Assembly: GCF_036568125.1 (NCBI RefSeq)
Contig: NZ_DATCTF010000010.1
Span: 248,001 to 312,000, forward strand
From: Magnetovibrio sp.
Lineage (GTDB): Bacteria > Pseudomonadota > Alphaproteobacteria > Rhodospirillales > Magnetovibrionaceae
Direction of reading: 5' to 3'
DNA length: 64,000 bases
Numbering within the stretch: the stretch's first letter is position 1; every line of letters starts with the position of its first letter. Made by a program: the position numbers and the translations under genes. Of this stretch, positions 1-64,000 are shown piece by piece. The notes beneath the pieces are model-generated. The model made no database searches, had not been told where the DNA came from, and saw only the letters and a program-made list of their open reading frames with translations.

Positions 1-1110
1 GTGCCTCGCAGCGCGAAACAATCACCTAAACAACCGACACAGACATTGGTCAACCCCATGCCGCAGACGCCATCCGCCCTCGACCTCAGCACCGCCTTGT
101 TGGCCTGGTTCAGCCGCACCGGGCGCAGCGACCTGCCGTGGCGCGATGCGCCGTGCGGGGCGCGCGATCCGTATCGGGTGTGGCTGGCGGAAATCATGTT
201 GCAGCAAACCACCTGCGCGGCGGTGATTCCCTATTTCAACCGCTTCACCAGCCAATGGCCGGACGTCAAGGCGCTGGCGCGCGCCGACACGGATGATGTG
301 ATGCGCGCATGGGCGGGTTTGGGCTACTACGCACGGGCGCGCAACATGGTCAAATGCGCCCAGGAAGTGGCGGAACACCGGCAAGGCGCCTTTCCCACCA
401 ACGAGCAAGACCTGCTGAGCTTGCCGGGCATTGGTCCTTATACCGCCGCCGCGATCGCCGCGATCGCCTTTCAAGGCCCCGCCGCGCCGGTTGACGGCAA
501 TGTCATTCGCGTGCTCAGCCGGTTATATGCCATCGAAGACGTGATGCCCGCGAACAAGAGGGTGGTCGGCGACTACGCAGCAAAGATGCTGCCTCCTGGG
601 CGCAGCGGCGATTTCGCCGAAGCGCTGATGGATCTGGGGGCGACCCTATGCAAGCCGAAAAATCCCAACTGCGCCGCATGTCCGTGGACCGACGCTTGCC
701 AGGCGCACCGCGAAGACCGGGTAGCGGATTTTCCGGTCAAGGCGGCGAAAAAAGAAAAGCCTACGCGGCGCGGTTGGGCGTTTTGGATCGAACGCGCCGA
801 CGGGTGCATCTTGCTGGAACGCCGCCCCGACAAGGGTCTGCTGGGCGGTATGACGGGCTTTCCGTCAACGCCTTGGCAAACAGACGCCATCGCGGCCGCG
901 CAAGCCGTCGCTAGTTTACCGTTCGCTGGGCGATGGGAGGCGCTGGAGGAAACCGTTCGCCACACCTTTACGCACTTCCATCTGGAGCTGGGGGTGATCA
1001 AGGTATCCGTGCAGGACGTGCCGGGCGAGGGGCTGTGGAGTGCACCGCACGATGTCGAAAAGCACGCCTTGCCCAGCGTGATGAAAAAAATATCCGCGTT
1101 GCTTTTATGA
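1..1110 (+). CDS. mutY: A/G-specific adenine DNA glycosylase MutY
   Basis: Removes adenine mispaired with 8-oxoguanine or G in base-excision repair. The helix-hairpin-helix is visible around residues 138-155 (LLSLPGIGPYTAAAI), followed by the catalytic-Asp motif VDGNVIRVLSR. The 4Fe-4S cluster cysteines follow as C-x6-C-x2-C-x5-C (CKPKNPNCAACPWTDAC). The last ~130 residues have the NUDIX-like fold that reads 8-oxoG, including the HTFTHFHLEL segment. The frame is open from base 1 with GTG. An ATG at 58 is an equally good start, and a start upstream of the window cannot be excluded. Length (350-369 aa) is normal for the family. The gene stands alone, 76 bases before the response regulator. Confidence 0.95.
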   Translation: MPRSAKQSPKQPTQTLVNPMPQTPSALDLSTALLAWFSRTGRSDLPWRDAPCGARDPYRVWLAEIMLQQTTCAAVIPYFNRFTSQWPDVKALARADTDDVMRAWAGLGYYARARNMVKCAQEVAEHRQGAFPTNEQDLLSLPGIGPYTAAAIAAIAFQGPAAPVDGNVIRVLSRLYAIEDVMPANKRVVGDYAAKMLPPGRSGDFAEALMDLGATLCKPKNPNCAACPWTDACQAHREDRVADFPVKAAKKEKPTRRGWAFWIERADGCILLERRPDKGLLGGMTGFPSTPWQTDAIAAAQAVASLPFAGRWEALEETVRHTFTHFHLELGVIKVSVQDVPGEGLWSAPHDVEKHALPSVMKKISALLL

Positions 1111-1113
1111 GTA

Positions 1114-1128
1114 TTTGCAAAATGCAAA
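1114..1128. promoter_or_regulatory. Inverted repeat TTTGCA-AAA-TGCAAA upstream of the sigma-54 regulator
   Basis: This perfect 6-bp dyad with a 3-bp centre lies just after the mutY stop codon and 58 bases before the start of the response regulator at 1187. The same architecture (TTTGCA-N3-TGCAAA) recurs at 6961-6975 in front of a second response-regulator gene. It is probably an operator; the regulator is unknown. Confidence 0.45.
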
Positions 1129-1186
1129 AAAAAGGGTTTTCATAAATCATACATGTCCCCATATTGAAATGAGCAAGGGGAGCGCT

Positions 1187-2641
1187 ATGGTTGATAAATC
1201 TAGAGTATTGCTCGTAGAGGATACGGTGCCTTTGGCGCGGACGTACGAGGCCTACCTTGAGGGTGAGCCGTACGACGTTACCCATGTGGAAACCGGCAAG
1301 GAAGCCTTGGCCATTTTGGCGGAAACGCCGCCCGATGTGGTGCTCTTGGATCTGATGCTGCCTGACATGGATGGCTTGAGCATTTTGGAGCATATCTCCA
1401 CAGAGCAAATTCCTTCTGCGGTGGTGGTGATTACGGCCAACGCCTCTCTCAACACGGCGATCGACGCCATGCGTCTTGGCGCACTCGACTTCATGGTCAA
1501 GCCCTTCAATGCCGCTCGTTTGAAGGTAACGCTGAAAAACGTCCTGGAACGCCAGCAACTCAGTCAGATCGTTGCAACCTACCGTAACGATATCGACCGG
1601 CGCGAATATCAAGGCTTCATCGGTTCGTCGCTGGCGATGCAGCGGGTCTATCGCATCATCGACAGCGCCGCGGGATCCAAGGCGACCGTGTTCATCACCG
1701 GCGAAAGCGGCACCGGTAAAGAGGTCTGCGCCGAGGCCATTCATCGCCAAAGTCCGCGTGCCAGCAAACCGATCGTTGCGCTCAATTGCGGCGCCATTCC
1801 CAAGGATTTGATGGAAAGTGAAATTTTCGGCCACGTCAAAGGTGCGTTCACCGGGGCTGTGACCGACCGTGACGGCGCGGCGACGCGGGCCGCGGGCGGC
1901 ACGTTGTTTTTGGATGAGATCTGCGAAATGGACCTCAACCTCCAAACCAAGCTGTTGCGCTTCATCCAAACCGGGACTTTTCAAAAGGTCGGCGGCAGCA
2001 AGCTCGAAGACGTCGATATCCGCTTCGTGTGCGCCACCAACAAGGACCCCATGGTCGAAGTCGCGGAAGGGCGCTTTCGCGAAGATTTGTTCTACCGGCT
2101 GCATGTAATTCCCATTCACATGCCGGCCCTCAAGGAACGCGAAGACGACGTGCTGGCGATCGCGGAAAAATTGCTCGCCGATTACGCGGCGGAAGAGGGC
2201 AAGCCGTTCAAGGGCTTCGATGCAAAGGTGCGGGCCGTGTTCAAGGCCTATTCCTGGCCAGGCAACGTCCGCCAACTGCAAAACGTCGTGCGCAACATCG
2301 TGGTGCTGAACGATGGTGAACTGGTCGACAGCACCATGTTGCCCGCACCCTTGGATCAATTGCTCGATAACGTTAATCCGCTTCCGGAAACGTCACCGGC
2401 CCGTCCGGCAAGTTTTCCGACAAGCTTTGGCCCCGTGACCGAACACGCGTCCAGGGGCAATGGTTTGATGCCCGCACGCAAAGAGGATCTGCGGCCGTTG
2501 GACGAGATGGAGCGGACCATCATCGAGCATGCCATCGATTTATGCGATGGCAACGTTCCGCAGGCTGCGTCGCATCTGGGCATCAGCGCCTCGACCATTT
2601 ACCGCAAGCGTCAAAACTGGGAAGAAATGATGGACGCGTAG
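1187..2641 (+). CDS. Sigma-54-dependent response regulator, LuxO/NtrC type
   Basis: Phosphorylation-controlled transcription activator that remodels sigma-54 RNA polymerase. It has an N-terminal receiver domain (acidic ED pair at 11-12, phospho-acceptor Asp55 in LLDLMLPDMDG, conserved Lys in MVKPF). The central AAA+ domain has Walker A GESGTGKE, the sigma-54 contact loop GAFTGA, Walker B GTLFLDEI and the arginine-finger region FREDLFYRLHV. The C-terminus is a Fis-type helix-turn-helix (GNVPQAASHLGISASTIYRKR). The start at 1187 is chosen because GGGGAG lies 6 bases upstream; an in-frame ATG at 1169 is weaker. Domain order and the convergent Hpt gene resemble the LuxO-LuxU relay, but target genes cannot be read from the sequence. 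Confidence 0.93.
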   Translation: MVDKSRVLLVEDTVPLARTYEAYLEGEPYDVTHVETGKEALAILAETPPDVVLLDLMLPDMDGLSILEHISTEQIPSAVVVITANASLNTAIDAMRLGALDFMVKPFNAARLKVTLKNVLERQQLSQIVATYRNDIDRREYQGFIGSSLAMQRVYRIIDSAAGSKATVFITGESGTGKEVCAEAIHRQSPRASKPIVALNCGAIPKDLMESEIFGHVKGAFTGAVTDRDGAATRAAGGTLFLDEICEMDLNLQTKLLRFIQTGTFQKVGGSKLEDVDIRFVCATNKDPMVEVAEGRFREDLFYRLHVIPIHMPALKEREDDVLAIAEKLLADYAAEEGKPFKGFDAKVRAVFKAYSWPGNVRQLQNVVRNIVVLNDGELVDSTMLPAPLDQLLDNVNPLPETSPARPASFPTSFGPVTEHASRGNGLMPARKEDLRPLDEMERTIIEHAIDLCDGNVPQAASHLGISASTIYRKRQNWEEMMDA

Positions 2642-2647
2642 ACGGAC

Positions 2648-2995
2648 TTATGCGTTCCGCGTCTGCGCGGCCGAGAGCGTTGCCGCGATGTCTTGTTTGA
2701 GGATGTCTCGTGCAGCCAGTGCCTGAGCGCGAATTTCGGTTTCGTTTGCGCCGTCACAAGCATCTTGCAAGGCCCTTGCAGCCTCACCGCCGTCCACCGC
2801 GCCGTAGGTCAGGCATAAGCCCTTGAGCGAATGCGCCTGGATGCGCAATTCCGCTATATCGCCGCCATTTATCAGATAATCTTCGATTTTCGCGATGCGC
2901 GTTTCTGCGTCGTTTTTGAAGATTTCCAAAAGCTTCAGCGCCGTGTCCGCTCCGACATCGTGTGCGAGTTGGTCAAGGATATCGAGATCGGGCAC
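2648..2995 (-). CDS. Hpt phosphotransfer protein
   Basis: Single-domain histidine phosphotransfer protein of 115 aa. The phosphorylated histidine is in QAHSLKG at residue 55, with the typical helical surroundings (EIFKNDAETRIAKIEDYL before, AARALQDAC after). The frame is open further upstream but would run into apt. The GTG at 2995, preceded by GGGAG, begins exactly where the Hpt fold begins and lies 32 bases after the apt stop. It is therefore probably co-transcribed with apt. It ends 6 bases from the convergent LuxO-like regulator, a likely phosphorelay partner by location. No hybrid kinase is adjacent. Confidence 0.85.
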   Translation of the reverse strand: MPDLDILDQLAHDVGADTALKLLEIFKNDAETRIAKIEDYLINGGDIAELRIQAHSLKGLCLTYGAVDGGEAARALQDACDGANETEIRAQALAARDILKQDIAATLSAAQTRNA

Positions 2996-3027
2996 GGCGC
3001 GAAAACTCCCGGAATGTTCCTGGGTAC

Positions 3028-3543
3028 TTATTCGTCGTAAGAAATCAGCGCTTCGAACGGTGCACCAAGCTTTTCGCGGCCACCCAAGAACGTCAATTCG
3101 ATGATCGCGGCCGTACCAACCACATCGCCGCCGACTTTCTTGCACAGTTCGATGGCCGCGTTCAACGTTCCGCCGGTGGCGAGCAAATCATCGAGGATGA
3201 CCACGCGCTGTCCGGGATGGATGGCGTCGTCTTGAATTTGAATGGTGTCACTGCCGTATTCGAGGTCGTAGCTGTGTGAGACCAAACCGCCGGGCAGTTT
3301 ACCGGGTTTGCGCGCCATCACGAAACCGCATCCCAGTTTCAGAGCCAGGGGCGCGGCGACGAGAAATCCACGCGATTCGATGCCCACCAATACATCGGGC
3401 TGGTATGCGCCGATCATACGCGCCATGCGGCCCATGGCGACTTGCCAGGCGTCGGCGTGCGAAAGCAACGTTGAAATGTCGTAAAACAAAATTCCCGGTT
3501 TGGGGAAATCGGGAATGCCCCGGATGTATTCCTTAATGTCCAT
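3028..3543 (-). CDS. apt: Adenine phosphoribosyltransferase
   Basis: Salvages adenine to AMP using PRPP in the cytosol. The 171-aa length is normal. The PRPP-binding loop is [13 protein letters not shown], and the family-typical N-terminus [18 protein letters not shown] and the segment [15 protein letters not shown] are present. ATG at 3543. The downstream Hpt gene follows at 32 bases on the same strand. Confidence 0.96.
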
Positions 3544-3666
3544 ATGCGCTCAGGCCTCTTGCAGATTGAGTGTTGGCGATGGGGGATAAATATGCGCCCT
3601 GATCATACGCGGGCGGCCTGTCCCGGGTAAAGCCCTTGGATATGGTCAAATTGCGGGGCATGGCAA

Positions 3667-3694
3667 AAGGGCCGATGCGGTGGCATCGGCCCTT
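3667..3694 (-). terminator. Hairpin downstream of cytochrome c gene
   Basis: Perfect 12-bp stem (AAGGGCCGATGC / GCATCGGCCCTT) with a GGTG loop, 40 bases past the stop of the cytochrome gene at 3735. Only a short T-run follows on the minus strand. Confidence 0.7.
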
Positions 3695-3734
3695 GCTCGA
3701 CCCGGTAGGGGCAACCTTGTGAGAATATCTCGGT

Positions 3735-4091
3735 TTAGTTGGACTTGAGATATTCGATGATGGCGGCGCGGTCTTCTTCTTTTTTGACCTTTACGACCAT
3801 GGTGGTGGCTTTGCCGATGAATTTCTTCGGATCTTCGATCCAGGCGCTCAGGTTGGCTTCGTCCCACATGATGTCCGAATCCTTCAGCGCTTTGTATTTT
3901 TTAAAGTCCTGCTGGCCGGCCTGTTTGCCGACGATGCCAGCCAAGGACGGACCGATGGCATGCTTGCCGGGTTCCATGGAATGGCACTTCTTGCAGTTCT
4001 TCTTGAACAAGTCTTCACCTTCATCCGCCATGGATGCGGCGGGGATCATGGCGAAGCAAGCGAGGGCGACAGCGACGTGGATGGATTTCAT
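3735..4091 (-). CDS. Class I cytochrome c (c2/c550-like), copy 1
   Basis: Periplasmic mono-heme electron carrier of 118 aa. A Sec signal peptide spans residues 1-20 (VAVALACFAMIPAASMA). The heme site is CKKCH, and the sixth-ligand Met lies in the KATTMVVKV segment before a C-terminal helix (RAAIIEYLKSN). An upstream in-frame ATG exists, but ATG 4091 with GGAG 9 bases upstream starts exactly at the signal peptide. The next cytochrome (4293-4658) is a close paralogue with shared segments such as WIEDPKKFIGK. The pair is separated by a strong terminator, so each is probably transcribed on its own. Confidence 0.92.
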   Translation of the reverse strand: MKSIHVAVALACFAMIPAASMADEGEDLFKKNCKKCHSMEPGKHAIGPSLAGIVGKQAGQQDFKKYKALKDSDIMWDEANLSAWIEDPKKFIGKATTMVVKVKKEEDRAAIIEYLKSN

Positions 4092-4230
4092 GGGGGAATT
4101 CTCCAGATGATCACAAGTACGAGAGCGGTTGATATGCGGACTAAATCCAATCAATGCGCATAAGTTAGCTTCGATTTTTATGAAGGCAAGGGGTAAAATC
4201 CAAAAATCAGCTGTGCAATTAGGATCATTC

Positions 4231-4262
4231 AAAAAAAGCCCCGCTCGATCGAGCGGGGCTTT
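4231..4262 (-). terminator. Rho-independent terminator of cytochrome c copy 2
   Basis: A perfect 24-bp palindrome at 4237-4260 (AGCCCCGCTCGA and its complement) is flanked by seven A on the left, giving a U-tract on the minus strand. It lies 30 bases after the stop of the cytochrome at 4293. Confidence 0.9.
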
Positions 4263-4292
4263 GTCACGTCATTTAGAACGCAAGTGGCGGAA

Positions 4293-4658
4293 TTATTCGC
4301 CTTTGAGATACTCGATGATTTCTTCGCGTTCTTTTTCTTTTTTCACTTTAACGGTCATCGCGGTCGGCTTGCCGATGAATTTCTTCGGATCTTCGATCCA
4401 CTTGCTGATGTTGTCTTCATCCCATGTGAAGTCAGCGCCAGCCAGAGCTTTGTACTTGCCGAAGTCGGTGGAGCCAGCCTTGCGACCCATTACGCCAGCC
4501 AAGGACGGGCCGACTTTGTGCTTGCCGGCTTCCATGGTGTGGCAGGTGCCGCATTTTTTGTTGAAGAGCTTTTCGCCCTTGCCTTTAGCCATAGCAGAAC
4601 CGCTGGAAACGGCGATGGCGGCAGCGACGCCAAGCGCCAGAATCTTCGTGGTGTTCAT
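4293..4658 (-). CDS. Class I cytochrome c (c2/c550-like), copy 2
   Basis: Periplasmic mono-heme cytochrome, 121 aa. The signal peptide is residues 1-24 (ILALGVAAAIAVSSGSAMA), the heme site is CGTCH, and a distal Met occurs in GKPTAMTVKV. ATG 4658 is preceded by GGAGA. It is colinear along the whole mature length with the cytochrome at 3735-4091, indicating tandem duplication. It probably carries electrons between the bc1 complex and terminal oxidases or reductases; the partner cannot be assigned from sequence. Confidence 0.92.
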   Translation of the reverse strand: MNTTKILALGVAAAIAVSSGSAMAKGKGEKLFNKKCGTCHTMEAGKHKVGPSLAGVMGRKAGSTDFGKYKALAGADFTWDEDNISKWIEDPKKFIGKPTAMTVKVKKEKEREEIIEYLKGE

Positions 4659-4817
4659 GTTTTACGTCTCCAATTGAGCTTAATTATGTGAAGCGTGCCC
4701 TGTTCAGGTGCGCGATTTTGTAGCGTATGCGCCCCCTCTTTGGCAACCTCCCGCAAACTTGCGCATCGCACGGTAAGGTCGGCATTATAATCAAATAAAA
4801 GGGGATTGACTAGATTG

Positions 4818-5984
4818 TCACTGAAAGTTGCTGATTTCACGCCATATAGCGTAATCGCGGTGGAATTTTTGCATGGACCCCCATACTTTTGCGAATTCCT
4901 GATCGTTTTGCGATTGTTCACGCGCTACGTCTTTCCACGCGGCTTCCAGCGCGTGTAGTACGGCGTCCGGCCAACGGCGGACTTGGACACCTGCCAGGCT
5001 CAGATCTTTTAAGGCTTCGAATTGCTGGGCATCCGCCAATACCAAGGCGTGGCGGACGTTGTCGCCACACACTGTGTTGATGGCGGTGCGTTCCTGGCCG
5101 GTCAAATCGTTCCACACCTGGGCGTTGATCACCAAGGTGAACAGGGTCACGGGCTGACGCCAGCCGGGAAAGTAATAATTTCGCGCAAATTTCTGGAAGC
5201 CCAACGGGGCGTCCACGCTGGGCAGGGAATATTCGGCACCATCCAATTGCCCTTGTTCGAATTGGGATAAAATATCGCCGACGTTCAGACGCTGGATGTT
5301 TGCTCCTAATTTGGCCAGCACATCGCCGCCCAGGCCCTCCGCGCGGATGTTGAGACCCTTGAAGCCCTCGACACCGCGCACCGGGGCGCGATACCAGCCG
5401 GACGCCGCAGGGGGCACTGCGCCGCACAACGTCGCATGAAGGCCTCTTTTTTTCATGGCTTCGTCAAGCAATTCGCGGCCGCCGCCATGGTAATACCAGG
5501 CCAAGTGCTCCGCAGCGCCTGGACCGAAAGGAACGGCAGTGAACAGTTGCATCACCGCGGCGTCGGGGGCCCATCGTCCGGGGGTGGCGAACAGGGCCTC
5601 CACGGTGCCGGACTTTACGGCGTTCAAGGTATCGTCCGATTCGACCAATGTGCCGGGGTCGAACACGGTGATCCCAAGGCGTCCGCCGCTGGCGATGGGT
5701 AAGGCCTTTTGCAAACGCAACGGCAATTCGCCGAGAACGGGGGTTTTGGCCGGATACATGCTGATGATGCGCAGCCGCTTGCGCGGCGCTGTCAGAGGGG
5801 CGGTCGTGGCCATTGGCGTTGCTTGCGGTGGGGTGTCGGTCTTTAAGCCGAGCGTTTCCGCTCCTGGTGCCGTCACGTCCGCGCCTTGATGGCGCGCAGC
5901 CTCCAAACGTGGGGCGACAACGGTCGCGCCGACCATGACCCCGACGACCACGCCAATAACAATGCCGATGATGGTGTTGCGCAT
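4818..5984 (-). CDS. TRAP-type DctP solute-binding protein, orphan
   Basis: Periplasmic substrate-binding protein of the DctP family (388 aa). It has an N-terminal membrane segment (IIGIVIGVVVGVMVGATVV) that may be an uncleaved anchor, then a ~55-aa Pro/Thr-rich linker. The DctP fold follows, including FKGLNIRAEGLGGDVLAKLGAN, GQLDGAEYSLP and WNDLTGQERTAI. The ligand cannot be predicted; acids such as C4-dicarboxylates are usual for the family. No DctQ or DctM membrane gene lies in the window, so it is an orphan here. It is divergent from the small membrane protein at 6213 across an AT-rich 228-base gap. Confidence 0.85.
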   Translation of the reverse strand: MRNTIIGIVIGVVVGVMVGATVVAPRLEAARHQGADVTAPGAETLGLKTDTPPQATPMATTAPLTAPRKRLRIISMYPAKTPVLGELPLRLQKALPIASGGRLGITVFDPGTLVESDDTLNAVKSGTVEALFATPGRWAPDAAVMQLFTAVPFGPGAAEHLAWYYHGGGRELLDEAMKKRGLHATLCGAVPPAASGWYRAPVRGVEGFKGLNIRAEGLGGDVLAKLGANIQRLNVGDILSQFEQGQLDGAEYSLPSVDAPLGFQKFARNYYFPGWRQPVTLFTLVINAQVWNDLTGQERTAINTVCGDNVRHALVLADAQQFEALKDLSLAGVQVRRWPDAVLHALEAAWKDVAREQSQNDQEFAKVWGSMQKFHRDYAIWREISNFQ

Positions 5985-6212
5985 GTTTTGCTTTTACCCC
6001 AAGCCAAAAGACGGTGCTGTTAGCCGTTTTTTCTCTTCACGCGCGGCGAGGATAGCAGCGTGCCCTAAGGTGGGAAAGCGTAGAGTCGTTCTAATTTAAC
6101 GGATTTGATTTGTGCATTGTTTTACTGTATTTTTGCGTAAAATAATAAGATGTATTTTGTCGCCTGATTTAGAAAGCTGGCACCGTTCCCAGCTTCAACA
6201 AGGAATAAGGAA

Positions 6213-6539
6213 ATGGTCATGGCTCCACTTGATCGCGCGCTTGTGACGCGCGAACAGCAGTTGCAAGAAGCATTGGATGCGTTGATTGCTCAGCACGGTG
6301 CGCAAAGCGAAACGGTGGCTCTCATCCGTGGTCGTCTCGACGATGTGCGTAAAGACTTGGCAGCGTCTCAGGTTGATCTTACGGGCAACGAATCACACAC
6401 CGGCAGCATCGTTGAGTCTTGGGGTGCACCCAAGTGCAAAGACAGTGCGCTGATGTTTGTGATCCTCGGCGGTGTGTTGATCTTCGCCTTCGGCGGCATG
6501 TCGACTTTGTTCGTGTTGATGCTCGCTGCGAAGTGGTGA
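6213..6539 (+). CDS. Small membrane-anchored protein of unknown function
   Basis: 108 aa, not recognised. Residues 1-55 are charged and helical with a heptad-like pattern (probable coiled coil: LQEALDALIAQHGAQSETVALIRGR in outline). The C-terminus has one hydrophobic segment (LMFVILGGVLIFAFGGMSTLFVLMLAA) ending two residues before the stop, as in tail-anchored proteins. An AAGGAATAAGGAA ribosome site precedes ATG 6213; an internal ATG at 6219 is possible. It is a single-gene unit convergent with the CheY-like regulator. Confidence 0.7.
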   Translation: MVMAPLDRALVTREQQLQEALDALIAQHGAQSETVALIRGRLDDVRKDLAASQVDLTGNESHTGSIVESWGAPKCKDSALMFVILGGVLIFAFGGMSTLFVLMLAAKW

Positions 6540-6569
6540 GACGAGTCCCAATCTAACACGCACGGTGTG

Positions 6570-6941
6570 TTACGCTGTGCGCGTTAACGCCTGTTCGACT
6601 GCGGAAATCAAATGGTCCATATCGACCGGCTTACTGACGAAGCAGACGTCGCTTCGTTGCAATATTTCCGTATCCAGTTCGAATTTCTGATGCACCGACA
6701 AAATCATGATCGGTACGTCTCTGGAATTGGGGTGACTGCGAAGTTTCTCATACGTTTGGAGCCCATCCATGACCGGCATGGCGAGATCGAGGATGATCAA
6801 ATCAATTTGGTTGTGAGCGGCATAATCCAGTCCGACCGCGCCGCTGTCGGCACAGGTCACGGTGTGTCCGGCGTTGTTTAAAAACAAGGTGACGATCTCG
6901 TGAATATTGATGTCGTCATCGATCAAAAGAATTTCAGCCAT
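6570..6941 (-). CDS. CheY-like single-domain response regulator
   Basis: Receiver domain only, 123 aa. The acidic cluster IDDD is at residues 7-9, the phospho-acceptor Asp is in LIILDLAMPVMDG near residue 53, the switch Ser is in MILSV and the Lys in VSKPVD. There is no output domain. The frame is open upstream to 7076, but ATG 6941 (MAEILLIDDD) has a GGGGG site 6 bases upstream and matches the start of the fold. The dyad at 6961-6975 sits immediately upstream. No kinase is adjacent. Confidence 0.9.
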   Translation of the reverse strand: MAEILLIDDDINIHEIVTLFLNNAGHTVTCADSGAVGLDYAAHNQIDLIILDLAMPVMDGLQTYEKLRSHPNSRDVPIMILSVHQKFELDTEILQRSDVCFVSKPVDMDHLISAVEQALTRTA

Positions 6942-6960
6942 TGGCCCCCGCACAGTTATT

Positions 6961-6975
6961 TTTGCAAATTGCAAA
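6961..6975. promoter_or_regulatory. Inverted repeat TTTGCA-AAT-TGCAAA upstream of the CheY-like regulator
   Basis: Perfect dyad with the same 15-bp layout as 1114-1128. It starts 20 bases before the ATG at 6941 on the minus strand, overlapping the probable transcription start or leader, where binding would be expected to repress. Confidence 0.45.
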
Positions 6976-7152
6976 TATCGTTTGGATACTACTTCACAAT
7001 ACAATTTACGTGCCATTCTGGCTGCTTTGTGGCTAGCATAGAAACATTCCATCATTGAGGGCAATTCACACCACACTTTTTAGATAATGTTAGGATGGGG
7101 CACCAAAAGATTCGCGGTAATGCGTGCATAGTGCTCTTGGAGGGGGAAGGCC

Positions 7153-9018
7153 ATGGCCCAGAAAGGCTGGTCGAAAAGTACGTACGAAGTGCTCACCACG
7201 AACGGTAAGCGCTGGGTCATCGATATGTCTTCGTCCAGTCGCGGCGATGCCATGGATTATGCTGAAAAGCTGTTGACGGGCGGGAAGTGCGACGGCGTTC
7301 GGGTGACCGAACTGCGTGAGGGATGGTCCACCGAACGGGTGGTCTTTGAAAAAAACAACACCGGCCGGGAAAAGCCCTTGCGGATTTATCCCGAACCCGA
7401 AGCCCAGTTTTGCACCACTCTTAACGATTATTACGCCTTGCCCGCACGTCTGACCATGGGGCGAATTCTGCGCGCCTATCTCGATCGCAACAACATCACC
7501 ATGTTGGAGCTTTTGTTTCACGCCGGCCATTTGCGGGCGTTGGACCGCATGGACAAATTTTTCCCCTCCGCCATTCAGCACGGCGCCCAGCTGCAGGCGA
7601 AGCTGACCGGCCAAACCAAGATGGAACGCCTCGACAAGTTGCAAACCGTGTTCGACAAGGTGTTGGCGCGGGCACGCAAAGGCGACGACTTGACGGGCTA
7701 TGCGGAATACCTCGAAAACCACGATTTGGACCGGGCCGTAGCCCTCATTGAAGGCGAGGTCGATACCAAACAGGTTCAACGCACCATATACGGCATGCTG
7801 GCCAATCATCTCGAAAGCAGTGGCTGGCGCGAGAAATTCAAACGCGCCATCACCTTGGCTGAAAAATCAGAGGCCGAACGCCCCCTGGGCTTTGCCGATG
7901 AACTGCTGGCGGAAATTCTCGATGGTGCGGCTGCTATCGAAGAGCTGTTTGGTGGTTTCTCGACCGCGATCGAGGCGTGGAAGACCTACCTGGCTCTGAT
8001 CAGCGGTCGCTTGACCCGTACGCCCGGCTATATGTCGCCGGACGTCGTGCGTCTCAACGAACTGTTCAACCGGCATCCTTTGAACGCGACACGGCAAATT
8101 TTGTTGCGCCGTATCTCCAAGGGTCTGGGCAGCACCCAGGCGCTGTCCAAAGATGGACGGGAAAAGGACCGCACCGATTTCGTCGGATTATTACGCGGCC
8201 TGGTCGAGCCGACGGGGCTCAGTGGTGGGCCGCAAATGGCCGAGGCGATGATCTTACGCGCGAAGACCTTGTTGGGCGAAGACGGCAACGACTTGCCCAT
8301 CGATACCGCCATTCGGCAGGCCCTGTATCTGATGCCCAGCCAAGCGGTGCGCTTAGGGGTTCTGTTGGATTTGACCTCCTCGGATTTGGGTCAAAAGCAC
8401 GAAGGCGCGATCCGCCAGCAGTTGTTGCACCTGCTCGATGCGCTGCGCTCCATTTACGATCTATTTCCCGAGGACGTCCAAGAAGACGAGCGTCTGCGCG
8501 GCATCGACGCGTTGCGTGAACGTCTCGGCATGAGCATTTTGGGAGAAGACATCAAATCGTCGTTGTCTGCCTCGCTGGGCAAAATGGCGCAGGCGCAGGC
8601 CGAACCATCGCCCCCCGTCGTTGAGGAAAAGGCGGAACCCACGCCCGCGGCGGCACCCGCACAGACCGAGGGAGAACTGGACCTGCAACCCGGTCAAGTT
8701 CTGTTCGAAGAGGGCGAGGAGGGCAAGGCCGCGTATTTGATTCTCGACGGCGTGGTCGAGGTGTCGCGTATCTTGGGCGACGAACCCCGCCATCTTGCGA
8801 CGCTGAGCCGCGGTGAAATCGTCGGCGAGATGGCGTTGATCGACCACCAACCGCGCATGGCGACGGTGACGGCGATGACCGCGACCAAGCTGATGTGCAT
8901 TTCGGAAAAAAGCCTGTCGGACCGCATGAGCAAGTTGGCCGAAAACGACCAAGTCTTGCACTTCCTGCTTAAGACTGTGGTGCGCCGGTTGCGCGGCTTG
9001 GCGCGCAATACCGAATAG
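7153..9018 (+). CDS. 621-aa protein with C-terminal cyclic-nucleotide-binding domain
   Basis: Residues 1-490 are not recognised: mostly helical, soluble, with no membrane segments or signal peptide. A Pro/Ala/Glu linker follows (about 490-515). Residues ~518-615 form a CRP/PKA-type cNMP domain. Its phosphate-binding cassette is GEIVGEMALIDHQPRMATV and the beta-roll start is LQPGQVLFEEGEEGKAAYLILDG. There is no helix-turn-helix, so it is not a transcription factor; it is probably a cytosolic effector whose large N-terminal part is switched by the nucleotide or acts as a scaffold. A GGAGGGGGAAGG ribosome site precedes ATG 7153. A smaller stand-alone cNMP protein lies at 29249. Confidence 0.8.
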   Translation: MAQKGWSKSTYEVLTTNGKRWVIDMSSSSRGDAMDYAEKLLTGGKCDGVRVTELREGWSTERVVFEKNNTGREKPLRIYPEPEAQFCTTLNDYYALPARLTMGRILRAYLDRNNITMLELLFHAGHLRALDRMDKFFPSAIQHGAQLQAKLTGQTKMERLDKLQTVFDKVLARARKGDDLTGYAEYLENHDLDRAVALIEGEVDTKQVQRTIYGMLANHLESSGWREKFKRAITLAEKSEAERPLGFADELLAEILDGAAAIEELFGGFSTAIEAWKTYLALISGRLTRTPGYMSPDVVRLNELFNRHPLNATRQILLRRISKGLGSTQALSKDGREKDRTDFVGLLRGLVEPTGLSGGPQMAEAMILRAKTLLGEDGNDLPIDTAIRQALYLMPSQAVRLGVLLDLTSSDLGQKHEGAIRQQLLHLLDALRSIYDLFPEDVQEDERLRGIDALRERLGMSILGEDIKSSLSASLGKMAQAQAEPSPPVVEEKAEPTPAAAPAQTEGELDLQPGQVLFEEGEEGKAAYLILDGVVEVSRILGDEPRHLATLSRGEIVGEMALIDHQPRMATVTAMTATKLMCISEKSLSDRMSKLAENDQVLHFLLKTVVRRLRGLARNTE

Positions 9019-9024
9019 CGCCCC

Positions 9025-11682
9025 TTAGCTGTTCCAGATCGGCGTCATGTTCTGGGTTGGCAGGAACTTCGACGTCGGCGTGATGGCGTCGAGTTCGCGA
9101 GAAATTTCTTCCAGACTCGGACGGTTTTTGTTGTTTTCCAACACCGCCAGATCGTCGTTGCCGTACACGATGATGATGTGGTTGCGCGGGGTGCCGAAAT
9201 ACGGACCGCGAGGGCTGATCAAGTCGAACACTTTGGCTTGCAGGTAATCCGCCATCGGGTGGATCAGCGTGCTGTCGAGGCCCTTGGCGCTGTCGTAACG
9301 CAGGATCTTGCTGTTGCACAACGAACGTTCTGTATAGATCTTTTTGATGCCGAAGCGGTCCAACTGATCGTGGATCGGCGTGCCTTTCTTCAGCACGTAG
9401 CCGCTGGCGAGAATTTTGTCGATCACGTCGGCGTGCTCATCCAAGAACGCCACGGTCTGTTCCAGTTCTTCGCGGGTTTCGGACGGAAAACCGACGATGA
9501 TGAACAGGTGATTATGGATGCCTGCCTTATGCGCGCGGTTCAAGGTGTTGGATGAACTTTCGACGGTGTTGCCTTTGTCCATCATCGCCAACAGGCGTTC
9601 CGATCCCGATTCCATGCCCCAATAGATGCTGCGGCATCCGGTCTTGTACATGTGATCGAGGATGTCCTGGGTGAAGTCGGCGGTCGGTTTGGCCAGCGCG
9701 AAGTAGCGGATGTCCAAGCCGCGTTCCAAGATCTCGTCGCCGATCTTCTGGAACCGCTTGGCCGAGATCATTTCGTCGACGAAGGTGAAATGACGCGCGC
9801 CGATGGTTTTGTTGTGATGCTCGATCTCCGCCACGCAACGCGAAATGGATTGGGTTTTGTAGCTGCCGGCGTAACTGGCGAAGTGGTCGCAGAACGTGCA
9901 GCGCCGCCAATAGCAGCCGCGCGAACTGATCAGCGGCACCACCGGCGACGGTGTCAGGTAGCCGTCGAGATCGAAGTCGGAAAAATCGGCGAACGGCAGG
10001 TCTTCGTGGTTGAGCTTTTCCAAGCTCTGGCCGATGAGCGTGCGACCGCTCTCAGTATCGAAGCGCGCCAATCCGGTGATCATTTCCAAACCCTTGGCGG
10101 TGCCATCGCCAGCGTCGATGGCGCGGAGAAATTCCAAGAATGCCAGTTCGCCCTCGTGCACGATCACGTGATCGACGTAGGCGCGGGTGATGAACCCTTG
10201 CAGGTTGACCTCGTTGAAAAAGCCGCCGCCGAACACCGTCAGCACGCGCGGATTGATCTCTTTGATGCGCCGCGCCAGCAGCGCCGAAAACCAGAACTGT
10301 TGGGTGAACATCACCGACAGGGCGACCACGGCGGGATTGCTCGCCAGGATGTGGCGGGCGAACTGATCCACGTACCACGGCGCCGGGCCGTTGGTTTCAT
10401 AGATGTACTGGCACTGCGCGTTGTAGGCGTCGCTGATCAGGCTTTGATAGCGCGAGAAGGTTTCCGCCAGCGGATTGTGCACGCTGTCGTCGAAAAAACC
10501 GTCGCCGCCGTGGGTGAACAGGTCGGCCGCAGCGACGCATTGGTCGCTGTCGTCGTAATGGAACGCGGCGGTTTTGTTGCGTTGCGAGTCCACGATGGCG
10601 GAAAACCACATCGGGTTGAGGTCGAAACACTTGACCTTGAAATCGCTTTTCTTCTCGACGTTGGCCTTGATCAGCGCCGGACCCAGCGGCAACGACGGGA
10701 ACGTCGCGATGACGTTGACCAGCGCGACTTGCTTGGGCGCGGGCTCGTTTTCCGCCAAGGTCTCGCGCGGGGCCAAGGGTTCGGCAAACAGCGGGTGGAG
10801 AAAATCGAAATACTTACTTTGGTAACCGGGCACGGTCTGCGTCGCGTGCTTGTATTGGGCGATCGCCTCGTCGCGCCGCCCTGCGGTGACCAGGGTGTTG
10901 ATGCGCCCGTGCCACGCATCGAGCATGTGCGGGCGGCTGGCCAAGGCGCGGGTGTAACAGGCCAAGGCCTCGTCCACGTCGCCACGGTCGTGGTGAATGT
11001 GGCCCATCGCGGCGAGAATGGCCGCCGGGTCGGGCGGGCCCAATTCCAACGCACGGGCATGGCACGCCAGCGCCGCGACGTCGTCGCAGACATGGCGCAA
11101 GATGCGGCCCTTGAAGGCATGGGCGAGCGGGTGCATGGGCAGCGCGGCGACGGCGTCATCGCACACGCGCAACGCATCGTCGGGATAACCCGCTTCCAAC
11201 AGCGTGTCGGCCAGGGCCTCGTAACCGTCCAACAAGCGGGGGGCGAGGGCGACGGCTTTGCGCGCCGCCGTCAACGCATCGTCGAGCGCGTCGAGGCGTT
11301 CCAACGCGCGCGCCAGCAGCACCTGCGCGCCGGGATTGTTTTTGTTCAGCGCCAGCGAACGCGACACCGCGCTTTTGGCGGATTCGTAATCGCGTTCGGC
11401 GAAAAAGGCTTGGGCGAGGATGAAGTAGACGTAAGCCTGTTCGTCCTTGCCGGGCTTTTTCTTCGGTTTCGCGCCCTGGCTGAGGCTCGGCCCGATCACC
11501 CGCCAGCAACTGGCCGAGGCCTTTTGGCTGTCGCCGTTGCGATAGTAGGCCAACGCCTGATCCAGCGCGGAAATTTCCAGCCGGGTTTCGGTGCGCGGCT
11601 GGGTGACGGGGGCTTGGACGGTCGGTTTGAACGGCGCCGGGGCGCCGGGTGCCGACTTCGTGTTGGTTTGCATAAGCCTCAA
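9025..11682 (-). CDS. TPR-fused B12-binding radical SAM protein
   Basis: 885 aa with three parts. Residues ~45-290 are tetratricopeptide repeats (YVYFILAQAFFAERDYESAKSA, AHAFKGRILRH, AILAAMGHIHHDRGDVDEAL). Residues ~315-520 resemble a cobalamin-binding Rossmann domain. From about 585 a radical SAM domain starts with the cluster motif CYWRRCTFC (spacing C-x4-C-x2-C, seen in some B12-type radical SAM enzymes rather than the standard C-x3-C-x2-C). It continues with FTFVDEMIS and IYWGMESGSERLL. It probably modifies a peptide or small substrate held by the TPRs; the substrate is unknown. A second possible start is at 11673. It is convergent with the cNMP protein, 6 bases apart. Confidence 0.85.
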   Translation of the reverse strand: MRLMQTNTKSAPGAPAPFKPTVQAPVTQPRTETRLEISALDQALAYYRNGDSQKASASCWRVIGPSLSQGAKPKKKPGKDEQAYVYFILAQAFFAERDYESAKSAVSRSLALNKNNPGAQVLLARALERLDALDDALTAARKAVALAPRLLDGYEALADTLLEAGYPDDALRVCDDAVAALPMHPLAHAFKGRILRHVCDDVAALACHARALELGPPDPAAILAAMGHIHHDRGDVDEALACYTRALASRPHMLDAWHGRINTLVTAGRRDEAIAQYKHATQTVPGYQSKYFDFLHPLFAEPLAPRETLAENEPAPKQVALVNVIATFPSLPLGPALIKANVEKKSDFKVKCFDLNPMWFSAIVDSQRNKTAAFHYDDSDQCVAAADLFTHGGDGFFDDSVHNPLAETFSRYQSLISDAYNAQCQYIYETNGPAPWYVDQFARHILASNPAVVALSVMFTQQFWFSALLARRIKEINPRVLTVFGGGFFNEVNLQGFITRAYVDHVIVHEGELAFLEFLRAIDAGDGTAKGLEMITGLARFDTESGRTLIGQSLEKLNHEDLPFADFSDFDLDGYLTPSPVVPLISSRGCYWRRCTFCDHFASYAGSYKTQSISRCVAEIEHHNKTIGARHFTFVDEMISAKRFQKIGDEILERGLDIRYFALAKPTADFTQDILDHMYKTGCRSIYWGMESGSERLLAMMDKGNTVESSSNTLNRAHKAGIHNHLFIIVGFPSETREELEQTVAFLDEHADVIDKILASGYVLKKGTPIHDQLDRFGIKKIYTERSLCNSKILRYDSAKGLDSTLIHPMADYLQAKVFDLISPRGPYFGTPRNHIIIVYGNDDLAVLENNKNRPSLEEISRELDAITPTSKFLPTQNMTPIWNS

Positions 11683-11747
11683 CCTCTGTGGTGAGTGCTC
11701 AGTTTGAATGATTCAAGTGTGTGGCGTCAATGGTTGCGCGTAACGCC

Positions 11748-12626
11748 TTAGCGATTGGTAGCGGGGCGTCGGTTCCGGTGCGACAGCGCCATGCCCAAGG
11801 CGGCGGAGGTCAGGATCACGATCGCACCGAGCCACTGGATCGAGCTGAACCATTCGTCCAACATCAACGCCCCCAGCAAGGTCGCGACCAACGGGCTGAG
11901 CAGGCTGAGGAACGTCACGTCCGCGCCGATCTTGGCGATGCCGCGCAACCACAGCCAATACGCCAGCGCCGTCCCCGGCAAAATCAGGTAGGCCAATCCG
12001 ATGGCGTTGAGCCCGCTGGGCAAGGGCGGCACGCCTTCGGCGGCGAGGGCGATGGGCAACAACACCATGCCGCCCAGCGCCAGTTGCCAGGCGGTCAGCG
12101 CCAGCGGCGTGCCGACCCGTCCCCACCGTTCGATCAACACCGTGCCCATCGCCATCGATCCGGCCGCGCCCAACGCCGCGACGACGCCAATGCCATCCAT
12201 GGTTTGGCTGGTGGGGTCAAAGATCAACAACCCAACCCCGACCATGCCCATAGCGGCCGCGCCCAGTTGCCCCGGATGCGGTCTGCGCAACAGCAAAGGC
12301 CACGCCAGCAAACCGACCAACAGCGGCTGGGCCGACATCAACGTCGCTGCCGCACCGCCCGGCAGACGCGTGGCGCTGACGAACAACAGGGCGAAGAACA
12401 CGCCGATGTTGGCCAATCCCAAGGCGATGAGCGGAACCAGCTTGTCGCGCGGCGGCAAGCCTGGCCCGATGATCATCAGCAAGATCCCGGCCGGAAGGGC
12501 GCGCAGCGCCGCCACCAACAGCGGGTGTTCGACCGGCAGGGTCTGGGTGAACACGACGTACGTGGTGCCCCACAGGCACGGCGCCAGCACGGTGGTGAGG
12601 ATGGCGTTCCAACGGGCGTTTGTCAT
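11748..12626 (-). CDS. DMT-family (EamA) exporter
   Basis: Inner-membrane transporter of the drug/metabolite superfamily with ten predicted hydrophobic segments in two EamA repeats over 292 aa, beginning LTTVLAPCLWGTTYVVF. The second repeat includes PGTALAYWLWLRGIAKIGA, typical of RhaT/EamA proteins. The substrate is unknown. ATG 12626 lies 12 bases after the nitroreductase stop, so the two form one operon, probably under the divergent MarR regulator. Confidence 0.9.
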   Translation of the reverse strand: MTNARWNAILTTVLAPCLWGTTYVVFTQTLPVEHPLLVAALRALPAGILLMIIGPGLPPRDKLVPLIALGLANIGVFFALLFVSATRLPGGAAATLMSAQPLLVGLLAWPLLLRRPHPGQLGAAAMGMVGVGLLIFDPTSQTMDGIGVVAALGAAGSMAMGTVLIERWGRVGTPLALTAWQLALGGMVLLPIALAAEGVPPLPSGLNAIGLAYLILPGTALAYWLWLRGIAKIGADVTFLSLLSPLVATLLGALMLDEWFSSIQWLGAIVILTSAALGMALSHRNRRPATNR

Positions 12627-12638
12627 GGCGGGGGTCCT

Positions 12639-13238
12639 TTAAGCGGGGAACGATCCGGCGAAGGCGAGTTCTTCGACCGGGCGGCGCTGGTGCTCGTCGT
12701 CGCGCTTGTGCAGCGCATCGTCCAGATGATCGGGGGACGTCGAACGGCCCAATGCGATCGCGACCTCGATGCGGTAACGCTGCGGCGCGCCCAGGCGCTC
12801 TTGCGCCCGGTCGAAATCGACCCCGGCCATGGCGCGGGCTTGGTAACCCAGCCGCGTGGCCTGCAAGGCCAGCTGCGCCCACGCCGCCCCGGCGTCGAAG
12901 CTGTGGCTGCGCGACGGCGTGGCCCCATCGCTGGTCCCGCCGCTGGTCTCGTCGACCATCACGGTGTCCGACAGCACGAAAACCAGAGCCGAGGCGTGTT
13001 GCGCCCACCCGGCGTTGAACGGCACCAGCAAATCGACGAATGCCCGCCACTGGGGATCGTCGCGGTGCGCATAGACGAACCGCCAGGGCTGGTAATTGTA
13101 CGCCGACGGGGCCCAGCGCGCGGCTTCCAGCACGCTCAGCAGATCGGCGTGGGGCATCGGCTGGCCGTCGAACGCACGCGGTGACCAGCGCTCTACAAAA
13201 ATGTCGTCGATGGGGTGGGCGGGGGTGCGGTTTGGCAT
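12639..13238 (-). CDS. Nitroreductase-family flavoprotein
   Basis: 199-aa FMN-dependent oxidoreductase. The N-terminal FMN phosphate-binding pattern is ERWSPRAFDGQPMP, followed by ARWAPSAYNYQPWRFVYA, characteristic of the nitroreductase fold. It probably reduces quinone- or nitro-type compounds with NAD(P)H. It starts at 13238, divergent from the MarR gene with an operator-like dyad between them, and is followed by the EamA exporter. The arrangement suggests a detoxification unit induced by a MarR ligand. Confidence 0.88.
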   Translation of the reverse strand: MPNRTPAHPIDDIFVERWSPRAFDGQPMPHADLLSVLEAARWAPSAYNYQPWRFVYAHRDDPQWRAFVDLLVPFNAGWAQHASALVFVLSDTVMVDETSGGTSDGATPSRSHSFDAGAAWAQLALQATRLGYQARAMAGVDFDRAQERLGAPQRYRIEVAIALGRSTSPDHLDDALHKRDDEHQRRPVEELAFAGSFPA

Positions 13239-13285
13239 GGTGCGGCTCCGAACGGTTGCGGGTCTGTCTTAAGGCTGATAGAATT

Positions 13286-13323
13286 ATATCGAATAACTAG
13301 ACATGAAGTAATTCGATATCGAA
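13286..13323. promoter_or_regulatory. MarR-type operator between nitroreductase and regulator genes
   Basis: A perfect 9-bp inverted repeat ATATCGAAT (13286-13294) / ATTCGATAT (13311-13319) with a 16-bp spacer. The right arm is part of the 12-bp palindrome TTCGATATCGAA (13312-13323). It lies in the 105-base divergent gap and is the natural candidate site for the MarR protein. Confidence 0.65.
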
Positions 13324-13343
13324 CTAATAATCCGAGGCCGATC

Positions 13344-13865
13344 ATGAGTCAAGTTGGAAAACGCAAATCGCGCGATGCGGCAGGGCAAGGCGCGCCGCTC
13401 GATCACATCGTGGCGCAGTGGCGGCGCGAACGTCCGGACATCGAAGCGGAGGTGATGGCGGTGTGCGGCGAGGTGAAACGCGCCAGCGAACGCATCCGCC
13501 AGGGCGTGCTCGCCAACATCGCGGACACGGGCATCGATTACGCGGGCTTCGACGTGCTGATGACGCTGCGCCGCCAGGGCCGGGGCAGCGCGCTGTCGCC
13601 CTCCGTTCTGGCCAAGGAAATGATGCTGTCCACCTCCGCCATGACCAGTTGCCTCGACCGCTTGGAAAAGCGCGCCCTGATCGAACGCCAAACCGACCCC
13701 AACGACCGCCGCGGCCTCAAGATCGTGCTCACCGACACGGGCTTCGCGTTGATCGACGGGGTGGTGGTGTCGCACGTGGCGATGGAAGAACGCCTGCTCG
13801 CGGCGCTCAGCGACAAGGAACGCACACAATTGCGCGCCCTGCTCAGCAAGATCGGCACGCCATAA
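13344..13865 (+). CDS. MarR-family transcriptional regulator
   Basis: 173-aa winged-helix repressor. The DNA-binding part is LSPSVLAKEMMLSTSAMTSCLDRLEKRALIERQ in outline, followed by the wing DPNDRRGLKIVLTDTG, the MarR signature. ATG 13344 is chosen because the reading frame upstream overlaps the operator and the nitroreductase start. It probably represses itself and the divergent nitroreductase-exporter operon; the inducer is unknown. Confidence 0.93.
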   Translation: MSQVGKRKSRDAAGQGAPLDHIVAQWRRERPDIEAEVMAVCGEVKRASERIRQGVLANIADTGIDYAGFDVLMTLRRQGRGSALSPSVLAKEMMLSTSAMTSCLDRLEKRALIERQTDPNDRRGLKIVLTDTGFALIDGVVVSHVAMEERLLAALSDKERTQLRALLSKIGTP

Positions 13866-13874
13866 AGGCAAAAA

Positions 13875-13910
13875 AACAACGGGCCAGCCTATCAAGGCCA
13901 ACCCGTTGTT
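13875..13910. terminator. Bidirectional terminator between MarR gene and tRNA-Pro
   Basis: Stem AACAACGGG / CCCGTTGTT (13875-13883 and 13902-13910), with an inner GGCC/GGCC pairing, flanked by A-rich sequence on the left and T-rich on the right. It can serve the convergent MarR gene and tRNA. Confidence 0.75.
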
Positions 13911-13915
13911 TCATT

Positions 13916-13992
13916 TGGTCGGAGTGAGAGGATTCGAACCTCCGGCCCCTGCCTCCCGAAGACAGTGCTCTACCAGGCTGAGCTACACTCCG
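13916..13992 (-). tRNA. tRNA-Pro(CGG)
   Basis: 77-nt tRNA with a 7-bp acceptor stem (CGGAGTG/CACTCCG) and discriminator A, and CCA encoded in the gene. The D-arm is TAGCTCAGCCTGGTAGAGC, the anticodon stem CTGTC/GGCAG, and the loop TTCGGGA gives anticodon CGG, reading CCG proline codons. The T-arm has GTTCGAATC. It lies downstream of the polyprenyl synthase on the same strand. Confidence 0.95.
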
Positions 13993-14077
13993 ATGGTTTT
14001 GGTGCTCATTTGGAGGCGCTTATATAACGCCCCGATCATCCCAACGCAAGCGCCATCACGCGGGCCGGGACGGGAAT

Positions 14078-15094
14078 TTAGTAAGCGCGTTCGATGCAGA
14101 AATCGATGACGTCCAAAAGCGCGGTTTTGATGTCGCTTTCGGGGAACAGGCCCAGCGCGTCGCGCGCGATGGCGCCGTAGTGGCGCGCGCGTTCGATGGT
14201 GTCGGTGAGGGCGTTGTGCTTTTGCATCAGTTCCATGGCGTGTTCGATGTCGCCGTCGCGCTGGTCGAGCTCTTCCATGGTGCGCCGCCAGAACGCGCGT
14301 TCGTCTTCGTTGCCGCGCGCGAACGCCAGCACGATGGGCAGGGTGATCTTGCCTTCGCGGAAATCGTCGCCGACCGCCTTGCCGAGCTTTTCTTGCTTGG
14401 CGGAGAAATCCAGAACGTCGTCGATCAGCTGGAACGCGATGCCGAGGTTCATGCCGTAAGCGCGGAACGCGTCTTGTTCCTTTTTCGGCCGTCCGGCGAT
14501 CACAGGGCCGAGTTCGGCGGCGGCGGCAAACAGTTCGGCGGTCTTGGCCTCGATCACCTCCATATACGCGCTTTCGCTGGTTTCGGTGTCGTTGGCGGTG
14601 ACCAATTGCAGGACCTCGCCCTCGGCGAGAATCGACGAGCCCTGGGACAAGATGCGCAGGACTTCCAAATCGCCGTCTTCGACCATCAACGCGAACGAAC
14701 GGGTGAACAGGAAATCGCCGACCAAGACGCTGGGCTTGTTGCCCCACAGCGCGTTGGCGGACGCTTCGCCGCGGCGCAGGTCGCTTTCGTCGACCACGTC
14801 GTCGTGCAGCAGCGTCGCGGTGTGAATGAATTCGATGCACGCCGACAGCAAGATGTGGCGGTCGCCGGTGTAGCCGCACATGCGCGCCGAGGCCAGCGTC
14901 AGCATCGGGCGCAAGCGCTTGCCGCCCGCCGCGATGATGTGCCCGGCCAGTTGCGGGATCAGCGACACGGGGCTGTGCATGCGTTCCACGATGGCGGCGT
15001 TGGCGGCTTTCAGGTCGGCGTCGACCAACAGGGCCAGACGGTCCAAAGGCGAGCTCTTTTGGCGCTCTTCATCCAGGTTTACGACAACGCCCAA
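14078..15094 (-). CDS. ispB: Long-chain all-trans polyprenyl diphosphate synthase
   Basis: Condenses isopentenyl diphosphate units to make the octa/decaprenyl side chain of ubiquinone. 338 aa, with both Asp-rich metal-binding motifs: DDVVDESD (first) and DDVLD (second). The family segments GGKRLRPML and HTATLLHDD are present. Alphaproteobacteria mostly make Q10, so the product is likely decaprenyl, but chain length cannot be read with certainty. ATG 15094. It is divergent from the DUF2007/TrmN6-like pair across 202 bases. Confidence 0.94.
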   Translation of the reverse strand: MGVVVNLDEERQKSSPLDRLALLVDADLKAANAAIVERMHSPVSLIPQLAGHIIAAGGKRLRPMLTLASARMCGYTGDRHILLSACIEFIHTATLLHDDVVDESDLRRGEASANALWGNKPSVLVGDFLFTRSFALMVEDGDLEVLRILSQGSSILAEGEVLQLVTANDTETSESAYMEVIEAKTAELFAAAAELGPVIAGRPKKEQDAFRAYGMNLGIAFQLIDDVLDFSAKQEKLGKAVGDDFREGKITLPIVLAFARGNEDERAFWRRTMEELDQRDGDIEHAMELMQKHNALTDTIERARHYGAIARDALGLFPESDIKTALLDVIDFCIERAY

Positions 15095-15296
15095 AATGCT
15101 TCTCCCAAGGTGGCCTGTGTGCTGTTGTAGGTTTATTCTGCTGTATGCTGGCCGCGCGAAGATCTGCCGATTTGCGTGTTCCGACCGTCATATTACAGTA
15201 TTGTTGGCGCATATATGACTGCCCAAGCGGGTCTTGGTCAAGCATCCTGAGGGTATTTGGCGGGATTTTTGGGGCATTTGAGGGGGATTTCACCGT

Positions 15297-15515
15297 ATGT
15301 TCGAGCTTGTGCGCACCAACGATCCGGTGCTGATTTCGTGGCTGCGCGCCCAAATGGCGGACGCGGGCATCGAGGTGCTGGTGCTCGATGAGCACATGAG
15401 CATCCTGGATGGCTCTATCCAAGCGATCCCGCGGCGGATTATGGTGGCGGACGAAGACAAACGCGAAGCCCAGGCGATTTTGGCCGAGGCCGACCGCATA
15501 GCGACAGGTGAATAG
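15297..15515 (+). CDS. DUF2007 small protein
   Basis: 72-aa acidic protein of the DUF2007 'putative signal transducing protein' family, recognised by the start FELVRTNDPVLISWLRAQM and the ending RRIMVADEDKREAQAILAEA. Function unknown. AGGGGG lies upstream of ATG 15297. The methyltransferase starts 2 bases after its stop, so the two are co-translated. Pairing of DUF2007 with a TrmN6-like methyltransferase is common in alphaproteobacteria. Confidence 0.85.
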   Translation: MFELVRTNDPVLISWLRAQMADAGIEVLVLDEHMSILDGSIQAIPRRIMVADEDKREAQAILAEADRIATGE

Positions 15516-15517
15516 GT

Positions 15518-16282
15518 ATGAACGAATTGTCCCAGGTCGAAACCACCGAAGACCGGATTCTCGACGGCCAGGTGACGCTTTTGCAGCCGCGCGACGGCTA
15601 CCGCGCCGCCGTCGACCCGGTGCTGCTGGCGGCGGCGGTGCGCGCCGAAGCGGGCGAGCGGGCGCTCGATCTTGGCTGCGGCGTCGGCGCGGCGATGCTG
15701 TGTCTGGGCGCGCGCTGTCCGGACGTGCATATCGACGGCCTCGAGCTGCAGCCTCATCTGGCCGAATTGGCGCGGCGCAATGTCGAAGCCAACGGGACCG
15801 CGGACCGCATGCGGGTGCTGCAAGGCGACATCCTCAACCCGCCGAGCGAACTGGAGCTTGAAAGCTACGCCCACGTGTTCGCCAACCCGCCCTATATGAG
15901 CGGCGATCGCGGTAACCATCCGCCCAACGAATCCAAGAAAATCGCCCACGTCGAAGGCGACGCCGACCTGGAAGATTGGGTCGACGCGGCGTTGAAGTTC
16001 TGCCGCCGCAAGGGCTCGATCACCTTTATCCAGCGCGCCGACCGCTTGGCGGAGTTGCTGATCGGCCTGGAAGGGCGCGCCGGGGAGATCACGGTGTTTC
16101 CCCTGTGGCCCAAGGATGACGAGGATTCCCACCGCGTCATCGTGCGCGCGCGCAAGGGCATCAAGTCGCCGATGAAACTGATGAACGGCCTGACCCTGCA
16201 CAACGACGACGGCAGCTACACCGACGCCGCCGACGCCGCGCTCAGGGGCGGCGCGCTGCATTTGCGGGGGGAAGGAAAGTAA
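15518..16282 (+). CDS. TrmN6-like N6-adenine methyltransferase
   Basis: 254-aa SAM-dependent methyltransferase related to the tRNA1(Val) A37 N6-methyltransferase. The SAM-binding loop is ALDLGCGVGAAMLCLG and the catalytic motif is FANPPYMSG (NPPY, specific for exocyclic amino groups of purines). The opening LDGQVTLLQPRDGYRAAVDPVLLAA is typical of this branch. The RNA substrate is inferred from the family only. Confidence 0.88.
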   Translation: MNELSQVETTEDRILDGQVTLLQPRDGYRAAVDPVLLAAAVRAEAGERALDLGCGVGAAMLCLGARCPDVHIDGLELQPHLAELARRNVEANGTADRMRVLQGDILNPPSELELESYAHVFANPPYMSGDRGNHPPNESKKIAHVEGDADLEDWVDAALKFCRRKGSITFIQRADRLAELLIGLEGRAGEITVFPLWPKDDEDSHRVIVRARKGIKSPMKLMNGLTLHNDDGSYTDAADAALRGGALHLRGEGK

Positions 16283-16321
16283 GGGTTTGACCCTGGCCCA
16301 GCCCGCCCTTACAAGTGTGCC

Positions 16322-16600
16322 ATGTTCGGTTTCAGTCTGACCAAAATCGTCTTCACCGTCGTTATCGTTTATCTGGTGTGGAACGCATTCAAATACTTCA
16401 CCCGCGTGCAGGACCAGCGCGCGGACCGCTCGCGCGTGAAGCGGCAAAGCGGTGGAGCGCAAGCCTCTGGGGCATCCAAACCCAGTGCCGCGCCCGCCCC
16501 AGACGGCGTCGAGGACATGATCGAATGCAAAGTCTGCGGCGCATACGTCACCCGTGGGGCGAAATCGTGCGGCCGCGACGATTGTCCGTTCATGGGCTGA
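16322..16600 (+). CDS. Small membrane protein with C-terminal zinc-ribbon-like cysteines (PP0621-like)
   Basis: 92 aa: one N-terminal membrane segment (FSLTKIVFTVVIVYLVWNAF), a basic then Ala/Pro/Ser-rich linker, and four cysteines at the C-terminus (IECKVCGAYV...SCGRDDCPFMG). They are spaced C-x2-C ... C-x4-C and could bind a metal. It resembles small 'PP0621 family' proteins. The ribosome site is weak. Function unknown. Confidence 0.75.
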   Translation: MFGFSLTKIVFTVVIVYLVWNAFKYFTRVQDQRADRSRVKRQSGGAQASGASKPSAAPAPDGVEDMIECKVCGAYVTRGAKSCGRDDCPFMG

Positions 16601-16723
16601 CCGACAAGGAAAACCCGGCGTTGACGCCTTGACCGCTTACCGGCGCAAGGCTATCTTCGCTGCACTGCAACATGTCGGCTCCGCTTTTATATTTGCGGGG
16701 CTGTTTTCTAAGGTTTTTGTCCA

Positions 16724-17614
16724 ATGTCCGGTGTGCCTGCACCCAATCGCGAGACGTGCTTTCAAAATCTGATTCTCAAACTGCAAAGTTTCTGGGCTTC
16801 GCACGGCTGCGTGCTGTTGCAACCCCACGACCAAGAGGTCGGCGCGGGCACGTTTCACCCCGCGACCACGTTGCGCGCTTTGGGCCCGAAACCGTGGAAA
16901 GCCGCCTACGTGCAGCCGTCGCGCCGCCCCACCGACGGGCGCTATGGCGAAAACCCCAACCGTTTGCAGCACTATTATCAATTCCAGGCGATCATGAAAC
17001 CGTCGCCGCCCAACAGCCAGGAACTTTACCTCGATAGCCTCAAGGCGTTGGGCATCGACGCCGCCCAGCACGACATCCGTTTCGTCGAAGACGACTGGGA
17101 AAGCCCGACGCTGGGCGCGTGGGGGCTCGGCTGGGAAGTGTGGTGCGACGGCATGGAAGTCAGCCAGTTCACCTATTTCCAGCAAGTCGGCGGCATCGAA
17201 TGCAACCCGGTTGCGGTCGAATTGACCTACGGGCTTGAGCGTCTGGCCATGTACATTCAGGGCGTCGAAAACGTCTACGACCTGGATTGGAACGGCGAAG
17301 GCGTGCGCTACGGCGACGTGTTCTTGCGCAACGAACAGGAACAATCCGCGTTCAACTTCGAACATGCCGACACCGACAAGCTGTTTCAGCAGTTCAAGGA
17401 CGCCGAAGACAACTGTCAGACCTTGTTGAACCTGGACAAGCCCCTGGCGCTGCCGGCTTACGAGCAATGCATCCGCGCCAGCCACGTGTTCAACCTGCTG
17501 GACGCGCGCGGGGTGATTTCCGTGACCGAACGCCAGGCCTATATCGGGCGCGTGCGCAACTTGTCGAAAGGTTGCTGCGAAGCGTGGCTCGCGGGCGAAG
17601 GGGAGACGAACTGA
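16724..17614 (+). CDS. glyQ: Glycyl-tRNA synthetase alpha subunit
   Basis: 296 aa, normal length. It forms the catalytic part of the bacterial alpha2-beta2 GlyRS. The start [37 protein letters not shown], in shortened form, is diagnostic, as are [19 protein letters not shown] and [17 protein letters not shown]. The stop overlaps the glyS start by one base (TGATG), so both subunits are translationally coupled. Confidence 0.98.
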
Positions 17615-19752
17615 TGGCTGAGCTGCTCCTCGAACTGTTCTCGGAAGAAATCCCCGCCCGCATGCAAGCGCGCGCGGCGGCGGATCTGAAAAATTTGGTC
17701 GAAGACGGCCTGAAAAAGGCCGGCCTCGATTGGTCGAAGTCCGAAGCCTTCGTCACCCCGCGGCGGTTGTGTCTGGTGATCGACGGCTTGCCGGAAAAGC
17801 AGCCCGACGTCAAAGACGAACGCAAGGGCCCGCAGGTGGGCGCGCCGGAACAGGCCTTGAAGGGCTTCCTCGGCTCGCTCGGCGGGCTGAGCCTGGACGA
17901 CTGCGAACAGCGCGAAGTGAAGGGCAAGATGTTTTACTTCGCGGTGATCGAAAAGAAGGGTGAGCCGACCATCGACGTGCTCCCGGGCATCTTGGATGCG
18001 GCGATGAACGCGTTGCCGTGGCCGAAATCGATGCGCTGGGGTGCGGGCGAAAAACGCTGGGTGCGCCCGTTGCACAATGTCCTCGCCCTATTCGGCGGCG
18101 CGGTGGTGCCGGTCGTTTACGAAACGGTCGAGGCCAACCAGCACACCTACGGCCATCGCTTCTTGAACCCCGGACCGATCGCGGTCACGGACTTCGCTGA
18201 CTACCGCGCCAAGCTGGCCGAGGCGCACGTGATGCTGTGCCCGTCCGAGCGCCGCGCCGAAATCGTCAGCCAAGCCGAAAAGCTGGCCGAAGACGCCGGG
18301 CTGACACTGAAACCCGACGAAGGCTTGCTGCAGGAAGTCACCGGCTTGGTCGAATGGCCGGTGGTGCTGATGGGCGACATCGACGCGCGGTTTATGGAAC
18401 TGCCGCCGGAAGTGCTGACCACCACCATGCGGGTGAACCAAAAGTATTTCACGCTGCTCGATCACGACGGCAAGCTCGCACCCAAGTTCATCTTGGTGTC
18501 CAACCAGGTGGCGCCGGATGGCGGCGCGGCGATCGTCGCGGGCAACGAACGGGTGCTGCGCGCGCGTCTCTCGGATGCGCAGTTCTTTTGGGATCAGGAC
18601 CGCAAAAGCACCCTGGCCTCGCGCGCGCCGTTGCTCAAGGACATCGTGTTCCACGCCAAGCTCGGCACGGTCGACGAAAAGGTCGACCGCGTGCAGGCCT
18701 TGGCCGTCGAACTGTGCGAATTCATCGACGGCGCGAACCGCGATCAGGTTCGTTCCGCCGCGCGCCTGTCGAAAGCCGATCTGGTCACCGGCATGGTGTT
18801 CGAATTCCCCGAAGTCCAAGGTGTGATGGGGCGCTATTACGCGCTGTTGGACGGTGAATCCGAAGCCGTCGCCAATGCCATCGCGGAACACTATGCCCCG
18901 CAAGGTCCCAGCGACGACTGCCCCACCGCGCCGGTGTCGGTGTCGGTGGCGATGGCCGACAAGCTCGATACCCTGGTGGGCTTTTGGACCATCGACGAAA
19001 AACCCACCGGATCGAAAGACCCGTTCGCCCTGCGCCGCGCGGCATTGGGCGTGATCCGCTTGATTGTCGAAAATAAGCTGCGCATGCCGCTGATAGATGC
19101 CTTTGACTTGGCGTCAAAGGCTTATCCGCCAAATTTGCAAGGCGAAGAGCATTCCATTGCATTCGGTGCTGCAAAAGTCAAAGAATTGCGTGATGGCGTT
19201 GAAACTGACCCTCGTTATTATATAGCAGATGAGCTGCTCAATTTTTTCGCCGACCGCCTAAAAGTTCACTTGAAAGGTGAAGGCGTGCGTCATGATTTGA
19301 TCGACGCGGTGTTCTCGCTGGGCGGTGAAGACGATTTGGTGCGCTTGCTGGCACGGGTCGATGCTCTATCGGCCTTTGTGTCCACCGATGACGGCGCGAA
19401 CCTGCTCGCCGCGCACAAACGCGCCACCAACATTTTGCGCATCGAAGAAAAGAAAGATGCTTGCTCATACGCGGGCACGGCGGATGAAAGCGTGTTCGTC
19501 GAAGACGCGGAACGCACCTTGTTTGCCGCGCTGGGCGAAGCGGGCGCAAAAGCGGGTGCGTTTGTCGGGGAAGAAAAATTCCAAGACGCTATGGCGGAAC
19601 TCGCAAAGCTGCGCGGGCCGTTGGATGCGTTCTTCGAAGACGTGATGGTCAACGCGGACGATCAAAATGTTCGCAAAAACCGTTTGATGCTCCTATCTCA
19701 AATACAGAGCGTTATGGGCGAAATCGCCGATTTCTCAAAAATCGAAGGCTAG
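17614..19752 (+). CDS. glyS: Glycyl-tRNA synthetase beta subunit
   Basis: 712 aa, beta subunit responsible for tRNA recognition. It begins [18 protein letters not shown], the family's usual start, and contains the HD-like region and a C-terminal anticodon-binding DALR domain (DAFFEDVMVNADDQNVRKNR). The open frame extends upstream inside glyQ, but ATG 17614 is the coupled start. A short AT-richer, less codon-biased stretch (about 19080-19260) is in frame and probably only local composition. ppdK starts 4 bases after the stop. Confidence 0.97.
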   Translation: MAELLLELFSEEIPARMQARAAADLKNLVEDGLKKAGLDWSKSEAFVTPRRLCLVIDGLPEKQPDVKDERKGPQVGAPEQALKGFLGSLGGLSLDDCEQREVKGKMFYFAVIEKKGEPTIDVLPGILDAAMNALPWPKSMRWGAGEKRWVRPLHNVLALFGGAVVPVVYETVEANQHTYGHRFLNPGPIAVTDFADYRAKLAEAHVMLCPSERRAEIVSQAEKLAEDAGLTLKPDEGLLQEVTGLVEWPVVLMGDIDARFMELPPEVLTTTMRVNQKYFTLLDHDGKLAPKFILVSNQVAPDGGAAIVAGNERVLRARLSDAQFFWDQDRKSTLASRAPLLKDIVFHAKLGTVDEKVDRVQALAVELCEFIDGANRDQVRSAARLSKADLVTGMVFEFPEVQGVMGRYYALLDGESEAVANAIAEHYAPQGPSDDCPTAPVSVSVAMADKLDTLVGFWTIDEKPTGSKDPFALRRAALGVIRLIVENKLRMPLIDAFDLASKAYPPNLQGEEHSIAFGAAKVKELRDGVETDPRYYIADELLNFFADRLKVHLKGEGVRHDLIDAVFSLGGEDDLVRLLARVDALSAFVSTDDGANLLAAHKRATNILRIEEKKDACSYAGTADESVFVEDAERTLFAALGEAGAKAGAFVGEEKFQDAMAELAKLRGPLDAFFEDVMVNADDQNVRKNRLMLLSQIQSVMGEIADFSKIEG

Positions 19753-19756
19753 GTTA

Positions 19757-22444
19757 ATGTCTCAAAAGTGGACCTACTCGTTTGGCGGCGGCAACGCCGA
19801 AGGAAGCGCCAAAATGCGCAACCTTTTGGGTGGCAAGGGCGCCAACCTGCACGAAATGTGCGCGCTTGGCTTGAGCGTGCCGCCGGGCTTCACCATCACC
19901 ACCGAGGTTTGCGCCCACGTCACCGCCACCGGCGGCGATTATCCCGATGGCCTGAACGATCAAGTCAACGCCGCCGTGGCCAAGTTGGAAACCGCCATGG
20001 GCGCGCCGTTCGGCGGCACCAAGGCGGAAGGCCGGGTGTTGCTGCTTTCGGTCCGTTCCGGCGCGCGTGCGTCCATGCCGGGCATGATGGACACGGTCTT
20101 GAACCTTGGCCTCAACGACGAAGCGGTGGAAATTCTCGCCCAGGAAACCGGCGACGAGCGCTTCGCCTATGACAGTTACCGCCGCTTCATCCAGATGTTC
20201 GGCGACGTGGTATTGGGCGTCGATCACTATCACTTCGAAGACTTGCTGGAAGACTACAAGCTCGACCATGCCTTGAAGCTCGACACCGACCTGACCGCCG
20301 ACGACTGGAAAGCCTTGCTGCCGTCTTACATCGAAGCGATCGAAAAGCAGACCGGCGAACCGTTCCCCCAAGACCCCCGTCAACAATTGTGGGCGGCCAT
20401 CGGGGCGGTGTTCAAAAGCTGGACCAATCAGCGCGCGAAAACCTATCGCAAGCTGCACGACATTCCCGAAAGCTGGGGCACGGCGGTCAACGTACAGACC
20501 ATGGTGTTCGGCAACATGGGCAACGACAGCGCCACCGGGGTGTGCTTCACGCGCAATCCATCCACCGGCGAAAACCTGTTTTACGGTGAATACCTGATCA
20601 ACGCCCAGGGCGAAGACGTGGTCGCGGGCATTCGCACCCCGCAACCGTTGTCGCTGGCGGAAAAGCAGGCGGCGAAGATCGCGCTGCCCAGCCTCGAAGA
20701 AACCATGCCCGAACTCTATGCGGAACTGGACGGCGTGCGCCACACGCTGGAACAGCACTACAAGGACATGCAGGATCTGGAATTCACCATCCAGAAAGGC
20801 AAGTTGTGGATCTTGCAGACCCGCGGCGGTAAGCGCACCACCAAGGCGGCGTTGAAAATCGCCGTCGATATGGTCGAAGAAGGCCTGATCGATCACACCG
20901 AGGCGATCCGCCGCATCGAACCTGCGCATCTGGATCAATTGCTGCACCCGACGTTGGATCCGGACGCACCGCGCGACATCCTCGGCCAAGGCCTGCCCGC
21001 GTCGCCGGGCGCGGCGTTCGGCAAACTGGTGTTCACCGCAAAAGAAGCGGAAGCCTGGGCGGAACGCGGCGAAGCGGTCATCTTGGCGCGTGTTGAAACT
21101 TCGCCCGAAGACATCGGCGGTATGCACGTCGCCAAGGGTATCCTCACCACCCGGGGCGGCATGACCTCGCACGCCGCCGTGGTCGCGCGTGGCATGGGTA
21201 AGCCGTGCGTGTCGGGTGTCGGCGACATCGTCGTCGATGTCAAAGCCAAAACCTTGTCGGCGCTGGGTGAGGTGCTGCACGAAGGCGATCTGGTGACGAT
21301 CGACGGGTCCGCCGGGCAGGTGATCAAAGGCCACGTGCCCACGGTTGATCCCGAATTGAGCGGCGATTTCGCCACCTTGATGGGCTGGGCCGACGAAGTG
21401 CGTGTGCTGGGCGTGCGCGCCAACGCCGAAACGCCGATGGATGCCAAGGTTGCACGCGGCTTCGGCGCGGAAGGCATCGGTCTCGCGCGCACCGAACATA
21501 TGTTCTTCGATGCCGAACGCATCATCCACATGCGCGAAATGATCTTGGCAAAGGACGTTGAAGTGCGCCGCGCCGCGCTGGACAAGCTGCTGCCGTACCA
21601 GCGCCAGGATTTTGCCGACCTGCTGAGCATCATGGAAGGCCTGCCGGTCACCATTCGCTTGCTCGATCCGCCGCTGCACGAATTCCTGCCGCAAAGCGAA
21701 GCCGACATCGAAAAGGTCGCCAAGGCCTTGGGCGTTACGACCGAAGCGGTGGTGCGCCGCGCCAAGGATTTGCACGAATTCAATCCGATGCTGGGCCATC
21801 GCGGTTGCCGCTTGGCGATCACGTATCCCGAAATCTACGAAATGCAGACCCGCGCCATATTCGAAGCTGCCGCCGATCTGAAGGCGGTGGGCAAGGATGT
21901 GCACCCCGAAGTGATGATCCCGCTGGTCGCCGATCGCGCGGAACTCACCCGGCTTAAAGCGCTGGTGGTCGAAGTCGCCGACGAAGTTTTGGCGGCGCGG
22001 GGCGTGAAGCTCGATTATCATGTCGGCACCATGATCGAACTGCCGCGCGCGGCCTTGCAGGCGGGTGAGATTGCTCTAGATGCCGAGTTTTTCAGCTTTG
22101 GCACCAACGACTTAACCCAGACCACCTACGGCCTGTCGCGTGACGACGCGGGTTCGTTCTTGCAGATTTACCGCGAAAAGGGCGTGATGGATTACGATCC
22201 GTTCGTCACCCTCGATCAAGCGGGCGTCGGCGAGTTGATCAAGATCGGCACCGAACGCGGCCGCGCCACGCGCCCCGATTTGAAGGTCGGCATTTGCGGC
22301 GAGCATGGTGGCGATCCGGCTTCTGTACGGTTCTGCCATGGCGTCGGGCTGGACTATGTGTCGTGTTCCCCTTACCGTGTTCCGATCGCCCGTTTGGCGG
22401 CGGCGCAGGCCGCGTTGAACGTCGATGCGGAAAACAACGCATAA
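19757..22444 (+). CDS. ppdK: Pyruvate, phosphate dikinase
   Basis: 895 aa. Interconverts pyruvate + ATP + Pi and PEP + AMP + PPi. The N-terminal ATP-grasp region contains GGKGANLHEM and VRSGARASMPGMMDT. The central phosphohistidine domain has GGMTSHAAVVARGMGKPCVSG (catalytic His in TSHA). The C-terminal PEP/pyruvate barrel has SFGTNDLTQTTYGLSRDD and the catalytic Cys in GICGEHGGDP. It links glycolysis and gluconeogenesis. It directly follows glyS (4 bases), so it is probably co-transcribed with glyQS. Confidence 0.98.
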   Translation: MSQKWTYSFGGGNAEGSAKMRNLLGGKGANLHEMCALGLSVPPGFTITTEVCAHVTATGGDYPDGLNDQVNAAVAKLETAMGAPFGGTKAEGRVLLLSVRSGARASMPGMMDTVLNLGLNDEAVEILAQETGDERFAYDSYRRFIQMFGDVVLGVDHYHFEDLLEDYKLDHALKLDTDLTADDWKALLPSYIEAIEKQTGEPFPQDPRQQLWAAIGAVFKSWTNQRAKTYRKLHDIPESWGTAVNVQTMVFGNMGNDSATGVCFTRNPSTGENLFYGEYLINAQGEDVVAGIRTPQPLSLAEKQAAKIALPSLEETMPELYAELDGVRHTLEQHYKDMQDLEFTIQKGKLWILQTRGGKRTTKAALKIAVDMVEEGLIDHTEAIRRIEPAHLDQLLHPTLDPDAPRDILGQGLPASPGAAFGKLVFTAKEAEAWAERGEAVILARVETSPEDIGGMHVAKGILTTRGGMTSHAAVVARGMGKPCVSGVGDIVVDVKAKTLSALGEVLHEGDLVTIDGSAGQVIKGHVPTVDPELSGDFATLMGWADEVRVLGVRANAETPMDAKVARGFGAEGIGLARTEHMFFDAERIIHMREMILAKDVEVRRAALDKLLPYQRQDFADLLSIMEGLPVTIRLLDPPLHEFLPQSEADIEKVAKALGVTTEAVVRRAKDLHEFNPMLGHRGCRLAITYPEIYEMQTRAIFEAAADLKAVGKDVHPEVMIPLVADRAELTRLKALVVEVADEVLAARGVKLDYHVGTMIELPRAALQAGEIALDAEFFSFGTNDLTQTTYGLSRDDAGSFLQIYREKGVMDYDPFVTLDQAGVGELIKIGTERGRATRPDLKVGICGEHGGDPASVRFCHGVGLDYVSCSPYRVPIARLAAAQAALNVDAENNA

Positions 22445-22484
22445 GTCTGGCGTCGGACCTTGCATATAGGGGACGTGAACCGGG

Positions 22485-22994
22485 ATGGCCGGTGAACCTT
22501 TGAACGTTTTGTTTTTGTGCCCGAACAATGCATGTCGGAGCATCATCGCCGAAGCTCTGCTCAATCGCGTCGGGCGGGGGCATTTTCGCGCTTTCAGCGC
22601 GGGGCAAAAACCAAGCGGGCAAATCAATCCCTACGTGCGCGAAACGCTCAAGCATGTCGGGTACGACCTGTCCGGCCAAATCCCCAAAAGCTGGGATGTC
22701 TTCGTTTCCCACAGCGCGCCGCGTCTGGACGCGGTGATCACGTTGGCCGAGAGCATGAAAGCGGCCAAGTTGCCGATCTGGTATTCCAATCCCGTGCTGG
22801 TGCATTGGGATTTCGCCAATCCAGAACTGGTCGAGGGCGAAGACAGCGTGCGCATCGGTGCGTTTCGCCGCTGTTATGGGGACATGGAACAACAAATGCT
22901 GAAGGTGGCAGGCATATATGCCGACGGTCTACGCGGCGAAGCTTTGGCGGTCAAATTGCGCGCCATTGCGCCCCAGACGCATCAGACGCGTTAA
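22485..22994 (+). CDS. Low-molecular-weight phosphatase / arsenate-reductase-like protein
   Basis: 169 aa of the LMW-PTP/ArsC fold. The P-loop C-x5-R is CPNNACRS near residue 12, with the phosphate-binding Ser. The segment FSAGQKPSGQINPYVRETLKHVGYD, in shortened form, resembles thioredoxin-type ArsC. The further Cys pair used in arsenate reduction by that class is not obvious, so the activity (arsenate, phosphotyrosine or other) is open. 40 bases after ppdK; its stop overlaps the convergent methyltransferase stop by 3 bases. Confidence 0.8.
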   Translation: MAGEPLNVLFLCPNNACRSIIAEALLNRVGRGHFRAFSAGQKPSGQINPYVRETLKHVGYDLSGQIPKSWDVFVSHSAPRLDAVITLAESMKAAKLPIWYSNPVLVHWDFANPELVEGEDSVRIGAFRRCYGDMEQQMLKVAGIYADGLRGEALAVKLRAIAPQTHQTR

Positions 22995-23638
22995 ACGCGC
23001 TTCACATAAATGGTGAACTCAGTCAGCGGATAGTCGTCGACGATTTCGACTTCCGGCGACAAGCTCATGGCGAATTCGACGAATTCGTTGCGGTTGGCGT
23101 AATAGAGGTCGAGCAACCTTTCCGGCGACGCGCCATCCAGCATATTGAACGCCATCACCTTGGCGGTCTTGTCCCACAGGCGTAACAGGCTGGTTTTGAC
23201 GTAATCGCCCCAAATGTCGCGCCGGGCCCCGAAGTTCATGTTGTAGGTCCCGGAAACGAACGAATAATCCGCCATTTCGGTGGCGATGGGGCTTTCGATG
23301 AAGGTGGCGCGCGGGTCGGTGTGACGAGCTTGGGCTTCCTCGATCATCTTGGGCGAAATGTCGTAGCCATAATAATGTCCTCCCTGCATCATCGGTTGGT
23401 CGGCCAGCAGGTCGAACAGCGCGCCGTAGCCGCAGCCCAAGTCGTTGACGGTGATGGGACCGTTCAAATCTTCTTCCGCCACCGCTTGCAACAGCAGTTC
23501 GTAGCGCAGCATTTGGCCGTCTTGGTCTTTCCAAAACACCCCGTTGGCCACCGGGCCGCATTGGTTGACGCGGTACGAATAGGCGCGTGAAACCAGGTTG
23601 AGCAGTTGGCCGATGTCTTCGGGGGGGGCTTCGGGCAT
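22991..23638 (-). CDS. Class I SAM-dependent methyltransferase
   Basis: 215 aa. The SAM-binding motif I is VNDLGCGYGALFDLLA, followed by YGYDISPKMIEEAQ (motif II acidic residue). The substrate is unknown. No signal peptide or membrane segment. ATG 23638 follows the YgfZ gene stop by 4 bases on the same strand, so the two form an operon. Confidence 0.85.
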   Translation of the reverse strand: MPEAPPEDIGQLLNLVSRAYSYRVNQCGPVANGVFWKDQDGQMLRYELLLQAVAEEDLNGPITVNDLGCGYGALFDLLADQPMMQGGHYYGYDISPKMIEEAQARHTDPRATFIESPIATEMADYSFVSGTYNMNFGARRDIWGDYVKTSLLRLWDKTAKVMAFNMLDGASPERLLDLYYANRNEFVEFAMSLSPEVEIVDDYPLTEFTIYVKRV

Positions 23639-23642
23639 GTCT

Positions 23643-24527
23643 CTAGGCGTCTTTCGCGTCTTGGAACTGAACCCAGGCGGGTACGTGCGGGCGAACGGTG
23701 GCGCCTTCGCAGGTCAAGGCGAGGTCGTCTTTCAACGCATCCAGACGCACCAACGCCAAACCGACGTCGCCGCTGCTGGTTTTCATTTCACCGGCCTCGC
23801 GGCCATCGAGTTCGAGGATGGCGCCCGGTTGCGGCGCAGGGCCGTCAATGGTGACCGGCAACAGGCGCTTTTTCACCAAACCGCGATAGCGGGTGCGGGC
23901 GGTGAGTTCTTGGCCCATGAAGCAGCCCTTGGTGAAGCTGACGCCATCAAGTTCTTCAAAACCGTTTTCCAGCAACAGCGCTTTGTCGACGCTCATGTCG
24001 CGGCTGCCGTCAGCGAGACCCAGTTCCATGCGGCGATGCTCATATGCAGCGTAATCGCCGGTGCTGAGCCCGGCGGCGTCCAGCGCCGAGGTGTCGTTCT
24101 TGGGCAACACCGCTCGACATCCCATGTCGAGCAGGCGCGGGTCTGCGAAAAGGACGCCATCGCCCAGCACCTTGCAGGCACCGCGTTCGCTAAAATCGAG
24201 ACCGTCGAGCACGCCGTAGACCTGATAGTCATCGCTGATGTCGCTGAGTTGCACGTCGGAGCGCAATTTGTACATGCTCAGGCGCTTGAAAAAGTCCGAG
24301 CGCCGTTCCCCTTCGCAGTCGAGCACCAGTGCGCCGGCCATTTCAAAGGCGAAAAAGTCGTACATGAACTTGCCCTGCGGGGTGAGAAAGGCCGAATACA
24401 CCGCGTGCCCGGCATCGACGCGTTTGATGTCTTGAGATATCAGGCCTTGCAGATAATCGCGAGCGTCGGGGCCTTCGATCTTGATCAGACCGCGTGCGGG
24501 AAGGGGGCAATAAGTCTTGTCGCTCAT
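23643..24527 (-). CDS. ygfZ: YgfZ/GcvT-type folate-binding protein
   Basis: 294 aa, tetrahydrofolate-dependent protein that helps assemble or repair certain Fe-S enzymes. The diagnostic motif is KGCFMGQE (consensus K-G-C-Y/F-x-G-Q-E) in FTKGCFMGQELTARTRYRG. The N-terminal region RDYLQGLISQDI is also family-typical. ATG 24527 is chosen over an upstream ATG at 24590 because the fold begins there. It is divergent from the glycosyltransferase operon. Confidence 0.92.
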   Translation of the reverse strand: MSDKTYCPLPARGLIKIEGPDARDYLQGLISQDIKRVDAGHAVYSAFLTPQGKFMYDFFAFEMAGALVLDCEGERRSDFFKRLSMYKLRSDVQLSDISDDYQVYGVLDGLDFSERGACKVLGDGVLFADPRLLDMGCRAVLPKNDTSALDAAGLSTGDYAAYEHRRMELGLADGSRDMSVDKALLLENGFEELDGVSFTKGCFMGQELTARTRYRGLVKKRLLPVTIDGPAPQPGAILELDGREAGEMKTSSGDVGLALVRLDALKDDLALTCEGATVRPHVPAWVQFQDAKDA

Positions 24528-24655
24528 GTTCGCAGAACCGCTCTGGTTTGTTCGATGGGGTTTCCCAAAAGGTGGGGCATTCGCGGTCAAATGGCAAGGG
24601 CTCTAGGCAATTGATAAGATGGCCCTTATAAAGGCGCAAACTCAGGGGATCGACT

Positions 24656-25612
24656 GTGAGCCGCATCTTATTCATCACTTCCAACCGATTGGGCGACGCT
24701 GTGCTGTCGACGGGCGTGCTGGCGCACCTGCTTGGCGCATATCCCGATGCGCGCACCACGGTGGTGTGCGGCCCGGTGCCCGCTGGCTTGTTCGCAGGCG
24801 TACCGGGGTTGGAGCAGGTGATCGAACTGCCCAAGCGCAAGTACAGCCTGCACTGGTGGGAGATGTGGCGAAAGTGCATCGGCAAATGCTGGGATGTGGT
24901 GGTCGACCTGCGCAATGCGCCGTTGAGTTATGCGCTGTTTTCCCGGCATCAAATCCATCTGGGCAAGGCCAACAAGAAGCACACTCACCGTGTGGTGGCG
25001 CTGGGTTCGTTGCTGGATCTTGCCGACAATCCGCCCGCGCCGAAGCTGTGGACCTTGCCCGAACATGAGGCCGAAGCGGTGCAGATGATTCCCGAAGGTG
25101 CGCCGGTTTTGGCGTTGGGGCCAACGGCGAATTGGATCGGAAAGACCTGGGCGGCGGAACGTTTTGTCGAGTTGGCGCTGCGCTTGACGGACGAAAGCGG
25201 CATTTTGCCCGGTGCGCGCATCGCGGTGATCGCGCACAGCGCCGAATACGACATGGCCAAACCGGTTTTGGCGGCCCTGCCCAAGGACCGCACGCTCAAT
25301 CTGGTGGGTGAGGCGCCGTTGGGCACCGTGGCGGCATGCCTGAAACGTTCTGCGTTTTACGTCGGCAACGATTCGGGGCTGATGCACATGGCGGCCGCAG
25401 TGGGCGTGCCGACCTTGGGGCTGTTCGGTCCGTCGCGCGAAGAGCACTATGCGCCTTGGGGAGAGCGATGTGCGGCGGTGCGCGGCGATAAAAGTTATGA
25501 CGCGGTGTTCCCGGACGATTACGATTACCGCAACACCCCGTCCTTGATGGGCGATTTGAGCGTCGAGCAGGCCGAGCGGGCCGCCCGGGAATTGTGGAGC
25601 CGAGTGTCTTGA
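24656..25612 (+). CDS. Glycosyltransferase family 9 (heptosyltransferase-like)
   Basis: 318 aa, GT-B fold enzyme of the ADP-heptose:LPS heptosyltransferase family. It begins SRILFITSNRLGDAVLSTG, the GT9 N-terminus. The donor-binding C-terminal part is FYVGNDSGLMHMAAAVGVPTLGLFGPS, again the family signature. GTG start at 24656. It is the first gene of a four-gene operon with overlapping ends, probably building LPS core or another surface glycan at the inner face of the cytoplasmic membrane. Confidence 0.92.
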   Translation: MSRILFITSNRLGDAVLSTGVLAHLLGAYPDARTTVVCGPVPAGLFAGVPGLEQVIELPKRKYSLHWWEMWRKCIGKCWDVVVDLRNAPLSYALFSRHQIHLGKANKKHTHRVVALGSLLDLADNPPAPKLWTLPEHEAEAVQMIPEGAPVLALGPTANWIGKTWAAERFVELALRLTDESGILPGARIAVIAHSAEYDMAKPVLAALPKDRTLNLVGEAPLGTVAACLKRSAFYVGNDSGLMHMAAAVGVPTLGLFGPSREEHYAPWGERCAAVRGDKSYDAVFPDDYDYRNTPSLMGDLSVEQAERAARELWSRVS

Positions 25613-26382
25613 ACGAAGTCGCGAGCCCGAAGAAAACGCTGACGGCCCTGGTCGTGGCGCACAACGAAGAAGACAATCTCAAAGCGTGCCTCGACACGTT
25701 GAGGTTCGCCGACGAGATCGTGGTGGTTTTGGACAAATGCACCGATGGTTCCAAAGCCATCGCGGCGGGCTACGCCGACAAATTGATCGAAGGCAGCTGG
25801 GACATCGAAGGCCCGCGTCGACATGCGGGCATCGATGTGTGCACCAGCGACTGGATTTTGGAAGTCGATGCCGACGAACGGGTCTCGCCGGAACTGGCCG
25901 CCGAAATCATGGACAAAATTCAAGCCGCGCCGTTCGGGCATTTTTTGATCCCCTACGACAACTATGTCGGCGATCACTTGGTGCGATACGGTTGGGGCGG
26001 TTCGTGGGGCGTCAGCGCCACGGTGCGTCTGTATGCGCGAGGGGCGAAGCTATGGGGGGCGCAACGCGTGCATCCCGGCGTGGAATTGAAAGGCGAACGC
26101 ATGTGGTTGGAAAACCGCATGATCCATTATGTTGATCGCGACATTTCCGACATGATCCGGCGCTTGGACCGCTATTCGACCGCGCGCGCCAACGATTTAC
26201 GCGCCTCGGGCAAAATCGGCTCTTTGCCGGACAACATCCGCCGATTGTTTTCGCGGTTTTTCAAGTGCTACATCGGGCGAAAAGGTTACAAGGAAGGTCT
26301 GTACGGCTTTCTCATCGCCTTGATGGCGGGGCTGTTTCCGTTGCTGTCTTACATCAAAGCGAAGCTGGAGGACGGCAAGTGA
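25594..26382 (+). CDS. Glycosyltransferase family 2 (WaaE/KdtX-like)
   Basis: 262 aa. It starts with the GT2 nucleotide-binding segment TALVVAHNEEDNLKACLDTL, the metal-binding motif is EVDADERVS, and the C-terminal hydrophobic stretch FLIALMAGLFPLLSYIKA suggests membrane association. It resembles LPS core beta-1,4-glucosyltransferases. Two starts are possible: GTG 25594, or TTG 25609, which has GGAG 9 bases upstream and would give a 4-base TTGA overlap like the other junctions in this operon. Confidence 0.88.
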   Translation: MEPSVLNEVASPKKTLTALVVAHNEEDNLKACLDTLRFADEIVVVLDKCTDGSKAIAAGYADKLIEGSWDIEGPRRHAGIDVCTSDWILEVDADERVSPELAAEIMDKIQAAPFGHFLIPYDNYVGDHLVRYGWGGSWGVSATVRLYARGAKLWGAQRVHPGVELKGERMWLENRMIHYVDRDISDMIRRLDRYSTARANDLRASGKIGSLPDNIRRLFSRFFKCYIGRKGYKEGLYGFLIALMAGLFPLLSYIKAKLEDGK

Positions 26383-27416
26383 GGGTGATGCAGATCATGG
26401 CCGGAGCCGAGTTCGGCGGCGCGGAGGCCTTTTTCGTCCGTCTCGTCATCGGCTTGCATAAAGCCGGGCTCGACCAGCGGGTGCTGATCCGCAATAACCC
26501 TCAGCGTGCGAAAACGTTGCGCGATGCAGGGATCGATCCGGTGGAACTGCCGTTCGGCGGACGTTTCGACCTGAAAACCGGGCTGATGATCAAGCGCCAG
26601 TTGCGCGCATTTCGTCCCCACGTGGCCTTGAGCTGGATGAACCGCGCCACGTCCAAGATGCCCGCTCGCCGCCCGTCGGATCTGGACTATGTATTGGCGG
26701 CGCGCTTGGGTGGTTATTACAATCTCAAATACTATCGCAATTGCGACCATCTGGTGGGCAATACCCAAGACATCTGCGATTACCTGATCAAGGAAGGCTG
26801 GCCGGAGGATCGCACCCACTATCTGCCCAACTTTGTCGCCGCCGATCATCGCCCGCCGGCGTCACGGTCCGAGCTGCACATCCCCGAACGCGCCAAAATG
26901 ATTTTGACCTTGGGACGGCTGCACACCAACAAGGCCTTCGACACCCTGATCCGCGCCATGACCTCGGTGCCGGACGCTTATCTGGTGATCGCGGGCGAAG
27001 GCCCCGAACGCGAAGCCTTGACCGAGCTGGCCCACGATTTGGGCGTGCGTCCGCGCATCCGCATGCTGGGGTGGCGCGACGATGTGCCGGAATTGATGGC
27101 GGCGTGCGACCTGTTCGTCTGCCCGTCGCGTCACGAACCGCTGGGCAATGTGGTGATCGAAGGCTGGGCGCAGAACCGCCCGGTGGTCGCGGCCGCGAGC
27201 CAAGGGCCGACGGCGCTGATCAAGGACGGCCTCGACGGTCTGCTCACCCCCGTCGACGACGCCCCGGCGATGGCGGCGGCGATCAAACGGGTGCTGCAAG
27301 ACGACACCTTTGCGGGCGATCTGGCCCAAGCCGGGCGCGCGCGATATGAGCGCGAATTTACCGAACAGCAAGTGGTTCAGCGCTATCTCGACTTTTTTCA
27401 GGAGATCGCGGGCTGA
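26379..27416 (+). CDS. Glycosyltransferase family 4
   Basis: 345 aa, GT-B retaining glycosyltransferase. The N-terminal part has AGAEFGGAEAFFVRLVIGL. The C-terminal donor-binding part has LTLGRLHTNKAFDTLIRAM, VIAGEGPEREAL and the E-x7-E motif region PSRHEPLGNVVIEGWA. GTG 26379 forms a GTGA overlap with the preceding stop, and the stop overlaps the asparagine synthetase-like gene by one base. Sugar specificity cannot be read. Confidence 0.9.
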   Translation: MRVMQIMAGAEFGGAEAFFVRLVIGLHKAGLDQRVLIRNNPQRAKTLRDAGIDPVELPFGGRFDLKTGLMIKRQLRAFRPHVALSWMNRATSKMPARRPSDLDYVLAARLGGYYNLKYYRNCDHLVGNTQDICDYLIKEGWPEDRTHYLPNFVAADHRPPASRSELHIPERAKMILTLGRLHTNKAFDTLIRAMTSVPDAYLVIAGEGPEREALTELAHDLGVRPRIRMLGWRDDVPELMAACDLFVCPSRHEPLGNVVIEGWAQNRPVVAAASQGPTALIKDGLDGLLTPVDDAPAMAAAIKRVLQDDTFAGDLAQAGRARYEREFTEQQVVQRYLDFFQEIAG

Positions 27417-29209
27417 TGTGCGGAATCGCGGGACTGGTCGGCCTGTCAGCGAGCAGCAGCCCCGAGGTGGGGACGAAAGCGGACGTCGTCGAACATTTCG
27501 TCGATTCCCTGGCGCACCGCGGTCCCGACGGCCAGGGTGCTTACCGCAATGGTCCGTGCGTGCTGGTGCACACCCGCTTAGCCATCATCGATGTTGAAGG
27601 CGGCGATCAGCCGTTCGTGGCGCGGCGCGACGGTGGCGGCGACAACGAAGTGGCGTTGATCGCCAACGGTGAAATCTACAACAATCCCGAACTGCGCGCG
27701 CATATGATGTCGACGCCGTTTGCCAGTCAGTCCGACTGCGAGCCGCCGCTGTATCTGTATCTCAAACACGGCTTGGATTATGTCGATCATCTGCGCGGCA
27801 TGTACGCCATCGCCATCTGGGATGCAGCCCATGAACGGTTGGTGCTGAGCCGCGACCCGTTCGGCATCAAGAACCTCTATTACGCCCACACGCCCCACGG
27901 CTTCGCCTTCGCATCCGAACCGCGTGCGCTGATCGCCCCCAAACTGCGCAAGGCCCAGTTGAACGCGGACAAGCGTGACGAATTGTTGCAGCTGCAGTTC
28001 ACCACCGGGGCGGACACCGCCTTCGCCGGTATCCGCCGCTTGGAACCGGGCGAAACCATCGTGGTGGAAAAGGGCGAGGTCGTCGAACGCCGCCGCCGCG
28101 CGGCTTTGCCTGCAGGTGGGCCGCAGCAGATATCGCGCAACACGGCTTTGATGGAACTGGATCGTATCCTCAACGACGTGGTCGGCGTGCATCAACGTTC
28201 CGATGTGCCCTATGGCATGTTCTTGTCGGGCGGCATCGATTCGTCGGTGTTGCTGGCGATGATGAGCCGCCTCAACGAACAGCCGGTGACGGCCTTTACC
28301 GCAGGCTTTACCGGAACCGCCGTGCCCGACGAGCGCGAACACGCGCGCGAATTGGCGCGTGTGGAGCGGGCCCATCACATCGAGGTCGAATTCGGCGAGC
28401 AAGACTTTTGGTCCGAGCTGCCCAGGATCGTTCGGCACATGGACGATCCGGCGGCGGACTATGCGGTTCTGCCGACTTGGAAGTTGGCGCAAACGGCGCG
28501 CGCGGAAGGCATCAAGGTGGTGCTGGCGGGCGAGGGCGGGGATGAATTGTTCGGCGGTTATGGCCGTTATCGCGCCGCCAAACGCTGGTTGTTTCCCAAG
28601 GAAATGTACCGCAAGGGCATCATGGACGGCCTCGACGTGTTGATCGATGCCGATCCGGCCCGCGCGTGGCGGGCGGGCGTCGCCCAAGCGGGCATCGAGG
28701 CGCGGTTGCCGGGACGGACGCGGTTGCAAGTTGCCCAGGCCCAAGATATCGCCACCTGGTTGCCCGGCGACCTGCTGACCAAGGCGGACCGCATGTTGAT
28801 GGCCCACGGGGTGGAAGGCCGGGTGCCGTTCCTCGATGCCAAACTCGCCGATTTCGTTTTCACTTGGCCTGATCGGTTGAAAATTCATCACGGTCTTGGC
28901 AAGGCCACCTTGCGCCATTGGCTGGCCTCGGCGATGCCCGCCGCGCGCCCGTTTTCCAAAAAGCGCGGCTTCACCGTCCCGGTGGGCGAGTGGATCGCGG
29001 GGCAAGGCGTGCGCGTTGGCGATTTGGTGGCGGCACAGGAATCCATTCAGGCGGTGTGCAAGCCCGACGCGGTGCGCGACTTGTTCGCGGTGCCCATCGG
29101 GCGTCCGGGCAAGGCGGCGTGGACGCTGCTGTTTTACGCCTTGTGGCACAAGATCCATATCGAAGGCGTCGCTCCCGATGGCGATGTTTTCGATGTCTTG
29201 AGCGCTTGA
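27416..29209 (+). CDS. asnB: Glutamine-dependent asparagine synthetase-like amidotransferase
   Basis: 597 aa. The N-terminal nucleophile is Cys2 in MCGIAGLVG (class II glutamine amidotransferase), with AHRGPDGQG. The C-terminal ATP-pyrophosphatase domain has the PP-loop FLSGGIDSSVLLAMMS and later LAGEGGDELFGGY. It makes asparagine from aspartate and glutamine. Because it is translationally coupled to three glycosyltransferases, it may instead amidate a sugar acid or aminoacyl group on the glycan, as AsnB-like genes in O-antigen clusters are proposed to do; that is inference. Confidence 0.9.
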   Translation: MCGIAGLVGLSASSSPEVGTKADVVEHFVDSLAHRGPDGQGAYRNGPCVLVHTRLAIIDVEGGDQPFVARRDGGGDNEVALIANGEIYNNPELRAHMMSTPFASQSDCEPPLYLYLKHGLDYVDHLRGMYAIAIWDAAHERLVLSRDPFGIKNLYYAHTPHGFAFASEPRALIAPKLRKAQLNADKRDELLQLQFTTGADTAFAGIRRLEPGETIVVEKGEVVERRRRAALPAGGPQQISRNTALMELDRILNDVVGVHQRSDVPYGMFLSGGIDSSVLLAMMSRLNEQPVTAFTAGFTGTAVPDEREHARELARVERAHHIEVEFGEQDFWSELPRIVRHMDDPAADYAVLPTWKLAQTARAEGIKVVLAGEGGDELFGGYGRYRAAKRWLFPKEMYRKGIMDGLDVLIDADPARAWRAGVAQAGIEARLPGRTRLQVAQAQDIATWLPGDLLTKADRMLMAHGVEGRVPFLDAKLADFVFTWPDRLKIHHGLGKATLRHWLASAMPAARPFSKKRGFTVPVGEWIAGQGVRVGDLVAAQESIQAVCKPDAVRDLFAVPIGRPGKAAWTLLFYALWHKIHIEGVAPDGDVFDVLSA

Positions 29210-29248
29210 GGGCTTTTCAAGCGGTCGGGTTCTTGAGAAGATGAGCGT

Positions 29249-29731
29249 ATGACGGATGACACCACAGCCCCTTTGAACGAGGATCGCTTGCGGGCCGAAC
29301 ACGCAGGCGAGGAAGCTGCCGCCTCAGGCGTTATCTTCCCCGGTTTCGAGCGGGTGCATTTCAAAGAGAACGAGATTATTTTTCGCGAAAACGACAGCGG
29401 CGATGCGGCTTATCTGATCGTGCGCGGCCATGTCGAGGTGCGCAAGGGCGTGCATTCGGACGCGCCCCAGACCCTCGGTAAGCTCGGGCGCGGGGACGTG
29501 TTCGGCGAATTGGCGATGTTCGACGATTCACCGCGCATGGCCGAGGCCATCGCACGCAGCGGGGTCGAGGCGATCCGCATTTCGCGCGGTGAGTTTCTCA
29601 AACGTCTCAACGGCACCGATCCGGTGATGAAGGCGATCGTTTTGTATATGGTCAAGCGCGTGCGCGCCATGTCCGACGAAAAGGTGCGCCACGAAACCCC
29701 CAGCTGGGGAAATTGGAGTAAGAACACGTGA
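29249..29731 (+). CDS. Stand-alone cyclic-nucleotide-binding domain protein
   Basis: 160 aa. A single cNMP beta-roll covers residues ~32-135 ([27 protein letters not shown], in shortened form). The phosphate-binding cassette is [19 protein letters not shown]. No DNA-binding helix-turn-helix follows. It starts 39 bases after the AsnB-like gene and overlaps pyrC by 4 bases (GTGA), so it is probably co-expressed with pyrC. Target unknown. The cassette is similar to that of the 621-aa protein at 7153. Confidence 0.88.
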
Positions 29732-30765
29732 ATTCCCTGACCATGCGCCGCCCCGACGATTGGCATGTGCATCTGCGCGACGGCGACATGATGAAAGCCG
29801 TTTTGCCCTACACCGCCAAGCAGTTCGGGCGCGCCATCGTGATGCCGAATTTGGTGCCGCCGGTGACCGCCGCCGCCGATGCCCAGGCGTATCGCGAACG
29901 CATCCGTGCGGCGTTGCCCGAAGGCTCGACGTTCGAGCCGTTGATGACGGCGTATCTCACCGACAACACCGATGCGGACGATCTGGCGGCCGGTTTCAAG
30001 GACGGCGTATTTGCGGCCGCGAAGCTCTATCCGGCGGGCGCGACCACCAATTCCGATAGCGGCGTGACGGACATCCGCAACCTCGACGCGGTGTTGGAGC
30101 GCATGGAAGAAATCGGCATGCCGCTGCTGGTTCACGGTGAAGTGACCGATGCGGACATCGATATCTTCGATCGCGAACACGTGTTCATCCATCGGGTGAT
30201 GGAACCCACCCTGGCCCGGTTCCAGGGTTTGAAGGTGGTGTTCGAACACATCACCACCTCGGTGGCGGTGGACTTCGTACGCAGCCAAGGCCCGCGGGTA
30301 GGCGCGACCATCACCGTGCATCACCTGATGATCAACCGTACCGACATCTTTCGCGGCGGCATTCGCCCGCATCTGTATTGCTTGCCGGTGGCCAAGCGCG
30401 AACAGCATCGCTTGGCGCTGCGCGAAGCGGCGACATCGGGTGAGGCGCAGTTCTTTCTGGGCACCGACACCGCACCGCATGCGATCAGCGCCAAGGAAGC
30501 CGCATGCGGCTGTGCGGGCATTTTTTCCGCGCCGACGGCGGTGGAACTTTACGCCCAGGTGTTCGATGAAGAACAAGCCTTGGACCGCTTCGAGGCGTTC
30601 GCCAGCCTCAACGGTCCGGCGTTCTATGGGCTGAAGCCAAACGCCGAGACGGTGACCCTGACACGCGACCCCTGGACCGTGCCGGGCGACGTCGCGGTTG
30701 TAGGTGGTGGTTCGGTCAAGCCGTTTATGGCTGGCGAAACCATCAACTGGCGCTTATCTGTTTGA
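29728..30765 (+). CDS. pyrC: Dihydroorotase (class II)
   Basis: 345 aa, zinc enzyme closing N-carbamoyl-aspartate to dihydroorotate in pyrimidine synthesis. The HVHLRDGDM metal-binding start (H-x-H) is present, followed by the carboxylated-Lys region [13 protein letters not shown]. Further ligands are in VHGEV and EHITT, and the catalytic Asp is in GTDTAPH. GTG start at 29728, overlapping the cNMP gene. pyrD is encoded elsewhere in this window (53801). Confidence 0.97.
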
Positions 30766-30793
30766 CCATACACATTTTTGACGGAGACCTCCC

Positions 30794-31801
30794 ATGACGT
30801 CCGAGACCCAGTTCAAGGCCCTTGTGCTCGACCAAAACGAAGAGGGCAAGGTGAGCGGTTCGTTCCAGACCCTGGACAATGCCCGCCTGCCCGATGCCGA
30901 CACCACCATCGCGGTGAAATATTCGTCCCTCAATTACAAGGACGGCATGATCATGAACGGCATCGGCAAGCTGGTGCGCGACTATCCGCACGTGCCGGGC
31001 GTCGATTTCGTCGGTGTGGTGGAAGACTGCACCTCGGGCAAATTCCAGCCCGGCGATGAAGTCATCTGCACCGGCTGGCGGGTCGGCGAAGTGTGGTGGG
31101 GCGGTTTCGCCACCCGTGCGCGGGTCAAATCGGAATGGCTGGTGCCGGTGCCGGACGGTCTCACGATGCAGCAGACCATGTCCATAGGCACCGCCGGTCT
31201 GACGGCGATGATGTCGTTGATGGCGCTGGAAGAACACGGCCTGAGCCCCGATGCCGAAGGCGAAGTGCTGATCACCGGCGCGGCCGGCGGCGTCGGCAGC
31301 GTGTGCGTGGCGTTGCTGTCCAACCTGGGCTACCGGGTGGCTGCGGGCACCGGGCGCGAAAGCACCCACCAGTACCTCAAGGATCTCGGCGCGACCACGC
31401 TGATTTCTCGCGAAGAACTGGAAGAAGCGCCGCGCGGGCCGCTTTCAAAAGCACGCTGGGCAGGCGCCATCGACAACGTCGGCGGTAAAATTCTCGGCAA
31501 CCTGCTGGGCGCGTTGAATTCCAACGCCAGCTGTGCCGCGGTCGGCAACGTCGCGGGCTTCACGTTCGAAGCCTCGGTCCTGCCGTTCTTGCTGCGCGGG
31601 GTGAATCTTTTGGGCATCGACAGCGTCAATTGCCCGACCGAACGGCGCATCGTCGCGTGGAACCGTCTGGCGAAAGAATTGCCGCTGGATAAGCTCGATC
31701 CGATGATCGAAGTGCATCCGCTTGGCGATCTGTTGGATCTGGGCGGTGCGATCTTGAAAGGCCAAGTGCGCGGTCGCGCGGTGATCGACGTGAACGCCTA
31801 A
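30794..31801 (+). CDS. acuI: Acrylyl-CoA reductase-like MDR oxidoreductase (AcuI/YhdH family)
   Basis: 335 aa, medium-chain dehydrogenase/reductase without the structural zinc cysteines. Family features are VKYSSLNYKDGMIMNGIGKL, HVPGVDFVGVVE and the NADPH-binding loop VLITGAAGGVGSVCVALLSNLGY, in shortened forms. AcuI reduces acrylyl-CoA to propionyl-CoA, which in marine bacteria detoxifies acrylate from DMSP. The exact substrate of this copy is inferred. A GGAG site precedes ATG 30794. A terminator follows. Confidence 0.88.
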   Translation: MTSETQFKALVLDQNEEGKVSGSFQTLDNARLPDADTTIAVKYSSLNYKDGMIMNGIGKLVRDYPHVPGVDFVGVVEDCTSGKFQPGDEVICTGWRVGEVWWGGFATRARVKSEWLVPVPDGLTMQQTMSIGTAGLTAMMSLMALEEHGLSPDAEGEVLITGAAGGVGSVCVALLSNLGYRVAAGTGRESTHQYLKDLGATTLISREELEEAPRGPLSKARWAGAIDNVGGKILGNLLGALNSNASCAAVGNVAGFTFEASVLPFLLRGVNLLGIDSVNCPTERRIVAWNRLAKELPLDKLDPMIEVHPLGDLLDLGGAILKGQVRGRAVIDVNA

Positions 31802-31830
31802 GTCAGCCAGCTAGGATCTCGACATGCAAA

Positions 31831-31854
31831 AAGGGGAGGCTCAGGCCTCCCCTT
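31831..31854. terminator. Bidirectional terminator between acuI and diheme cytochrome
   Basis: Perfect 10-bp stem AAGGGGAGGC / GCCTCCCCTT with a TCAG loop, located between two convergent genes. Confidence 0.85.
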
Positions 31855-31879
31855 CGTCGTTCGATGTCGTCGCTTGTCG

Positions 31880-32356
31880 TCAGTCGCCGAAATCGCCCTT
31901 GGCGGCGCGGGGGTGGCAGGCTTGGCAGTTGGCCCAGGTTTTGGCGCGATCCATGGCGCGTTTGCTCACTTCACGGCGATGTTCGCCGATAAACCAGCGC
32001 TGTTCTGAAATGCGCAGAATGCCGCTGTCGCCGCGACCGGCGTTGGCGGTGAGATAGGCGGTGATGTGCTGACGGGTGGCGTCGTCGAGGGTGGCATCTT
32101 CACCGAAATGGTTGGATAGGTTGCCCATCATGGTGTTCCACGATCCTGCCGGCAGGAATGTCGCCGGATAGGCCATGTGGCAGTCGCCGCATTCCTTGGC
32201 CGTCACCGGATCTTGAACGGTGAAGCGCGGGCTGGCGCCGGATGCTTTGGCCTCACCGATCGGCAGCAGGGCCGGGGTGGCGTAAGCGATGGTTGCGGCA
32301 ACGCCCAACATGGCCAGGGCCTTGGCGCGGGTTACCTTTTTAAGGGGGCTGGACAT
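31880..32356 (-). CDS. Diheme cytochrome c
   Basis: 158 aa, periplasmic. A signal segment covers residues ~12-38 (ALAMLGVAATIAYATPALLPIGEAKA). Two heme sites are visible, CGDCH (~residue 56) and CQACH near the C-terminus (~residue 145). Extra His and Met residues between them could be axial ligands (HMAYPATFLP, GEHRREV). It resembles diheme 'DHC' proteins often encoded near cytochrome b561 or SHP genes; none is seen here. Electron partner unknown. An AACCGAAC leader and a weak ribosome site precede it. Confidence 0.88.
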   Translation of the reverse strand: MSSPLKKVTRAKALAMLGVAATIAYATPALLPIGEAKASGASPRFTVQDPVTAKECGDCHMAYPATFLPAGSWNTMMGNLSNHFGEDATLDDATRQHITAYLTANAGRGDSGILRISEQRWFIGEHRREVSKRAMDRAKTWANCQACHPRAAKGDFGD

Positions 32357-32563
32357 GTTCGGTTCTCCATCAAGAGCCCCGTAAGGGGCATGGTGTCACA
32401 AGACGCCGCTCGCAAAATCTATCGATTGCACGACATCTTAGAATGAATTTTCGGTATTATGGCATGCGTATTCTGAAGGGGCACTGAAGTTCGCGTTCAG
32501 GTTCGGTTCAGGAAAACCCTGCGAAATACGCCCGATCGAAGAGGCAACACGAAGGATTTTGGG

Positions 32564-32851
32564 GTGAATATCGATTTTCGAACAACCGTCATCGCCCGCC
32601 ACGCAGAAACCCAATTTCGCGAAGTGGGCGACGAAATCTATCTGGTTCACCCCGATGGCGAGCAGATTTACAACCTTAATCCCATGGCGGCCGCCTTGTG
32701 GCGGCTGATCAGCGAACCGATGACCATGGCCGACATGGCCGAAATCGTCCATGCCGCCTTTCCAATCTTGTCGGAAAACAAGGTCAATGCGGACGTCCAG
32801 GCGGTGATGACCGAGCTTCTCAACCTGGGTTTCGCCACCGCGAAACCCTAA
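32564..32851 (+). CDS. PqqD-family protein, orphan
   Basis: 95 aa with the PqqD/RRE winged-helix fold: EIYLVHPDGEQIYNLNPMAAALWRLI, in shortened form, matches the typical 'LNxxAAxIWRLI' core. PqqD proteins present peptide precursors to radical SAM enzymes. No pqqA, pqqE or obvious precursor peptide lies nearby; the radical SAM protein at 9025 is 20 kb away. GTG start at 32564 with GGATTTTGGG upstream. The gene is 68 bases before tRNA-Met. Confidence 0.82.
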   Translation: MNIDFRTTVIARHAETQFREVGDEIYLVHPDGEQIYNLNPMAAALWRLISEPMTMADMAEIVHAAFPILSENKVNADVQAVMTELLNLGFATAKP

Positions 32852-32919
32852 TCCCGATTTTGCCGCAAAGCGGGCTTGACGCCTCGCTCGCGATGCCTTA
32901 ATTACGGCGCAACCCATAT

Positions 32920-32996
32920 GGCTGGATAGCTCAGCTGGTTAGAGCGCGGCACTCATAATGCCGAGGTCGGCAGTTCAAGTCTGCCTCCAGCTACCA
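32920..32996 (+). tRNA. tRNA-Met(CAT)
   Basis: 77-nt tRNA with CCA encoded. The anticodon stem is CGGCA/TGCCG around the loop CTCATAA, giving anticodon CAT. The acceptor pairing is GGCTGGA/TCCAGCT, with a G-U first pair. Elongator Met is most likely; tRNA-Ile2 with lysidine-modified CAT is the alternative. The last 12 bases are repeated at 35349-35360, marking this gene as the attachment site of the following island. Confidence 0.93.
32985..32996 (+). repeat. Putative att site, left copy (tRNA 3' end)
   Basis: CTCCAGCTACCA, the 3' end of the tRNA-Met gene including CCA. It is identical to 35349-35360 in direct orientation. Confidence 0.7.
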
Positions 32997-33008
32997 CTTC
33001 TTAATAGG

Positions 33009-33042
33009 AATGCCCCGTAAGTTGTTGAAACTACGGGGCATT
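33009..33042 (+). terminator. Terminator downstream of tRNA-Met, inside the island
   Basis: 11-bp stem AATGCCCCGTA / TACGGGGCATT followed by TTCTTTTGTTTT. It ends tRNA transcription in the present arrangement. Confidence 0.85.
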
Positions 33043-33119
33043 TCTTTTGTTTTCGTTCTATTTGTCGGAATTAAGTCATTTATAGGAATGTAGCAAAAAC
33101 AATGAATTATACATGGTCG

Positions 33120-33150
33120 ATGGTAGCTGGTTAGTTTAACCAGCTACCAT
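33120..33150. repeat. Perfect hairpin containing a third copy of the att core
   Basis: 14-bp arms ATGGTAGCTGGTTA (33120-33133) and TAACCAGCTACCAT (33137-33150) with a 3-base loop. Each arm contains the 10-base tRNA end CCAGCTACCA, inverted in the left arm. It lies directly after the stop of the 75-aa ORF, so it may act as a terminator, or be a remnant of an earlier insertion junction. Confidence 0.7.
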
Positions 33151-33378
33151 TTAAATGGGATTGGAAGAAGTTGTTGTGAGTTCTGAACGTTCGTTATCAA
33201 CGTTTCTTTGGAGCTTTTGGCTTGGCAATTTTCTAGATAGCCCATTTGCCTGTGAGCTTTCCTCTACGACCTGCCTAGCCAATAAGTCGATTATTTGTGA
33301 AATAGGATCGGGTATGGATGAGAGCTGCTTTGCTTTTTCGACAGCACTCAGTTGTTTATCATGAACAGAAATGTTCAC
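33151..33378 (-). CDS. 75-aa unknown protein coupled to the OLD nuclease gene
   Basis: The frame is open from 33426, but GTG 33378 overlaps the TGA stop of the OLD-family gene as GTGA, the usual sign of translational coupling. The protein is hydrophilic and rich in Ser, Gln, Lys and Glu, begins MNISVHDKQLSAVEKAKQLS and has no Cys, membrane segment or recognised motif. Residues ~5-45 look helical and the C-terminal ~30 residues are probably disordered. It shares the AT-rich composition of the island. It could be an accessory or antitoxin-like partner; no family assignment is made. Confidence 0.55.
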   Translation of the reverse strand: MNISVHDKQLSAVEKAKQLSSIPDPISQIIDLLARQVVEESSQANGLSRKLPSQKLQRNVDNERSELTTTSSNPI

Positions 33379-35120
33379 GATCGAGCCGTTTTTACCAATT
33401 TTTCTAACTTGTCGATGTCGTTCCAACGAACAGCTCCATCTGGTAAGTTTTGTGCCGGGTCAATAAGAGCTTTTAAGAGCTGTGCGACCTTTTCATATGC
33501 TTCGCCTCCTTCTCGGAGTTCCAGAACAGCATTGTATGGTTTGTCAGATCGGTTTTCTGTCTTGAGGTACGCTGTTTCAAAATTGGTTATCGAAGCTACT
33601 AGCTGTATTTTTGAACTGTCATGAGCTGCGTTCACGACATCTAGAATATTTGAATTGATTGCCCAGGCTGGGTTCTTGTTGCCAGATGCTGCCAGTGGAG
33701 TATCTGAATCGTGTAAAATTGAATAACCAGTTTTGAACTGATTTAGGACTTTGCAAAGTGATGCGATTGTTGCTTTGCCTCTAGCGCGAACAATGTGAAC
33801 ATTTGGATAGTCACCACCGAGTTCACTTGCAACGAGTTTGAATGCTGAATACTCGGTGTCCCCTTCAACTAAAATTACATTTCCGCCAAAGAAAAATTCT
33901 GCGACATATGGGTCGCACAAGTTAAGAATTTTAAAATTGTCCTTGTCATCTTTGTCAAAGACCGAACTGTCTGGCCGAAAAATTGTCGTGCCATTGACTA
34001 CACCCGAAGCATCACGTTCTACCCTTGCCACCTTCGTGTGGTCTTGTGTGAAATCAATGAAGATCGGAGAGTGGGTGGTAAGCATAACTTGCCAATTTAA
34101 TTCGTGAGCCAAGTTATACAGCGTGTCGCGTGCCTCGCGGATTGCCTTTGGATGAAGACAAAGCTCCGGCTCATCAATGAGTAGAAGTCTTGGGCGTGCG
34201 CTTTTCGTTTCATTATGTTGTGAAAGTACTTTTAATGCGGCCCAGAGAAGGGTGCGTTGGGCACCGCTTCCTTGACGCGAGATGGGGAGCATCTCATCTT
34301 CTGGCCCCATAAAAAGATCACCTGAGGCACTGAAGAATAAGTCAGGGCTAACCTTTGTGAGCTCAGCTTCTGGCTTAAACTCGACTTTGTATCCAGGAAA
34401 CACTTTTTCGATTATGTCGGACAACTGTTGCGAAATGACAGCAATGTCAAACTTTGCTGATTCAGCAACATTATCGTGGAAAACTTCTACGAACTCAATC
34501 AGTTGTTCGAGGTCTGTCTTTTCATTGTCTTCCTCGCTTTTATAAAGAGATGCCTTTGCCTTAAGAATGTCCCGTGCAACTTTGTTCACTTCTTTTGCTT
34601 GGTCTTCAGGAGACTGGAATGCATGTACTGATATTGGTGTTGGTCTTCGGGATTTTGCAATATTAGCAGGGCCAAATGGGCGAGCAGGTTTGTCATCAGA
34701 TGTAGCCCATCGTCCTTCTTTGGGGAGGAAACCATAAATTTGGGGATCAACATTAACATCGGTCCAGGTGAACTTTTCTTGGATTAGAAAAGTACCATCC
34801 GAATTATCGACCCATTGGTCTCCTACGCCCGCATCGTTCTCAACCAGAGTCTCAACAATAACTGTAGGCAAGCGATCATCATTTACGTTGAGGTTCGGAA
34901 AGTCCTCGCGCTTCAACTGTGCATTCTTGCCGCTACCATGCATGATGGTCTCATAGGCTCTCAAAATTGAGCTTTTGCCGGAGTTATTGGGACCGACTAA
35001 CACCACGATGTCATCAATTTCAATTTCTACAGGAGTGGCGCCAATACCCCGAAAATTGGAAATTTTGATTTTACGAATTTTGCCTTCTGGTGCTGGATCT
35101 GAATTTGCAGCTTTTGCCAT
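33375..35120 (-). CDS. OLD-family ATP-dependent endonuclease (AAA + TOPRIM)
   Basis: 581 aa. The N-terminal ABC/SMC-type ATPase has Walker A VGPNNSGKSS (residues ~42-51), the signature region SRQGSGAQRTLLW, Walker B LLLIDEPELCLHPK and the His switch TTHSP. The C-terminal TOPRIM nuclease domain has the catalytic Glu in VILVEGDTEYSAFKL and the DxD motif in ILHDSDTPLA, so both active sites look intact. Length and order match class 1 OLD proteins and GajA of Gabija, but no UvrD-like GajB follows. ATG 35120 is preferred (AAAGAGG upstream) over ATG 35144. Likely phage defence or mobile-element function. Confidence 0.88.
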   Translation of the reverse strand: MAKAANSDPAPEGKIRKIKISNFRGIGATPVEIEIDDIVVLVGPNNSGKSSILRAYETIMHGSGKNAQLKREDFPNLNVNDDRLPTVIVETLVENDAGVGDQWVDNSDGTFLIQEKFTWTDVNVDPQIYGFLPKEGRWATSDDKPARPFGPANIAKSRRPTPISVHAFQSPEDQAKEVNKVARDILKAKASLYKSEEDNEKTDLEQLIEFVEVFHDNVAESAKFDIAVISQQLSDIIEKVFPGYKVEFKPEAELTKVSPDLFFSASGDLFMGPEDEMLPISRQGSGAQRTLLWAALKVLSQHNETKSARPRLLLIDEPELCLHPKAIREARDTLYNLAHELNWQVMLTTHSPIFIDFTQDHTKVARVERDASGVVNGTTIFRPDSSVFDKDDKDNFKILNLCDPYVAEFFFGGNVILVEGDTEYSAFKLVASELGGDYPNVHIVRARGKATIASLCKVLNQFKTGYSILHDSDTPLAASGNKNPAWAINSNILDVVNAAHDSSKIQLVASITNFETAYLKTENRSDKPYNAVLELREGGEAYEKVAQLLKALIDPAQNLPDGAVRWNDIDKLEKLVKTARS

Positions 35121-35348
35121 GAATGCCTCTTTGCAACAATGCATCTTATAGGAGTTTGATTTGTTGTGTTGGATAGCTTAGGGTTGATGAAGAGGCGGTG
35201 TCTAATTAAATTGTTTGGCATTCACGTGTTAGTATTTCAGGAAGCAGACAGATTGTTGAATATTGAACTTGGTATCACTGAGTAGATTTTTGTATTTTTT
35301 TATAAATATCAACGACTTCAATAAAAGGTCGGTTCTGGTTGTAACGGT

Positions 35349-35360
35349 CTCCAGCTACCA
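35349..35360 (+). repeat. Putative att site, right copy
   Basis: CTCCAGCTACCA, identical in sequence and orientation to the 3' end of tRNA-Met at 32985-32996. It marks the distal end of the island. Confidence 0.7.
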
Positions 35361-35364
35361 TTAA

Positions 35365-35400
35365 AAAAGCCCCGCAACCTCAAGAGGTTGCGGGGCTTTT
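35365..35400. terminator. Strong bidirectional terminator beside the island
   Basis: 14-bp stem AGCCCCGCAACCTC / GAGGTTGCGGGGCT, AA loop, with flanking A and T runs. It now terminates the Anbu operon (stop at 35414). It starts only four bases after the right att copy, so it was probably the original tRNA-Met terminator. Confidence 0.88.
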
Positions 35401-35413
35401 GCATGGGGTGTGC

Positions 35414-36145
35414 TCAAAACTTGAAGTCGGGCAGGGAGCAGAACGCTTGGCGCAGGGCCTCGCCCCATCCGTCCGAGATGGACTGGAAATAGGGGTCGTT
35501 CAGTTCGATCCGCTTGGTTTGGCCGACGTTGAAGCTGTTCGTTTCATAGATTTGCAGATCAAGCGGGAGGCCCACCGACAGGTTGGCCTTGACGGTGGAA
35601 TCGAACGACACCATCAGCAGCTTGATGGCGTCTTCGAAGCTCATGTCGGGATCGTAGGCGCGCACCAGGATGGGGCGGCCGTATTTGGTTTCGCCGATCT
35701 GAAAAAAGGGCGTGTCGGCGGAGGCTTCGATAAAGTTGCCTTCCGGATAGATCATGAACAGCCTGGGGTCGCCGGTGGAAACCTGACCGCCCAAAATCAG
35801 AGTGGCGTTGAAGGCCGAGTCGGCCGTTTGCCCCGACTGGGCGTTGGCTTGAATGACCTCGCGCACCAAGTCGCCGATGATCTGCGCGACTTGAAACATC
35901 GACGGCGCTTCGAGGATCGAAGGTGCGCGGTCGGCGGGCGCTTTGCTGCGCTCGTCAAGCAGACTGACGACGGCTTGGGTGGTGGCCAGGTTGCCCGCCG
36001 CCATCAGGGTGATGACGCGTTCGCCAGGCACCGACCAAGTGAACATTTTTTGAAAGGTGGCAATGTTGTCGACGCCCGCGTTGGTGCGCGTGTCGGACAT
36101 AAAAACCAAGCCCCGATTGAGGCGCATGCCGACGCAATAAGTCAT
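35414..36145 (-). CDS. Anbu / BPH bacterial proteasome-like peptidase
   Basis: 243-aa Ntn-hydrolase of the ancestral beta-subunit family. After removal of Met1 the N-terminal Thr (MTYCVGM) would be the nucleophile. Asp17 and a Lys at position 32 (SDTRTNAG, FQKMFTW) match the proteasome catalytic triad. Anbu proteins form ring or spiral assemblies and their physiological substrates are unknown. It is last in a four-gene operon with a transglutaminase-like protein, an alpha-E protein and a circularly permuted ATP-grasp protein, the known conserved neighbourhood for Anbu. Confidence 0.92.
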   Translation of the reverse strand: MTYCVGMRLNRGLVFMSDTRTNAGVDNIATFQKMFTWSVPGERVITLMAAGNLATTQAVVSLLDERSKAPADRAPSILEAPSMFQVAQIIGDLVREVIQANAQSGQTADSAFNATLILGGQVSTGDPRLFMIYPEGNFIEASADTPFFQIGETKYGRPILVRAYDPDMSFEDAIKLLMVSFDSTVKANLSVGLPLDLQIYETNSFNVGQTKRIELNDPYFQSISDGWGEALRQAFCSLPDFKF

Positions 36146-36178
36146 GGTTATACCGTCCAGGCTAATTATGGCGCGATG

Positions 36179-36979
36179 TTACTGCTGAACCTGGAGCGAC
36201 ACAATCATCGATTCATCGCTGTCGCCAAAGCGCAAACCGGAAATCGGCGCGGCCTCTTTGTAGTCGAGGCCCGTGGCGATGCGCACATAGCGTTCGTCGG
36301 GGGAAATGTTGTTGGAGACGTCGAAGCCGACCCATCCGATACCGGCCAGGTAAGCTTCGGCCCAGGCGTGGGTGGCGTCCTGATCGACGCGATCGTCCAT
36401 CATCAGATAGCCGCTGACATAGCGGGCCGGATAGTCCATCAGGCGCGCGGCGGCAATGAAGATGTGGGCGTGGTCTTGGCAAACCCCGTGACCATGGCTC
36501 AGCGCTTCTTCCGCGGTGGTTTCGGAATGGGTTTTTCCGGTTTCGTACGTAACCGTTTCTGAAATCAACCCAGACAAGGCGTGTAGGCGCTGGATGTCGC
36601 CGTCGAAGGCGGTGCCGAGTGTCTTGACCAGCTTGGCGAGTTTGGGGCCGGGCTGTGTCAGCGGCGTGTGTTTTTTGAAAAACCACAGCGGCGCAAATCC
36701 GCGATGTTCGCCGACGATGCCGTGGGTGTCGCTGGTTGTCACTTCCCCTTCGGAATGGATCGTCAGTTCGGTTTGGCCATCCTTGACGCTGACCAGCATG
36801 ACGTTGTTGTTGTGCTGGTCGACGAATTCGAGTTCCTTGGCGCCGCCTTCGATGGTGGTGCGCCAGCTGACGACCTGTTGCTCGTTGCGCGATGGCGGCG
36901 TGAGGCGGACCTGTTGCAACGCATAATGCACCGGCTCGTCGTATTGATATTTGGTGATGTGCGAAATCTTGAGCTGCAT
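36179..36979 (-). CDS. Transglutaminase-like cysteine peptidase
   Basis: 266 aa. The N-terminal beta-sandwich (LKISHITKYQYDEPVHYALQQVRL, in shortened form) is followed by a transglutaminase core. Its catalytic Cys is in HGVCQDHAHIFIAAARLMDYPARYVSGY, the His in ATHAWAEAYL, and the Asp in GWVGFDVSNN. In this operon type it is thought to cleave or form amide bonds on a peptide tag. Starts at ATG 36979, 20 bases after the alpha-E gene. Confidence 0.92.
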   Translation of the reverse strand: MQLKISHITKYQYDEPVHYALQQVRLTPPSRNEQQVVSWRTTIEGGAKELEFVDQHNNNVMLVSVKDGQTELTIHSEGEVTTSDTHGIVGEHRGFAPLWFFKKHTPLTQPGPKLAKLVKTLGTAFDGDIQRLHALSGLISETVTYETGKTHSETTAEEALSHGHGVCQDHAHIFIAAARLMDYPARYVSGYLMMDDRVDQDATHAWAEAYLAGIGWVGFDVSNNISPDERYVRIATGLDYKEAAPISGLRFGDSDESMIVSLQVQQ

Positions 36980-36999
36980 AAGCCTGTCCGTAAAGAGCG

Positions 37000-37941
37000 T
37001 TACCCGTAAAAACGGTAGTCTTGCTCGATCTGATTGCCCAGCTGGGTGTTGTCGCGAATGAAATCGACGATGAACTCGTGGAGCCCGGTGTCGAAAATGG
37101 TGTCGATCGGGGTGTCCTTCAGGCGCCGGTAAATGGCGTTGGAGTGGTCGTACGACGGCAGGTGCAGACCATAATCGTCTTTAAGGTACGTGAGATTGTC
37201 GACGATCTTGGCGTAGCAGAACGCCAACGAACGTGGCAGCCGGGTGTCGCGAATGAGAAAGTCGGCGATCCAGGTCGGATTGATGTCGCCGGGATTGAGC
37301 CAGCGGTACGCACGCTGAGCCGAAACCGAACGCAAAATCGATTCCCACTGCACGTTGTCGAGCGACGAGCCGACGAACGACGCCGACGGCAGCAAGACGT
37401 AATACTTCACATCGAGGATGCGCGAGGTGTTGTCGGCGCGTTCCAAAAAGGTGCCGAGGCGCGCGAAGTCATAAATGTCGTTGCGCAGCATGGTGCCGTG
37501 AAGCGCGCCGCGCACCAGCGAGCTTTGCTGGCGCACCGTGCCGAGGGTATCGGGAAGATCCCGTTCGTTGATCGGCTTGGCGAGAAGGTCTTTGAGGGTG
37601 ATCCAGCATTCGTTGGTGGCTTCCCACACTTCGCGGGTCAAGGCGGTGCGCACCATGCGGGCATTGTTGCGGGCGTTTTCGACCACCGACAACACGCTGG
37701 CCGGATTGGTGCGGTCGCGCAGCAAGAAGTCGATGACGTTGGCGGCTTCGTAGCGATCATAGGCGTTGGTGAACTGCTGCTGAGAGCCCGCGGCGGAAAC
37801 CACCGACGCCCATTCGTCTTCGGCCGCGGCCGAGCGCGTCAACGCCATGCGAAAACCCGCTTCGATGAGACGGGCGGTGTTTTCGCTGCGTTCAAGATAG
37901 CGGAACATCCAAAAGAGACCGCCTGCGGTTTTGCCGAGCAT
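37000..37941 (-). CDS. Alpha-E domain protein (DUF403)
   Basis: 313-aa all-helical protein. It begins MLGKTAGGLFWMFRYLERSENTARLIEAG, in shortened form, the alpha-E signature, and has FARLGTFLERADNTSRILDVKYYVLLP later. Function unknown; in the literature it is always found with the circularly permuted ATP-grasp and transglutaminase partners. It lies 7 bases after the ATP-grasp gene. Confidence 0.92.
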   Translation of the reverse strand: MLGKTAGGLFWMFRYLERSENTARLIEAGFRMALTRSAAAEDEWASVVSAAGSQQQFTNAYDRYEAANVIDFLLRDRTNPASVLSVVENARNNARMVRTALTREVWEATNECWITLKDLLAKPINERDLPDTLGTVRQQSSLVRGALHGTMLRNDIYDFARLGTFLERADNTSRILDVKYYVLLPSASFVGSSLDNVQWESILRSVSAQRAYRWLNPGDINPTWIADFLIRDTRLPRSLAFCYAKIVDNLTYLKDDYGLHLPSYDHSNAIYRRLKDTPIDTIFDTGLHEFIVDFIRDNTQLGNQIEQDYRFYG

Positions 37942-37948
37942 GGCTGCG

Positions 37949-39379
37949 CTATTCCTCCAAAACCCAGGTGTCCTTGGTGCCGCCGCCCTGGCTGGAATTG
38001 ACCACCAGCGAACCTTCTTTCAGCGCAACCCGCGTCAAGCCGCCCGGCGTGATGTTGATCTTGTTGGGCGACACCAAGACAAACGGCCTGAGGTCGACAT
38101 GGCGGGGCGAGAGACCTTTTTTGGTCAAAATAGGCACGGTCGAAAGCGACAGCGTCGGTTGGGCGATGTAGTTTCCGGGCTTGGCCTTGAGTTTGCTGGT
38201 GAAGGCGGCCAGTTCCTTTTTGCTGGCGGCCGGGCCGACCAACATGCCGTAGCCGCCCGATCCGTGGACTTCCTTGACCACCAGTTCGGTGAGATGGTCG
38301 AGCACATACGCCAGCGCCTCCGGCTCGGCGCAGCGCCATGTCGGGACGTTTTTCAGGATGGCTTTTTCACCGGTGTAGAACTCGACGATTTCCGGGATGT
38401 AGGAATAGATCGCCTTGTCGTCGGCGATGCCGGTGCCGGGGGCGTTGGCGATGGTGATGCCGCCCGCGCGGTAGACATCCATGATGCCCGGCACGCCCAA
38501 AAGAGAATTGGGATTGAAGTTCAGAGGGTCGAGAAATTCATCGTCCACGCGCCGATACAAAACGTCGATGGGTTCATAGCCCAACGTGGTGCGCATCGCG
38601 ACGCGCCCATCCACCACGCGCAGGTCGTGCCCTTCGACCAGTTCCGCGCCCATTTGATCGGCCAAAAAGGCATGCTCGAAATACGCCGAGTTGTGAATGC
38701 CGGGGGTGAGCACCGCGACCAGAGGACGGCTGCGCACGCAGGCCGAGGGCGCGCAAGCGCCAAGAGAGCGGCGCAGATTGGTCGGATAATCGCTGACCGG
38801 TTGCACTTTCACCTTGGCGAACAGTTCGGGGAACATGTGCAGCATCGTTTCGCGGTTTTCCAGCATGTAGGAAACCCCGGACGGCGTGCGCGCGTTGTCT
38901 TCGAGAACGAAAAACTCATCCTCGCCCGTGCGCACGATGTCGGTGCCGACGATATGCGTGTAGACGTTGCCCGGTGGCGAGACGCCGATCATTTGCGGCA
39001 AGAAGGCATCGTTTTGTGCGATCAGTTCCGCAGGGATGCGTCCGGCACGGATGATTTCCTGGCGGTGGTAAAGATCATGCAGGAAGGCGTTGATGGCGCG
39101 CACGCGTTGCTCGATGCCGCGCGACAAGCGGCTCCATTCGCGTTCTGAAATGATGCGCGGAATGACGTCGAAGGGGATCAGCCGTTCGGCGGCTTGTTCC
39201 TGGCCGTAGACGTTGAAGGTGATGCCGGTTCGTCGGAAGAAGGCTTCTGATTCTGCTGTTTTCTTCTTCAATCGGCTGGGGTTTTCCCCATCCATCCAAT
39301 TGCGGTAAACCTTGTATGGCTCTCGGACGCTTTCGTCCGCGCCAGACATTTCGTCGAATGGCCTGATTGAATCACTCAT
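37949..39379 (-). CDS. Circularly permuted ATP-grasp type 2 protein
   Basis: 476 aa (DUF404/DUF407). Predicted ATP-dependent carboxylate-amine ligase, probably attaching amino acids to a small peptide or other acceptor. Visible motifs are RAINAFLHDLYHRQEIIRAG, EDNARTPSGVSYMLENR, VVKEVHGSGGYGMLVGP (ATP-binding loop) and the C-terminal LVVNSSQGGGTKDTWVL. First gene of the Anbu operon; the promoter lies in the 213-base divergent gap 39380-39592. Confidence 0.93.
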   Translation of the reverse strand: MSDSIRPFDEMSGADESVREPYKVYRNWMDGENPSRLKKKTAESEAFFRRTGITFNVYGQEQAAERLIPFDVIPRIISEREWSRLSRGIEQRVRAINAFLHDLYHRQEIIRAGRIPAELIAQNDAFLPQMIGVSPPGNVYTHIVGTDIVRTGEDEFFVLEDNARTPSGVSYMLENRETMLHMFPELFAKVKVQPVSDYPTNLRRSLGACAPSACVRSRPLVAVLTPGIHNSAYFEHAFLADQMGAELVEGHDLRVVDGRVAMRTTLGYEPIDVLYRRVDDEFLDPLNFNPNSLLGVPGIMDVYRAGGITIANAPGTGIADDKAIYSYIPEIVEFYTGEKAILKNVPTWRCAEPEALAYVLDHLTELVVKEVHGSGGYGMLVGPAASKKELAAFTSKLKAKPGNYIAQPTLSLSTVPILTKKGLSPRHVDLRPFVLVSPNKINITPGGLTRVALKEGSLVVNSSQGGGTKDTWVLEE

Positions 39380-39592
39380 GCGGCAATATTAGACGAAACA
39401 AAAAATTGCACAAGTTGTAGTCGCTCTAAAAAAATGGAAGATTGTCGATTAATTATTGGGCAGTTTTCAAGGGCGACCCGGGGGCGTCTGTCGAGAAAAT
39501 TCATGGACAGATGCGGGCAGCGAAGGTGCTTGCCCCACTTTGCGTGAATATGGGAATATGGTGATGCGCTTGACGAGACAGGAGGAACGACC

Positions 39593-40126
39593 ATGAAGAT
39601 TGCAATTTCGGCCATCAGAAATTGCGCCGTTACCTTGTTGAGCGTGCTGTTCTTGATGTCGGCGCCTTATGCCCAGGCCGAAGACTTAGCGCAGCCGACA
39701 GGGCAAATCCTTTTGACCGTTGACGGCAATGTCGCCAACGCCAACCGAGGCGATGGCAAGGCGGCCGTTTTCGACCGTGCGCAGCTCGAGGCGTTGGGCC
39801 TGCACACGTTGGTGACCAGCAATCCTTTCATCGAAGGCGTGCACACGTTCGAAGGACCTTTGTTGGCGGATGTTTTGGGTCAAGCCGGCGCCAAGGGCGA
39901 GGTGATTCAGGCTCGCGCCTTAGATGGTTACAACGTCGATATTCCCTATGCGATCGTGCAGAAATATCCGGTTGTCCTCGCCATGAAAATGGACGGCAAG
40001 GCGATGCGGGTGCGGTCCAAGGGGCCTTTGTGGATCATCCTTCCCGTCGATCAACACGAAGATTTGAAAGCCGAAAGTTATAGCGGGTATTCCATCTGGC
40101 AATTGACGACGTTGACCGTGAAGTAG
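39593..40126 (+). CDS. Periplasmic sulfite-oxidase-fold protein lacking the Mo-ligand cysteine
   Basis: 177 aa with a Sec signal peptide (residues 1-29, ending APYAQAE). The mature part resembles the molybdopterin-binding domain of sulfite oxidase-like proteins: VFDRAQLEALGLHTLVTSNPFIEGVHTFEGPLLADVL, in shortened form, and GPLWIILPVDQ. The mature protein has no cysteine at all, so it cannot coordinate Mo as the enzymes do. It is translationally adjacent to a membrane histidine kinase and is best read as a periplasmic ligand sensor for it. A GGAGGA site precedes ATG 39593. Confidence 0.8.
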   Translation: MKIAISAIRNCAVTLLSVLFLMSAPYAQAEDLAQPTGQILLTVDGNVANANRGDGKAAVFDRAQLEALGLHTLVTSNPFIEGVHTFEGPLLADVLGQAGAKGEVIQARALDGYNVDIPYAIVQKYPVVLAMKMDGKAMRVRSKGPLWIILPVDQHEDLKAESYSGYSIWQLTTLTVK

Positions 40127-40131
40127 TGCTT

Positions 40132-41499
40132 ATGGACGCTCGCAGCCGCGGTAAACTTTTAGCTTCCGTTTTTGGTCTGCTCACCGTTTCCTTTTTGGGA
40201 CTGGTGTTGTTCGCGTTCGTGCTTTTGAAAGATCAGCAAGACAACCTGCGTCAAAAGACTTATGACGAAACCGGCATGGCGGCGGTCCAGATCCGTCTGC
40301 ATTACGAAGCATTGATGGGGAGTTTGGCGCAGGTAGAGGCTACCCATCTTGGTCCCGCCGTCGACGATGTGGTGTTGCAGTTTGATATCTTGTTCGAACG
40401 CCTCACGTCGTTGCCCAGCCGGCCCTCCTACGATATCTTGCTCGATGAGGAAACTTTGGCCATTCAAGCCAAGGCTCTGAACGTTCTGACGTCTCTGCTG
40501 CCCAATATCGACCGTGCCGCCGAGGGCGATGTGGAGGCATTGAGGGGCTTGTACGCAAAACTAGCGCCGTTGCGCCTGTCCATCGAACGCTTAGCCCACA
40601 AGCCAGTGCAAATCGCATCCGAGCGCCGCGCGGCATTGACCAAAAGCTTCGAGAATATTGCTGGTTGGTTTTATTGGGTGATCGGCGGGTTGGTGATGTC
40701 GGGGGGCGGGTTCGCCGTGATCATCTGGCGCCAACAGACCGTGGCCGTGCGTCGTCAAGCCGAATTGAAGGAACTATCTGGCCAATTGGAATCCGCCCTT
40801 GTCGCCGCCGAGGCCGGCAGTCGCGCGAAATCCGATTTTATGGGGCATATGTCCCATGAACTGCGCACCCCGATGAACGCCGTGTTGGGCTTCGCGCAAT
40901 TGTTGGAAATCAGCAAGCTGGACGAATCTCAAGCGAAGTCGGTGAAGCATATTCTACGCAGTGGCAATCTTTTGGTGCACTTGATCGACCAGGTGTTGGA
41001 GCTCAACAAGATCGAAACCGGTCATGTGACGATCAATCGGGCAACGGTGCCGGTCGCACCGTTGATCGATGAATGCATGGCGTTGATGGGTGTGATGGCG
41101 CAAGAACGTCACGTGGCGTTGAACGTACAACCGCCCGACGTGCCGGTGAATGAAGTGGTAACGGATGCCAGCAGGTTGCAGCAGATTTTGGTGAACCTGA
41201 TGTCCAACGCCATCAAATACAATCGCGAAGGCGGACAGGTAACGGTATCGTGGGGCGCAATCCCCGGGGAGCGCGTACGGTTTAGCGTGGCCGATACCGG
41301 AGAAGGGATCGAGCCGGGTCAAGAGGACAAAATCTTTCTCCCCTTCAATCGCTTGGGCCGGGAAACTCAAAACATTGAAGGCACGGGCATCGGCCTCACC
41401 ATCACCATGAAACTGGTGAAGATACTCGGCGGGGATATCGGTTACAAAAGCACCCCAGGGGAAGGCACAACATTTTGGTTCGATCTGCCCCTGACGTGA
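40132..41499 (+). CDS. Membrane-bound sensor histidine kinase
   Basis: 455 aa. TM1 is at ~10-30 (LASVFGLLTVSFLGLVLFAFVLL), a ~130-aa periplasmic helical sensor region follows, and TM2 is at ~175-195. After a short coiled coil comes HisKA with the phospho-His in FMGHMSHELRTPMNAVLGF, then HATPase_c with N box LVNLMSNAIKYN, G1 VADTGEGIEPG, F box IFLPFNRL and G2 GTGIGLTI. There is no receiver domain. GTG 40126 overlapping the previous stop is an alternative start. Response regulator not adjacent. Confidence 0.92.
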   Translation: MDARSRGKLLASVFGLLTVSFLGLVLFAFVLLKDQQDNLRQKTYDETGMAAVQIRLHYEALMGSLAQVEATHLGPAVDDVVLQFDILFERLTSLPSRPSYDILLDEETLAIQAKALNVLTSLLPNIDRAAEGDVEALRGLYAKLAPLRLSIERLAHKPVQIASERRAALTKSFENIAGWFYWVIGGLVMSGGGFAVIIWRQQTVAVRRQAELKELSGQLESALVAAEAGSRAKSDFMGHMSHELRTPMNAVLGFAQLLEISKLDESQAKSVKHILRSGNLLVHLIDQVLELNKIETGHVTINRATVPVAPLIDECMALMGVMAQERHVALNVQPPDVPVNEVVTDASRLQQILVNLMSNAIKYNREGGQVTVSWGAIPGERVRFSVADTGEGIEPGQEDKIFLPFNRLGRETQNIEGTGIGLTITMKLVKILGGDIGYKSTPGEGTTFWFDLPLT

Positions 41500-41520
41500 T
41501 CAAACATCCAAATTTAAGAC

Positions 41521-42570
41521 TTACCTGCCCGGTGGTGGCTTGACGTTCAGCAGCTTGGTGAGATCCGCAGCCCTTTGAAAGTAGTCTTTCGCGGCAGTGT
41601 GCATCGGCGCGGTCAAGCCTTTCTCGTTCATTTCCGTCGGAACCAAACTGAAAAATGCCGGGTGGGAAAACTTGAAATCGGTGAAATTGTTGAACAACGC
41701 CTGGAGCAGTTCCTTCACCACCCGATCGGGGGTTTTCGCAGATGCCACCAATGTCGCAGTGACGCCAAACGTGCGGGTGCTCAACGACGAGCCTGGATAC
41801 GCCCGGCCGGGAATGCTCATCGCACTGTAATAGGGATAGGTCTTGACCAAATGCTCGACAACGGGGCCGTCAACATTGATCAAGATGGCATTGCAGGTTG
41901 TCAGGGTCTTTTTGATGTCTGGGTTGGGGTGCCCGACGGTCATCACCATGGCGTCGATTTCGTTTGTGCATAATGCAGCGGATTGCTCGTCAGAGGTCAG
42001 TTCCATGGCCGAGGCGAAGGCTTCTTTCTTCCAGCCTTTGGCGTGCATGACCAGTTCCATGCTGGTGCGCTGGCCGGAACCCGGATTGCCGATATTCACG
42101 CGCTTGCCCATAAGGTCATCGAGCACCCGGATGCCGGAATCCGTGCGTGCGATGATGGTGAAGGGTTCCGGGTAAAGTGACAGCACGGAACGCAACTTGG
42201 TGTCCGGACCCTTCTTTTTAAATGGTCCATATCCCTTCAAGGCGTAGTACTGCACATCCGACTGCACGATCGCGAAGTCGAAAGCCCCGGTGCGGACTTT
42301 TTGGGCATTTTCGACTGATCCTGCAGTTGTCTGGGCTGTGCAGTGGATGCCATGGCGACCTTCGTTCTTATTGATGAATTTACACAGCGACATACCCGCA
42401 GGGTAATAGACCCCCGCTGTGCCGCCGGTACCGATGGTGATGTTGACTTTTCGATTGGCGGCCTCGACATGTGCGGACAGCAAAAAACACAAGCTGAGAA
42501 CGCATAAAGAAAGGCTTGAAAGAATGAAGCGGTGCGGTGATATCGATTGCTGTTTGAACACGGTGATCAC
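41521..42570 (-). CDS. TAXI-family TRAP solute-binding protein, orphan
   Basis: 349 aa. The signal peptide is residues ~14-37 (LSSLSLCVLSLCFLLSAHVEA). The TAXI signature is ITIGTGGTAGVYYPAGMSLCKFIN, in shortened form, plus AIVQSDVQYYALKG and VNIGNPGSGQRTSMELVM. These proteins bind organic acids for fused TRAP permeases. No permease gene is present, so it may serve a distant transporter or act as a sensor. It is convergent with the histidine kinase at 40132 (21-base gap). Confidence 0.92.
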   Translation of the reverse strand: MITVFKQQSISPHRFILSSLSLCVLSLCFLLSAHVEAANRKVNITIGTGGTAGVYYPAGMSLCKFINKNEGRHGIHCTAQTTAGSVENAQKVRTGAFDFAIVQSDVQYYALKGYGPFKKKGPDTKLRSVLSLYPEPFTIIARTDSGIRVLDDLMGKRVNIGNPGSGQRTSMELVMHAKGWKKEAFASAMELTSDEQSAALCTNEIDAMVMTVGHPNPDIKKTLTTCNAILINVDGPVVEHLVKTYPYYSAMSIPGRAYPGSSLSTRTFGVTATLVASAKTPDRVVKELLQALFNNFTDFKFSHPAFFSLVPTEMNEKGLTAPMHTAAKDYFQRAADLTKLLNVKPPPGR

Positions 42571-42654
42571 CTATTCGATTGATGTTGTTAACCTAATCTG
42601 GTGTTTCTGATGTCGTTAGTCACCCATTAATTGTATATATTATTTTTAATATAT

Positions 42655-43104
42655 TCACCGTCGTTTTGCAGCTTGGACCGTAGTTTCCAATGCGTTGAGA
42701 AAAGCCGAGCGGTCGGATTTTCCAAACGGTCGAGGGCCGCCGGTGATTTCACCGCTTTCACGCAAGTTGGCCATGAGTTCACGATTGGCCAAAGCCATGC
42801 CGATGCCGTCTTCGGTGAACCGTTCGCCGTTGGGTTTTAGGGCGAAGGCTTCTCTTTCCAGGCAACGTGCAGCAAGCGGGATGTCGTTGGTGATGCAGAT
42901 ATCGGCTTTGCCGATGTGCTCGGCGATCCAATCGTCGGCGGCGTCCGCGCCTTGGGCGACGATGACCAATTCCACCAATGGATTTTGGCTGGGGCGAATG
43001 CCGCCGTCGCTGACCATATAGGTCTTGAGGTTGTGGCGCGTTGCGACGCGCAGGGTTTCGTCCTTAACGGGGCAAGCGTCGGCGTCGATATAGATGTTTA
43101 CCAT
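42655..43104 (-). CDS. YaiI/YqxD family protein (DUF188)
   Basis: 149 aa, PIN-like fold nuclease-related family. Starts NIYIDADACPVKDE, with CITNDIPLAARCLE and a C-terminal KSDRSAFLNALE, all characteristic of DUF188. Function unknown. Single gene. Confidence 0.92.
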   Translation of the reverse strand: MVNIYIDADACPVKDETLRVATRHNLKTYMVSDGGIRPSQNPLVELVIVAQGADAADDWIAEHIGKADICITNDIPLAARCLEREAFALKPNGERFTEDGIGMALANRELMANLRESGEITGGPRPFGKSDRSAFLNALETTVQAAKRR

Positions 43105-43198
43105 ATAGGTCTAATCCGTAGATCGCTGTTCTGAAGATGGCATGATATATACTATGATGTGATGCAATGGCTAACAACAGGTGCGGCCCGTTTTGAAT

Positions 43199-43822
43199 AT
43201 GAGCAACGAAGCGAGAACCAATGGTGGGGGCGGGAACGATGCCGCACCGCGACCGGTTTTGCCCGAACACGAAAAAAACAATCCGCCACCGGATGAGGCG
43301 AGCAATCCGAGCCCCGAGCAGCGTGCCGATTTTGTCGTCAAACGACTTGAGCAGTTTATCCGCGAAGGCCGCACCTTGTCCGAAGGGATGTCCTTGCGCC
43401 AATGGCAGGACATGGCGCGGTTTGAAATCGCCAACGCCGTTTCAGCGGCGGAAAATGCCGCGCGCGATGATGACAAAGTGACGCGCCGGGTGATGTTTAC
43501 GCTCGCCGCCGCGTTGGTCACGGTGGGGTTTTGGGGTACGGTGTTTTCGTTCGATAAAGCGCCTTATCTTGTTGTCGCGTTTATCTTCACCATCACCGGT
43601 TTGATCACCCTGGCGATTGTCGGCGAATGGCGGTTCATGAAATACTTTCGCCGTCACCAGGCGCGCCAGCGGGAAAAATCCATGCGCCGCATCGAAGACC
43701 TGACCCGGCGCATCAAGCGCATGGAAAAGGAACTCGAAAAAGAAGCGGATACATTGCGCGATAAGCTCAAGCAGCAGGTCAAAGACAAACGCGCAGAACT
43801 TTCCAACCCGTCGAACACGTGA
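43199..43822 (+). CDS. Membrane protein with C-terminal coiled coil, unknown
   Basis: 207 aa. The N-terminus is Pro/Asn/Glu-rich and disordered, then comes a soluble helical stretch. Two adjacent membrane segments (VMFTLAAALVTVGFWGTVF and YLVVAFIFTITGLITLAIVG) are followed by a highly charged helix of ~55 residues with heptads (RRIEDLTRRIKRMEKELEKEA, in shortened form). A GTG at 43181 would add six residues; neither start has a strong ribosome site. The stop overlaps the next gene as GTGA. Confidence 0.75.
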   Translation: MSNEARTNGGGGNDAAPRPVLPEHEKNNPPPDEASNPSPEQRADFVVKRLEQFIREGRTLSEGMSLRQWQDMARFEIANAVSAAENAARDDDKVTRRVMFTLAAALVTVGFWGTVFSFDKAPYLVVAFIFTITGLITLAIVGEWRFMKYFRRHQARQREKSMRRIEDLTRRIKRMEKELEKEADTLRDKLKQQVKDKRAELSNPSNT

Positions 43823-44202
43823 ATGCCCTCATGAGCCAATATGATTTTTTCACCGCGCAACTGCGTTTCGCGGCCACCAAAACCGAACGCGTCAGTTCAG
43901 AGATCGATGATATGATGCAGGTGCTGACGTCCATCGCGAAACAAATCGATGACCGTGAAATGTTCGTAGTGGATGCTCGCAACGTTCGTTTGGGTGCACG
44001 CGCCCTCGCCGGAGTCGCAGGTTTTTTGCAACAACACATCCTGCCTGAAGTCGTCGCGGCAAAAAATAATGTCGGTGAACGACAAGTTCGGTGGACGATC
44101 GAAACAGCTATGTCATTGATGGCGACGATGATGACGCATGCGGAAATGACACACGATAAGGATCCGATCGAACTGACGTTGCCGGACGTGCCAAGGTCTT
44201 AA
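43819..44202 (+). CDS. 127-aa helical protein of unknown function
   Basis: No recognised domain. All-helical, soluble, rich in Met in the second half (SLMATMMTHAEMTHDKD). GTG 43819 overlaps the stop of the preceding membrane-coil gene (GTGA); an internal ATG at 43831 is possible. The two genes form a coupled pair ended by a terminator. Confidence 0.7.
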   Translation: MNALMSQYDFFTAQLRFAATKTERVSSEIDDMMQVLTSIAKQIDDREMFVVDARNVRLGARALAGVAGFLQQHILPEVVAAKNNVGERQVRWTIETAMSLMATMMTHAEMTHDKDPIELTLPDVPRS

Positions 44203-44237
44203 ATATAATCTGATCACATATATTGAACTGTTTGAAA

Positions 44238-44271
44238 AACACCCCGGTTCGCATCCGCGGGCCGGGGTGTT
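44238..44271. terminator. Bidirectional terminator
   Basis: 10-bp stem AACACCCCGG / CCGGGGTGTT, followed by TATTTGT on the plus strand and A-rich sequence on the left. It lies between two convergent genes. Confidence 0.8.
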
Positions 44272-44280
44272 ATTTGTGCT

Positions 44281-44526
44281 TCAACGGTTGTCCGGTTGCG
44301 AGCGAACGATGCGCAAGCCGAACGACGTGATGCGATACGGACCGCCCTGTTTGGAGGCGATCAATTTGCGGTATCTCATACGCTGAAACAGTCGAAGAGA
44401 GAGCATTCCATAGCCATAGCCCTCACGTGTTATGCAGGATAACTCTTTGTTATTGCGATTGTATTTTATACATCCGCCTTGGGCGAGCAGGTGCAGAATG
44501 CGCTGCTCGGCGCGTGATATATCCAT
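44281..44526 (-). CDS. YjhX/UPF0386 family protein
   Basis: 81 aa. Matches the YjhX pattern along its length: MDISRAEQRILHLLAQGG at the start, ITREGYGYGMLSLRLFQRM in the middle, and GGPYRITSFGLRIVRSQPDNR, in shortened form, at the end. E. coli YjhX has been described as a toxin, but most family members are uncharacterised. ATG 44526 gives the family's usual length; the frame is open to 44565. No antitoxin-like neighbour on the same strand. Confidence 0.85.
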   Translation of the reverse strand: MDISRAEQRILHLLAQGGCIKYNRNNKELSCITREGYGYGMLSLRLFQRMRYRKLIASKQGGPYRITSFGLRIVRSQPDNR

Positions 44527-44967
44527 GAGATTGTGGTCCGAGACTAAGCGGCGCGTGCGCCGCAAAATGCACGTGAAATCATGCTCCGCACGATCAATGC
44601 GCAGTCGCGCACGGTGCGGGCTTGACGGTTGAGAAGACCGTTTTTTGATTTGTTCGCGGAAGATGTCTGACGCTTCCGCTTAACGTGCAAGCTCTGACAT
44701 AAAGCCTCGGTTGATGTGATGTGTATTTATAACATCTCAAATGCGATCGGATCAATGTAAGACATCACGATACATTGGAAGCTGTTTATTTATGTGTGAC
44801 GGTGCTCACGTCTATCTCTTCACAAATCATCAATAATTCAGCTATACCTTCTAAATCTGCTCGTAACTGTTTCGTTGCGAGCAAGCATGTCTTACTATTG
44901 GTGGAGACACGTCGCACATTCGTGGCGTATCGTGGGGATCGATCGGAACCAGGGGAGTAACTCAATT
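44527..44967. other. 441-base non-coding region between YjhX and the H1-like gene
   Basis: No convincing coding frame. AT-rich toward the right. It contains a short hairpin GCGGAAG/CTTCCGC at 44656-44679 and a stronger one at 44859-44882. The promoter of the H1-like gene must lie here; no clear consensus boxes were identified. Confidence 0.5.
44859..44882 (+). promoter_or_regulatory. Hairpin in the leader of the H1-like gene
   Basis: GCTCGTAAC / GTTGCGAGC with a 6-base loop (one T-G pair), 85 bases before the ATG. There is no U-run, so it is not an obvious terminator. Possible leader RNA structure or operator. Confidence 0.3.
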
Positions 44968-45585
44968 ATGGCGAACCCGTCACTTACTGACGTTAAGGGC
45001 ATTGGCCCGGCTGCTGCGGCAGCACTGAAAGCTAAACGTATTACCGTCGCAAAAATCGCAACCATGACTCCGGAAAAACTTTCCGAGACTCCGGGTATCG
45101 GTTTGGTGTCGGCAAAGAACATCATCGCAGCCGCAAGTGCTGCGCTCAAAGGCGGCGCAGCACCCGCAGCGAAAGCTCCGGCTAAGAAGGCTCCGGCCAA
45201 AAAGGCTCCGGCTAAGAAAGCTCCGGCTAAGAAAGCTCCGGCTGCGAAGAAGGCACCTGCTAAGAAAGCTCCGGCAGCAAAGAAGGCGCCTGCCAAGAAA
45301 GCTCCCGCAGCGAAAGCTCCGGCGAAGAAAGCACCTGCGAAGAAAGCCCCAGCCAAGAAAGCTCCGGCTGCTAAGAAGGCTCCGGCTAAGAAAGCGCCTG
45401 CGAAGAAGGCTCCGGCTGCAAAAGCACCTGCCAAGAAAGCTCCTGCGGCTAAGAAAGCTCCGGCTGCGAAGAAGGCACCTGCGAAGAAGGCTCCTGCTAA
45501 GAAGGCCCCGGCCAAGAAAGCTCCGGCTGCCAAGAAAGCACCTGCTCGGAAAGCTCCGGCACGCAAGGCCCCTGCTAAGAAGTAA
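44968..45585 (+). CDS. Histone H1-like HhH protein with KAPAKK tail
   Basis: 205 aa. Residues 1-60 form a helix-hairpin-helix pair (LTDVKGIGPAAAAALKAK and LSETPGIGLVSAKNIIAA), the fold that binds DNA non-specifically. Residues ~66-205 are almost only Lys, Ala and Pro in the repeated pattern KAPAKKAPA(A), very basic and disordered, like eukaryotic H1 tails and bacterial Hc/AlgP/PhaF-type nucleoid proteins. Start ATG 44968 has AGGGGAG upstream; the frame is open from 44875. Likely an abundant nucleoid-associated protein with its own strong terminator. Confidence 0.88.
   Translation: MANPSLTDVKGIGPAAAAALKAKRITVAKIATMTPEKLSETPGIGLVSAKNIIAAASAALKGGAAPAAKAPAKKAPAKKAPAKKAPAKKAPAAKKAPAKKAPAAKKAPAKKAPAAKAPAKKAPAKKAPAKKAPAAKKAPAKKAPAKKAPAAKAPAKKAPAAKKAPAAKKAPAKKAPAKKAPAKKAPAAKKAPARKAPARKAPAKK
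45166..45582 (+). repeat. Low-complexity Lys-Ala-Pro codon repeat
   Basis: Degenerate tandem units of about 12-15 bases (GCTCCGGCTAAGAAG type) encoding KAPAKK. Codons vary between units, so the repeat is kept at the protein level; slippage-prone. Confidence 0.85.
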
Positions 45586-45601
45586 GGGGCGCTCGACACA
45601 T

Positions 45602-45636
45602 AAAAGCCGTCCAAGTTATAGGCTTGGGCGGCTTTT
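45602..45636 (+). terminator. Terminator of the H1-like gene
   Basis: 14-bp stem AAAAGCCGTCCAAG / CTTGGGCGGCTTTT (one G-T pair) followed by TT. 17 bases after the stop. Confidence 0.88.
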
Positions 45637-45660
45637 TTGCGTTTTGCCATTGGTCCATGT

Positions 45661-46095
45661 TTAAGGCGTGTCGTTGTTGTCGTTCTGCGATACTGGGACG
45701 GCCTGGGCGATGCGACTGGGCTTGCTGATCACATAGACGGCGCCAAACGCGATGAATGCCACGGCGGCGGCAATGGCCAGGGGCGGTGCGCCGCTGAACA
45801 CCGTCACATAGATCAGACTGATGAGCATGCCGCCAAGCGCCGCGAGCTTGGCATGCACGGGGATAACCCGTTCACGGTCCCACTGTTGTAACGCCGGGCC
45901 GAATTTTTCGTGGGTGTAAAGCCATGTGTGCAAGTTGCGCGAACTGTTGGCGAAGGCCCACAAAGCCATGATCATAAATACGGTCGTCGGCATCACCGGC
46001 AAGAACGCACCGACCACGCCAAGGCAGAAGAACAACCAACCGAGACCGAGAAAGAGCACGCGCTTGCATGTCGGTGGTGGTGGGGCCGATTGCAT
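45661..46095 (-). CDS. YbaN family (DUF454) membrane protein
   Basis: 144 aa, inner-membrane protein. Family signature LGWLFFCLGVVGAFLPVMPTTVFMIMALWAFANSS, in shortened form, followed by two more hydrophobic segments near the C-terminus (LAALGGMLISLIYVTVF, AIAAAVAFIAFGAVYVI). Function unknown. ATG 46095 has GGGAA ~8 bases upstream; ATG 46119 is possible. Confidence 0.88.
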   Translation of the reverse strand: MQSAPPPPTCKRVLFLGLGWLFFCLGVVGAFLPVMPTTVFMIMALWAFANSSRNLHTWLYTHEKFGPALQQWDRERVIPVHAKLAALGGMLISLIYVTVFSGAPPLAIAAAVAFIAFGAVYVISKPSRIAQAVPVSQNDNNDTP

Positions 46096-46279
46096 ATGGT
46101 GTATTCCCGCTTTTCTCATCCGTGATGAAAACTCAACGCCGTCCACGTTAAAAGCTCGGGTGCTGTGCGGCGTCATCAGACGTTATACAAATACGATGTG
46201 GCGATCGGGCGGTCTTGCATTGATAATGCCCGACGCATTGCCCACATATTCTAGCGGATTTTATGACTTAGGAGTACCC

Positions 46280-46747
46280 TTGAACGTGCAATCTTGCGAT
46301 GACTGTCCCGGCTCCGTGAAATGTACCAGCGTGCATCTGCATCCCATCTTGGTGCGGGTGTTCGACCTTTATGTGAGTGGCGTGCGCGACAAATTCGACA
46401 TTTTGTTTTCGCTCAACGATGACGATGAGGAGGCGCTTGAGCTGTGCGACGCCCAAGTGTCACGCGATTGTTGGACCAAGGCTGCGTTGCTGGCGATCGC
46501 CGAGGTCGTTGGACGTATTGGTGTCGAGGGAAGCGCGGATGAGGAACTCGAAGAACGCCTTTACGACGCCATTCGCACCGCCCGCGATGCGTTCCAACGG
46601 TTCCCCTGGCATCTGGAAGAATTGGTTGAACAGGCCCCGGCACTTTATGGCCTGATTCAAGAGCAATGTCCGTCACCGGAACTGTGCGACCGCGTATCCA
46701 AACGGGCGTTTTTGAAAGCGTGCAAGGACATCGTTTACGCCCGTTGA
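46280..46747 (+). CDS. 155-aa cysteine-containing protein, unknown
   Basis: Not recognised. The open frame begins at 45926 but overlaps the divergent YbaN gene. The best translation signal is AGGAG 5 bases before TTG 46280; GTG 46286 is the alternative. The N-terminus has a cysteine cluster (SCDDCPGSVKC) that could bind a metal, with further Cys later (LCDAQVSRDC, CPSPELCDRV). Acidic, soluble and helical. The M20 gene follows 50 bases after the stop. Confidence 0.65.
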   Translation: MNVQSCDDCPGSVKCTSVHLHPILVRVFDLYVSGVRDKFDILFSLNDDDEEALELCDAQVSRDCWTKAALLAIAEVVGRIGVEGSADEELEERLYDAIRTARDAFQRFPWHLEELVEQAPALYGLIQEQCPSPELCDRVSKRAFLKACKDIVYAR

Positions 46748-46797
46748 AGTTTGCCAACGGTGATATATCATCGCTCCACCCCTTGGGAGTGAAAAGC

Positions 46798-47985
46798 ATG
46801 ATCCACGGCCAACTCCAGAACCTGAACTTGATCCCCGCCATTGCCGCCATGGTCGACGAAATGACGGCTTGGCGGCGCGATTTGCACGCCCACCCGGAAA
46901 CGGCTTACGAAGAAAATCGAACCGCTGCCATCGTCGCGGAGAAACTCAGGGCGTTCGGCCTCGAAGTGCATACCGGTTTGGCGAGAACAGGCGTGGTCGG
47001 CGTTTTGCGAAACGGTGACGGACCGTCGGTAGGCTTGCGGGCGGATATGGATGCCTTGAACATCGTTGAGCAAACGGGGCTGCCGTATGCTTCCACATAC
47101 CCGGGCAAGATGCATGCCTGCGGCCATGATGGGCATACGACGATGCTGTTGGGTGCGGCCAAGCATTTGGCCGCCACGCGCGCATGCAAGGGCACGGTGG
47201 TGTTCATCTTTCAGCCTGCCGAAGAAGATGACGGCGGCGCGCAGGAAATGGTCGCCGATGGTTTGTTCGAAAAGTTTCCCGTCGATGCGGTTTACGGTCT
47301 GCACAACTGGCCGGGCATGGATCTGGGAACGATCGCGGTCAAGGCCGGTCCGATCATGGCGGCGTACGATTCCTTCGAAGCCGAAATCATCGGCCATGGC
47401 GCCCATGGCGGCATGCCGCATTTGGGTGTCGATCCCGTGGTGGCGGCGGCTCAGGTGATCAGTGCCTGGCAAAGTATCGTCAGCCGCAACATCGATCCGT
47501 ATGATTCCGCAGTCATCTCCGTGACGCAGGTGAACGCCGGCGATACCTTTAACGTCATACCGGATGCGGTGCGTCTGAAAGGCGCGATCCGGTCGTTTAG
47601 TGCCGACGTGCGCGATCGTGTGTGGGACCGCATGGAGGGACTCGCCCAGGGCATTTGCACAGGGTTCGGTGCGCGGTTTGTGTGGGCGCTGCACAGCAGC
47701 TATCCCGCGACCATCAACACCGATACCGAAGCCGGATTGGCGGCCTTGGCGGCGGCGGAAGTGGTCGGCGCGCACAATGTCAACCATCACCCCGCGCCGA
47801 GCATGGGGGCCGAGGATTTCGCCTATATGCTCAACGAGCGCCCCGGCTGCTACGTATGGCTGGGTAATGGTCCTGGCACCGGCGGATGCATGCTGCACAA
47901 CCCCAAATACGACTTCAATGACGAAGCGCTGGCCATCGGGGCGAGCTATTGGGTGCGATTGGTGGAAAACCTGCTTCCGGTTTAA
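46798..47985 (+). CDS. M20-family amidohydrolase (hippurate hydrolase-like)
   Basis: 395 aa, metal-dependent hydrolase of N-acyl amino acids or similar amides. Starts with DLHAHPETAYEENRTA. The metal-binding motif is MHACGHDGHTTMLLG and the catalytic-Glu region is FQPAEEDDGGAQEM. The dimerisation domain has GHGAHGGMPHLGVDPV, and the last ligand His lies in the GAEDFAYM region. ATG 46798 with GGGAG upstream; the frame is open farther, overlapping the previous gene. No signal peptide, so cytosolic. Confidence 0.93.
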   Translation: MIHGQLQNLNLIPAIAAMVDEMTAWRRDLHAHPETAYEENRTAAIVAEKLRAFGLEVHTGLARTGVVGVLRNGDGPSVGLRADMDALNIVEQTGLPYASTYPGKMHACGHDGHTTMLLGAAKHLAATRACKGTVVFIFQPAEEDDGGAQEMVADGLFEKFPVDAVYGLHNWPGMDLGTIAVKAGPIMAAYDSFEAEIIGHGAHGGMPHLGVDPVVAAAQVISAWQSIVSRNIDPYDSAVISVTQVNAGDTFNVIPDAVRLKGAIRSFSADVRDRVWDRMEGLAQGICTGFGARFVWALHSSYPATINTDTEAGLAALAAAEVVGAHNVNHHPAPSMGAEDFAYMLNERPGCYVWLGNGPGTGGCMLHNPKYDFNDEALAIGASYWVRLVENLLPV

Positions 47986-47991
47986 GCGGGC

Positions 47992-48933
47992 CTAAAAAAC
48001 CGGTTCAATGGTCTCGACATTGAAAATGGTGACCATCTCTGAGTGGACTTCAATTTCTCGTTCGACCGCTTGTCCCTGGAGAATTTGAACGGCCAGTTGA
48101 GCGCCTTCTTTGCCACTGGTGGGGTAGGTGAAGGTCGCGTTCTGTTCTCCTGCGCGGATGGCTTCACGAGCCTCGGGAATGTAGTCGATGCCGACAATCA
48201 GTTTGCTTTTGGGGTCGATATTCGCGGCTTTTAGCGCTAAGCGCGCACCGGTTGCCATGCTGTCGCTTTGCGCATAGATGGCGTCGAACGACAACCCCTC
48301 GTCGAGAACGGTCTCGACCACCTTGATGGCTTCCGATCGCAAATAATTCGCAGGCCTCACCGCGACCACTTTGATGTTTTGGTATTTGGCGATTTCATCC
48401 AAAAAACCTTCCGTGCGTTTGATTGCGGTGCTGGCAGTGGGGACGCCTTGCAGAACCAAGATCTTCCCGGCGCCGTTCAACTGCTCCGCCATGTATGTCG
48501 CCGCACGGCGTGCAATCTTATCGTCGTTGGGTGAGACGAAGGTGGTGTAATCGTTTGTGAGGATACGTCGTGTCAACAGCACCACGGGGATGCCCTGGGC
48601 ACGCACGTTTGCGATCACGGGCGTCATGGCTGCCGTGTCCCGCGGGCTGACGATCAAAAGATCGATGCCGCGATCTATCATGTCTTCGATGTCTTGAATG
48701 TTCTTGGCGGTGTCGCCTTGGGCATCGGAATGCACGAACGTGTAGCCTGGGTGCATGCGTAGTTCAGCCTCGACTGCCATAACTTGAGCGCGCCGCCAAT
48801 CATTGGCCATGTTGTCTTGGGGAAAGCCGACGATAAATGTTTTGTCCTGGGCCAAGGCCCAATTCATTGGCACACCAAAGGCGAACAACAGAACGAGTGC
48901 AATCAGGACGAAATCTTTCAATTTGATCGTCAT
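47992..48933 (-). CDS. Sugar-type periplasmic binding protein, kinase-linked
   Basis: 313 aa, type I periplasmic-binding fold (Peripla_BP_4). The signal peptide is residues ~8-28 (FVLIALVLLFAFGVPMNWALAQ). The ribose/galactose-binder pattern is DMIDRGIDLLIVSPRDTAAMTPVIANVRAQGIPVV, in shortened form, plus YAQSDSMATGARLALKA and GIDYIPEAREAIRAG. No ABC ATPase or permease is present. It lies 100 bases downstream of a sensor kinase on the same strand, so it may deliver a ligand signal to that kinase, as LuxP does for LuxQ. ATG 48933 has GGAG upstream. Confidence 0.9.
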   Translation of the reverse strand: MTIKLKDFVLIALVLLFAFGVPMNWALAQDKTFIVGFPQDNMANDWRRAQVMAVEAELRMHPGYTFVHSDAQGDTAKNIQDIEDMIDRGIDLLIVSPRDTAAMTPVIANVRAQGIPVVLLTRRILTNDYTTFVSPNDDKIARRAATYMAEQLNGAGKILVLQGVPTASTAIKRTEGFLDEIAKYQNIKVVAVRPANYLRSEAIKVVETVLDEGLSFDAIYAQSDSMATGARLALKAANIDPKSKLIVGIDYIPEAREAIRAGEQNATFTYPTSGKEGAQLAVQILQGQAVEREIEVHSEMVTIFNVETIEPVF

Positions 48934-49033
48934 GCATGAGCTCCATGGAAGAAATTGATGTCTGAAAATGTAATGCAAAGGTCGTGCCTTGCATATTGCC
49001 AATACCGATTAGATTGCAATTGTAAAATATATG

Positions 49034-51367
49034 TCAACTATGGGTATTTTCTGTCTGGGGTGAAATTTCGTTCCAGGCCGGTATGCTGAATTTAAACGTG
49101 GTGCCGTGGTTGGGGGCCGGGGCGCAGATGCTTTCAAAAGAAATGTTGCCGTCGTGCATTTCGACGATAGCCTTGGTAATCGAAAGGCCAAGGCCTGTGC
49201 CGCCCTTTTGATCGGATCGGGTTTGCGTTTGATCAGCCTGTGCGAAGCGCTCGAAAACGTGTGGGCGGAAGTTTTCCGGAATGCCGGCGCCACGGTCGGA
49301 GACAGATATCGTAACGGCGCTGCCGGTGCGTCTCGCACGAATAAGGACCTTAGACTCAGTGGGCGAAAATTTAATCGCATTGGAGATTAGGTTCGCCATG
49401 ACCTGCGTGATGCGGCCCGGGTCAGCGTAAAGTTTAATGTTATCGACATCGCCTTCGACCGAAAGGGTGACCTTGTGGTTTTGAGCCAGCGTTTCGGTGA
49501 CGTCCATCGCGCTTTGGAAGACTTCGGCCACAGATACGGGTTTAAATGCGAACGTCATCGAGCCATTGGCGATTTTTTCGATGTCCAGCAAATCGTCGAT
49601 GAGCAGACCAAGCTTTTGGGCATTTTTGTCAGCGGTGGTGAGCATGGATTTCAACTGGTCGGGAAGCTCGCCCAGGACGCCGCCGACAGCCAGCCCCAAA
49701 GTGCCAGTGATGGACGTCAAAGGCGTGCGCAATTCATGACTGACCGTGGAAATCAGATCGCTTTTGGCGCGTTCCAGCAAATAGCGTTCGGTGATGTCTT
49801 GAACAGTGGCGCTGAGACGCGTGGCGACGGCGCCATCATATTGAATTTCACCGTGGTGCAGGACGTAACGCTCATTGCCGTTGGGCTGAACGATGCGATG
49901 TTCCATCTTAAAGCCGCTGCCGGTTTCGACCGCTGCATCAATGCGATGTTTGAGGCTGTCGGCGTCATCGGGGTGCACGCTCATCATTAAGGCTTCGAAG
50001 GTCGTGGACATGGTTTCGGGATGACGGTCCAAAATGAAATGAAGTTCGTCCGACAAGCTGATGACGTCTGATTGTAGGTCCCATTCCCAGTTGCCGATGT
50101 GAGCAATGCGCTGAGCGTTTTTGAGACTGGCTTGGCTTTCAATGAGGGACTTCTCACGTGCCAACACGGCGGCCGACATCTCTTGAAACGCGGAGGCCAG
50201 TTTGCCGAACTCATCCGCGCTTGTGAGGCCCTCCATGGCGCGGTGCTGGCCACGCCGCAAATTGTCAGCGCTCTCGACCAGATTTTCGATGGGATGTGTG
50301 ATGAAGCGGTTGAGAAAAAACACGCCCACGGGAATGAGCGTCAGGCCGGTGGCGAACAAGACCAAGAGGACGGTGTTGCGAAAAGCGTTCAAGGTACTTT
50401 GCAAGGTGTCTTTGCGTTGAGTGAAAACGAAATAGAACGGTGGTCCCTTGCGTTTTTCCATGCGCACGGTGCCGACGTACAGGTTTTGTGTTGAAAACCA
50501 GATATGCGCGGTGCTGTGGTCCGGGGCGGGATTACCGTTGAGAACCATACGCGGCACATTATGGGCAATGATCATTGCGTCCAGTTCGTTCATTTCGACG
50601 CTTGGGTCATGATGTTCGGGAAACAAGATGCGTAAATTCATGCCCGTTGCGCGCGATAATGACCGGCTGAACGTGTCGCCTAAAGCCCGGCCGACAATGA
50701 TCGCGCCGACTTGCTGAATCTGCCCGGTGGGACGTTTGCGCTCCATAGGGCGTGCCGTGCTGATCAGCAGACTGTTGTTTGTGGTGTGGTAAATTTGCGC
50801 ATGTAACGACGGCGTGCGGTCCAGAGGGCTCAATTGGCGCATTACGGCGGCCATGTAGGCGTCATCCGTGGCGGTAAAGCCGCCTTGCGCATTTTGCACA
50901 AAGGGCACCATCTTTCCGTCTTGAAAGCTGACATAACCGGCGCCGTTTCCGCCCGCCGTGGGTGATAAATAAAATGCGGCCAGAACGCCCTTGGTATCGA
51001 ACAAGGCGAGGGTGTCCATGCCCGTGGCGGTGGCGTGTTGCGCCAGTTCCAAGGCAATTTTGCTTTTTTCAATATCGAAGACGCTGGGTTGATAATTGTC
51101 GATGTCTTGGTAGCTGTTGATCATGCTCATCGATGAAATCAAATCGCCGCGCGCGGACAGGGTTTGCGAACTCTGATCGACCTGTTGGGCCTGCAGTTCA
51201 AGATCTTGGTGCAAAATATTGATGGCGTTGGAGACGGCCGAGCGGGCCTCTTCTTGGTGTAGTGCGCCGATTTGATACTCAAACAGCATCGCCATGACGG
51301 ACAGGGTCAAAACGATTGACCCCAGCCAGATTAAGAGAAGCTTATGTTTGACTTTCAGCTTCAGCAT
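49034..51367 (-). CDS. Sensor histidine kinase with Cache-type periplasmic domain and PAS
   Basis: 777 aa. TM1 ~9-28 (LLLIWLGSIVLTLSVMAML) and a ~270-residue periplasmic region resembling a double Cache sensor (ALFDTKGVLAAFYL, VGAIIVGRAL). TM2 (TVLLVLFATGLTLIPVGVFFL), HAMP, a PAS domain with PAC end (HIGNWEWDLQSDVISLSDEL, VQDITERYL) and HisKA with SHELRTPLTSITG follow. HATPase_c has NLISNAIKF, VSDRGAGIP and GGTGLGLSI. No receiver domain. Partner regulator not adjacent. Divergent from the FecR protein at 51526. Confidence 0.94.
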   Translation of the reverse strand: MLKLKVKHKLLLIWLGSIVLTLSVMAMLFEYQIGALHQEEARSAVSNAINILHQDLELQAQQVDQSSQTLSARGDLISSMSMINSYQDIDNYQPSVFDIEKSKIALELAQHATATGMDTLALFDTKGVLAAFYLSPTAGGNGAGYVSFQDGKMVPFVQNAQGGFTATDDAYMAAVMRQLSPLDRTPSLHAQIYHTTNNSLLISTARPMERKRPTGQIQQVGAIIVGRALGDTFSRSLSRATGMNLRILFPEHHDPSVEMNELDAMIIAHNVPRMVLNGNPAPDHSTAHIWFSTQNLYVGTVRMEKRKGPPFYFVFTQRKDTLQSTLNAFRNTVLLVLFATGLTLIPVGVFFLNRFITHPIENLVESADNLRRGQHRAMEGLTSADEFGKLASAFQEMSAAVLAREKSLIESQASLKNAQRIAHIGNWEWDLQSDVISLSDELHFILDRHPETMSTTFEALMMSVHPDDADSLKHRIDAAVETGSGFKMEHRIVQPNGNERYVLHHGEIQYDGAVATRLSATVQDITERYLLERAKSDLISTVSHELRTPLTSITGTLGLAVGGVLGELPDQLKSMLTTADKNAQKLGLLIDDLLDIEKIANGSMTFAFKPVSVAEVFQSAMDVTETLAQNHKVTLSVEGDVDNIKLYADPGRITQVMANLISNAIKFSPTESKVLIRARRTGSAVTISVSDRGAGIPENFRPHVFERFAQADQTQTRSDQKGGTGLGLSITKAIVEMHDGNISFESICAPAPNHGTTFKFSIPAWNEISPQTENTHS

Positions 51368-51525
51368 GGACCGCGCCAGCCTTATTAGATAAAGGGCATA
51401 ATTTTCAAAACTATAGCGGCTTATCGATTGCGAGGGTAGCCGTCACATTTCAGAGTAGGGATTAAAACGCTGCTGTTGGGCGTTGTCTTTGCGCTTGCCT
51501 ATAATAATGTGCCCGGAAATCAGAC

Positions 51526-52629
51526 ATGAAACAGAGACCGACCCTATGGGTATCACTTCTTTCACTGTCGGCGGTGTTGCTGGCGGTGATCGCGTGGTCG
51601 ACGATGAGCGCCATCGCGGCGCTTCCACCCGCACCCATCGGCGCTGTTGATGCGTTGAAAGGCAAGGGCTGGGGCAAAGGCGCCGTGGGCGGTCGCTACG
51701 ACAAACTTGTCGGTGATCTGGTGGTTATGGACGAAGTTCTCGGCACCGGGCGAAATTCGAATATGAAGTTGACCTTCATCGACGGCACCACCATGAGCCT
51801 GGGTTCGGACGCCGAAATCATGGTCGATGAAATGGTGTATGACCCGAATGACGCCCAAGGTAATCGTGTCGTCTTGCACCTGGGCGTGGGGGCATTCTAC
51901 TTCGTTTCGGGGCAGGTTGCGAAAGACAAAGTCACCATCATAACCCCGACCACGACCATCGGCATTCGCGGCACGGAACTTGTGATCAATGTGTCTCAAG
52001 ACGGCAGCACTTCGGTCGGTGTTTCCAAGGGCCATGCCTTCATGGATTCACGTTCCGCAGGTGGTGGCCGCGCCGAAATCGAAGTCGGCAATACCGCGCG
52101 CAGCGATGCGAATGGGCGCGTCGGTAGAAGTTTTCCCGGCATCGACCTCACCGGCGACGACAACGTCGACCGTAATATTCCCGGCGTATCGGACTGGTAC
52201 GACGCCCAGTCCGAAGAAGACGAGGACGGCAAATTTGGTGAGTTCACCGAGACCGAAGACGATGAGGAAGATGGCCGTGTGGGAGAAGATGAACACGGGA
52301 AGCAGAACAAAGACGATGAGTACGAAGATGGGAACTTCAATGGCATCGAAGACGAAGACGGTCAGGAACACACCTTAGATTTGGCCGCAAACGATGACGA
52401 TGACGAAGGCCGTGACGATGGCAAAGAAAGTGATGACGGTGGCGAACGAGAGGGCAGTTCGGACAGTGACGACGGCGGGGGAGAGAGTGACGGCGGTTCA
52501 AATGCCGATGGTGGCGACGGTGGCGACGGTGGCGATGGTGACGATGGTGACGATGGTGATACCGATACGGGCGATGCCGATGGGGATGGCCAGGACGCCA
52601 GCGACGATGACAACGACGACAAAGCCTGA
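51526..52629 (+). CDS. Secreted FecR-domain protein with acidic repeat tail
   Basis: 367 aa. The signal peptide is residues 1-32 (LLSLSAVLLAVIAWSTMSAIAA). The FecR beta-domain is ~60-150: TFIDGTTMSLGSDAEIMVDEMVYDP, then YFVSGQVAKDKVTIITPTTTIGIRGTEL (shortened). The C-terminal ~140 residues are nearly all Asp, Glu, Gly and Ser (DGGDGGDGGDGDDGDDGD type), a calcium-binding-like disordered tail. It has no membrane anchor or anti-sigma domain, so it is not a classical FecR regulator. Its FecR domain is visibly related to that of the giant protein at 58950. Confidence 0.85.
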   Translation: MKQRPTLWVSLLSLSAVLLAVIAWSTMSAIAALPPAPIGAVDALKGKGWGKGAVGGRYDKLVGDLVVMDEVLGTGRNSNMKLTFIDGTTMSLGSDAEIMVDEMVYDPNDAQGNRVVLHLGVGAFYFVSGQVAKDKVTIITPTTTIGIRGTELVINVSQDGSTSVGVSKGHAFMDSRSAGGGRAEIEVGNTARSDANGRVGRSFPGIDLTGDDNVDRNIPGVSDWYDAQSEEDEDGKFGEFTETEDDEEDGRVGEDEHGKQNKDDEYEDGNFNGIEDEDGQEHTLDLAANDDDDEGRDDGKESDDGGEREGSSDSDDGGGESDGGSNADGGDGGDGGDGDDGDDGDTDTGDADGDGQDASDDDNDDKA

Positions 52630-52657
52630 CGGGTGCTAAAACCAAGTTCGGCATAAG

Positions 52658-52690
52658 GAAAGCCCCACGCCTTGCGGCGATGGGGCTTTC
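52658..52690. terminator. Bidirectional terminator
   Basis: GAAAGCCCCA / TGGGGCTTTC stem extended by CGCC/GGCG with one bulged A. It lies between the convergent FecR gene and the 149-aa gene. Confidence 0.85.
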
Positions 52691-52721
52691 GTGTGTCCGA
52701 GAGAAGTGGAAGAGCTGTGCG

Positions 52722-53171
52722 TTAAGCAGCGAAGGCTTGCTTGGCTTCGCGGGCCGCGCGGGCGTCTTCGGCCGAATACGCTTTGCCGGACCAAAGCATT
52801 TCGTATGCGATTTCCTCATTGCCGTTTTCGCACAATTCCAGAACTTCGGCGAACAAGGGTTGGAATGTATCGCTCTTGTGCGACAATTCGTGATCTTCGA
52901 AAGAACGCCAGAAGGTGACGATCAAGGCTTCACGTTCTTTCAGCGGGCTTTCGACCGCTTGGCCGATGGTGCTGCCTTCATTGGAAACGGCGCCGGAATT
53001 CAGCATCACCAAACCGCCGAAGAAGCCGGTTTCCGAATGGTAGGTTTTGACGTTTTCACATAGAACGGCAACGCGTTCCTGTAAGTCGTCGGTATCGTAC
53101 TCGGGCTTTAAAATGACGCGATTGACGGTGATCACGCCGTCGCTGGGGAAATCGGGGATGAAACCGGACAT
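52722..53171 (-). CDS. 149-aa protein, possible dimeric alpha/beta-barrel (monooxygenase-like)
   Basis: Soluble, no signal peptide. The middle (GGLVMLNSGAVSNEGSTIGQ, EREALIVTFWRSFEDHELSHKSDTFQPLF, in shortened forms) resembles the antibiotic-biosynthesis/heme-monooxygenase dimeric ferredoxin-like fold, where a Phe/Trp-Arg-Ser segment precedes a helix. The assignment is tentative. An AAAGGAG site precedes ATG 53171. Two dyads lie upstream (53200-53215 and 53239-53251). Confidence 0.6.
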   Translation of the reverse strand: MSGFIPDFPSDGVITVNRVILKPEYDTDDLQERVAVLCENVKTYHSETGFFGGLVMLNSGAVSNEGSTIGQAVESPLKEREALIVTFWRSFEDHELSHKSDTFQPLFAEVLELCENGNEEIAYEMLWSGKAYSAEDARAAREAKQAFAA

Positions 53172-53199
53172 GTTGTGTCTCCTTTAATGGCCTTTTCAT

Positions 53200-53251
53200 A
53201 TTAGCAAGAGCTAATGTTAAAGGAGATGTGGTAATTCCGACTAATTTAGTC
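53200..53251. promoter_or_regulatory. Two dyads upstream of the 149-aa gene
   Basis: ATTAGC-AAGA-GCTAAT (53200-53215) and GACTAA-T-TTAGTC (53239-53251), both perfect. The spacing places them around a promoter reading toward 53171. Possible operators for the 149-aa gene. Confidence 0.4.
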
Positions 53252-53300
53252 AAGTATGATCTGGAAATTTTTTGGTGACAAAATGCACCGACTTCTAGCT

Positions 53301-53540
53301 CTACTCGTAATCCAAGATCGTCAAATAGGCGCGCAAAGCCTGTTGGGGGGTGATCCCGGCTCTGTTCGCAGCGGCCTGTAAAGCTTCCGCTTCGGGCATG
53401 GCCGGAGCAAAAGCGACGCCTTGCTGACTGAGGGTCTCGATGAAGTTCAGAGCATTGGAAAGTGGAACGTCCAAGGATTGGGTCTTGGGGGGAAAGGCCC
53501 GTGCCGTGATGGCGTTGCTGGGGGGCGAAGAGGATGCCAT
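53301..53540 (-). CDS. 79-aa small unknown protein
   Basis: Begins MASSSPPSNAITARAFPPK. The C-terminal part is helical (GVAFAPAMPEAEALQAAANRAGITPQQALRAYLTIL, in shortened form) and looks like a small DNA-binding-like or dimerising helix pair. ATG 53540 has AAGGAG 7 bases upstream, the strongest site in this frame (open to 53735). Function unknown. Confidence 0.65.
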   Translation of the reverse strand: MASSSPPSNAITARAFPPKTQSLDVPLSNALNFIETLSQQGVAFAPAMPEAEALQAAANRAGITPQQALRAYLTILDYE

Positions 53541-53699
53541 CGGTAAGCTCCTTTGTAAGACGTTCCACTCTCGCCATAAACAAAGCAACGCCTGTGCCAA
53601 CTTTTTGGCATGTTCGTAACTATATGATTTAAAACAATTTGCATCCGGGGATGTGCGCGGTCCTGCGTTGCGTTTTGAGAATATTTCAATACACATTCT

Positions 53700-53734
53700 A
53701 TTTTGCAGCGCAGCAATTTGCATTTTGCAGCGCA
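53700..53734. repeat. Tandem 13-base repeats upstream of pyrD
   Basis: ATTTTGCAGCGCA at 53700-53712 and again at 53722-53734, 22 bases apart (two helical turns). TTTGCA-TTT-TGCAG overlaps the second copy. Located 67 bases before pyrD; possibly operator sites. Confidence 0.45.
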
Positions 53735-53800
53735 TCAGCCCTCTGGCATCTGCGTGGGAATCCGCTTACAAGCGGGTCTGCAACCAGATAAGGTTCCATC

Positions 53801-54883
53801 ATGCCTCGTTTGCCCTTTGACCCGTATCGTTTTGCTTGGCCGATCGTGCGTATGCTCGATCCCGAAGTCGCTCATGGCTTGGCCGTGCGCGCGCTGGAAA
53901 CTGGATTGGTGCCCACGCCGCCGCCGGTCGACGATGATGTCTTGAAGGTGCGCCTGTGGAACCTCCTCTTTCCCAATCCGGTTGGATTGGCGGCAGGCTT
54001 CGACAAGGACGCCCGCGTGTATGGGCAAATGCTCGATCAAGGCTTTGGGTTCGTCGAAGTAGGCTCGATCACCCCGCAGCCGCAACCCGGCAACCCCAAG
54101 CCACGCTTGTTCCGTCTGGAAAGCGATCACGCGGTGATCAACCGCATGGGCTTCAATTCCGAAGGCCACGCCGCGTCCGTGGCGCGTTTGCAGCACCGTG
54201 ATCGCGCACGCGGCATCGTCGGCGTCAACTTGGGTAAAAACAAAAACACCGAAGACGCCGCAGCGGATTATGAAATCGGTGCGCGGACTTTCGCTCATCT
54301 TGCGGACTTCATGGTCATCAACGTTTCCAGTCCTAACACGCCGGGGCTGCGCGCCCTGCAAGGGGCGGAGGTGTTGCGCGACCTGCTGGTGCGCACGAAG
54401 GAAGCCCTGAGTGCGGGGGCGGCGGAGCACGGCGTCCAGCGTCCGCCGTTGTTGTTGAAGATCGCCCCCGACCTGACCGACGAAGATAAGGCCGACATCG
54501 CCCAAGTGTCATTGGATGTTGCTATCGATGGTCTGATCGTCACCAACACCACCATCGAACGCCCAGCCACGCTGACCAGCGTGCACAAAGGCGAGGGCGG
54601 TGGTTTGAGCGGCCGGCCGTTGTTCGAGGCCTCGACCCGCGTGCTGGGGGAAATGTACGCCGCCACCAAGGGCAAGATGGTCCTGGTAGGGGTCGGCGGG
54701 ATCGAGAACGGCCGCGACGCGTATGAAAAAATCCTCGCCGGTGCATCGCTGGTCGAGCTTTATTCCGCGATGATCTATCACGGACCGGGCCTGGCGGCGC
54801 GGATCAACCGCGAGCTGGCTGAAATTCTCAAAGCCGATGGTTTCGCGTCCGTCCTGCACGCGGCCGGTCAGAAGGGCGCTTAG
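53801..54883 (+). CDS. pyrD: Dihydroorotate dehydrogenase (quinone, class 2)
   Basis: 360 aa, FMN enzyme of the inner membrane that oxidises dihydroorotate to orotate with ubiquinone. The N-terminal amphipathic helices (FDPYRFAWPIVRMLDPEVAHGLAVRAL, shortened) mark class 2. FMN and substrate sites: NPVGLAAGFDKDA, GSITPQPQPGNPKPRLFRL, the catalytic Ser in NVSSPNTPGLRALQG, and IVTNTT, GVGGIENGRDAYEKI. Convergent with nadK, 3 bases apart. Confidence 0.97.
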   Translation: MPRLPFDPYRFAWPIVRMLDPEVAHGLAVRALETGLVPTPPPVDDDVLKVRLWNLLFPNPVGLAAGFDKDARVYGQMLDQGFGFVEVGSITPQPQPGNPKPRLFRLESDHAVINRMGFNSEGHAASVARLQHRDRARGIVGVNLGKNKNTEDAAADYEIGARTFAHLADFMVINVSSPNTPGLRALQGAEVLRDLLVRTKEALSAGAAEHGVQRPPLLLKIAPDLTDEDKADIAQVSLDVAIDGLIVTNTTIERPATLTSVHKGEGGGLSGRPLFEASTRVLGEMYAATKGKMVLVGVGGIENGRDAYEKILAGASLVELYSAMIYHGPGLAARINRELAEILKADGFASVLHAAGQKGA

Positions 54884-54886
54884 CGC

Positions 54887-55654
54887 TTAGACCATAAATT
54901 GTTCGCGCAGGATGCGTTCTTCCAGATTGTGCTCGGGATCGAACAGCAGCACCGGTGCGATGGTGCGGTCTTCGACGACGTCCACGCGGCGCACGTTGCG
55001 CACCGCCATGTCGTCGGCAACCGCGCTGACGGGGCGTTGCTTGGCGTCGAGCACTTCGAACGTGACCTTGGCTTCGGCAGGCAACAAAGCGCCGCGCCAC
55101 TGTCGCGGGCGAAATGCGCTGATTGGGGTCAAGGCCAGCAGTTCCGCACCCAAGGGAATGATCGGGCCATTGGCCGATAGGTTGTAGGCGGTGCTGCCGG
55201 CGGCCGTCGACACCAAGGCACCGTCGCAGATCATTTCTTCCAGGCGCACGTGACCGTCCACCAAAATGCGCAACTTCGCCGCCAGTCGGGTGTAGCGCAG
55301 CAAAGACACTTCGTTGATGGCCAGGGCTTCGTGCTGTTTTCCGCGTGAATCCGTGGCGATCATGCGCAACGGATGCAGGGTGATCGGTTGCGCGCGCTGC
55401 AGACGCCGCATCAGTCCATTTGCGCGAAAGGCGTTCATCAAAAAGCCGACCGAGCCGCGGTTCATGCCGTAGATCGGCACATTGCGGTGCAGGTATTTGT
55501 GCAAGGTGCGCAACATGAACCCGTCGCCGCCCAGCACCACGATCACGTCGGCCTTGGACGGCGGGACGCTGGGGTAGCGTTCCTTGAGGCTTGCGAGAGC
55601 CTCTTGGGCTTGTTTTTGACGCGCCGCGACGAAGGCGACGGATTTGTATTTCAT
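54887..55654 (-). CDS. nadK: NAD kinase
   Basis: 255 aa, makes NADP from NAD and ATP. Diagnostic motif [13 protein letters not shown] (GGDG). Also [12 protein letters not shown], the NE-x-S segment [19 protein letters not shown], and [22 protein letters not shown], shortened. ATG 55654. Confidence 0.97.
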
Positions 55655-55725
55655 CGTGAGAGCATCCTGCTTGAGGGCTTCGGTTCGGTCGGGAGTATAA
55701 CCCCGTCCGCCCTCAAATGCCCAGA

Positions 55726-56094
55726 TTAAGGGGTACTTTTATTGGGAAACGAAACTTCGAGCACCACGCAGCCTTCATCGGTCTTGAACGGCCCATGGAC
55801 TTCACCGGGCGGACGGCTGGCGTAATGCCCGGTTTCCAGCCACATGTCGAACGCCTGATCGTACAAACGGCCGCTGACGATGAAGATTTCTTCCGGGTAA
55901 TCGTGGCTCTTGCCACCGAAATCCTGTGTGTCGGCGCCGGGGTGAAAGCGCGTCAGGCGGGTGTATTCACCGCTGTCGTCATCGATGCTCAAGGTTAGTT
56001 CTTCGGCGATGCCTTCAAGACCCGCAATGGGCTGCCAGGCGCCAGCGCTTTCCGCGAACAAGGGATTCCAATAGGTGGCGGTGGTTTTCGACAT
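55726..56094 (-). CDS. Cupin-domain protein (ChrR-like)
   Basis: 122 aa. A cupin barrel core with metal-binding His and Glu residues in [22 protein letters not shown] and a later His in PPGEVHGPF. It resembles the cupin part of ChrR-like proteins but without an anti-sigma domain. ATG 56094 is chosen (AGGA 9 bases upstream) over ATG 56103. It lies 60 bases after moaA on the same strand. Substrate unknown. Confidence 0.85.
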
Positions 56095-56154
56095 GGGCCG
56101 CATTCCTCGTTTTCAAGGTCGATGCAGCGAATGTGTGTGTTTCAGGCGCGTGCG

Positions 56155-57144
56155 TCAACCACCTGTGACGCTCATATGGCGTTTCAGCGCCGGGCCGTCG
56201 TTGCCCGGTTCGATGACGAATTCGTGGCCCTTGGGCTTGAGGTGCAAGGCCTGATCGATGGCCGCGTTGAGTTTGCCGAGCGTCGCATCGGCGCGCAACG
56301 CGGCGCGCAAGTCCACGGCGCTGTCTTGGCCCAGGCACATATACAAGGTGCCGGTACAGGTCAGCCGCATGCGGTTGCAGCTGTCGCAGAAATGATCGCT
56401 GAGCGGGGTGATGAAGCCGACCTTTTGCCCGGTTTCGGCCACGGTCATGTATTTCGACGGCCCCCCGGTGGTGTGATCGGACGGGCTCAGCGTCCAGTCC
56501 GCTTCCAGGCGGGCGCGAACTTCCGTCAACGGCAGGTACTGGTCGCTGCGGTTGCCGCCGATTTCGCCCAGCGGCATGGTTTCGATCATGGTCATGTCGA
56601 AACCATGCGTGCCGCACCAACCCAACATGTCGCTCAACTCGTCTTCGTTGAATGCCTTCAAGGCGACGGTGTTGATCTTGACCTTAAGCCCGGCGTCCTT
56701 GGCCGCTTCCAAGCCCTCGATCACTTGGTTGAGATTGCCGCGCCGGGTGATTTCGGCGAATTTTTCCGGATTAAGAGAGTCCACGGAGACATTGATGCGT
56801 TCCACCCCCAGGCGTTTGATCTCATGGGCGTGCTTGGCCAGTTGGCTGCCGTTGGTGGTCAGGGTGATTTCATCCAGCAAGCCGCTGTCTTTGTGTTCGC
56901 TCAGCCGGGCGATTAGTTCCATAATGCCGCGCCGGACCAAGGGCTCGCCGCCGGTCAGACGGATTTTGCGCACGCCGCGTTCAATGAACGTCGAACACAC
57001 TTGGTCGAGTTCTTCGATGGACAACAAATCCTTGCGCGGCAGGAACTGCATCTCTTCGGACATGCAGTAAAAGCAACGAAAATCGCATCGGTCGGTGACC
57101 GAAACGCGCAGATAGGTGATGTGCCGTCCAAATGTGTCTTGCAT
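56155..57144 (-). CDS. moaA: GTP 3',8-cyclase MoaA
   Basis: 329 aa, first step of molybdenum cofactor synthesis. The N-terminal radical SAM cluster C-x3-C-x2-C is in [19 protein letters not shown] follows. The C-terminal second 4Fe-4S site is C-x2-C-x13-C ([14 protein letters not shown]...MCLG), and the chain ends in Gly-Gly (SVTGG), needed for activity. ATG 57144 ([20 protein letters not shown], shortened) fits the family start; the frame is open to 57258. Next to a tungstate/molybdate-type transporter. Confidence 0.96.
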
Positions 57145-57264
57145 GGCTTTCTTTGTTGTCCATAAGCGTTGTGTCCAATTGGATATAACGCTTATGGATT
57201 CATAGCGCTTTTTTGCGGCGATGTCGTCGTCATTTTCAGTAGGGTTATTGCCGATCAATGCGCC

Positions 57265-58035
57265 TTAACGGCTGTGCTTGGGGTCGCGGCGCGGCCCTTC
57301 GCCGCGGTTCCACCACAACAGTTCGCCCTTGACGAAGGCTTGCGCCAGGTCGTTTTCGGGATTTTCGAAAAACCGTGCGGCGGCAGACTGTTCCAACAGG
57401 CGTCCGCGATGCATGAACAGAACCTCGTCGCCCAAACGCTTGGCTTGACCCAAATCGTGGGTGGTCATGACGATTTTGGTGCCTTGGCGGTGCAACGTTT
57501 CGATCAGTTCCTCGATCTGGTGGGTGGCACTGGGGTCCAGGCTGGCGGTCGGCTCGTCGAGAAACAGAATCTGCGGCCGCAACGCCCAAGCCCGGGCGAT
57601 GGCGAGGCGTTGTTGCTCACCGAACGACAGCACGTGCGCGGGCGCATCGGCTTGGCGGGTGAGGCCGGTTTTGATCAACACGTCGTCGATGATGGCGGCG
57701 CGTTGCGATTTCGCGACGTGGCGCAGCGATAAGGCATAGTCGATATTGGCGCGGGCGCTTCTGCGCAGCATCACCGGGCGCTGGAACACCATGGCTTGGG
57801 CCTTGGCGGCCCGGGCCGTGTCGACCGCCCACGTGATGCGTCCTTCGCTGGGCTTGAGCAAACCGTGACACAGTCGCAGCAGAAGGCTTTTGCCCGCGCC
57901 GTTGGGGCCGATGACCATGGTGCGCGTGCCGGCGCTGAATTCAAGGTTGAGATCCTTGATCAGCGGAATGCCCTCACGCCCGCGATACCAGACGGCGTCG
58001 AGTTTCAAGGGGAGAATTGTCGTGGCGGAGATCAT
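57265..58035 (-). CDS. tupC: ABC transporter ATPase, tungstate type (TupC-like)
   Basis: 256 aa. Walker A GPNGAGKSLLLRL, Q-loop QAMVFQRPVMLRRS, signature LSFGEQQRLAIARA, Walker B ILFLDEPTASLDP and the switch His in TTHD. The permease gene overlaps its start by 4 bases (ATGA). The pairing with a CysT-like permease and neighbouring moaA points to tungstate or molybdate uptake; the sulfate family is the alternative. Confidence 0.9.
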   Translation of the reverse strand: MISATTILPLKLDAVWYRGREGIPLIKDLNLEFSAGTRTMVIGPNGAGKSLLLRLCHGLLKPSEGRITWAVDTARAAKAQAMVFQRPVMLRRSARANIDYALSLRHVAKSQRAAIIDDVLIKTGLTRQADAPAHVLSFGEQQRLAIARAWALRPQILFLDEPTASLDPSATHQIEELIETLHRQGTKIVMTTHDLGQAKRLGDEVLFMHRGRLLEQSAAARFFENPENDLAQAFVKGELLWWNRGEGPRRDPKHSR

Positions 58036-58739
58036 GCGCGGGCCTTGCGTTCGCGGTGATTGGTGAACAGTTGTGCGGCGGCACCGATGGCGATGGATAG
58101 GCTCAGCAACACGATGCCCAACGCCAACGCCAGCGCCAAGTCGCCTTTGCTGACTTCCAAGGCGATGGTCGTGGTCATCACGCGGGTGACGTGATCGATG
58201 TTGCCGCCGACCATCATCACCGCACCAACCTCGGCCATGGCGCGGCCGAAACCGGCCAGTACGGCGGTAAGCAGGCTGAAGCGCCCATCGATGATCAGCG
58301 TAGGCAACGCGCGCAATCGCGTCGCGCCCAAACTCGTCAGCTGGTCGGCATAGGTGTTCCACAAATCTTCGATCACTTGACGGGTCAGCGCGGCGACGAT
58401 CGGGGTGACCAATAGCACCTGGGCGATGATCATCGCCGCCGGGGTGTAGAGCAATCCGAAAACGCCCAGTGGACCGGCGCGCGACAGGGTCAGATAGACC
58501 AACAGCCCCACCACCACCGGCGGTAGGCCCATCATGGCATTGAGCGAAATCTGGATCGCGCCGCGACCAGGGAATCTGAGCAGCGCGACGGCCGCGCCCA
58601 ACGGTATGCCGACAATTGCGGCGATGCATACGGCGCTCAAGCTCACATGAAGCGACAGTCCGACGATTTCCGCCAGATCGCTGTCGAGGGTGAGGATCAG
58701 CATCAACGCGGTCGAGAACGCGTCAGTGATTTCGATCAT
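58032..58739 (-). CDS. tupB: ABC transporter permease, tungstate type (TupB-like)
   Basis: 235 aa with five to six hydrophobic segments. The typical inner loop EAA motif region is EDLWNTYADQLTSLGATRLRAL, shortened, followed by AVLAGFGRAMAEVGAVMMVGGNI, a pattern characteristic of TupB/WtpB. A periplasmic binding protein (TupA) normally precedes it, but the 200 bases upstream to 58940 contain none. Confidence 0.9.
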   Translation of the reverse strand: MIEITDAFSTALMLILTLDSDLAEIVGLSLHVSLSAVCIAAIVGIPLGAAVALLRFPGRGAIQISLNAMMGLPPVVVGLLVYLTLSRAGPLGVFGLLYTPAAMIIAQVLLVTPIVAALTRQVIEDLWNTYADQLTSLGATRLRALPTLIIDGRFSLLTAVLAGFGRAMAEVGAVMMVGGNIDHVTRVMTTTIALEVSKGDLALALALGIVLLSLSIAIGAAAQLFTNHRERKARA

Positions 58740-58949
58740 CTGTGCGAAACCTTAAATTCTCAATGAGGCGAGCAGCTTATCACGCTTGTTTCGATGCGAA
58801 ACCCCTTAGCAATCATCGTTGAGCTTATCGTAGCCGACGTGCGAATGGGGGCTCATGGGGGTGAAAAAATGCTACACTAAGGTATGAGAAAAGGCGCCGC
58901 AAGAGCGCCGGATGTGTCTGCGTGTGCATTGAAAAAAGGGATGAGAGCC

Positions 58950-61900
58950 ATGTTACCGATGATTTTCCGCGCGCCTGCCGATGAGTTTGCAAGCGGTTCC
59001 GATGCGATGATCGGTGGCGAAGAGTTGTTCGTACAGGCCACCGAAGGCGAAGTGGTCCTGCCCGACGGCTTCAATCCCGCCGAAGCCGCGTTTGAACGGA
59101 TCGGTCCCGATTTGATGTTGACCGCGCCGGACGGCACCCAAGTTCTGGTCGCCGATTTCTTCATGATGGAAACACCGCCCGACTTGCTCAGCACCTTGGG
59201 TGCGCGCGTTGTCGGCGGGTTGGCCGTGCGCTTGGCAGGCTCTGCCGCGCCGGGCATGGTCGCGGGCGAGTTCCCCGAAACCGGTGAAGTGATCGGGCGC
59301 GTTACGGACATCAACGGCGAAGTGACGGTGATCCGCGCCGACGGCACGCGCGCGACGCTGCAAAACGGCGATGCGGTGTTGCAGGGCGACATCTTGGAAA
59401 CCAGCGCCGAAGGTGCTATCGGCATTTTGCTGGCCGATGGCGCGTCGCTGTCGATGGGCGCGAACGCCCGCATGGTGTTGGACGAAATGGTCTACGACCC
59501 CGGCACGCAGGAAGGTTCCATCGCGCTGTCGGTGATGAAGGGTATCTTCACCATGGTCTCGGGCGAAGTCGCCAAGGTCGATCCCGAAGCGATGCTGATC
59601 CACACCCCGGTGGCGACCATCGGTATTCGCGGTACGCAAATCGGCTTGGACCTCAGCAACGGTCGCGATCTGAGTTTGGTGATGATGGAAGAAGCCGACG
59701 GTTTCGTCGGTGAAGTTATGATCGTCAACGCCGGTGGCGCGATGACGCTGAACGAAGCTTATCATGCCGTCACGATCAGTTCTTTCGACGCACCGCCAAT
59801 GGCAGCGCCGATGTATACGCACGATGACGTGATCAATACGTTCGGCGGCGCGCTGTCCCACTTGCCGATGGGCAATGCCAACGCGAACGATTACGGATTG
59901 CGCGCCGCGTTCGGCGCCGACCTGGCCGATTTTGAAACGGCGGCCGGGACTGCCGGGGCTGAAGAGCCGGTGAGCGAAGAAGGTTTGGCCACGTTCGAGG
60001 CTGAAGCTGAAGAGGTGATCTCTCCTGATACGGAAATCGCGGCCGAAGGCTTGGCCGATTTCGATATGGTTGCAGCAGAAGTCTCTGAGGAGGGACAAGA
60101 GCCGAGCGGCGAATTCGTCACGGACGCCGGGGACGTCTTGACGGCGGAAGAATTGGCCAGCGAAGCCGCGGTTGTGTTCGGCGAGGAACTCAAACCGCTT
60201 GAACCTGAAGAACATGTTGTTGCACCGCAATCCGAGGGGGGGGCACCGGTCGCACCTGAACCGGCTGCCGAGCCCGCGACGGAGACCGTGGAACCGGTCG
60301 TCGCGCCGGTCCTCCCGCCCGAACCCGTTAACGTTGCGCCTGTCGCCGAACCCGGCACGATGATCGTCGCCGAAGACAACGTCTTCAGCGGTCAATTGTC
60401 GGCATCCGATTTGGAAGGCGGTAAGCTGACTTTCGATTTGGCCGATGACGGCGCACCGTCCAACGGTACGGTCACCATCAATCCCGACGGTACCTTCACA
60501 TATACGCCCAATGCCGACTTTGGCGGCAGCGACAGTTTTACCTACATGGTTACGGACGATGCCGGTGCGATGGCGATGGCCACCGTCAGCGTCACGATCA
60601 CCCCCGTCGCCGACGTGCCGCAGCTCGCGGTCGCCGACGTTTCAGGCGTTGAAGACAGCGCCATCGCCTTGACGCTTGCCGCGGTCATGCCTTCGGGCAC
60701 TACGGAAACGGTGGCGTCTCTCACCATCAGCGGCGTCCCCGAGGGCGCAAGCCTGTCCGCCGGCACCGACAACGGTGACGGCACCTGGACCTTGAGCCCC
60801 GATCAGCTTTCCGGCCTGAATTTGACGCCGCCCCAAGACTACAGCGGCACCATCGCCTTGGCCCTCAGCGCCACCTCGACAGACGGCGCGACGGCGTTGC
60901 GCAATTTCACGCTGCACGTTGGCCCGGTCGCGGATCAACCGCAACTGGCGGTCGTTGACGCCAGCGGCGCCGAAGACAGCGCCATCGCGTTGACCATCGC
61001 GGCGGCGATGCCTGGCGGCACGGGTGAAACGATTGACAATGTGGTGCTCAGCGGCCTCCCCGAAGGCGCGTTTTTGAGCGCCGGTACCGACAATGGCGAC
61101 GGCACCTGGACGCTCAGCCCCGGCGAATTGAGCGGCCTGACCCTGATCCCGCCGATGGATTACAACGGCGCATTTAACCTTGGCGTCAGCGTCACGTCGA
61201 GTGACGGCGGCGTCAGTTCCGACACCTTCGCCGTTACCGTCAATCCGGTCGCCGATGCACCCGTCATCGCGGCTGCGGATGTGAGCGGCGCGGAAGACGG
61301 CGCGATTGCCTTGACCCTGGCGGCCGCCATGCCCGCGGGCACTTCGGAAACCATCGATTATGTGACCGTGGTGGGGGTGCCCGACGGTGCGGTCCTGTCG
61401 GCCGGTACCGACAACGGCAACGGCACGTGGACGCTGAGCCCGGATCAACTGGCTTATCTGAGCTTGACCCCGCCCGCCGATTACAACGGCACCTTCAACC
61501 TTGGCTTGGTCGCGGTTTCGACGGACGGCAGCACGTCGACCGGTAATTTCAACGTCGCCGTCGAACCGTCCGCCGACGTGCCGCAATTGGCCGTGGCGGA
61601 TGCCTACGGCGTGGAAGACGGCGCGATCGCGTTGACCTTGGCCGCCACCATGGCCGCCGACACCACCGAAACACTGGACACCATCACCATCACCGGCGTG
61701 CCAGATGGCGCAAGCCTGAGCGCCGGCATGGACAACGGCGACGGCACGTGGACGCTGTCCCCGAATCAATTGACCGGTCTGACGTTGACGCCGCCGGTTG
61801 ATTACAACGGCACCTTCAGCCTGGGGGTGGTGGCGACGTCATCGGACGGCGGCACGGCAAGCGGTAGTTTGGCCGTCGAGGTCGAACCGTCCGCCGATCT

Positions 61901-64000
61901 GCCGCAGTTGGCGGTGGCCGATGCTCTGGGCGTGGAAGACGGCACCATCGCGTTGACCTTTAGCGCGAGCATGCCCGCCGACACCACCGAAACGCTGGAC
62001 ACCATCACCATCGAAGGTGTGCCCGATGGCGCAAGTTTGAGCGCCGGCACAGACAATGGCGACGGCACCTGGACGCTGACGCCCGAACAGATGAGTGGCC
62101 TGACCTTGACGCCGCCGCAGGACTACCACGGCACGTTTGCGCTCAACATCGTCGCAGTATCCACCGATGGCAGTGCGGCGACCAGTCCGCTGGGCGTCAC
62201 CGTGACGCCGGTCGCCGACACACCGGTGATCGCGTTGGCCGATGTCAGCGGTGCCGAAGACAGCACCATCGCGTTGACGATCGCAACCTCCATGCCCGGC
62301 GGCACATCAGAGACGGTGGACAGCATCACCATTTCCGGCGTGCCGGACGGTGCCATGTTGAACACCGGTACCGATAACGGCGACGGCACTTGGACCTTGA
62401 GCCCCGATCAACTTGCGGGCTTGACCCTGACCCCGCCGCAAGACTTCAACGGCGTGATCGACATCGGCGTCAGCGTGACGTCGAGCGATGGCGGCGTTTC
62501 GACGGACAGCTTCGCCGTCAGCGTCAATCCGGTCGCCGACTTGCCTGTGCTCGCCGTCGCCGACGTCAGCGGCAGCGAAGATGCGACCATCGCGCTGACC
62601 TTGGCCGCGAGCATGCCGGCCGACACCAGTGAAACGGTTGACACCATCACCATCACGGGCGTGCCCGACGGCGCTGTGCTGTCGGCGGGTACCGACAACA
62701 ACGACGGCACCTGGACCTTGAGCCCCGATGAGCTCGCGGGCCTGACCTTGACGCCGCCTACGGATTACAACGGGACGCTGAGCCTCGGCGTGATCGCGAC
62801 CTCCACCGATGGCGCGACCACCAGCGGCAATTTCGACATCGTCGTCGAACCGTTGGCCGACGTACCGCAATTGGCCGTGGCGGATGCAGTCGGTGCGGAA
62901 GACGGCACCATTGCTTTGACCCTGGCCGCGAGCATGCCGGCCGATACCACCGAAGCGGTATACACCATCACCATCGAAGGGGTGCCTGACGGCGCAAGCC
63001 TCAACGCGGGCTTGGACAACGGTGATGGAACGTGGACCTTGACCCCCGATTTGATCGACGGTTTGACGTTGAGCCCGCCTCAAGATTTCAACGGCACGAT
63101 CAACCTGACCGTCATCGCGATCTCGACCGACGGCGGCACGGCGACGGCCCCCTTGGGCGTGACGGTGACACCGATCGCCGATACGCCGATCATCGCGGTG
63201 GCCGACGCCATCGGGTCCGAGGACAGTTCCATCACGCTAGCCATTGCCGCGAGCATGCCGGGCGATACTACCGAAACGATCGACAGCGTCGTCATTAGCG
63301 GCGTTCCAGTCGGAGCGGTGTTGAGCGCTGGCACCGACAATGGCGACGGCACCTGGACGCTGTACGGTTTCGAGTTGGATGGCTTGACCATCACGCCGCC
63401 GCAAGACTTCAACGGCGTGTTCGATCTCGGCGTCAGTGTGATTTCCACCGACGGCAGCGTCAGCAGCGATAGCTTGTCGGTGAACGTCGGATCCGTCAGC
63501 GACATACCGGTGATCGCGGTTGGCGACGTGGCGGGTGCCGAAGACAACGCCATTGCCTTGACCATCGCCGCGAGCATGCCGGCGGGCACGACGGAGACGC
63601 TGGAGAGTCTCGCCATTTCCGGCATTCCCGATGGTGCGAGCTTAAGTGCTGGCACTGATAATGGCGACGGCAGTTGGAGCGTCTCGGCGGAAGACCTTGC
63701 GGGCTTGAGCCTGACGCCGCCCGCGAACTACAGCGGTGTTATCTCGCTAAACGTGACGGCGGTGTCGTCCGATGGCGGTACGGCGACCACAACGTTTAAC
63801 GCTGCGGTCGCGCCGGTGGCCGACGTGCCGGTGCTGCAAGTGTCCGATGTGGTGGTGACCATCGAAGCACCCCCGGGTGAGGTGATCGACGGAACACCAA
63901 GTGCCGATGAAATTTACGGCACCATGGGGTCCGACGTCATTGATGGCGGCAGCGGTCATGACGTGATCTATGGCGACAGCGAAGGTGCGCCCGAAGATGA
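58950..64000 (+). CDS. Giant FecR/cadherin-like/RTX repeat protein (incomplete at window end)
   Basis: Open for more than 1,683 codons to the window end, no stop seen. Residues ~110-230 form a FecR domain (DINGEVTVIRADGTRATLQNGDAV and SMGANARMVLDEMVYDP, shortened). Acidic Glu/Ala/Pro-rich linker ~325-460; a cadherin/VCBS-like domain ~460-552 (INPDGTFTYTPNADFGGSDSF, shortened). Ten tandem 107-aa units follow from residue 553, then RTX-like GTPSADEIYGT and GGSGHDVIYGD repeats. There is no N-terminal signal peptide, consistent with type I secretion by a C-terminal signal beyond the window. ATG 58941 is an in-frame alternative start. Probable surface adhesin. Confidence 0.85.
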   Translation, partial: MLPMIFRAPADEFASGSDAMIGGEELFVQATEGEVVLPDGFNPAEAAFERIGPDLMLTAPDGTQVLVADFFMMETPPDLLSTLGARVVGGLAVRLAGSAAPGMVAGEFPETGEVIGRVTDINGEVTVIRADGTRATLQNGDAVLQGDILETSAEGAIGILLADGASLSMGANARMVLDEMVYDPGTQEGSIALSVMKGIFTMVSGEVAKVDPEAMLIHTPVATIGIRGTQIGLDLSNGRDLSLVMMEEADGFVGEVMIVNAGGAMTLNEAYHAVTISSFDAPPMAAPMYTHDDVINTFGGALSHLPMGNANANDYGLRAAFGADLADFETAAGTAGAEEPVSEEGLATFEAEAEEVISPDTEIAAEGLADFDMVAAEVSEEGQEPSGEFVTDAGDVLTAEELASEAAVVFGEELKPLEPEEHVVAPQSEGGAPVAPEPAAEPATETVEPVVAPVLPPEPVNVAPVAEPGTMIVAEDNVFSGQLSASDLEGGKLTFDLADDGAPSNGTVTINPDGTFTYTPNADFGGSDSFTYMVTDDAGAMAMATVSVTITPVADVPQLAVADVSGVEDSAIALTLAAVMPSGTTETVASLTISGVPEGASLSAGTDNGDGTWTLSPDQLSGLNLTPPQDYSGTIALALSATSTDGATALRNFTLHVGPVADQPQLAVVDASGAEDSAIALTIAAAMPGGTGETIDNVVLSGLPEGAFLSAGTDNGDGTWTLSPGELSGLTLIPPMDYNGAFNLGVSVTSSDGGVSSDTFAVTVNPVADAPVIAAADVSGAEDGAIALTLAAAMPAGTSETIDYVTVVGVPDGAVLSAGTDNGNGTWTLSPDQLAYLSLTPPADYNGTFNLGLVAVSTDGSTSTGNFNVAVEPSADVPQLAVADAYGVEDGAIALTLAATMAADTTETLDTITITGVPDGASLSAGMDNGDGTWTLSPNQLTGLTLTPPVDYNGTFSLGVVATSSDGGTASGSLAVEVEPSADLPQLAVADALGVEDGTIALTFSASMPADTTETLDTITIEGVPDGASLSAGTDNGDGTWTLTPEQMSGLTLTPPQDYHGTFALNIVAVSTDGSAATSPLGVTVTPVADTPVIALADVSGAEDSTIALTIATSMPGGTSETVDSITISGVPDGAMLNTGTDNGDGTWTLSPDQLAGLTLTPPQDFNGVIDIGVSVTSSDGGVSTDSFAVSVNPVADLPVLAVADVSGSEDATIALTLAASMPADTSETVDTITITGVPDGAVLSAGTDNNDGTWTLSPDELAGLTLTPPTDYNGTLSLGVIATSTDGATTSGNFDIVVEPLADVPQLAVADAVGAEDGTIALTLAASMPADTTEAVYTITIEGVPDGASLNAGLDNGDGTWTLTPDLIDGLTLSPPQDFNGTINLTVIAISTDGGTATAPLGVTVTPIADTPIIAVADAIGSEDSSITLAIAASMPGDTTETIDSVVISGVPVGAVLSAGTDNGDGTWTLYGFELDGLTITPPQDFNGVFDLGVSVISTDGSVSSDSLSVNVGSVSDIPVIAVGDVAGAEDNAIALTIAASMPAGTTETLESLAISGIPDGASLSAGTDNGDGSWSVSAEDLAGLSLTPPANYSGVISLNVTAVSSDGGTATTTFNAAVAPVADVPVLQVSDVVVTIEAPPGEVIDGTPSADEIYGTMGSDVIDGGSGHDVIYGDSEGAPED
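60606..63815 (+). repeat. Ten tandem 321-bp (107-aa) repeats
   Basis: Unit starts: 60606, 60927, 61248, 61569, 61890, 62211, 62532, 62853, 63174 and 63495; the eleventh would begin at 63816 and is replaced by the RTX region. All ten are exactly 321 bases with no indel. Each begins (V/S/L/I)(A/S)D-x-P, then ...(G/V)xEDxxIALT..., ...SAGTDNGDGTWTLSP..., ...LTPPxDYNGT.... They diverge in sequence but keep length. Confidence 0.93.

Follow-up and report, generated by a model that had tools for sequence, protein, structure and literature searches.

How does a single probable defence gene come to lie at the 3' end of a tRNA gene with no integrase beside it? We address this question for the DNA that follows tRNA-Met in an assembly of Magnetovibrio sp. 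(GCF_036568125.1), in a window of 64,000 nucleotides, the whole stretch that was analysed (contig NZ_DATCTF010000010.1, positions 248,001 to 312,000). A first-pass annotation had noticed that the last 12 bases of tRNA-Met recur downstream, enclosing about 2.36 kb of AT-rich DNA with one OLD-family gene and one small ORF. The explanation that we favour, with reasonable rather than firm confidence, is a compact, non-autonomous island, similar to a cis-mobilizable element (CIME), that was inserted at the tRNA-Met 3' end by site-specific recombination and has no integrase on board. The features of the locus are given in Table 1.

Table 1. Features at the tRNA-Met locus, in window coordinates
Feature	Position	Strand	Basis and remarks
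tRNA-Met (CAT), target gene	32920-32996	+	ARAGORN; left repeat formed by its twelve 3'-terminal bases (32985-32996)
Left repeat CTCCAGCTACCA	32985-32996	+	Exact; tRNA 3' end
Left terminator-like hairpin after the tRNA, probably came with the insert	33003-33048	+	Inverted repeat, fold
Palindrome directly after the small ORF	33120-33150	.	Perfect 14-bp arms; inverted-repeat search and fold
Inner att-like copy CCAGCTACCATTTAAA	33140-33155	+	15/16 against the right junction 35351-35366; alternative left border of the OLD cassette
Small orphan ORF, 75 codons	33151-33378	-	Sequence; GTG start overlaps the OLD stop (GTGA)
Class 1 OLD nuclease	33375-35120	-	581 aa from ATG 35120 (preferred); 589 aa from 35144
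59-bp right-end unit, closing with the tRNA CCA	35302-35360	+	35302-35348 non-repeat, common to relatives
Right repeat CTCCAGCTACCA, displaced tRNA 3' end	35349-35360	+	Exact match to left repeat
Right hairpin, probable original tRNA-Met terminator	35365-35400	+	Inverted repeat, flank alignment

Evidence for an insertion at tRNA-Met

An insertion at the 3' end of tRNA-Met is well supported, because the repeat is unique in the assembly, the enclosed DNA is low in GC, a terminator has probably been displaced and no close OLD relative was found in the order. The recurrence of the tRNA end is exact, as first described, and the left and right repeats are the only two exact copies of CTCCAGCTACCA in the whole assembly (3.39 Mb in 19 contigs, 95% complete), where about 0.0006 copies of a given 12-mer are expected on the same strand of 10 kb. 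The tRNA gene has a single full-length match in its own genome, the two further matches being partial. A looser simulation (n=500), counting exact matches of length 12 to the last 30 nt of the tRNA within 3 kb, produced such a match at least once; repeat length alone is therefore not overwhelming, and it is the terminator, the break in GC and the anchoring of the repeat at the tRNA 3' end that make the case for insertion. That the repeat measures only 12 bp counts against the explanation that we favour. From the end of tRNA-Met to the end of the right repeat there are 2,364 bp, and their AT-rich character was borne out, with a GC content of 0.426 between the repeats against 0.585 for the whole window and 0.517 for the lowest-GC stretch of 2,352 bp elsewhere in it. 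Apart from the OLD gene and one small ORF, the DNA between the repeats holds no convincing gene.

The strong hairpin reported beyond the right repeat has perfect 17-bp arms (35365-35381/35384-35400), and its proposed role as the original tRNA-Met terminator is probable. In local alignments it outscores the left hairpin against the tRNA-Met flanks of four of the five same-genus relatives (G001-G004), by a small margin in G003 (16 vs 15), and neither hairpin fits the flank of G005. The right hairpin region matches G004 at 79% over 52 bp (E 8e-4) with the 12-bp repeat counted in. The arms of the left hairpin (33003-33019/33032-33048) are 88% complementary, the region 32990-33050 folds at -25.9 kcal/mol (z -6.8), and this hairpin rises clearly above shuffles against the tRNA-Met flank of only one of the five relatives. 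The comparison suggests that the right hairpin is probably the displaced native terminator of tRNA-Met, and that the left one was probably brought in with the insert.

Synteny upstream of tRNA-Met is found in 11 of the 13 fetched relatives with sequence there, and the content downstream varies; relatives have other genes after the tRNA, and the site is therefore variable. The first-pass annotation had also predicted an empty site in relatives, in which tRNA-Met is followed directly by TTAAAAAAGCC/TTAAAAAAGCCCCGC and the Anbu operon, and this arrangement was not seen in any genome inspected. The window's 35.4-39.4 kb is matched by none of 14 fetched tRNA-Met regions. G003, G005, G006 and G007 have Anbu homologs of 45-50% identity, and the 1.5 kb around each is free of tRNA genes; locus L028, an Anbu fragment in G049, showed by eye nothing of the tRNA-Met surroundings. 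The opposite possibility raised at the outset, that OLD is a core gene at tRNA-Met, finds no support: among 316 other genomes of the order, for each of which four first-look candidates were scored, no OLD relative reached E<=1e-60.

The missing integrase

The insert contains no integrase, as first noted, and no transfer gene (ORFs and Pfam), and it keeps both att-like ends, namely the exact 12-bp repeat with the intact tRNA on the left and a native-like terminator on the right. The suggestion that an integrase elsewhere in the genome uses tRNA-Met found no backing, since none of the ten PF00589 matches has tRNA-Met in its 1.5-kb flanks; this search covered tyrosine integrases only. No integrase-bearing element with the right-end unit was found in 317 genomes of the order, phages, plasmids or viral contigs. 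This genome does have integrase genes no more than 0.7 kb from tRNA-Thr, -Ser and -Val, so that it is likely to contain ordinary tRNA islands.

Such islands lend weight to the strongest alternative, which we rate as a serious one while leaning somewhat against it: an integrase-bearing island or prophage at tRNA-Met may have lost everything except its att sites and OLD, leaving a plain decayed remnant (a CIME) that is immobile now. According to PMC5704250, this is the usual origin of att-flanked, integrase-free DNA. However, the decay would have been very clean. Non-coding DNA inside the insert amounts to no more than about 150 and 200 bp, and no remnant of the genome's own integrases was detected there better than E 0.09 (tblastx against ten integrase loci). 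The same right end, moreover, closes a second integrase-free stretch that carries other genes.

Under site-specific insertion of a compact island, which we prefer, the circle of the element would have borne a copy of the tRNA 3' end, and the crossover would have rebuilt tRNA-Met with this copy and set the element's terminator on the left. The original 12-base end and the native terminator would have been displaced rightward, as the anatomy of the locus suggests. The recombinase, most likely a tyrosine integrase, would have been lost, or else be provided by a different element or cell. The element's own end would correspond to the 47 bp ahead of the right repeat, a sequence reused at the edge of the second stretch and probably holding a recombinase-binding arm, and the cargo would consist of a single-gene OLD nuclease (ABC ATPase and Toprim DNase domain) with its coupled orphan ORF.

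A right end shared with other genomes

The 47 bp preceding the right repeat (35302-35348) lie outside the tRNA repeat and belong to a 59-bp unit, which also closes a 4.7-kb integrase-free stretch at tRNA-Met in G011, a member of another genus of the family. With the 12 bp counted in, the unit matches the G011 stretch over 49 bp at 78% (E 3e-5) and G004 over 69 bp at 77% (E 7.5e-6 in one genome). Once these 12 bp are removed, the place in the whole window that the G004 47-mer matches best is exactly 35302 (32/47, next 26), and the same holds for the G011 47-mer (30, next 27). In 18 genomes of the family, all three genuine extra copies of the 12-mer come with the unit; an extra 12-mer in G017 proved to be the overlapping end of another contig. 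The shared unit favours a defined kind of insertion. The G011 stretch itself may not be a mobile island, because its GC content equals that of its surroundings and its genes are host-like (six ORFs of this contig were scanned with Pfam; ORF lists alone were read around the copies in G004 and G015 and the second copy in G011).

An order-wide search with a pattern of the unit returned 16 places, spread over 15 of 317 genomes, and the reversed-pattern control about 30, so most of these places are due to chance; the four followed by a tRNA-Met-like end (L175, L176, L177, L182) were kept and 12 dropped. A sequence model built from these four (R1), which match it by construction, found 25 places in 24 of the 317 genomes at E<=0.05, among them a single further full-length copy, in G015 (E 2e-4), the other 20 being partial or weak. 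Class-wide pattern matches (5 of 385 genomes) were put down to chance, with a control of about 10; at three mismatches this pattern misses the window's own copy, and diverged copies could escape it. With the G004 copy as query, phages and plasmids gave no unit match. In viral contigs, one short pattern had a single match, apparently in coding sequence, a second short pattern gave no unit match, and the eight matches of two looser patterns, 23-32/59 identical to the G004 unit, were judged to be chance.

No tRNA lies around the copies in G004 (27 kb fetched), at the second place in G011 (4.2 kb) and in G015 (11 kb, a weak copy). The unit is therefore not simply displaced tRNA sequence, and these copies go against a simple attR reading. 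The second G011 copy lies on contig 64. Copies of this sort would be expected if the unit were a dispersed RNA gene or repeat derived from tRNA-Met, with its own terminator, and the cargo had arrived otherwise, for example by homologous recombination. Terminator-like hairpins do follow three of the four other copies (both in G011 and that in G015), and the unit looks, on visual inspection, like the 3' half of tRNA-Met. We nevertheless consider this origin unlikely, as covariation is wanting (one pair changed on both sides, with 104 of 500 shuffles equally high; five sequences give little power) and Rfam at gathering score had no match for the window and three copies, G015 excluded; the weak matches include Thr_leader over 35323-35404 (E 0.087). 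It would also be a strong coincidence for two of the five copies to share the orientation of a tRNA-Met no more than 5 kb away, though those two seeded the search.

A bolder proposal, which we regard as doubtful, is that there exists a family of integrase-less cargo cassettes with a 59-bp end mimicking the 3' half of tRNA-Met, and that a recombinase acting in trans places them at tRNA-Met and on occasion at other sites. By analogy, such a family might be the tRNA-targeted counterpart of MITEs or CALINs, here with a one-gene phage defence, an idea that we hold just as tentatively.

A possible alternative left border

The palindrome after the small ORF has the tRNA 3' end, CCAGCTACCA, in both of its arms, and its right arm with flank forms the inner att-like copy. 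The match of this copy to the right junction beats the best of 300 order-1 simulations (13), and the stop of the small ORF falls within it. Both observations would fit a smaller OLD cassette (33140-35366) lying between CCAGCTACCATTTAAA and CCAGCTACCATTAAAA, in tandem with an att scar of earlier date, 153 bp away from the tRNA. We think this improbable, since the perfect palindrome of which the inner copy forms one half could be merely the hairpin of the operon, and the intermediate form is present in no relative. That the repeat arose by chance next to an AT-rich gene inherited vertically is far less credible still: a 12-base match to any part of the tRNA end does arise in simulation, as described above, but uniqueness, 3' anchoring, the displaced terminator, the GC break and the lack of a close OLD in the order all speak against it.

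Relation to known elements

CIMEs, as defined in PMC5704250, are att-flanked and without integrase or transfer genes. The island agrees in its att-like repeats at both ends and in lacking both kinds of genes; it differs in that no parent ICE, IME or prophage with matching ends was found, in its size of only 2.4 kb, and in a right end common to a second integrase-free stretch with different genes. In the tRNA islands catalogued by Islander (PMC4383910), an intact tRNA is followed by the island and then by a correctly oriented, displaced fragment of the tRNA 3' end, and the locus has this layout too. In contrast, Islander accepts a candidate only if an integrase gene lies inside it or overlaps it, and applies a 2-kb size floor; the island, just above that floor, would be rejected for having no integrase inside. 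Tycheposons, as described in PMC10872708, are cargo DNA bordered by tRNA genes, tRNA-Met among the sites; those described there carry a tyrosine recombinase, whereas the island is without one. For CALIN arrays and MITEs, the enzyme of recombination or transposition is off board and supplied elsewhere (PMC11389934). The element studied here likewise does not carry the enzyme that would move it. We read its ends as the 3' sequence of tRNA-Met joined to an arm specific to the family. They are not taken for attC sites, as in an integron, or for the inverted repeats of a transposon.

The kind of element is known, and the shared 59-bp end is new. The locus bears on the open question of the route that takes small defence genes, unaccompanied by mobility genes, to conserved tRNA spots. 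Islands of this type would be missed by any search for which an integrase is a requirement, as it is for Islander (PMC4383910), and the end common to two integrase-free stretches provides a concrete sequence for tracing the missing recombinase and further members. The shared outer end is a hint that cargo of this sort may rely on recombinases that it borrows; if the end is recognised in trans, minimal defence cargo could spread without the cost of its own integrase.

The OLD nuclease and its companion ORF

The OLD gene scores 284 bits with PADLOC Old, and its protein carries the Pfam domains AAA_15 and OLD-like_TOPRIM, that is, the N-terminal ABC ATPase and C-terminal Toprim in one protein that mark class 1. 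The best Foldseek match of its structure model (mean pLDDT 76.7) is Thermus scotoductus OLD 6P74 (E 9.6e-22, TM 0.55/0.62, rmsd 8.8). The metal-binding residues E427, E431, D479 and D481 align to T. scotoductus E377, D381, D431 and D433, with Glu at E431 where T. scotoductus has Asp, and are invariant across 25 aligned sequences; partners of S478, E480 and R487 are assigned by motif only. By these alignments, the catalytic motifs are intact. No UvrD-like helicase or reverse transcriptase lies beside OLD, whose neighbours are the 75-aa orphan ORF and then the tRNA on one side and the Anbu gene on the other. Class 2 (GajA of Gabija) was rejected, as there is no adjacent GajB helicase and the GajA and AriA profiles reach 93 and 121 bits vs 284 for Old. 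Like the class 1 enzymes P2 Old and 6P74, the protein is a stand-alone ABC ATPase plus Toprim with matching catalytic residues; unlike them, it is followed by a small coupled ORF. From its family membership, OLD most likely acts against phage DNA.

The small ORF, by its overlap, would be translationally coupled to OLD, and it appears to be an orphan. No family match was obtained in Pfam and PADLOC (91-aa form), NCBIfam (75-aa form) or PHROG (75- and 91-aa forms), tblastn matches among the loci examined, those at its own locus aside, stayed at E 1.4 or above, and in three plasmids the small genes that follow OLD include no relative evident by eye.

As a single-protein query, OLD found no relative in genome contigs and viral contigs; a four-sequence alignment found 71 loci in the former and 4 in the latter, the full-length ones at most 48-49% identical. 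Relatives in 24 aligned loci are 38-49% identical and spread over many phyla, and P2 Old is 24% identical. A tRNA is present in 5 of 49 scanned OLD loci (of the 71), and OLD is therefore not a habitual tRNA cargo. At one of these five, locus L091, a tRNA-Met lies about 3 kb from the OLD gene.

The tRNA-Met island

The DNA behind tRNA-Met is a real, small island without an integrase. The last 12 bases of the tRNA do recur exactly at the right border, as the first-pass annotation had it, with no third exact copy in the assembly (19 contigs, 95% complete), and the stretch between the repeats is as AT-rich as described there (GC 0.426 versus 0.585 in the window; the lowest value of any equal-sized stretch elsewhere in the window is 0.517). 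The two genes claimed as cargo, a minus-strand OLD gene and a small ORF, are what lies between the repeats. Because the right arm and flank of the palindrome match the right junction at 15 of 16 positions, the OLD cassette may possess a second left border there.

Features in and around the tRNA-Met island (window positions)
Feature	Position	Strand	Remark
tRNA-Met	32920-32996		
Left-hand hairpin	33003-33048		directly after tRNA-Met; differs from right-hand hairpin
Palindrome	33120-33150		made of tRNA end
Right copy of last 12 bases of tRNA-Met	35349-35360		exact
Right-hand hairpin	35365-35400		behind right repeat; perfect, 17-bp arms
Anbu operon	35414-39379	-	between island and conserved YaiI gene
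YaiI-family gene	42655-43104		9.7 kb past tRNA-Met

The reported absence of an integrase holds: the island contains no such gene, and in tblastx against the ten integrase loci of its own genome it gives nothing better than E 0.09. The proposed search for an integrase elsewhere in the genome that uses this tRNA found no candidate among the ten PF00589 matches, none of which is near tRNA-Met; three lie at most 0.7 kb from tRNA-Thr, tRNA-Ser and tRNA-Val. These three loci (L034, L036 and L041) are likely ordinary tRNA islands.

Both hairpins were compared, against shuffles, with the sequence following tRNA-Met in five same-genus relatives (G001 to G005). The right-hand hairpin, which had been taken for the original tRNA terminator, outscores at least 99% of shuffles in G001 to G004 and fails only in G005. 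For the left-hand hairpin the one clear case is G003, where it surpasses every shuffle; G002 gives a borderline 0.018, and the comparison fails in G001, G004 and G005. Judged by these scores, the native-like right-hand terminator is probably the native one.

The tRNA-Met region in relatives

The comparison drew on tRNA-Met regions fetched from 14 relatives; 12 belong to the same family as the window and 2 to a different one. Blocks of genes 5' of the tRNA match the window in 11 of the 13 with sequence there, the two exceptions belonging to the other family; these genes include, by Pfam, a dihaem cytochrome and a PqqD-like gene, and presumably also a dihydroorotase and an oxidoreductase. The content 3' of the tRNA varies between genomes: a homolog of the YaiI-family gene lies approximately 0.5 to 5.7 kb past it in five of them (G001, G003, G004, G010 and G012), while in G002, G005 and G007 tRNA-Met is followed by the window stretch starting at about 43.2 kb. 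The exact empty site that had been predicted, tRNA-Met leading directly into the Anbu operon, was not seen in the fetched relatives. Only G011 repeats the tRNA end; the other 13 fetched stretches, several of which stop 0.7 kb or less from the tRNA, do not. OLD relatives at E≤1e-60 were found in none of 316 other genomes of the order, four first-look candidates being scored per genome at a threshold that could miss weaker OLD proteins.

The tRNA itself carries A at position 7 (window 32926), which restores A-U pairing with U66. G033, a genome of another family, has the same base, but the family members for which the 5' half was available have G.

The OLD gene and its neighbour

Against PADLOC the OLD protein scores 284 bits for Old, followed by AriA (121) and GajA (93). 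Thermus scotoductus OLD (6P74) is its best solved relative by sequence, and it also heads the structural matches (E 9.6e-22, TM 0.55/0.62, rmsd 8.8) to a predicted model whose mean pLDDT is 76.7. Its relatives are 38-49% identical in the aligned loci and scattered across Bacillota, Bacteroidota, Planctomycetota, Proteobacteria and others. A 2026 report reportedly concerns E. coli ybjD. The ATG at 35120, with a good ribosome site, is the likely start of OLD, and the small ORF, whose GTG start overlaps the OLD stop, has no known relative in the searches made. The OLD motifs are intact: E427, E431, D479 and D481 align with E377, D381, D431 and D433, the metal-binding residues of T. scotoductus OLD according to the cited excerpt (PMC7049728), and are invariant in an alignment with 24 of the relatives, where they are numbered from the shorter protein as E419, E423, D471 and D473. 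A defence role would follow from family membership, since among class 1 proteins P2 Old alone is established against a phage in the passages cited (PMC10568477); one-gene defence is the probable cargo.

A shared right end

The part of the island worth following is its right end. In G011, of another genus of the family, the second tRNA-Met end lies 4,697 bp after tRNA-Met, and the stretch between the copies, which has no integrase and no distinct GC, holds a LonB-like protease, a Host_attach/baeRF protein, a cytochrome-like gene and an orphan ORF. Together with the bases just before it, that second copy aligns with the window's right end over 49 bp at 78% (E 3e-5), a length that counts the 12 bp. 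An order-wide pattern search returned mostly chance matches and two further places, G004 contig 22 and G011 contig 64, where this sequence is followed by a tRNA-Met-like end. The resulting 59-bp unit is aligned in A3. With the 12 bp left out, the G004 copy finds its best window match exactly at 35302 (32/47; runner-up 26), as does the G011 copy (30; runner-up 27); local shuffles there reach 23 at most in 20,000. One more copy, a diverged one in G015, came from a sequence model of the unit, and all three genuine extra copies of the 12-mer in 18 family genomes belong to the unit. Searches of a class-wide sample (at low sensitivity), phages, plasmids and viral contigs gave no convincing match.

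Some results count against the simple reading of this end, among them the unremarkable GC of the G011 stretch and the palindrome inside the island. No tRNA lies near the unit copies in the DNA fetched for G004 (27 kb), G011 contig 64 (4.2 kb) and G015 (11 kb), and the genes around them look ordinary. The unit could instead be a tRNA-derived RNA gene or a dispersed repeat, an unlikely reading that we keep because the unit looks, by eye, like the 3' half of tRNA-Met, and because a terminator-like hairpin stands behind three of the other four copies; however, the five unit sequences show no covariation, and for four of them Rfam gives nothing at gathering score. Near the G004 unit, a repetitive adhesin-like gene of 2,583 codons (L183, 11078-18829) starts 325 bp away; several sequences related to its 5' region occur in its own genome and in related ones.

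We favour integration at tRNA-Met, in which a tyrosine integrase, either supplied from outside the island or lost in the meantime, would have joined a circle carrying the tRNA-Met end to the chromosome; 35302-35348 would hold a putative integrase-binding arm, and OLD would cut invading DNA. The kind of element is already known. CIMEs, described in the cited section as att-flanked elements without integration or transfer genes (PMC5704250), share this anatomy, although descent from an ICE or IME was not seen for the island. Islander-type catalogues, as outlined in their source, demand an integrase (PMC4383910) and would miss it, and CALINs and MITEs are cited as known elements served in trans (PMC11389934). 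The 59-bp end, or such a two-genus pair, is apparently undescribed in the portions covered of the open-licence literature on islands, CIMEs, tycheposons and tRNA defence.

The adjoining Anbu operon

The proteasome-like Anbu operon, which also includes transglutaminase, alpha-E and circularly permuted ATP-grasp genes, is missing from all 14 tRNA-Met regions of the relatives. Anbu homologs in G003, G005, G006 and G007 are 45-50% identical, and others in the 60 relatives searched reach at most 55% (52% over nearly full length), apart from L028 (1501-1842, on contig 31 of G049, which belongs to a different family in the order). This locus keeps the final 114 codons of an Anbu gene whose product is 82% identical to that of the window; the first half is absent, and the locus is perhaps a truncated transferred copy.
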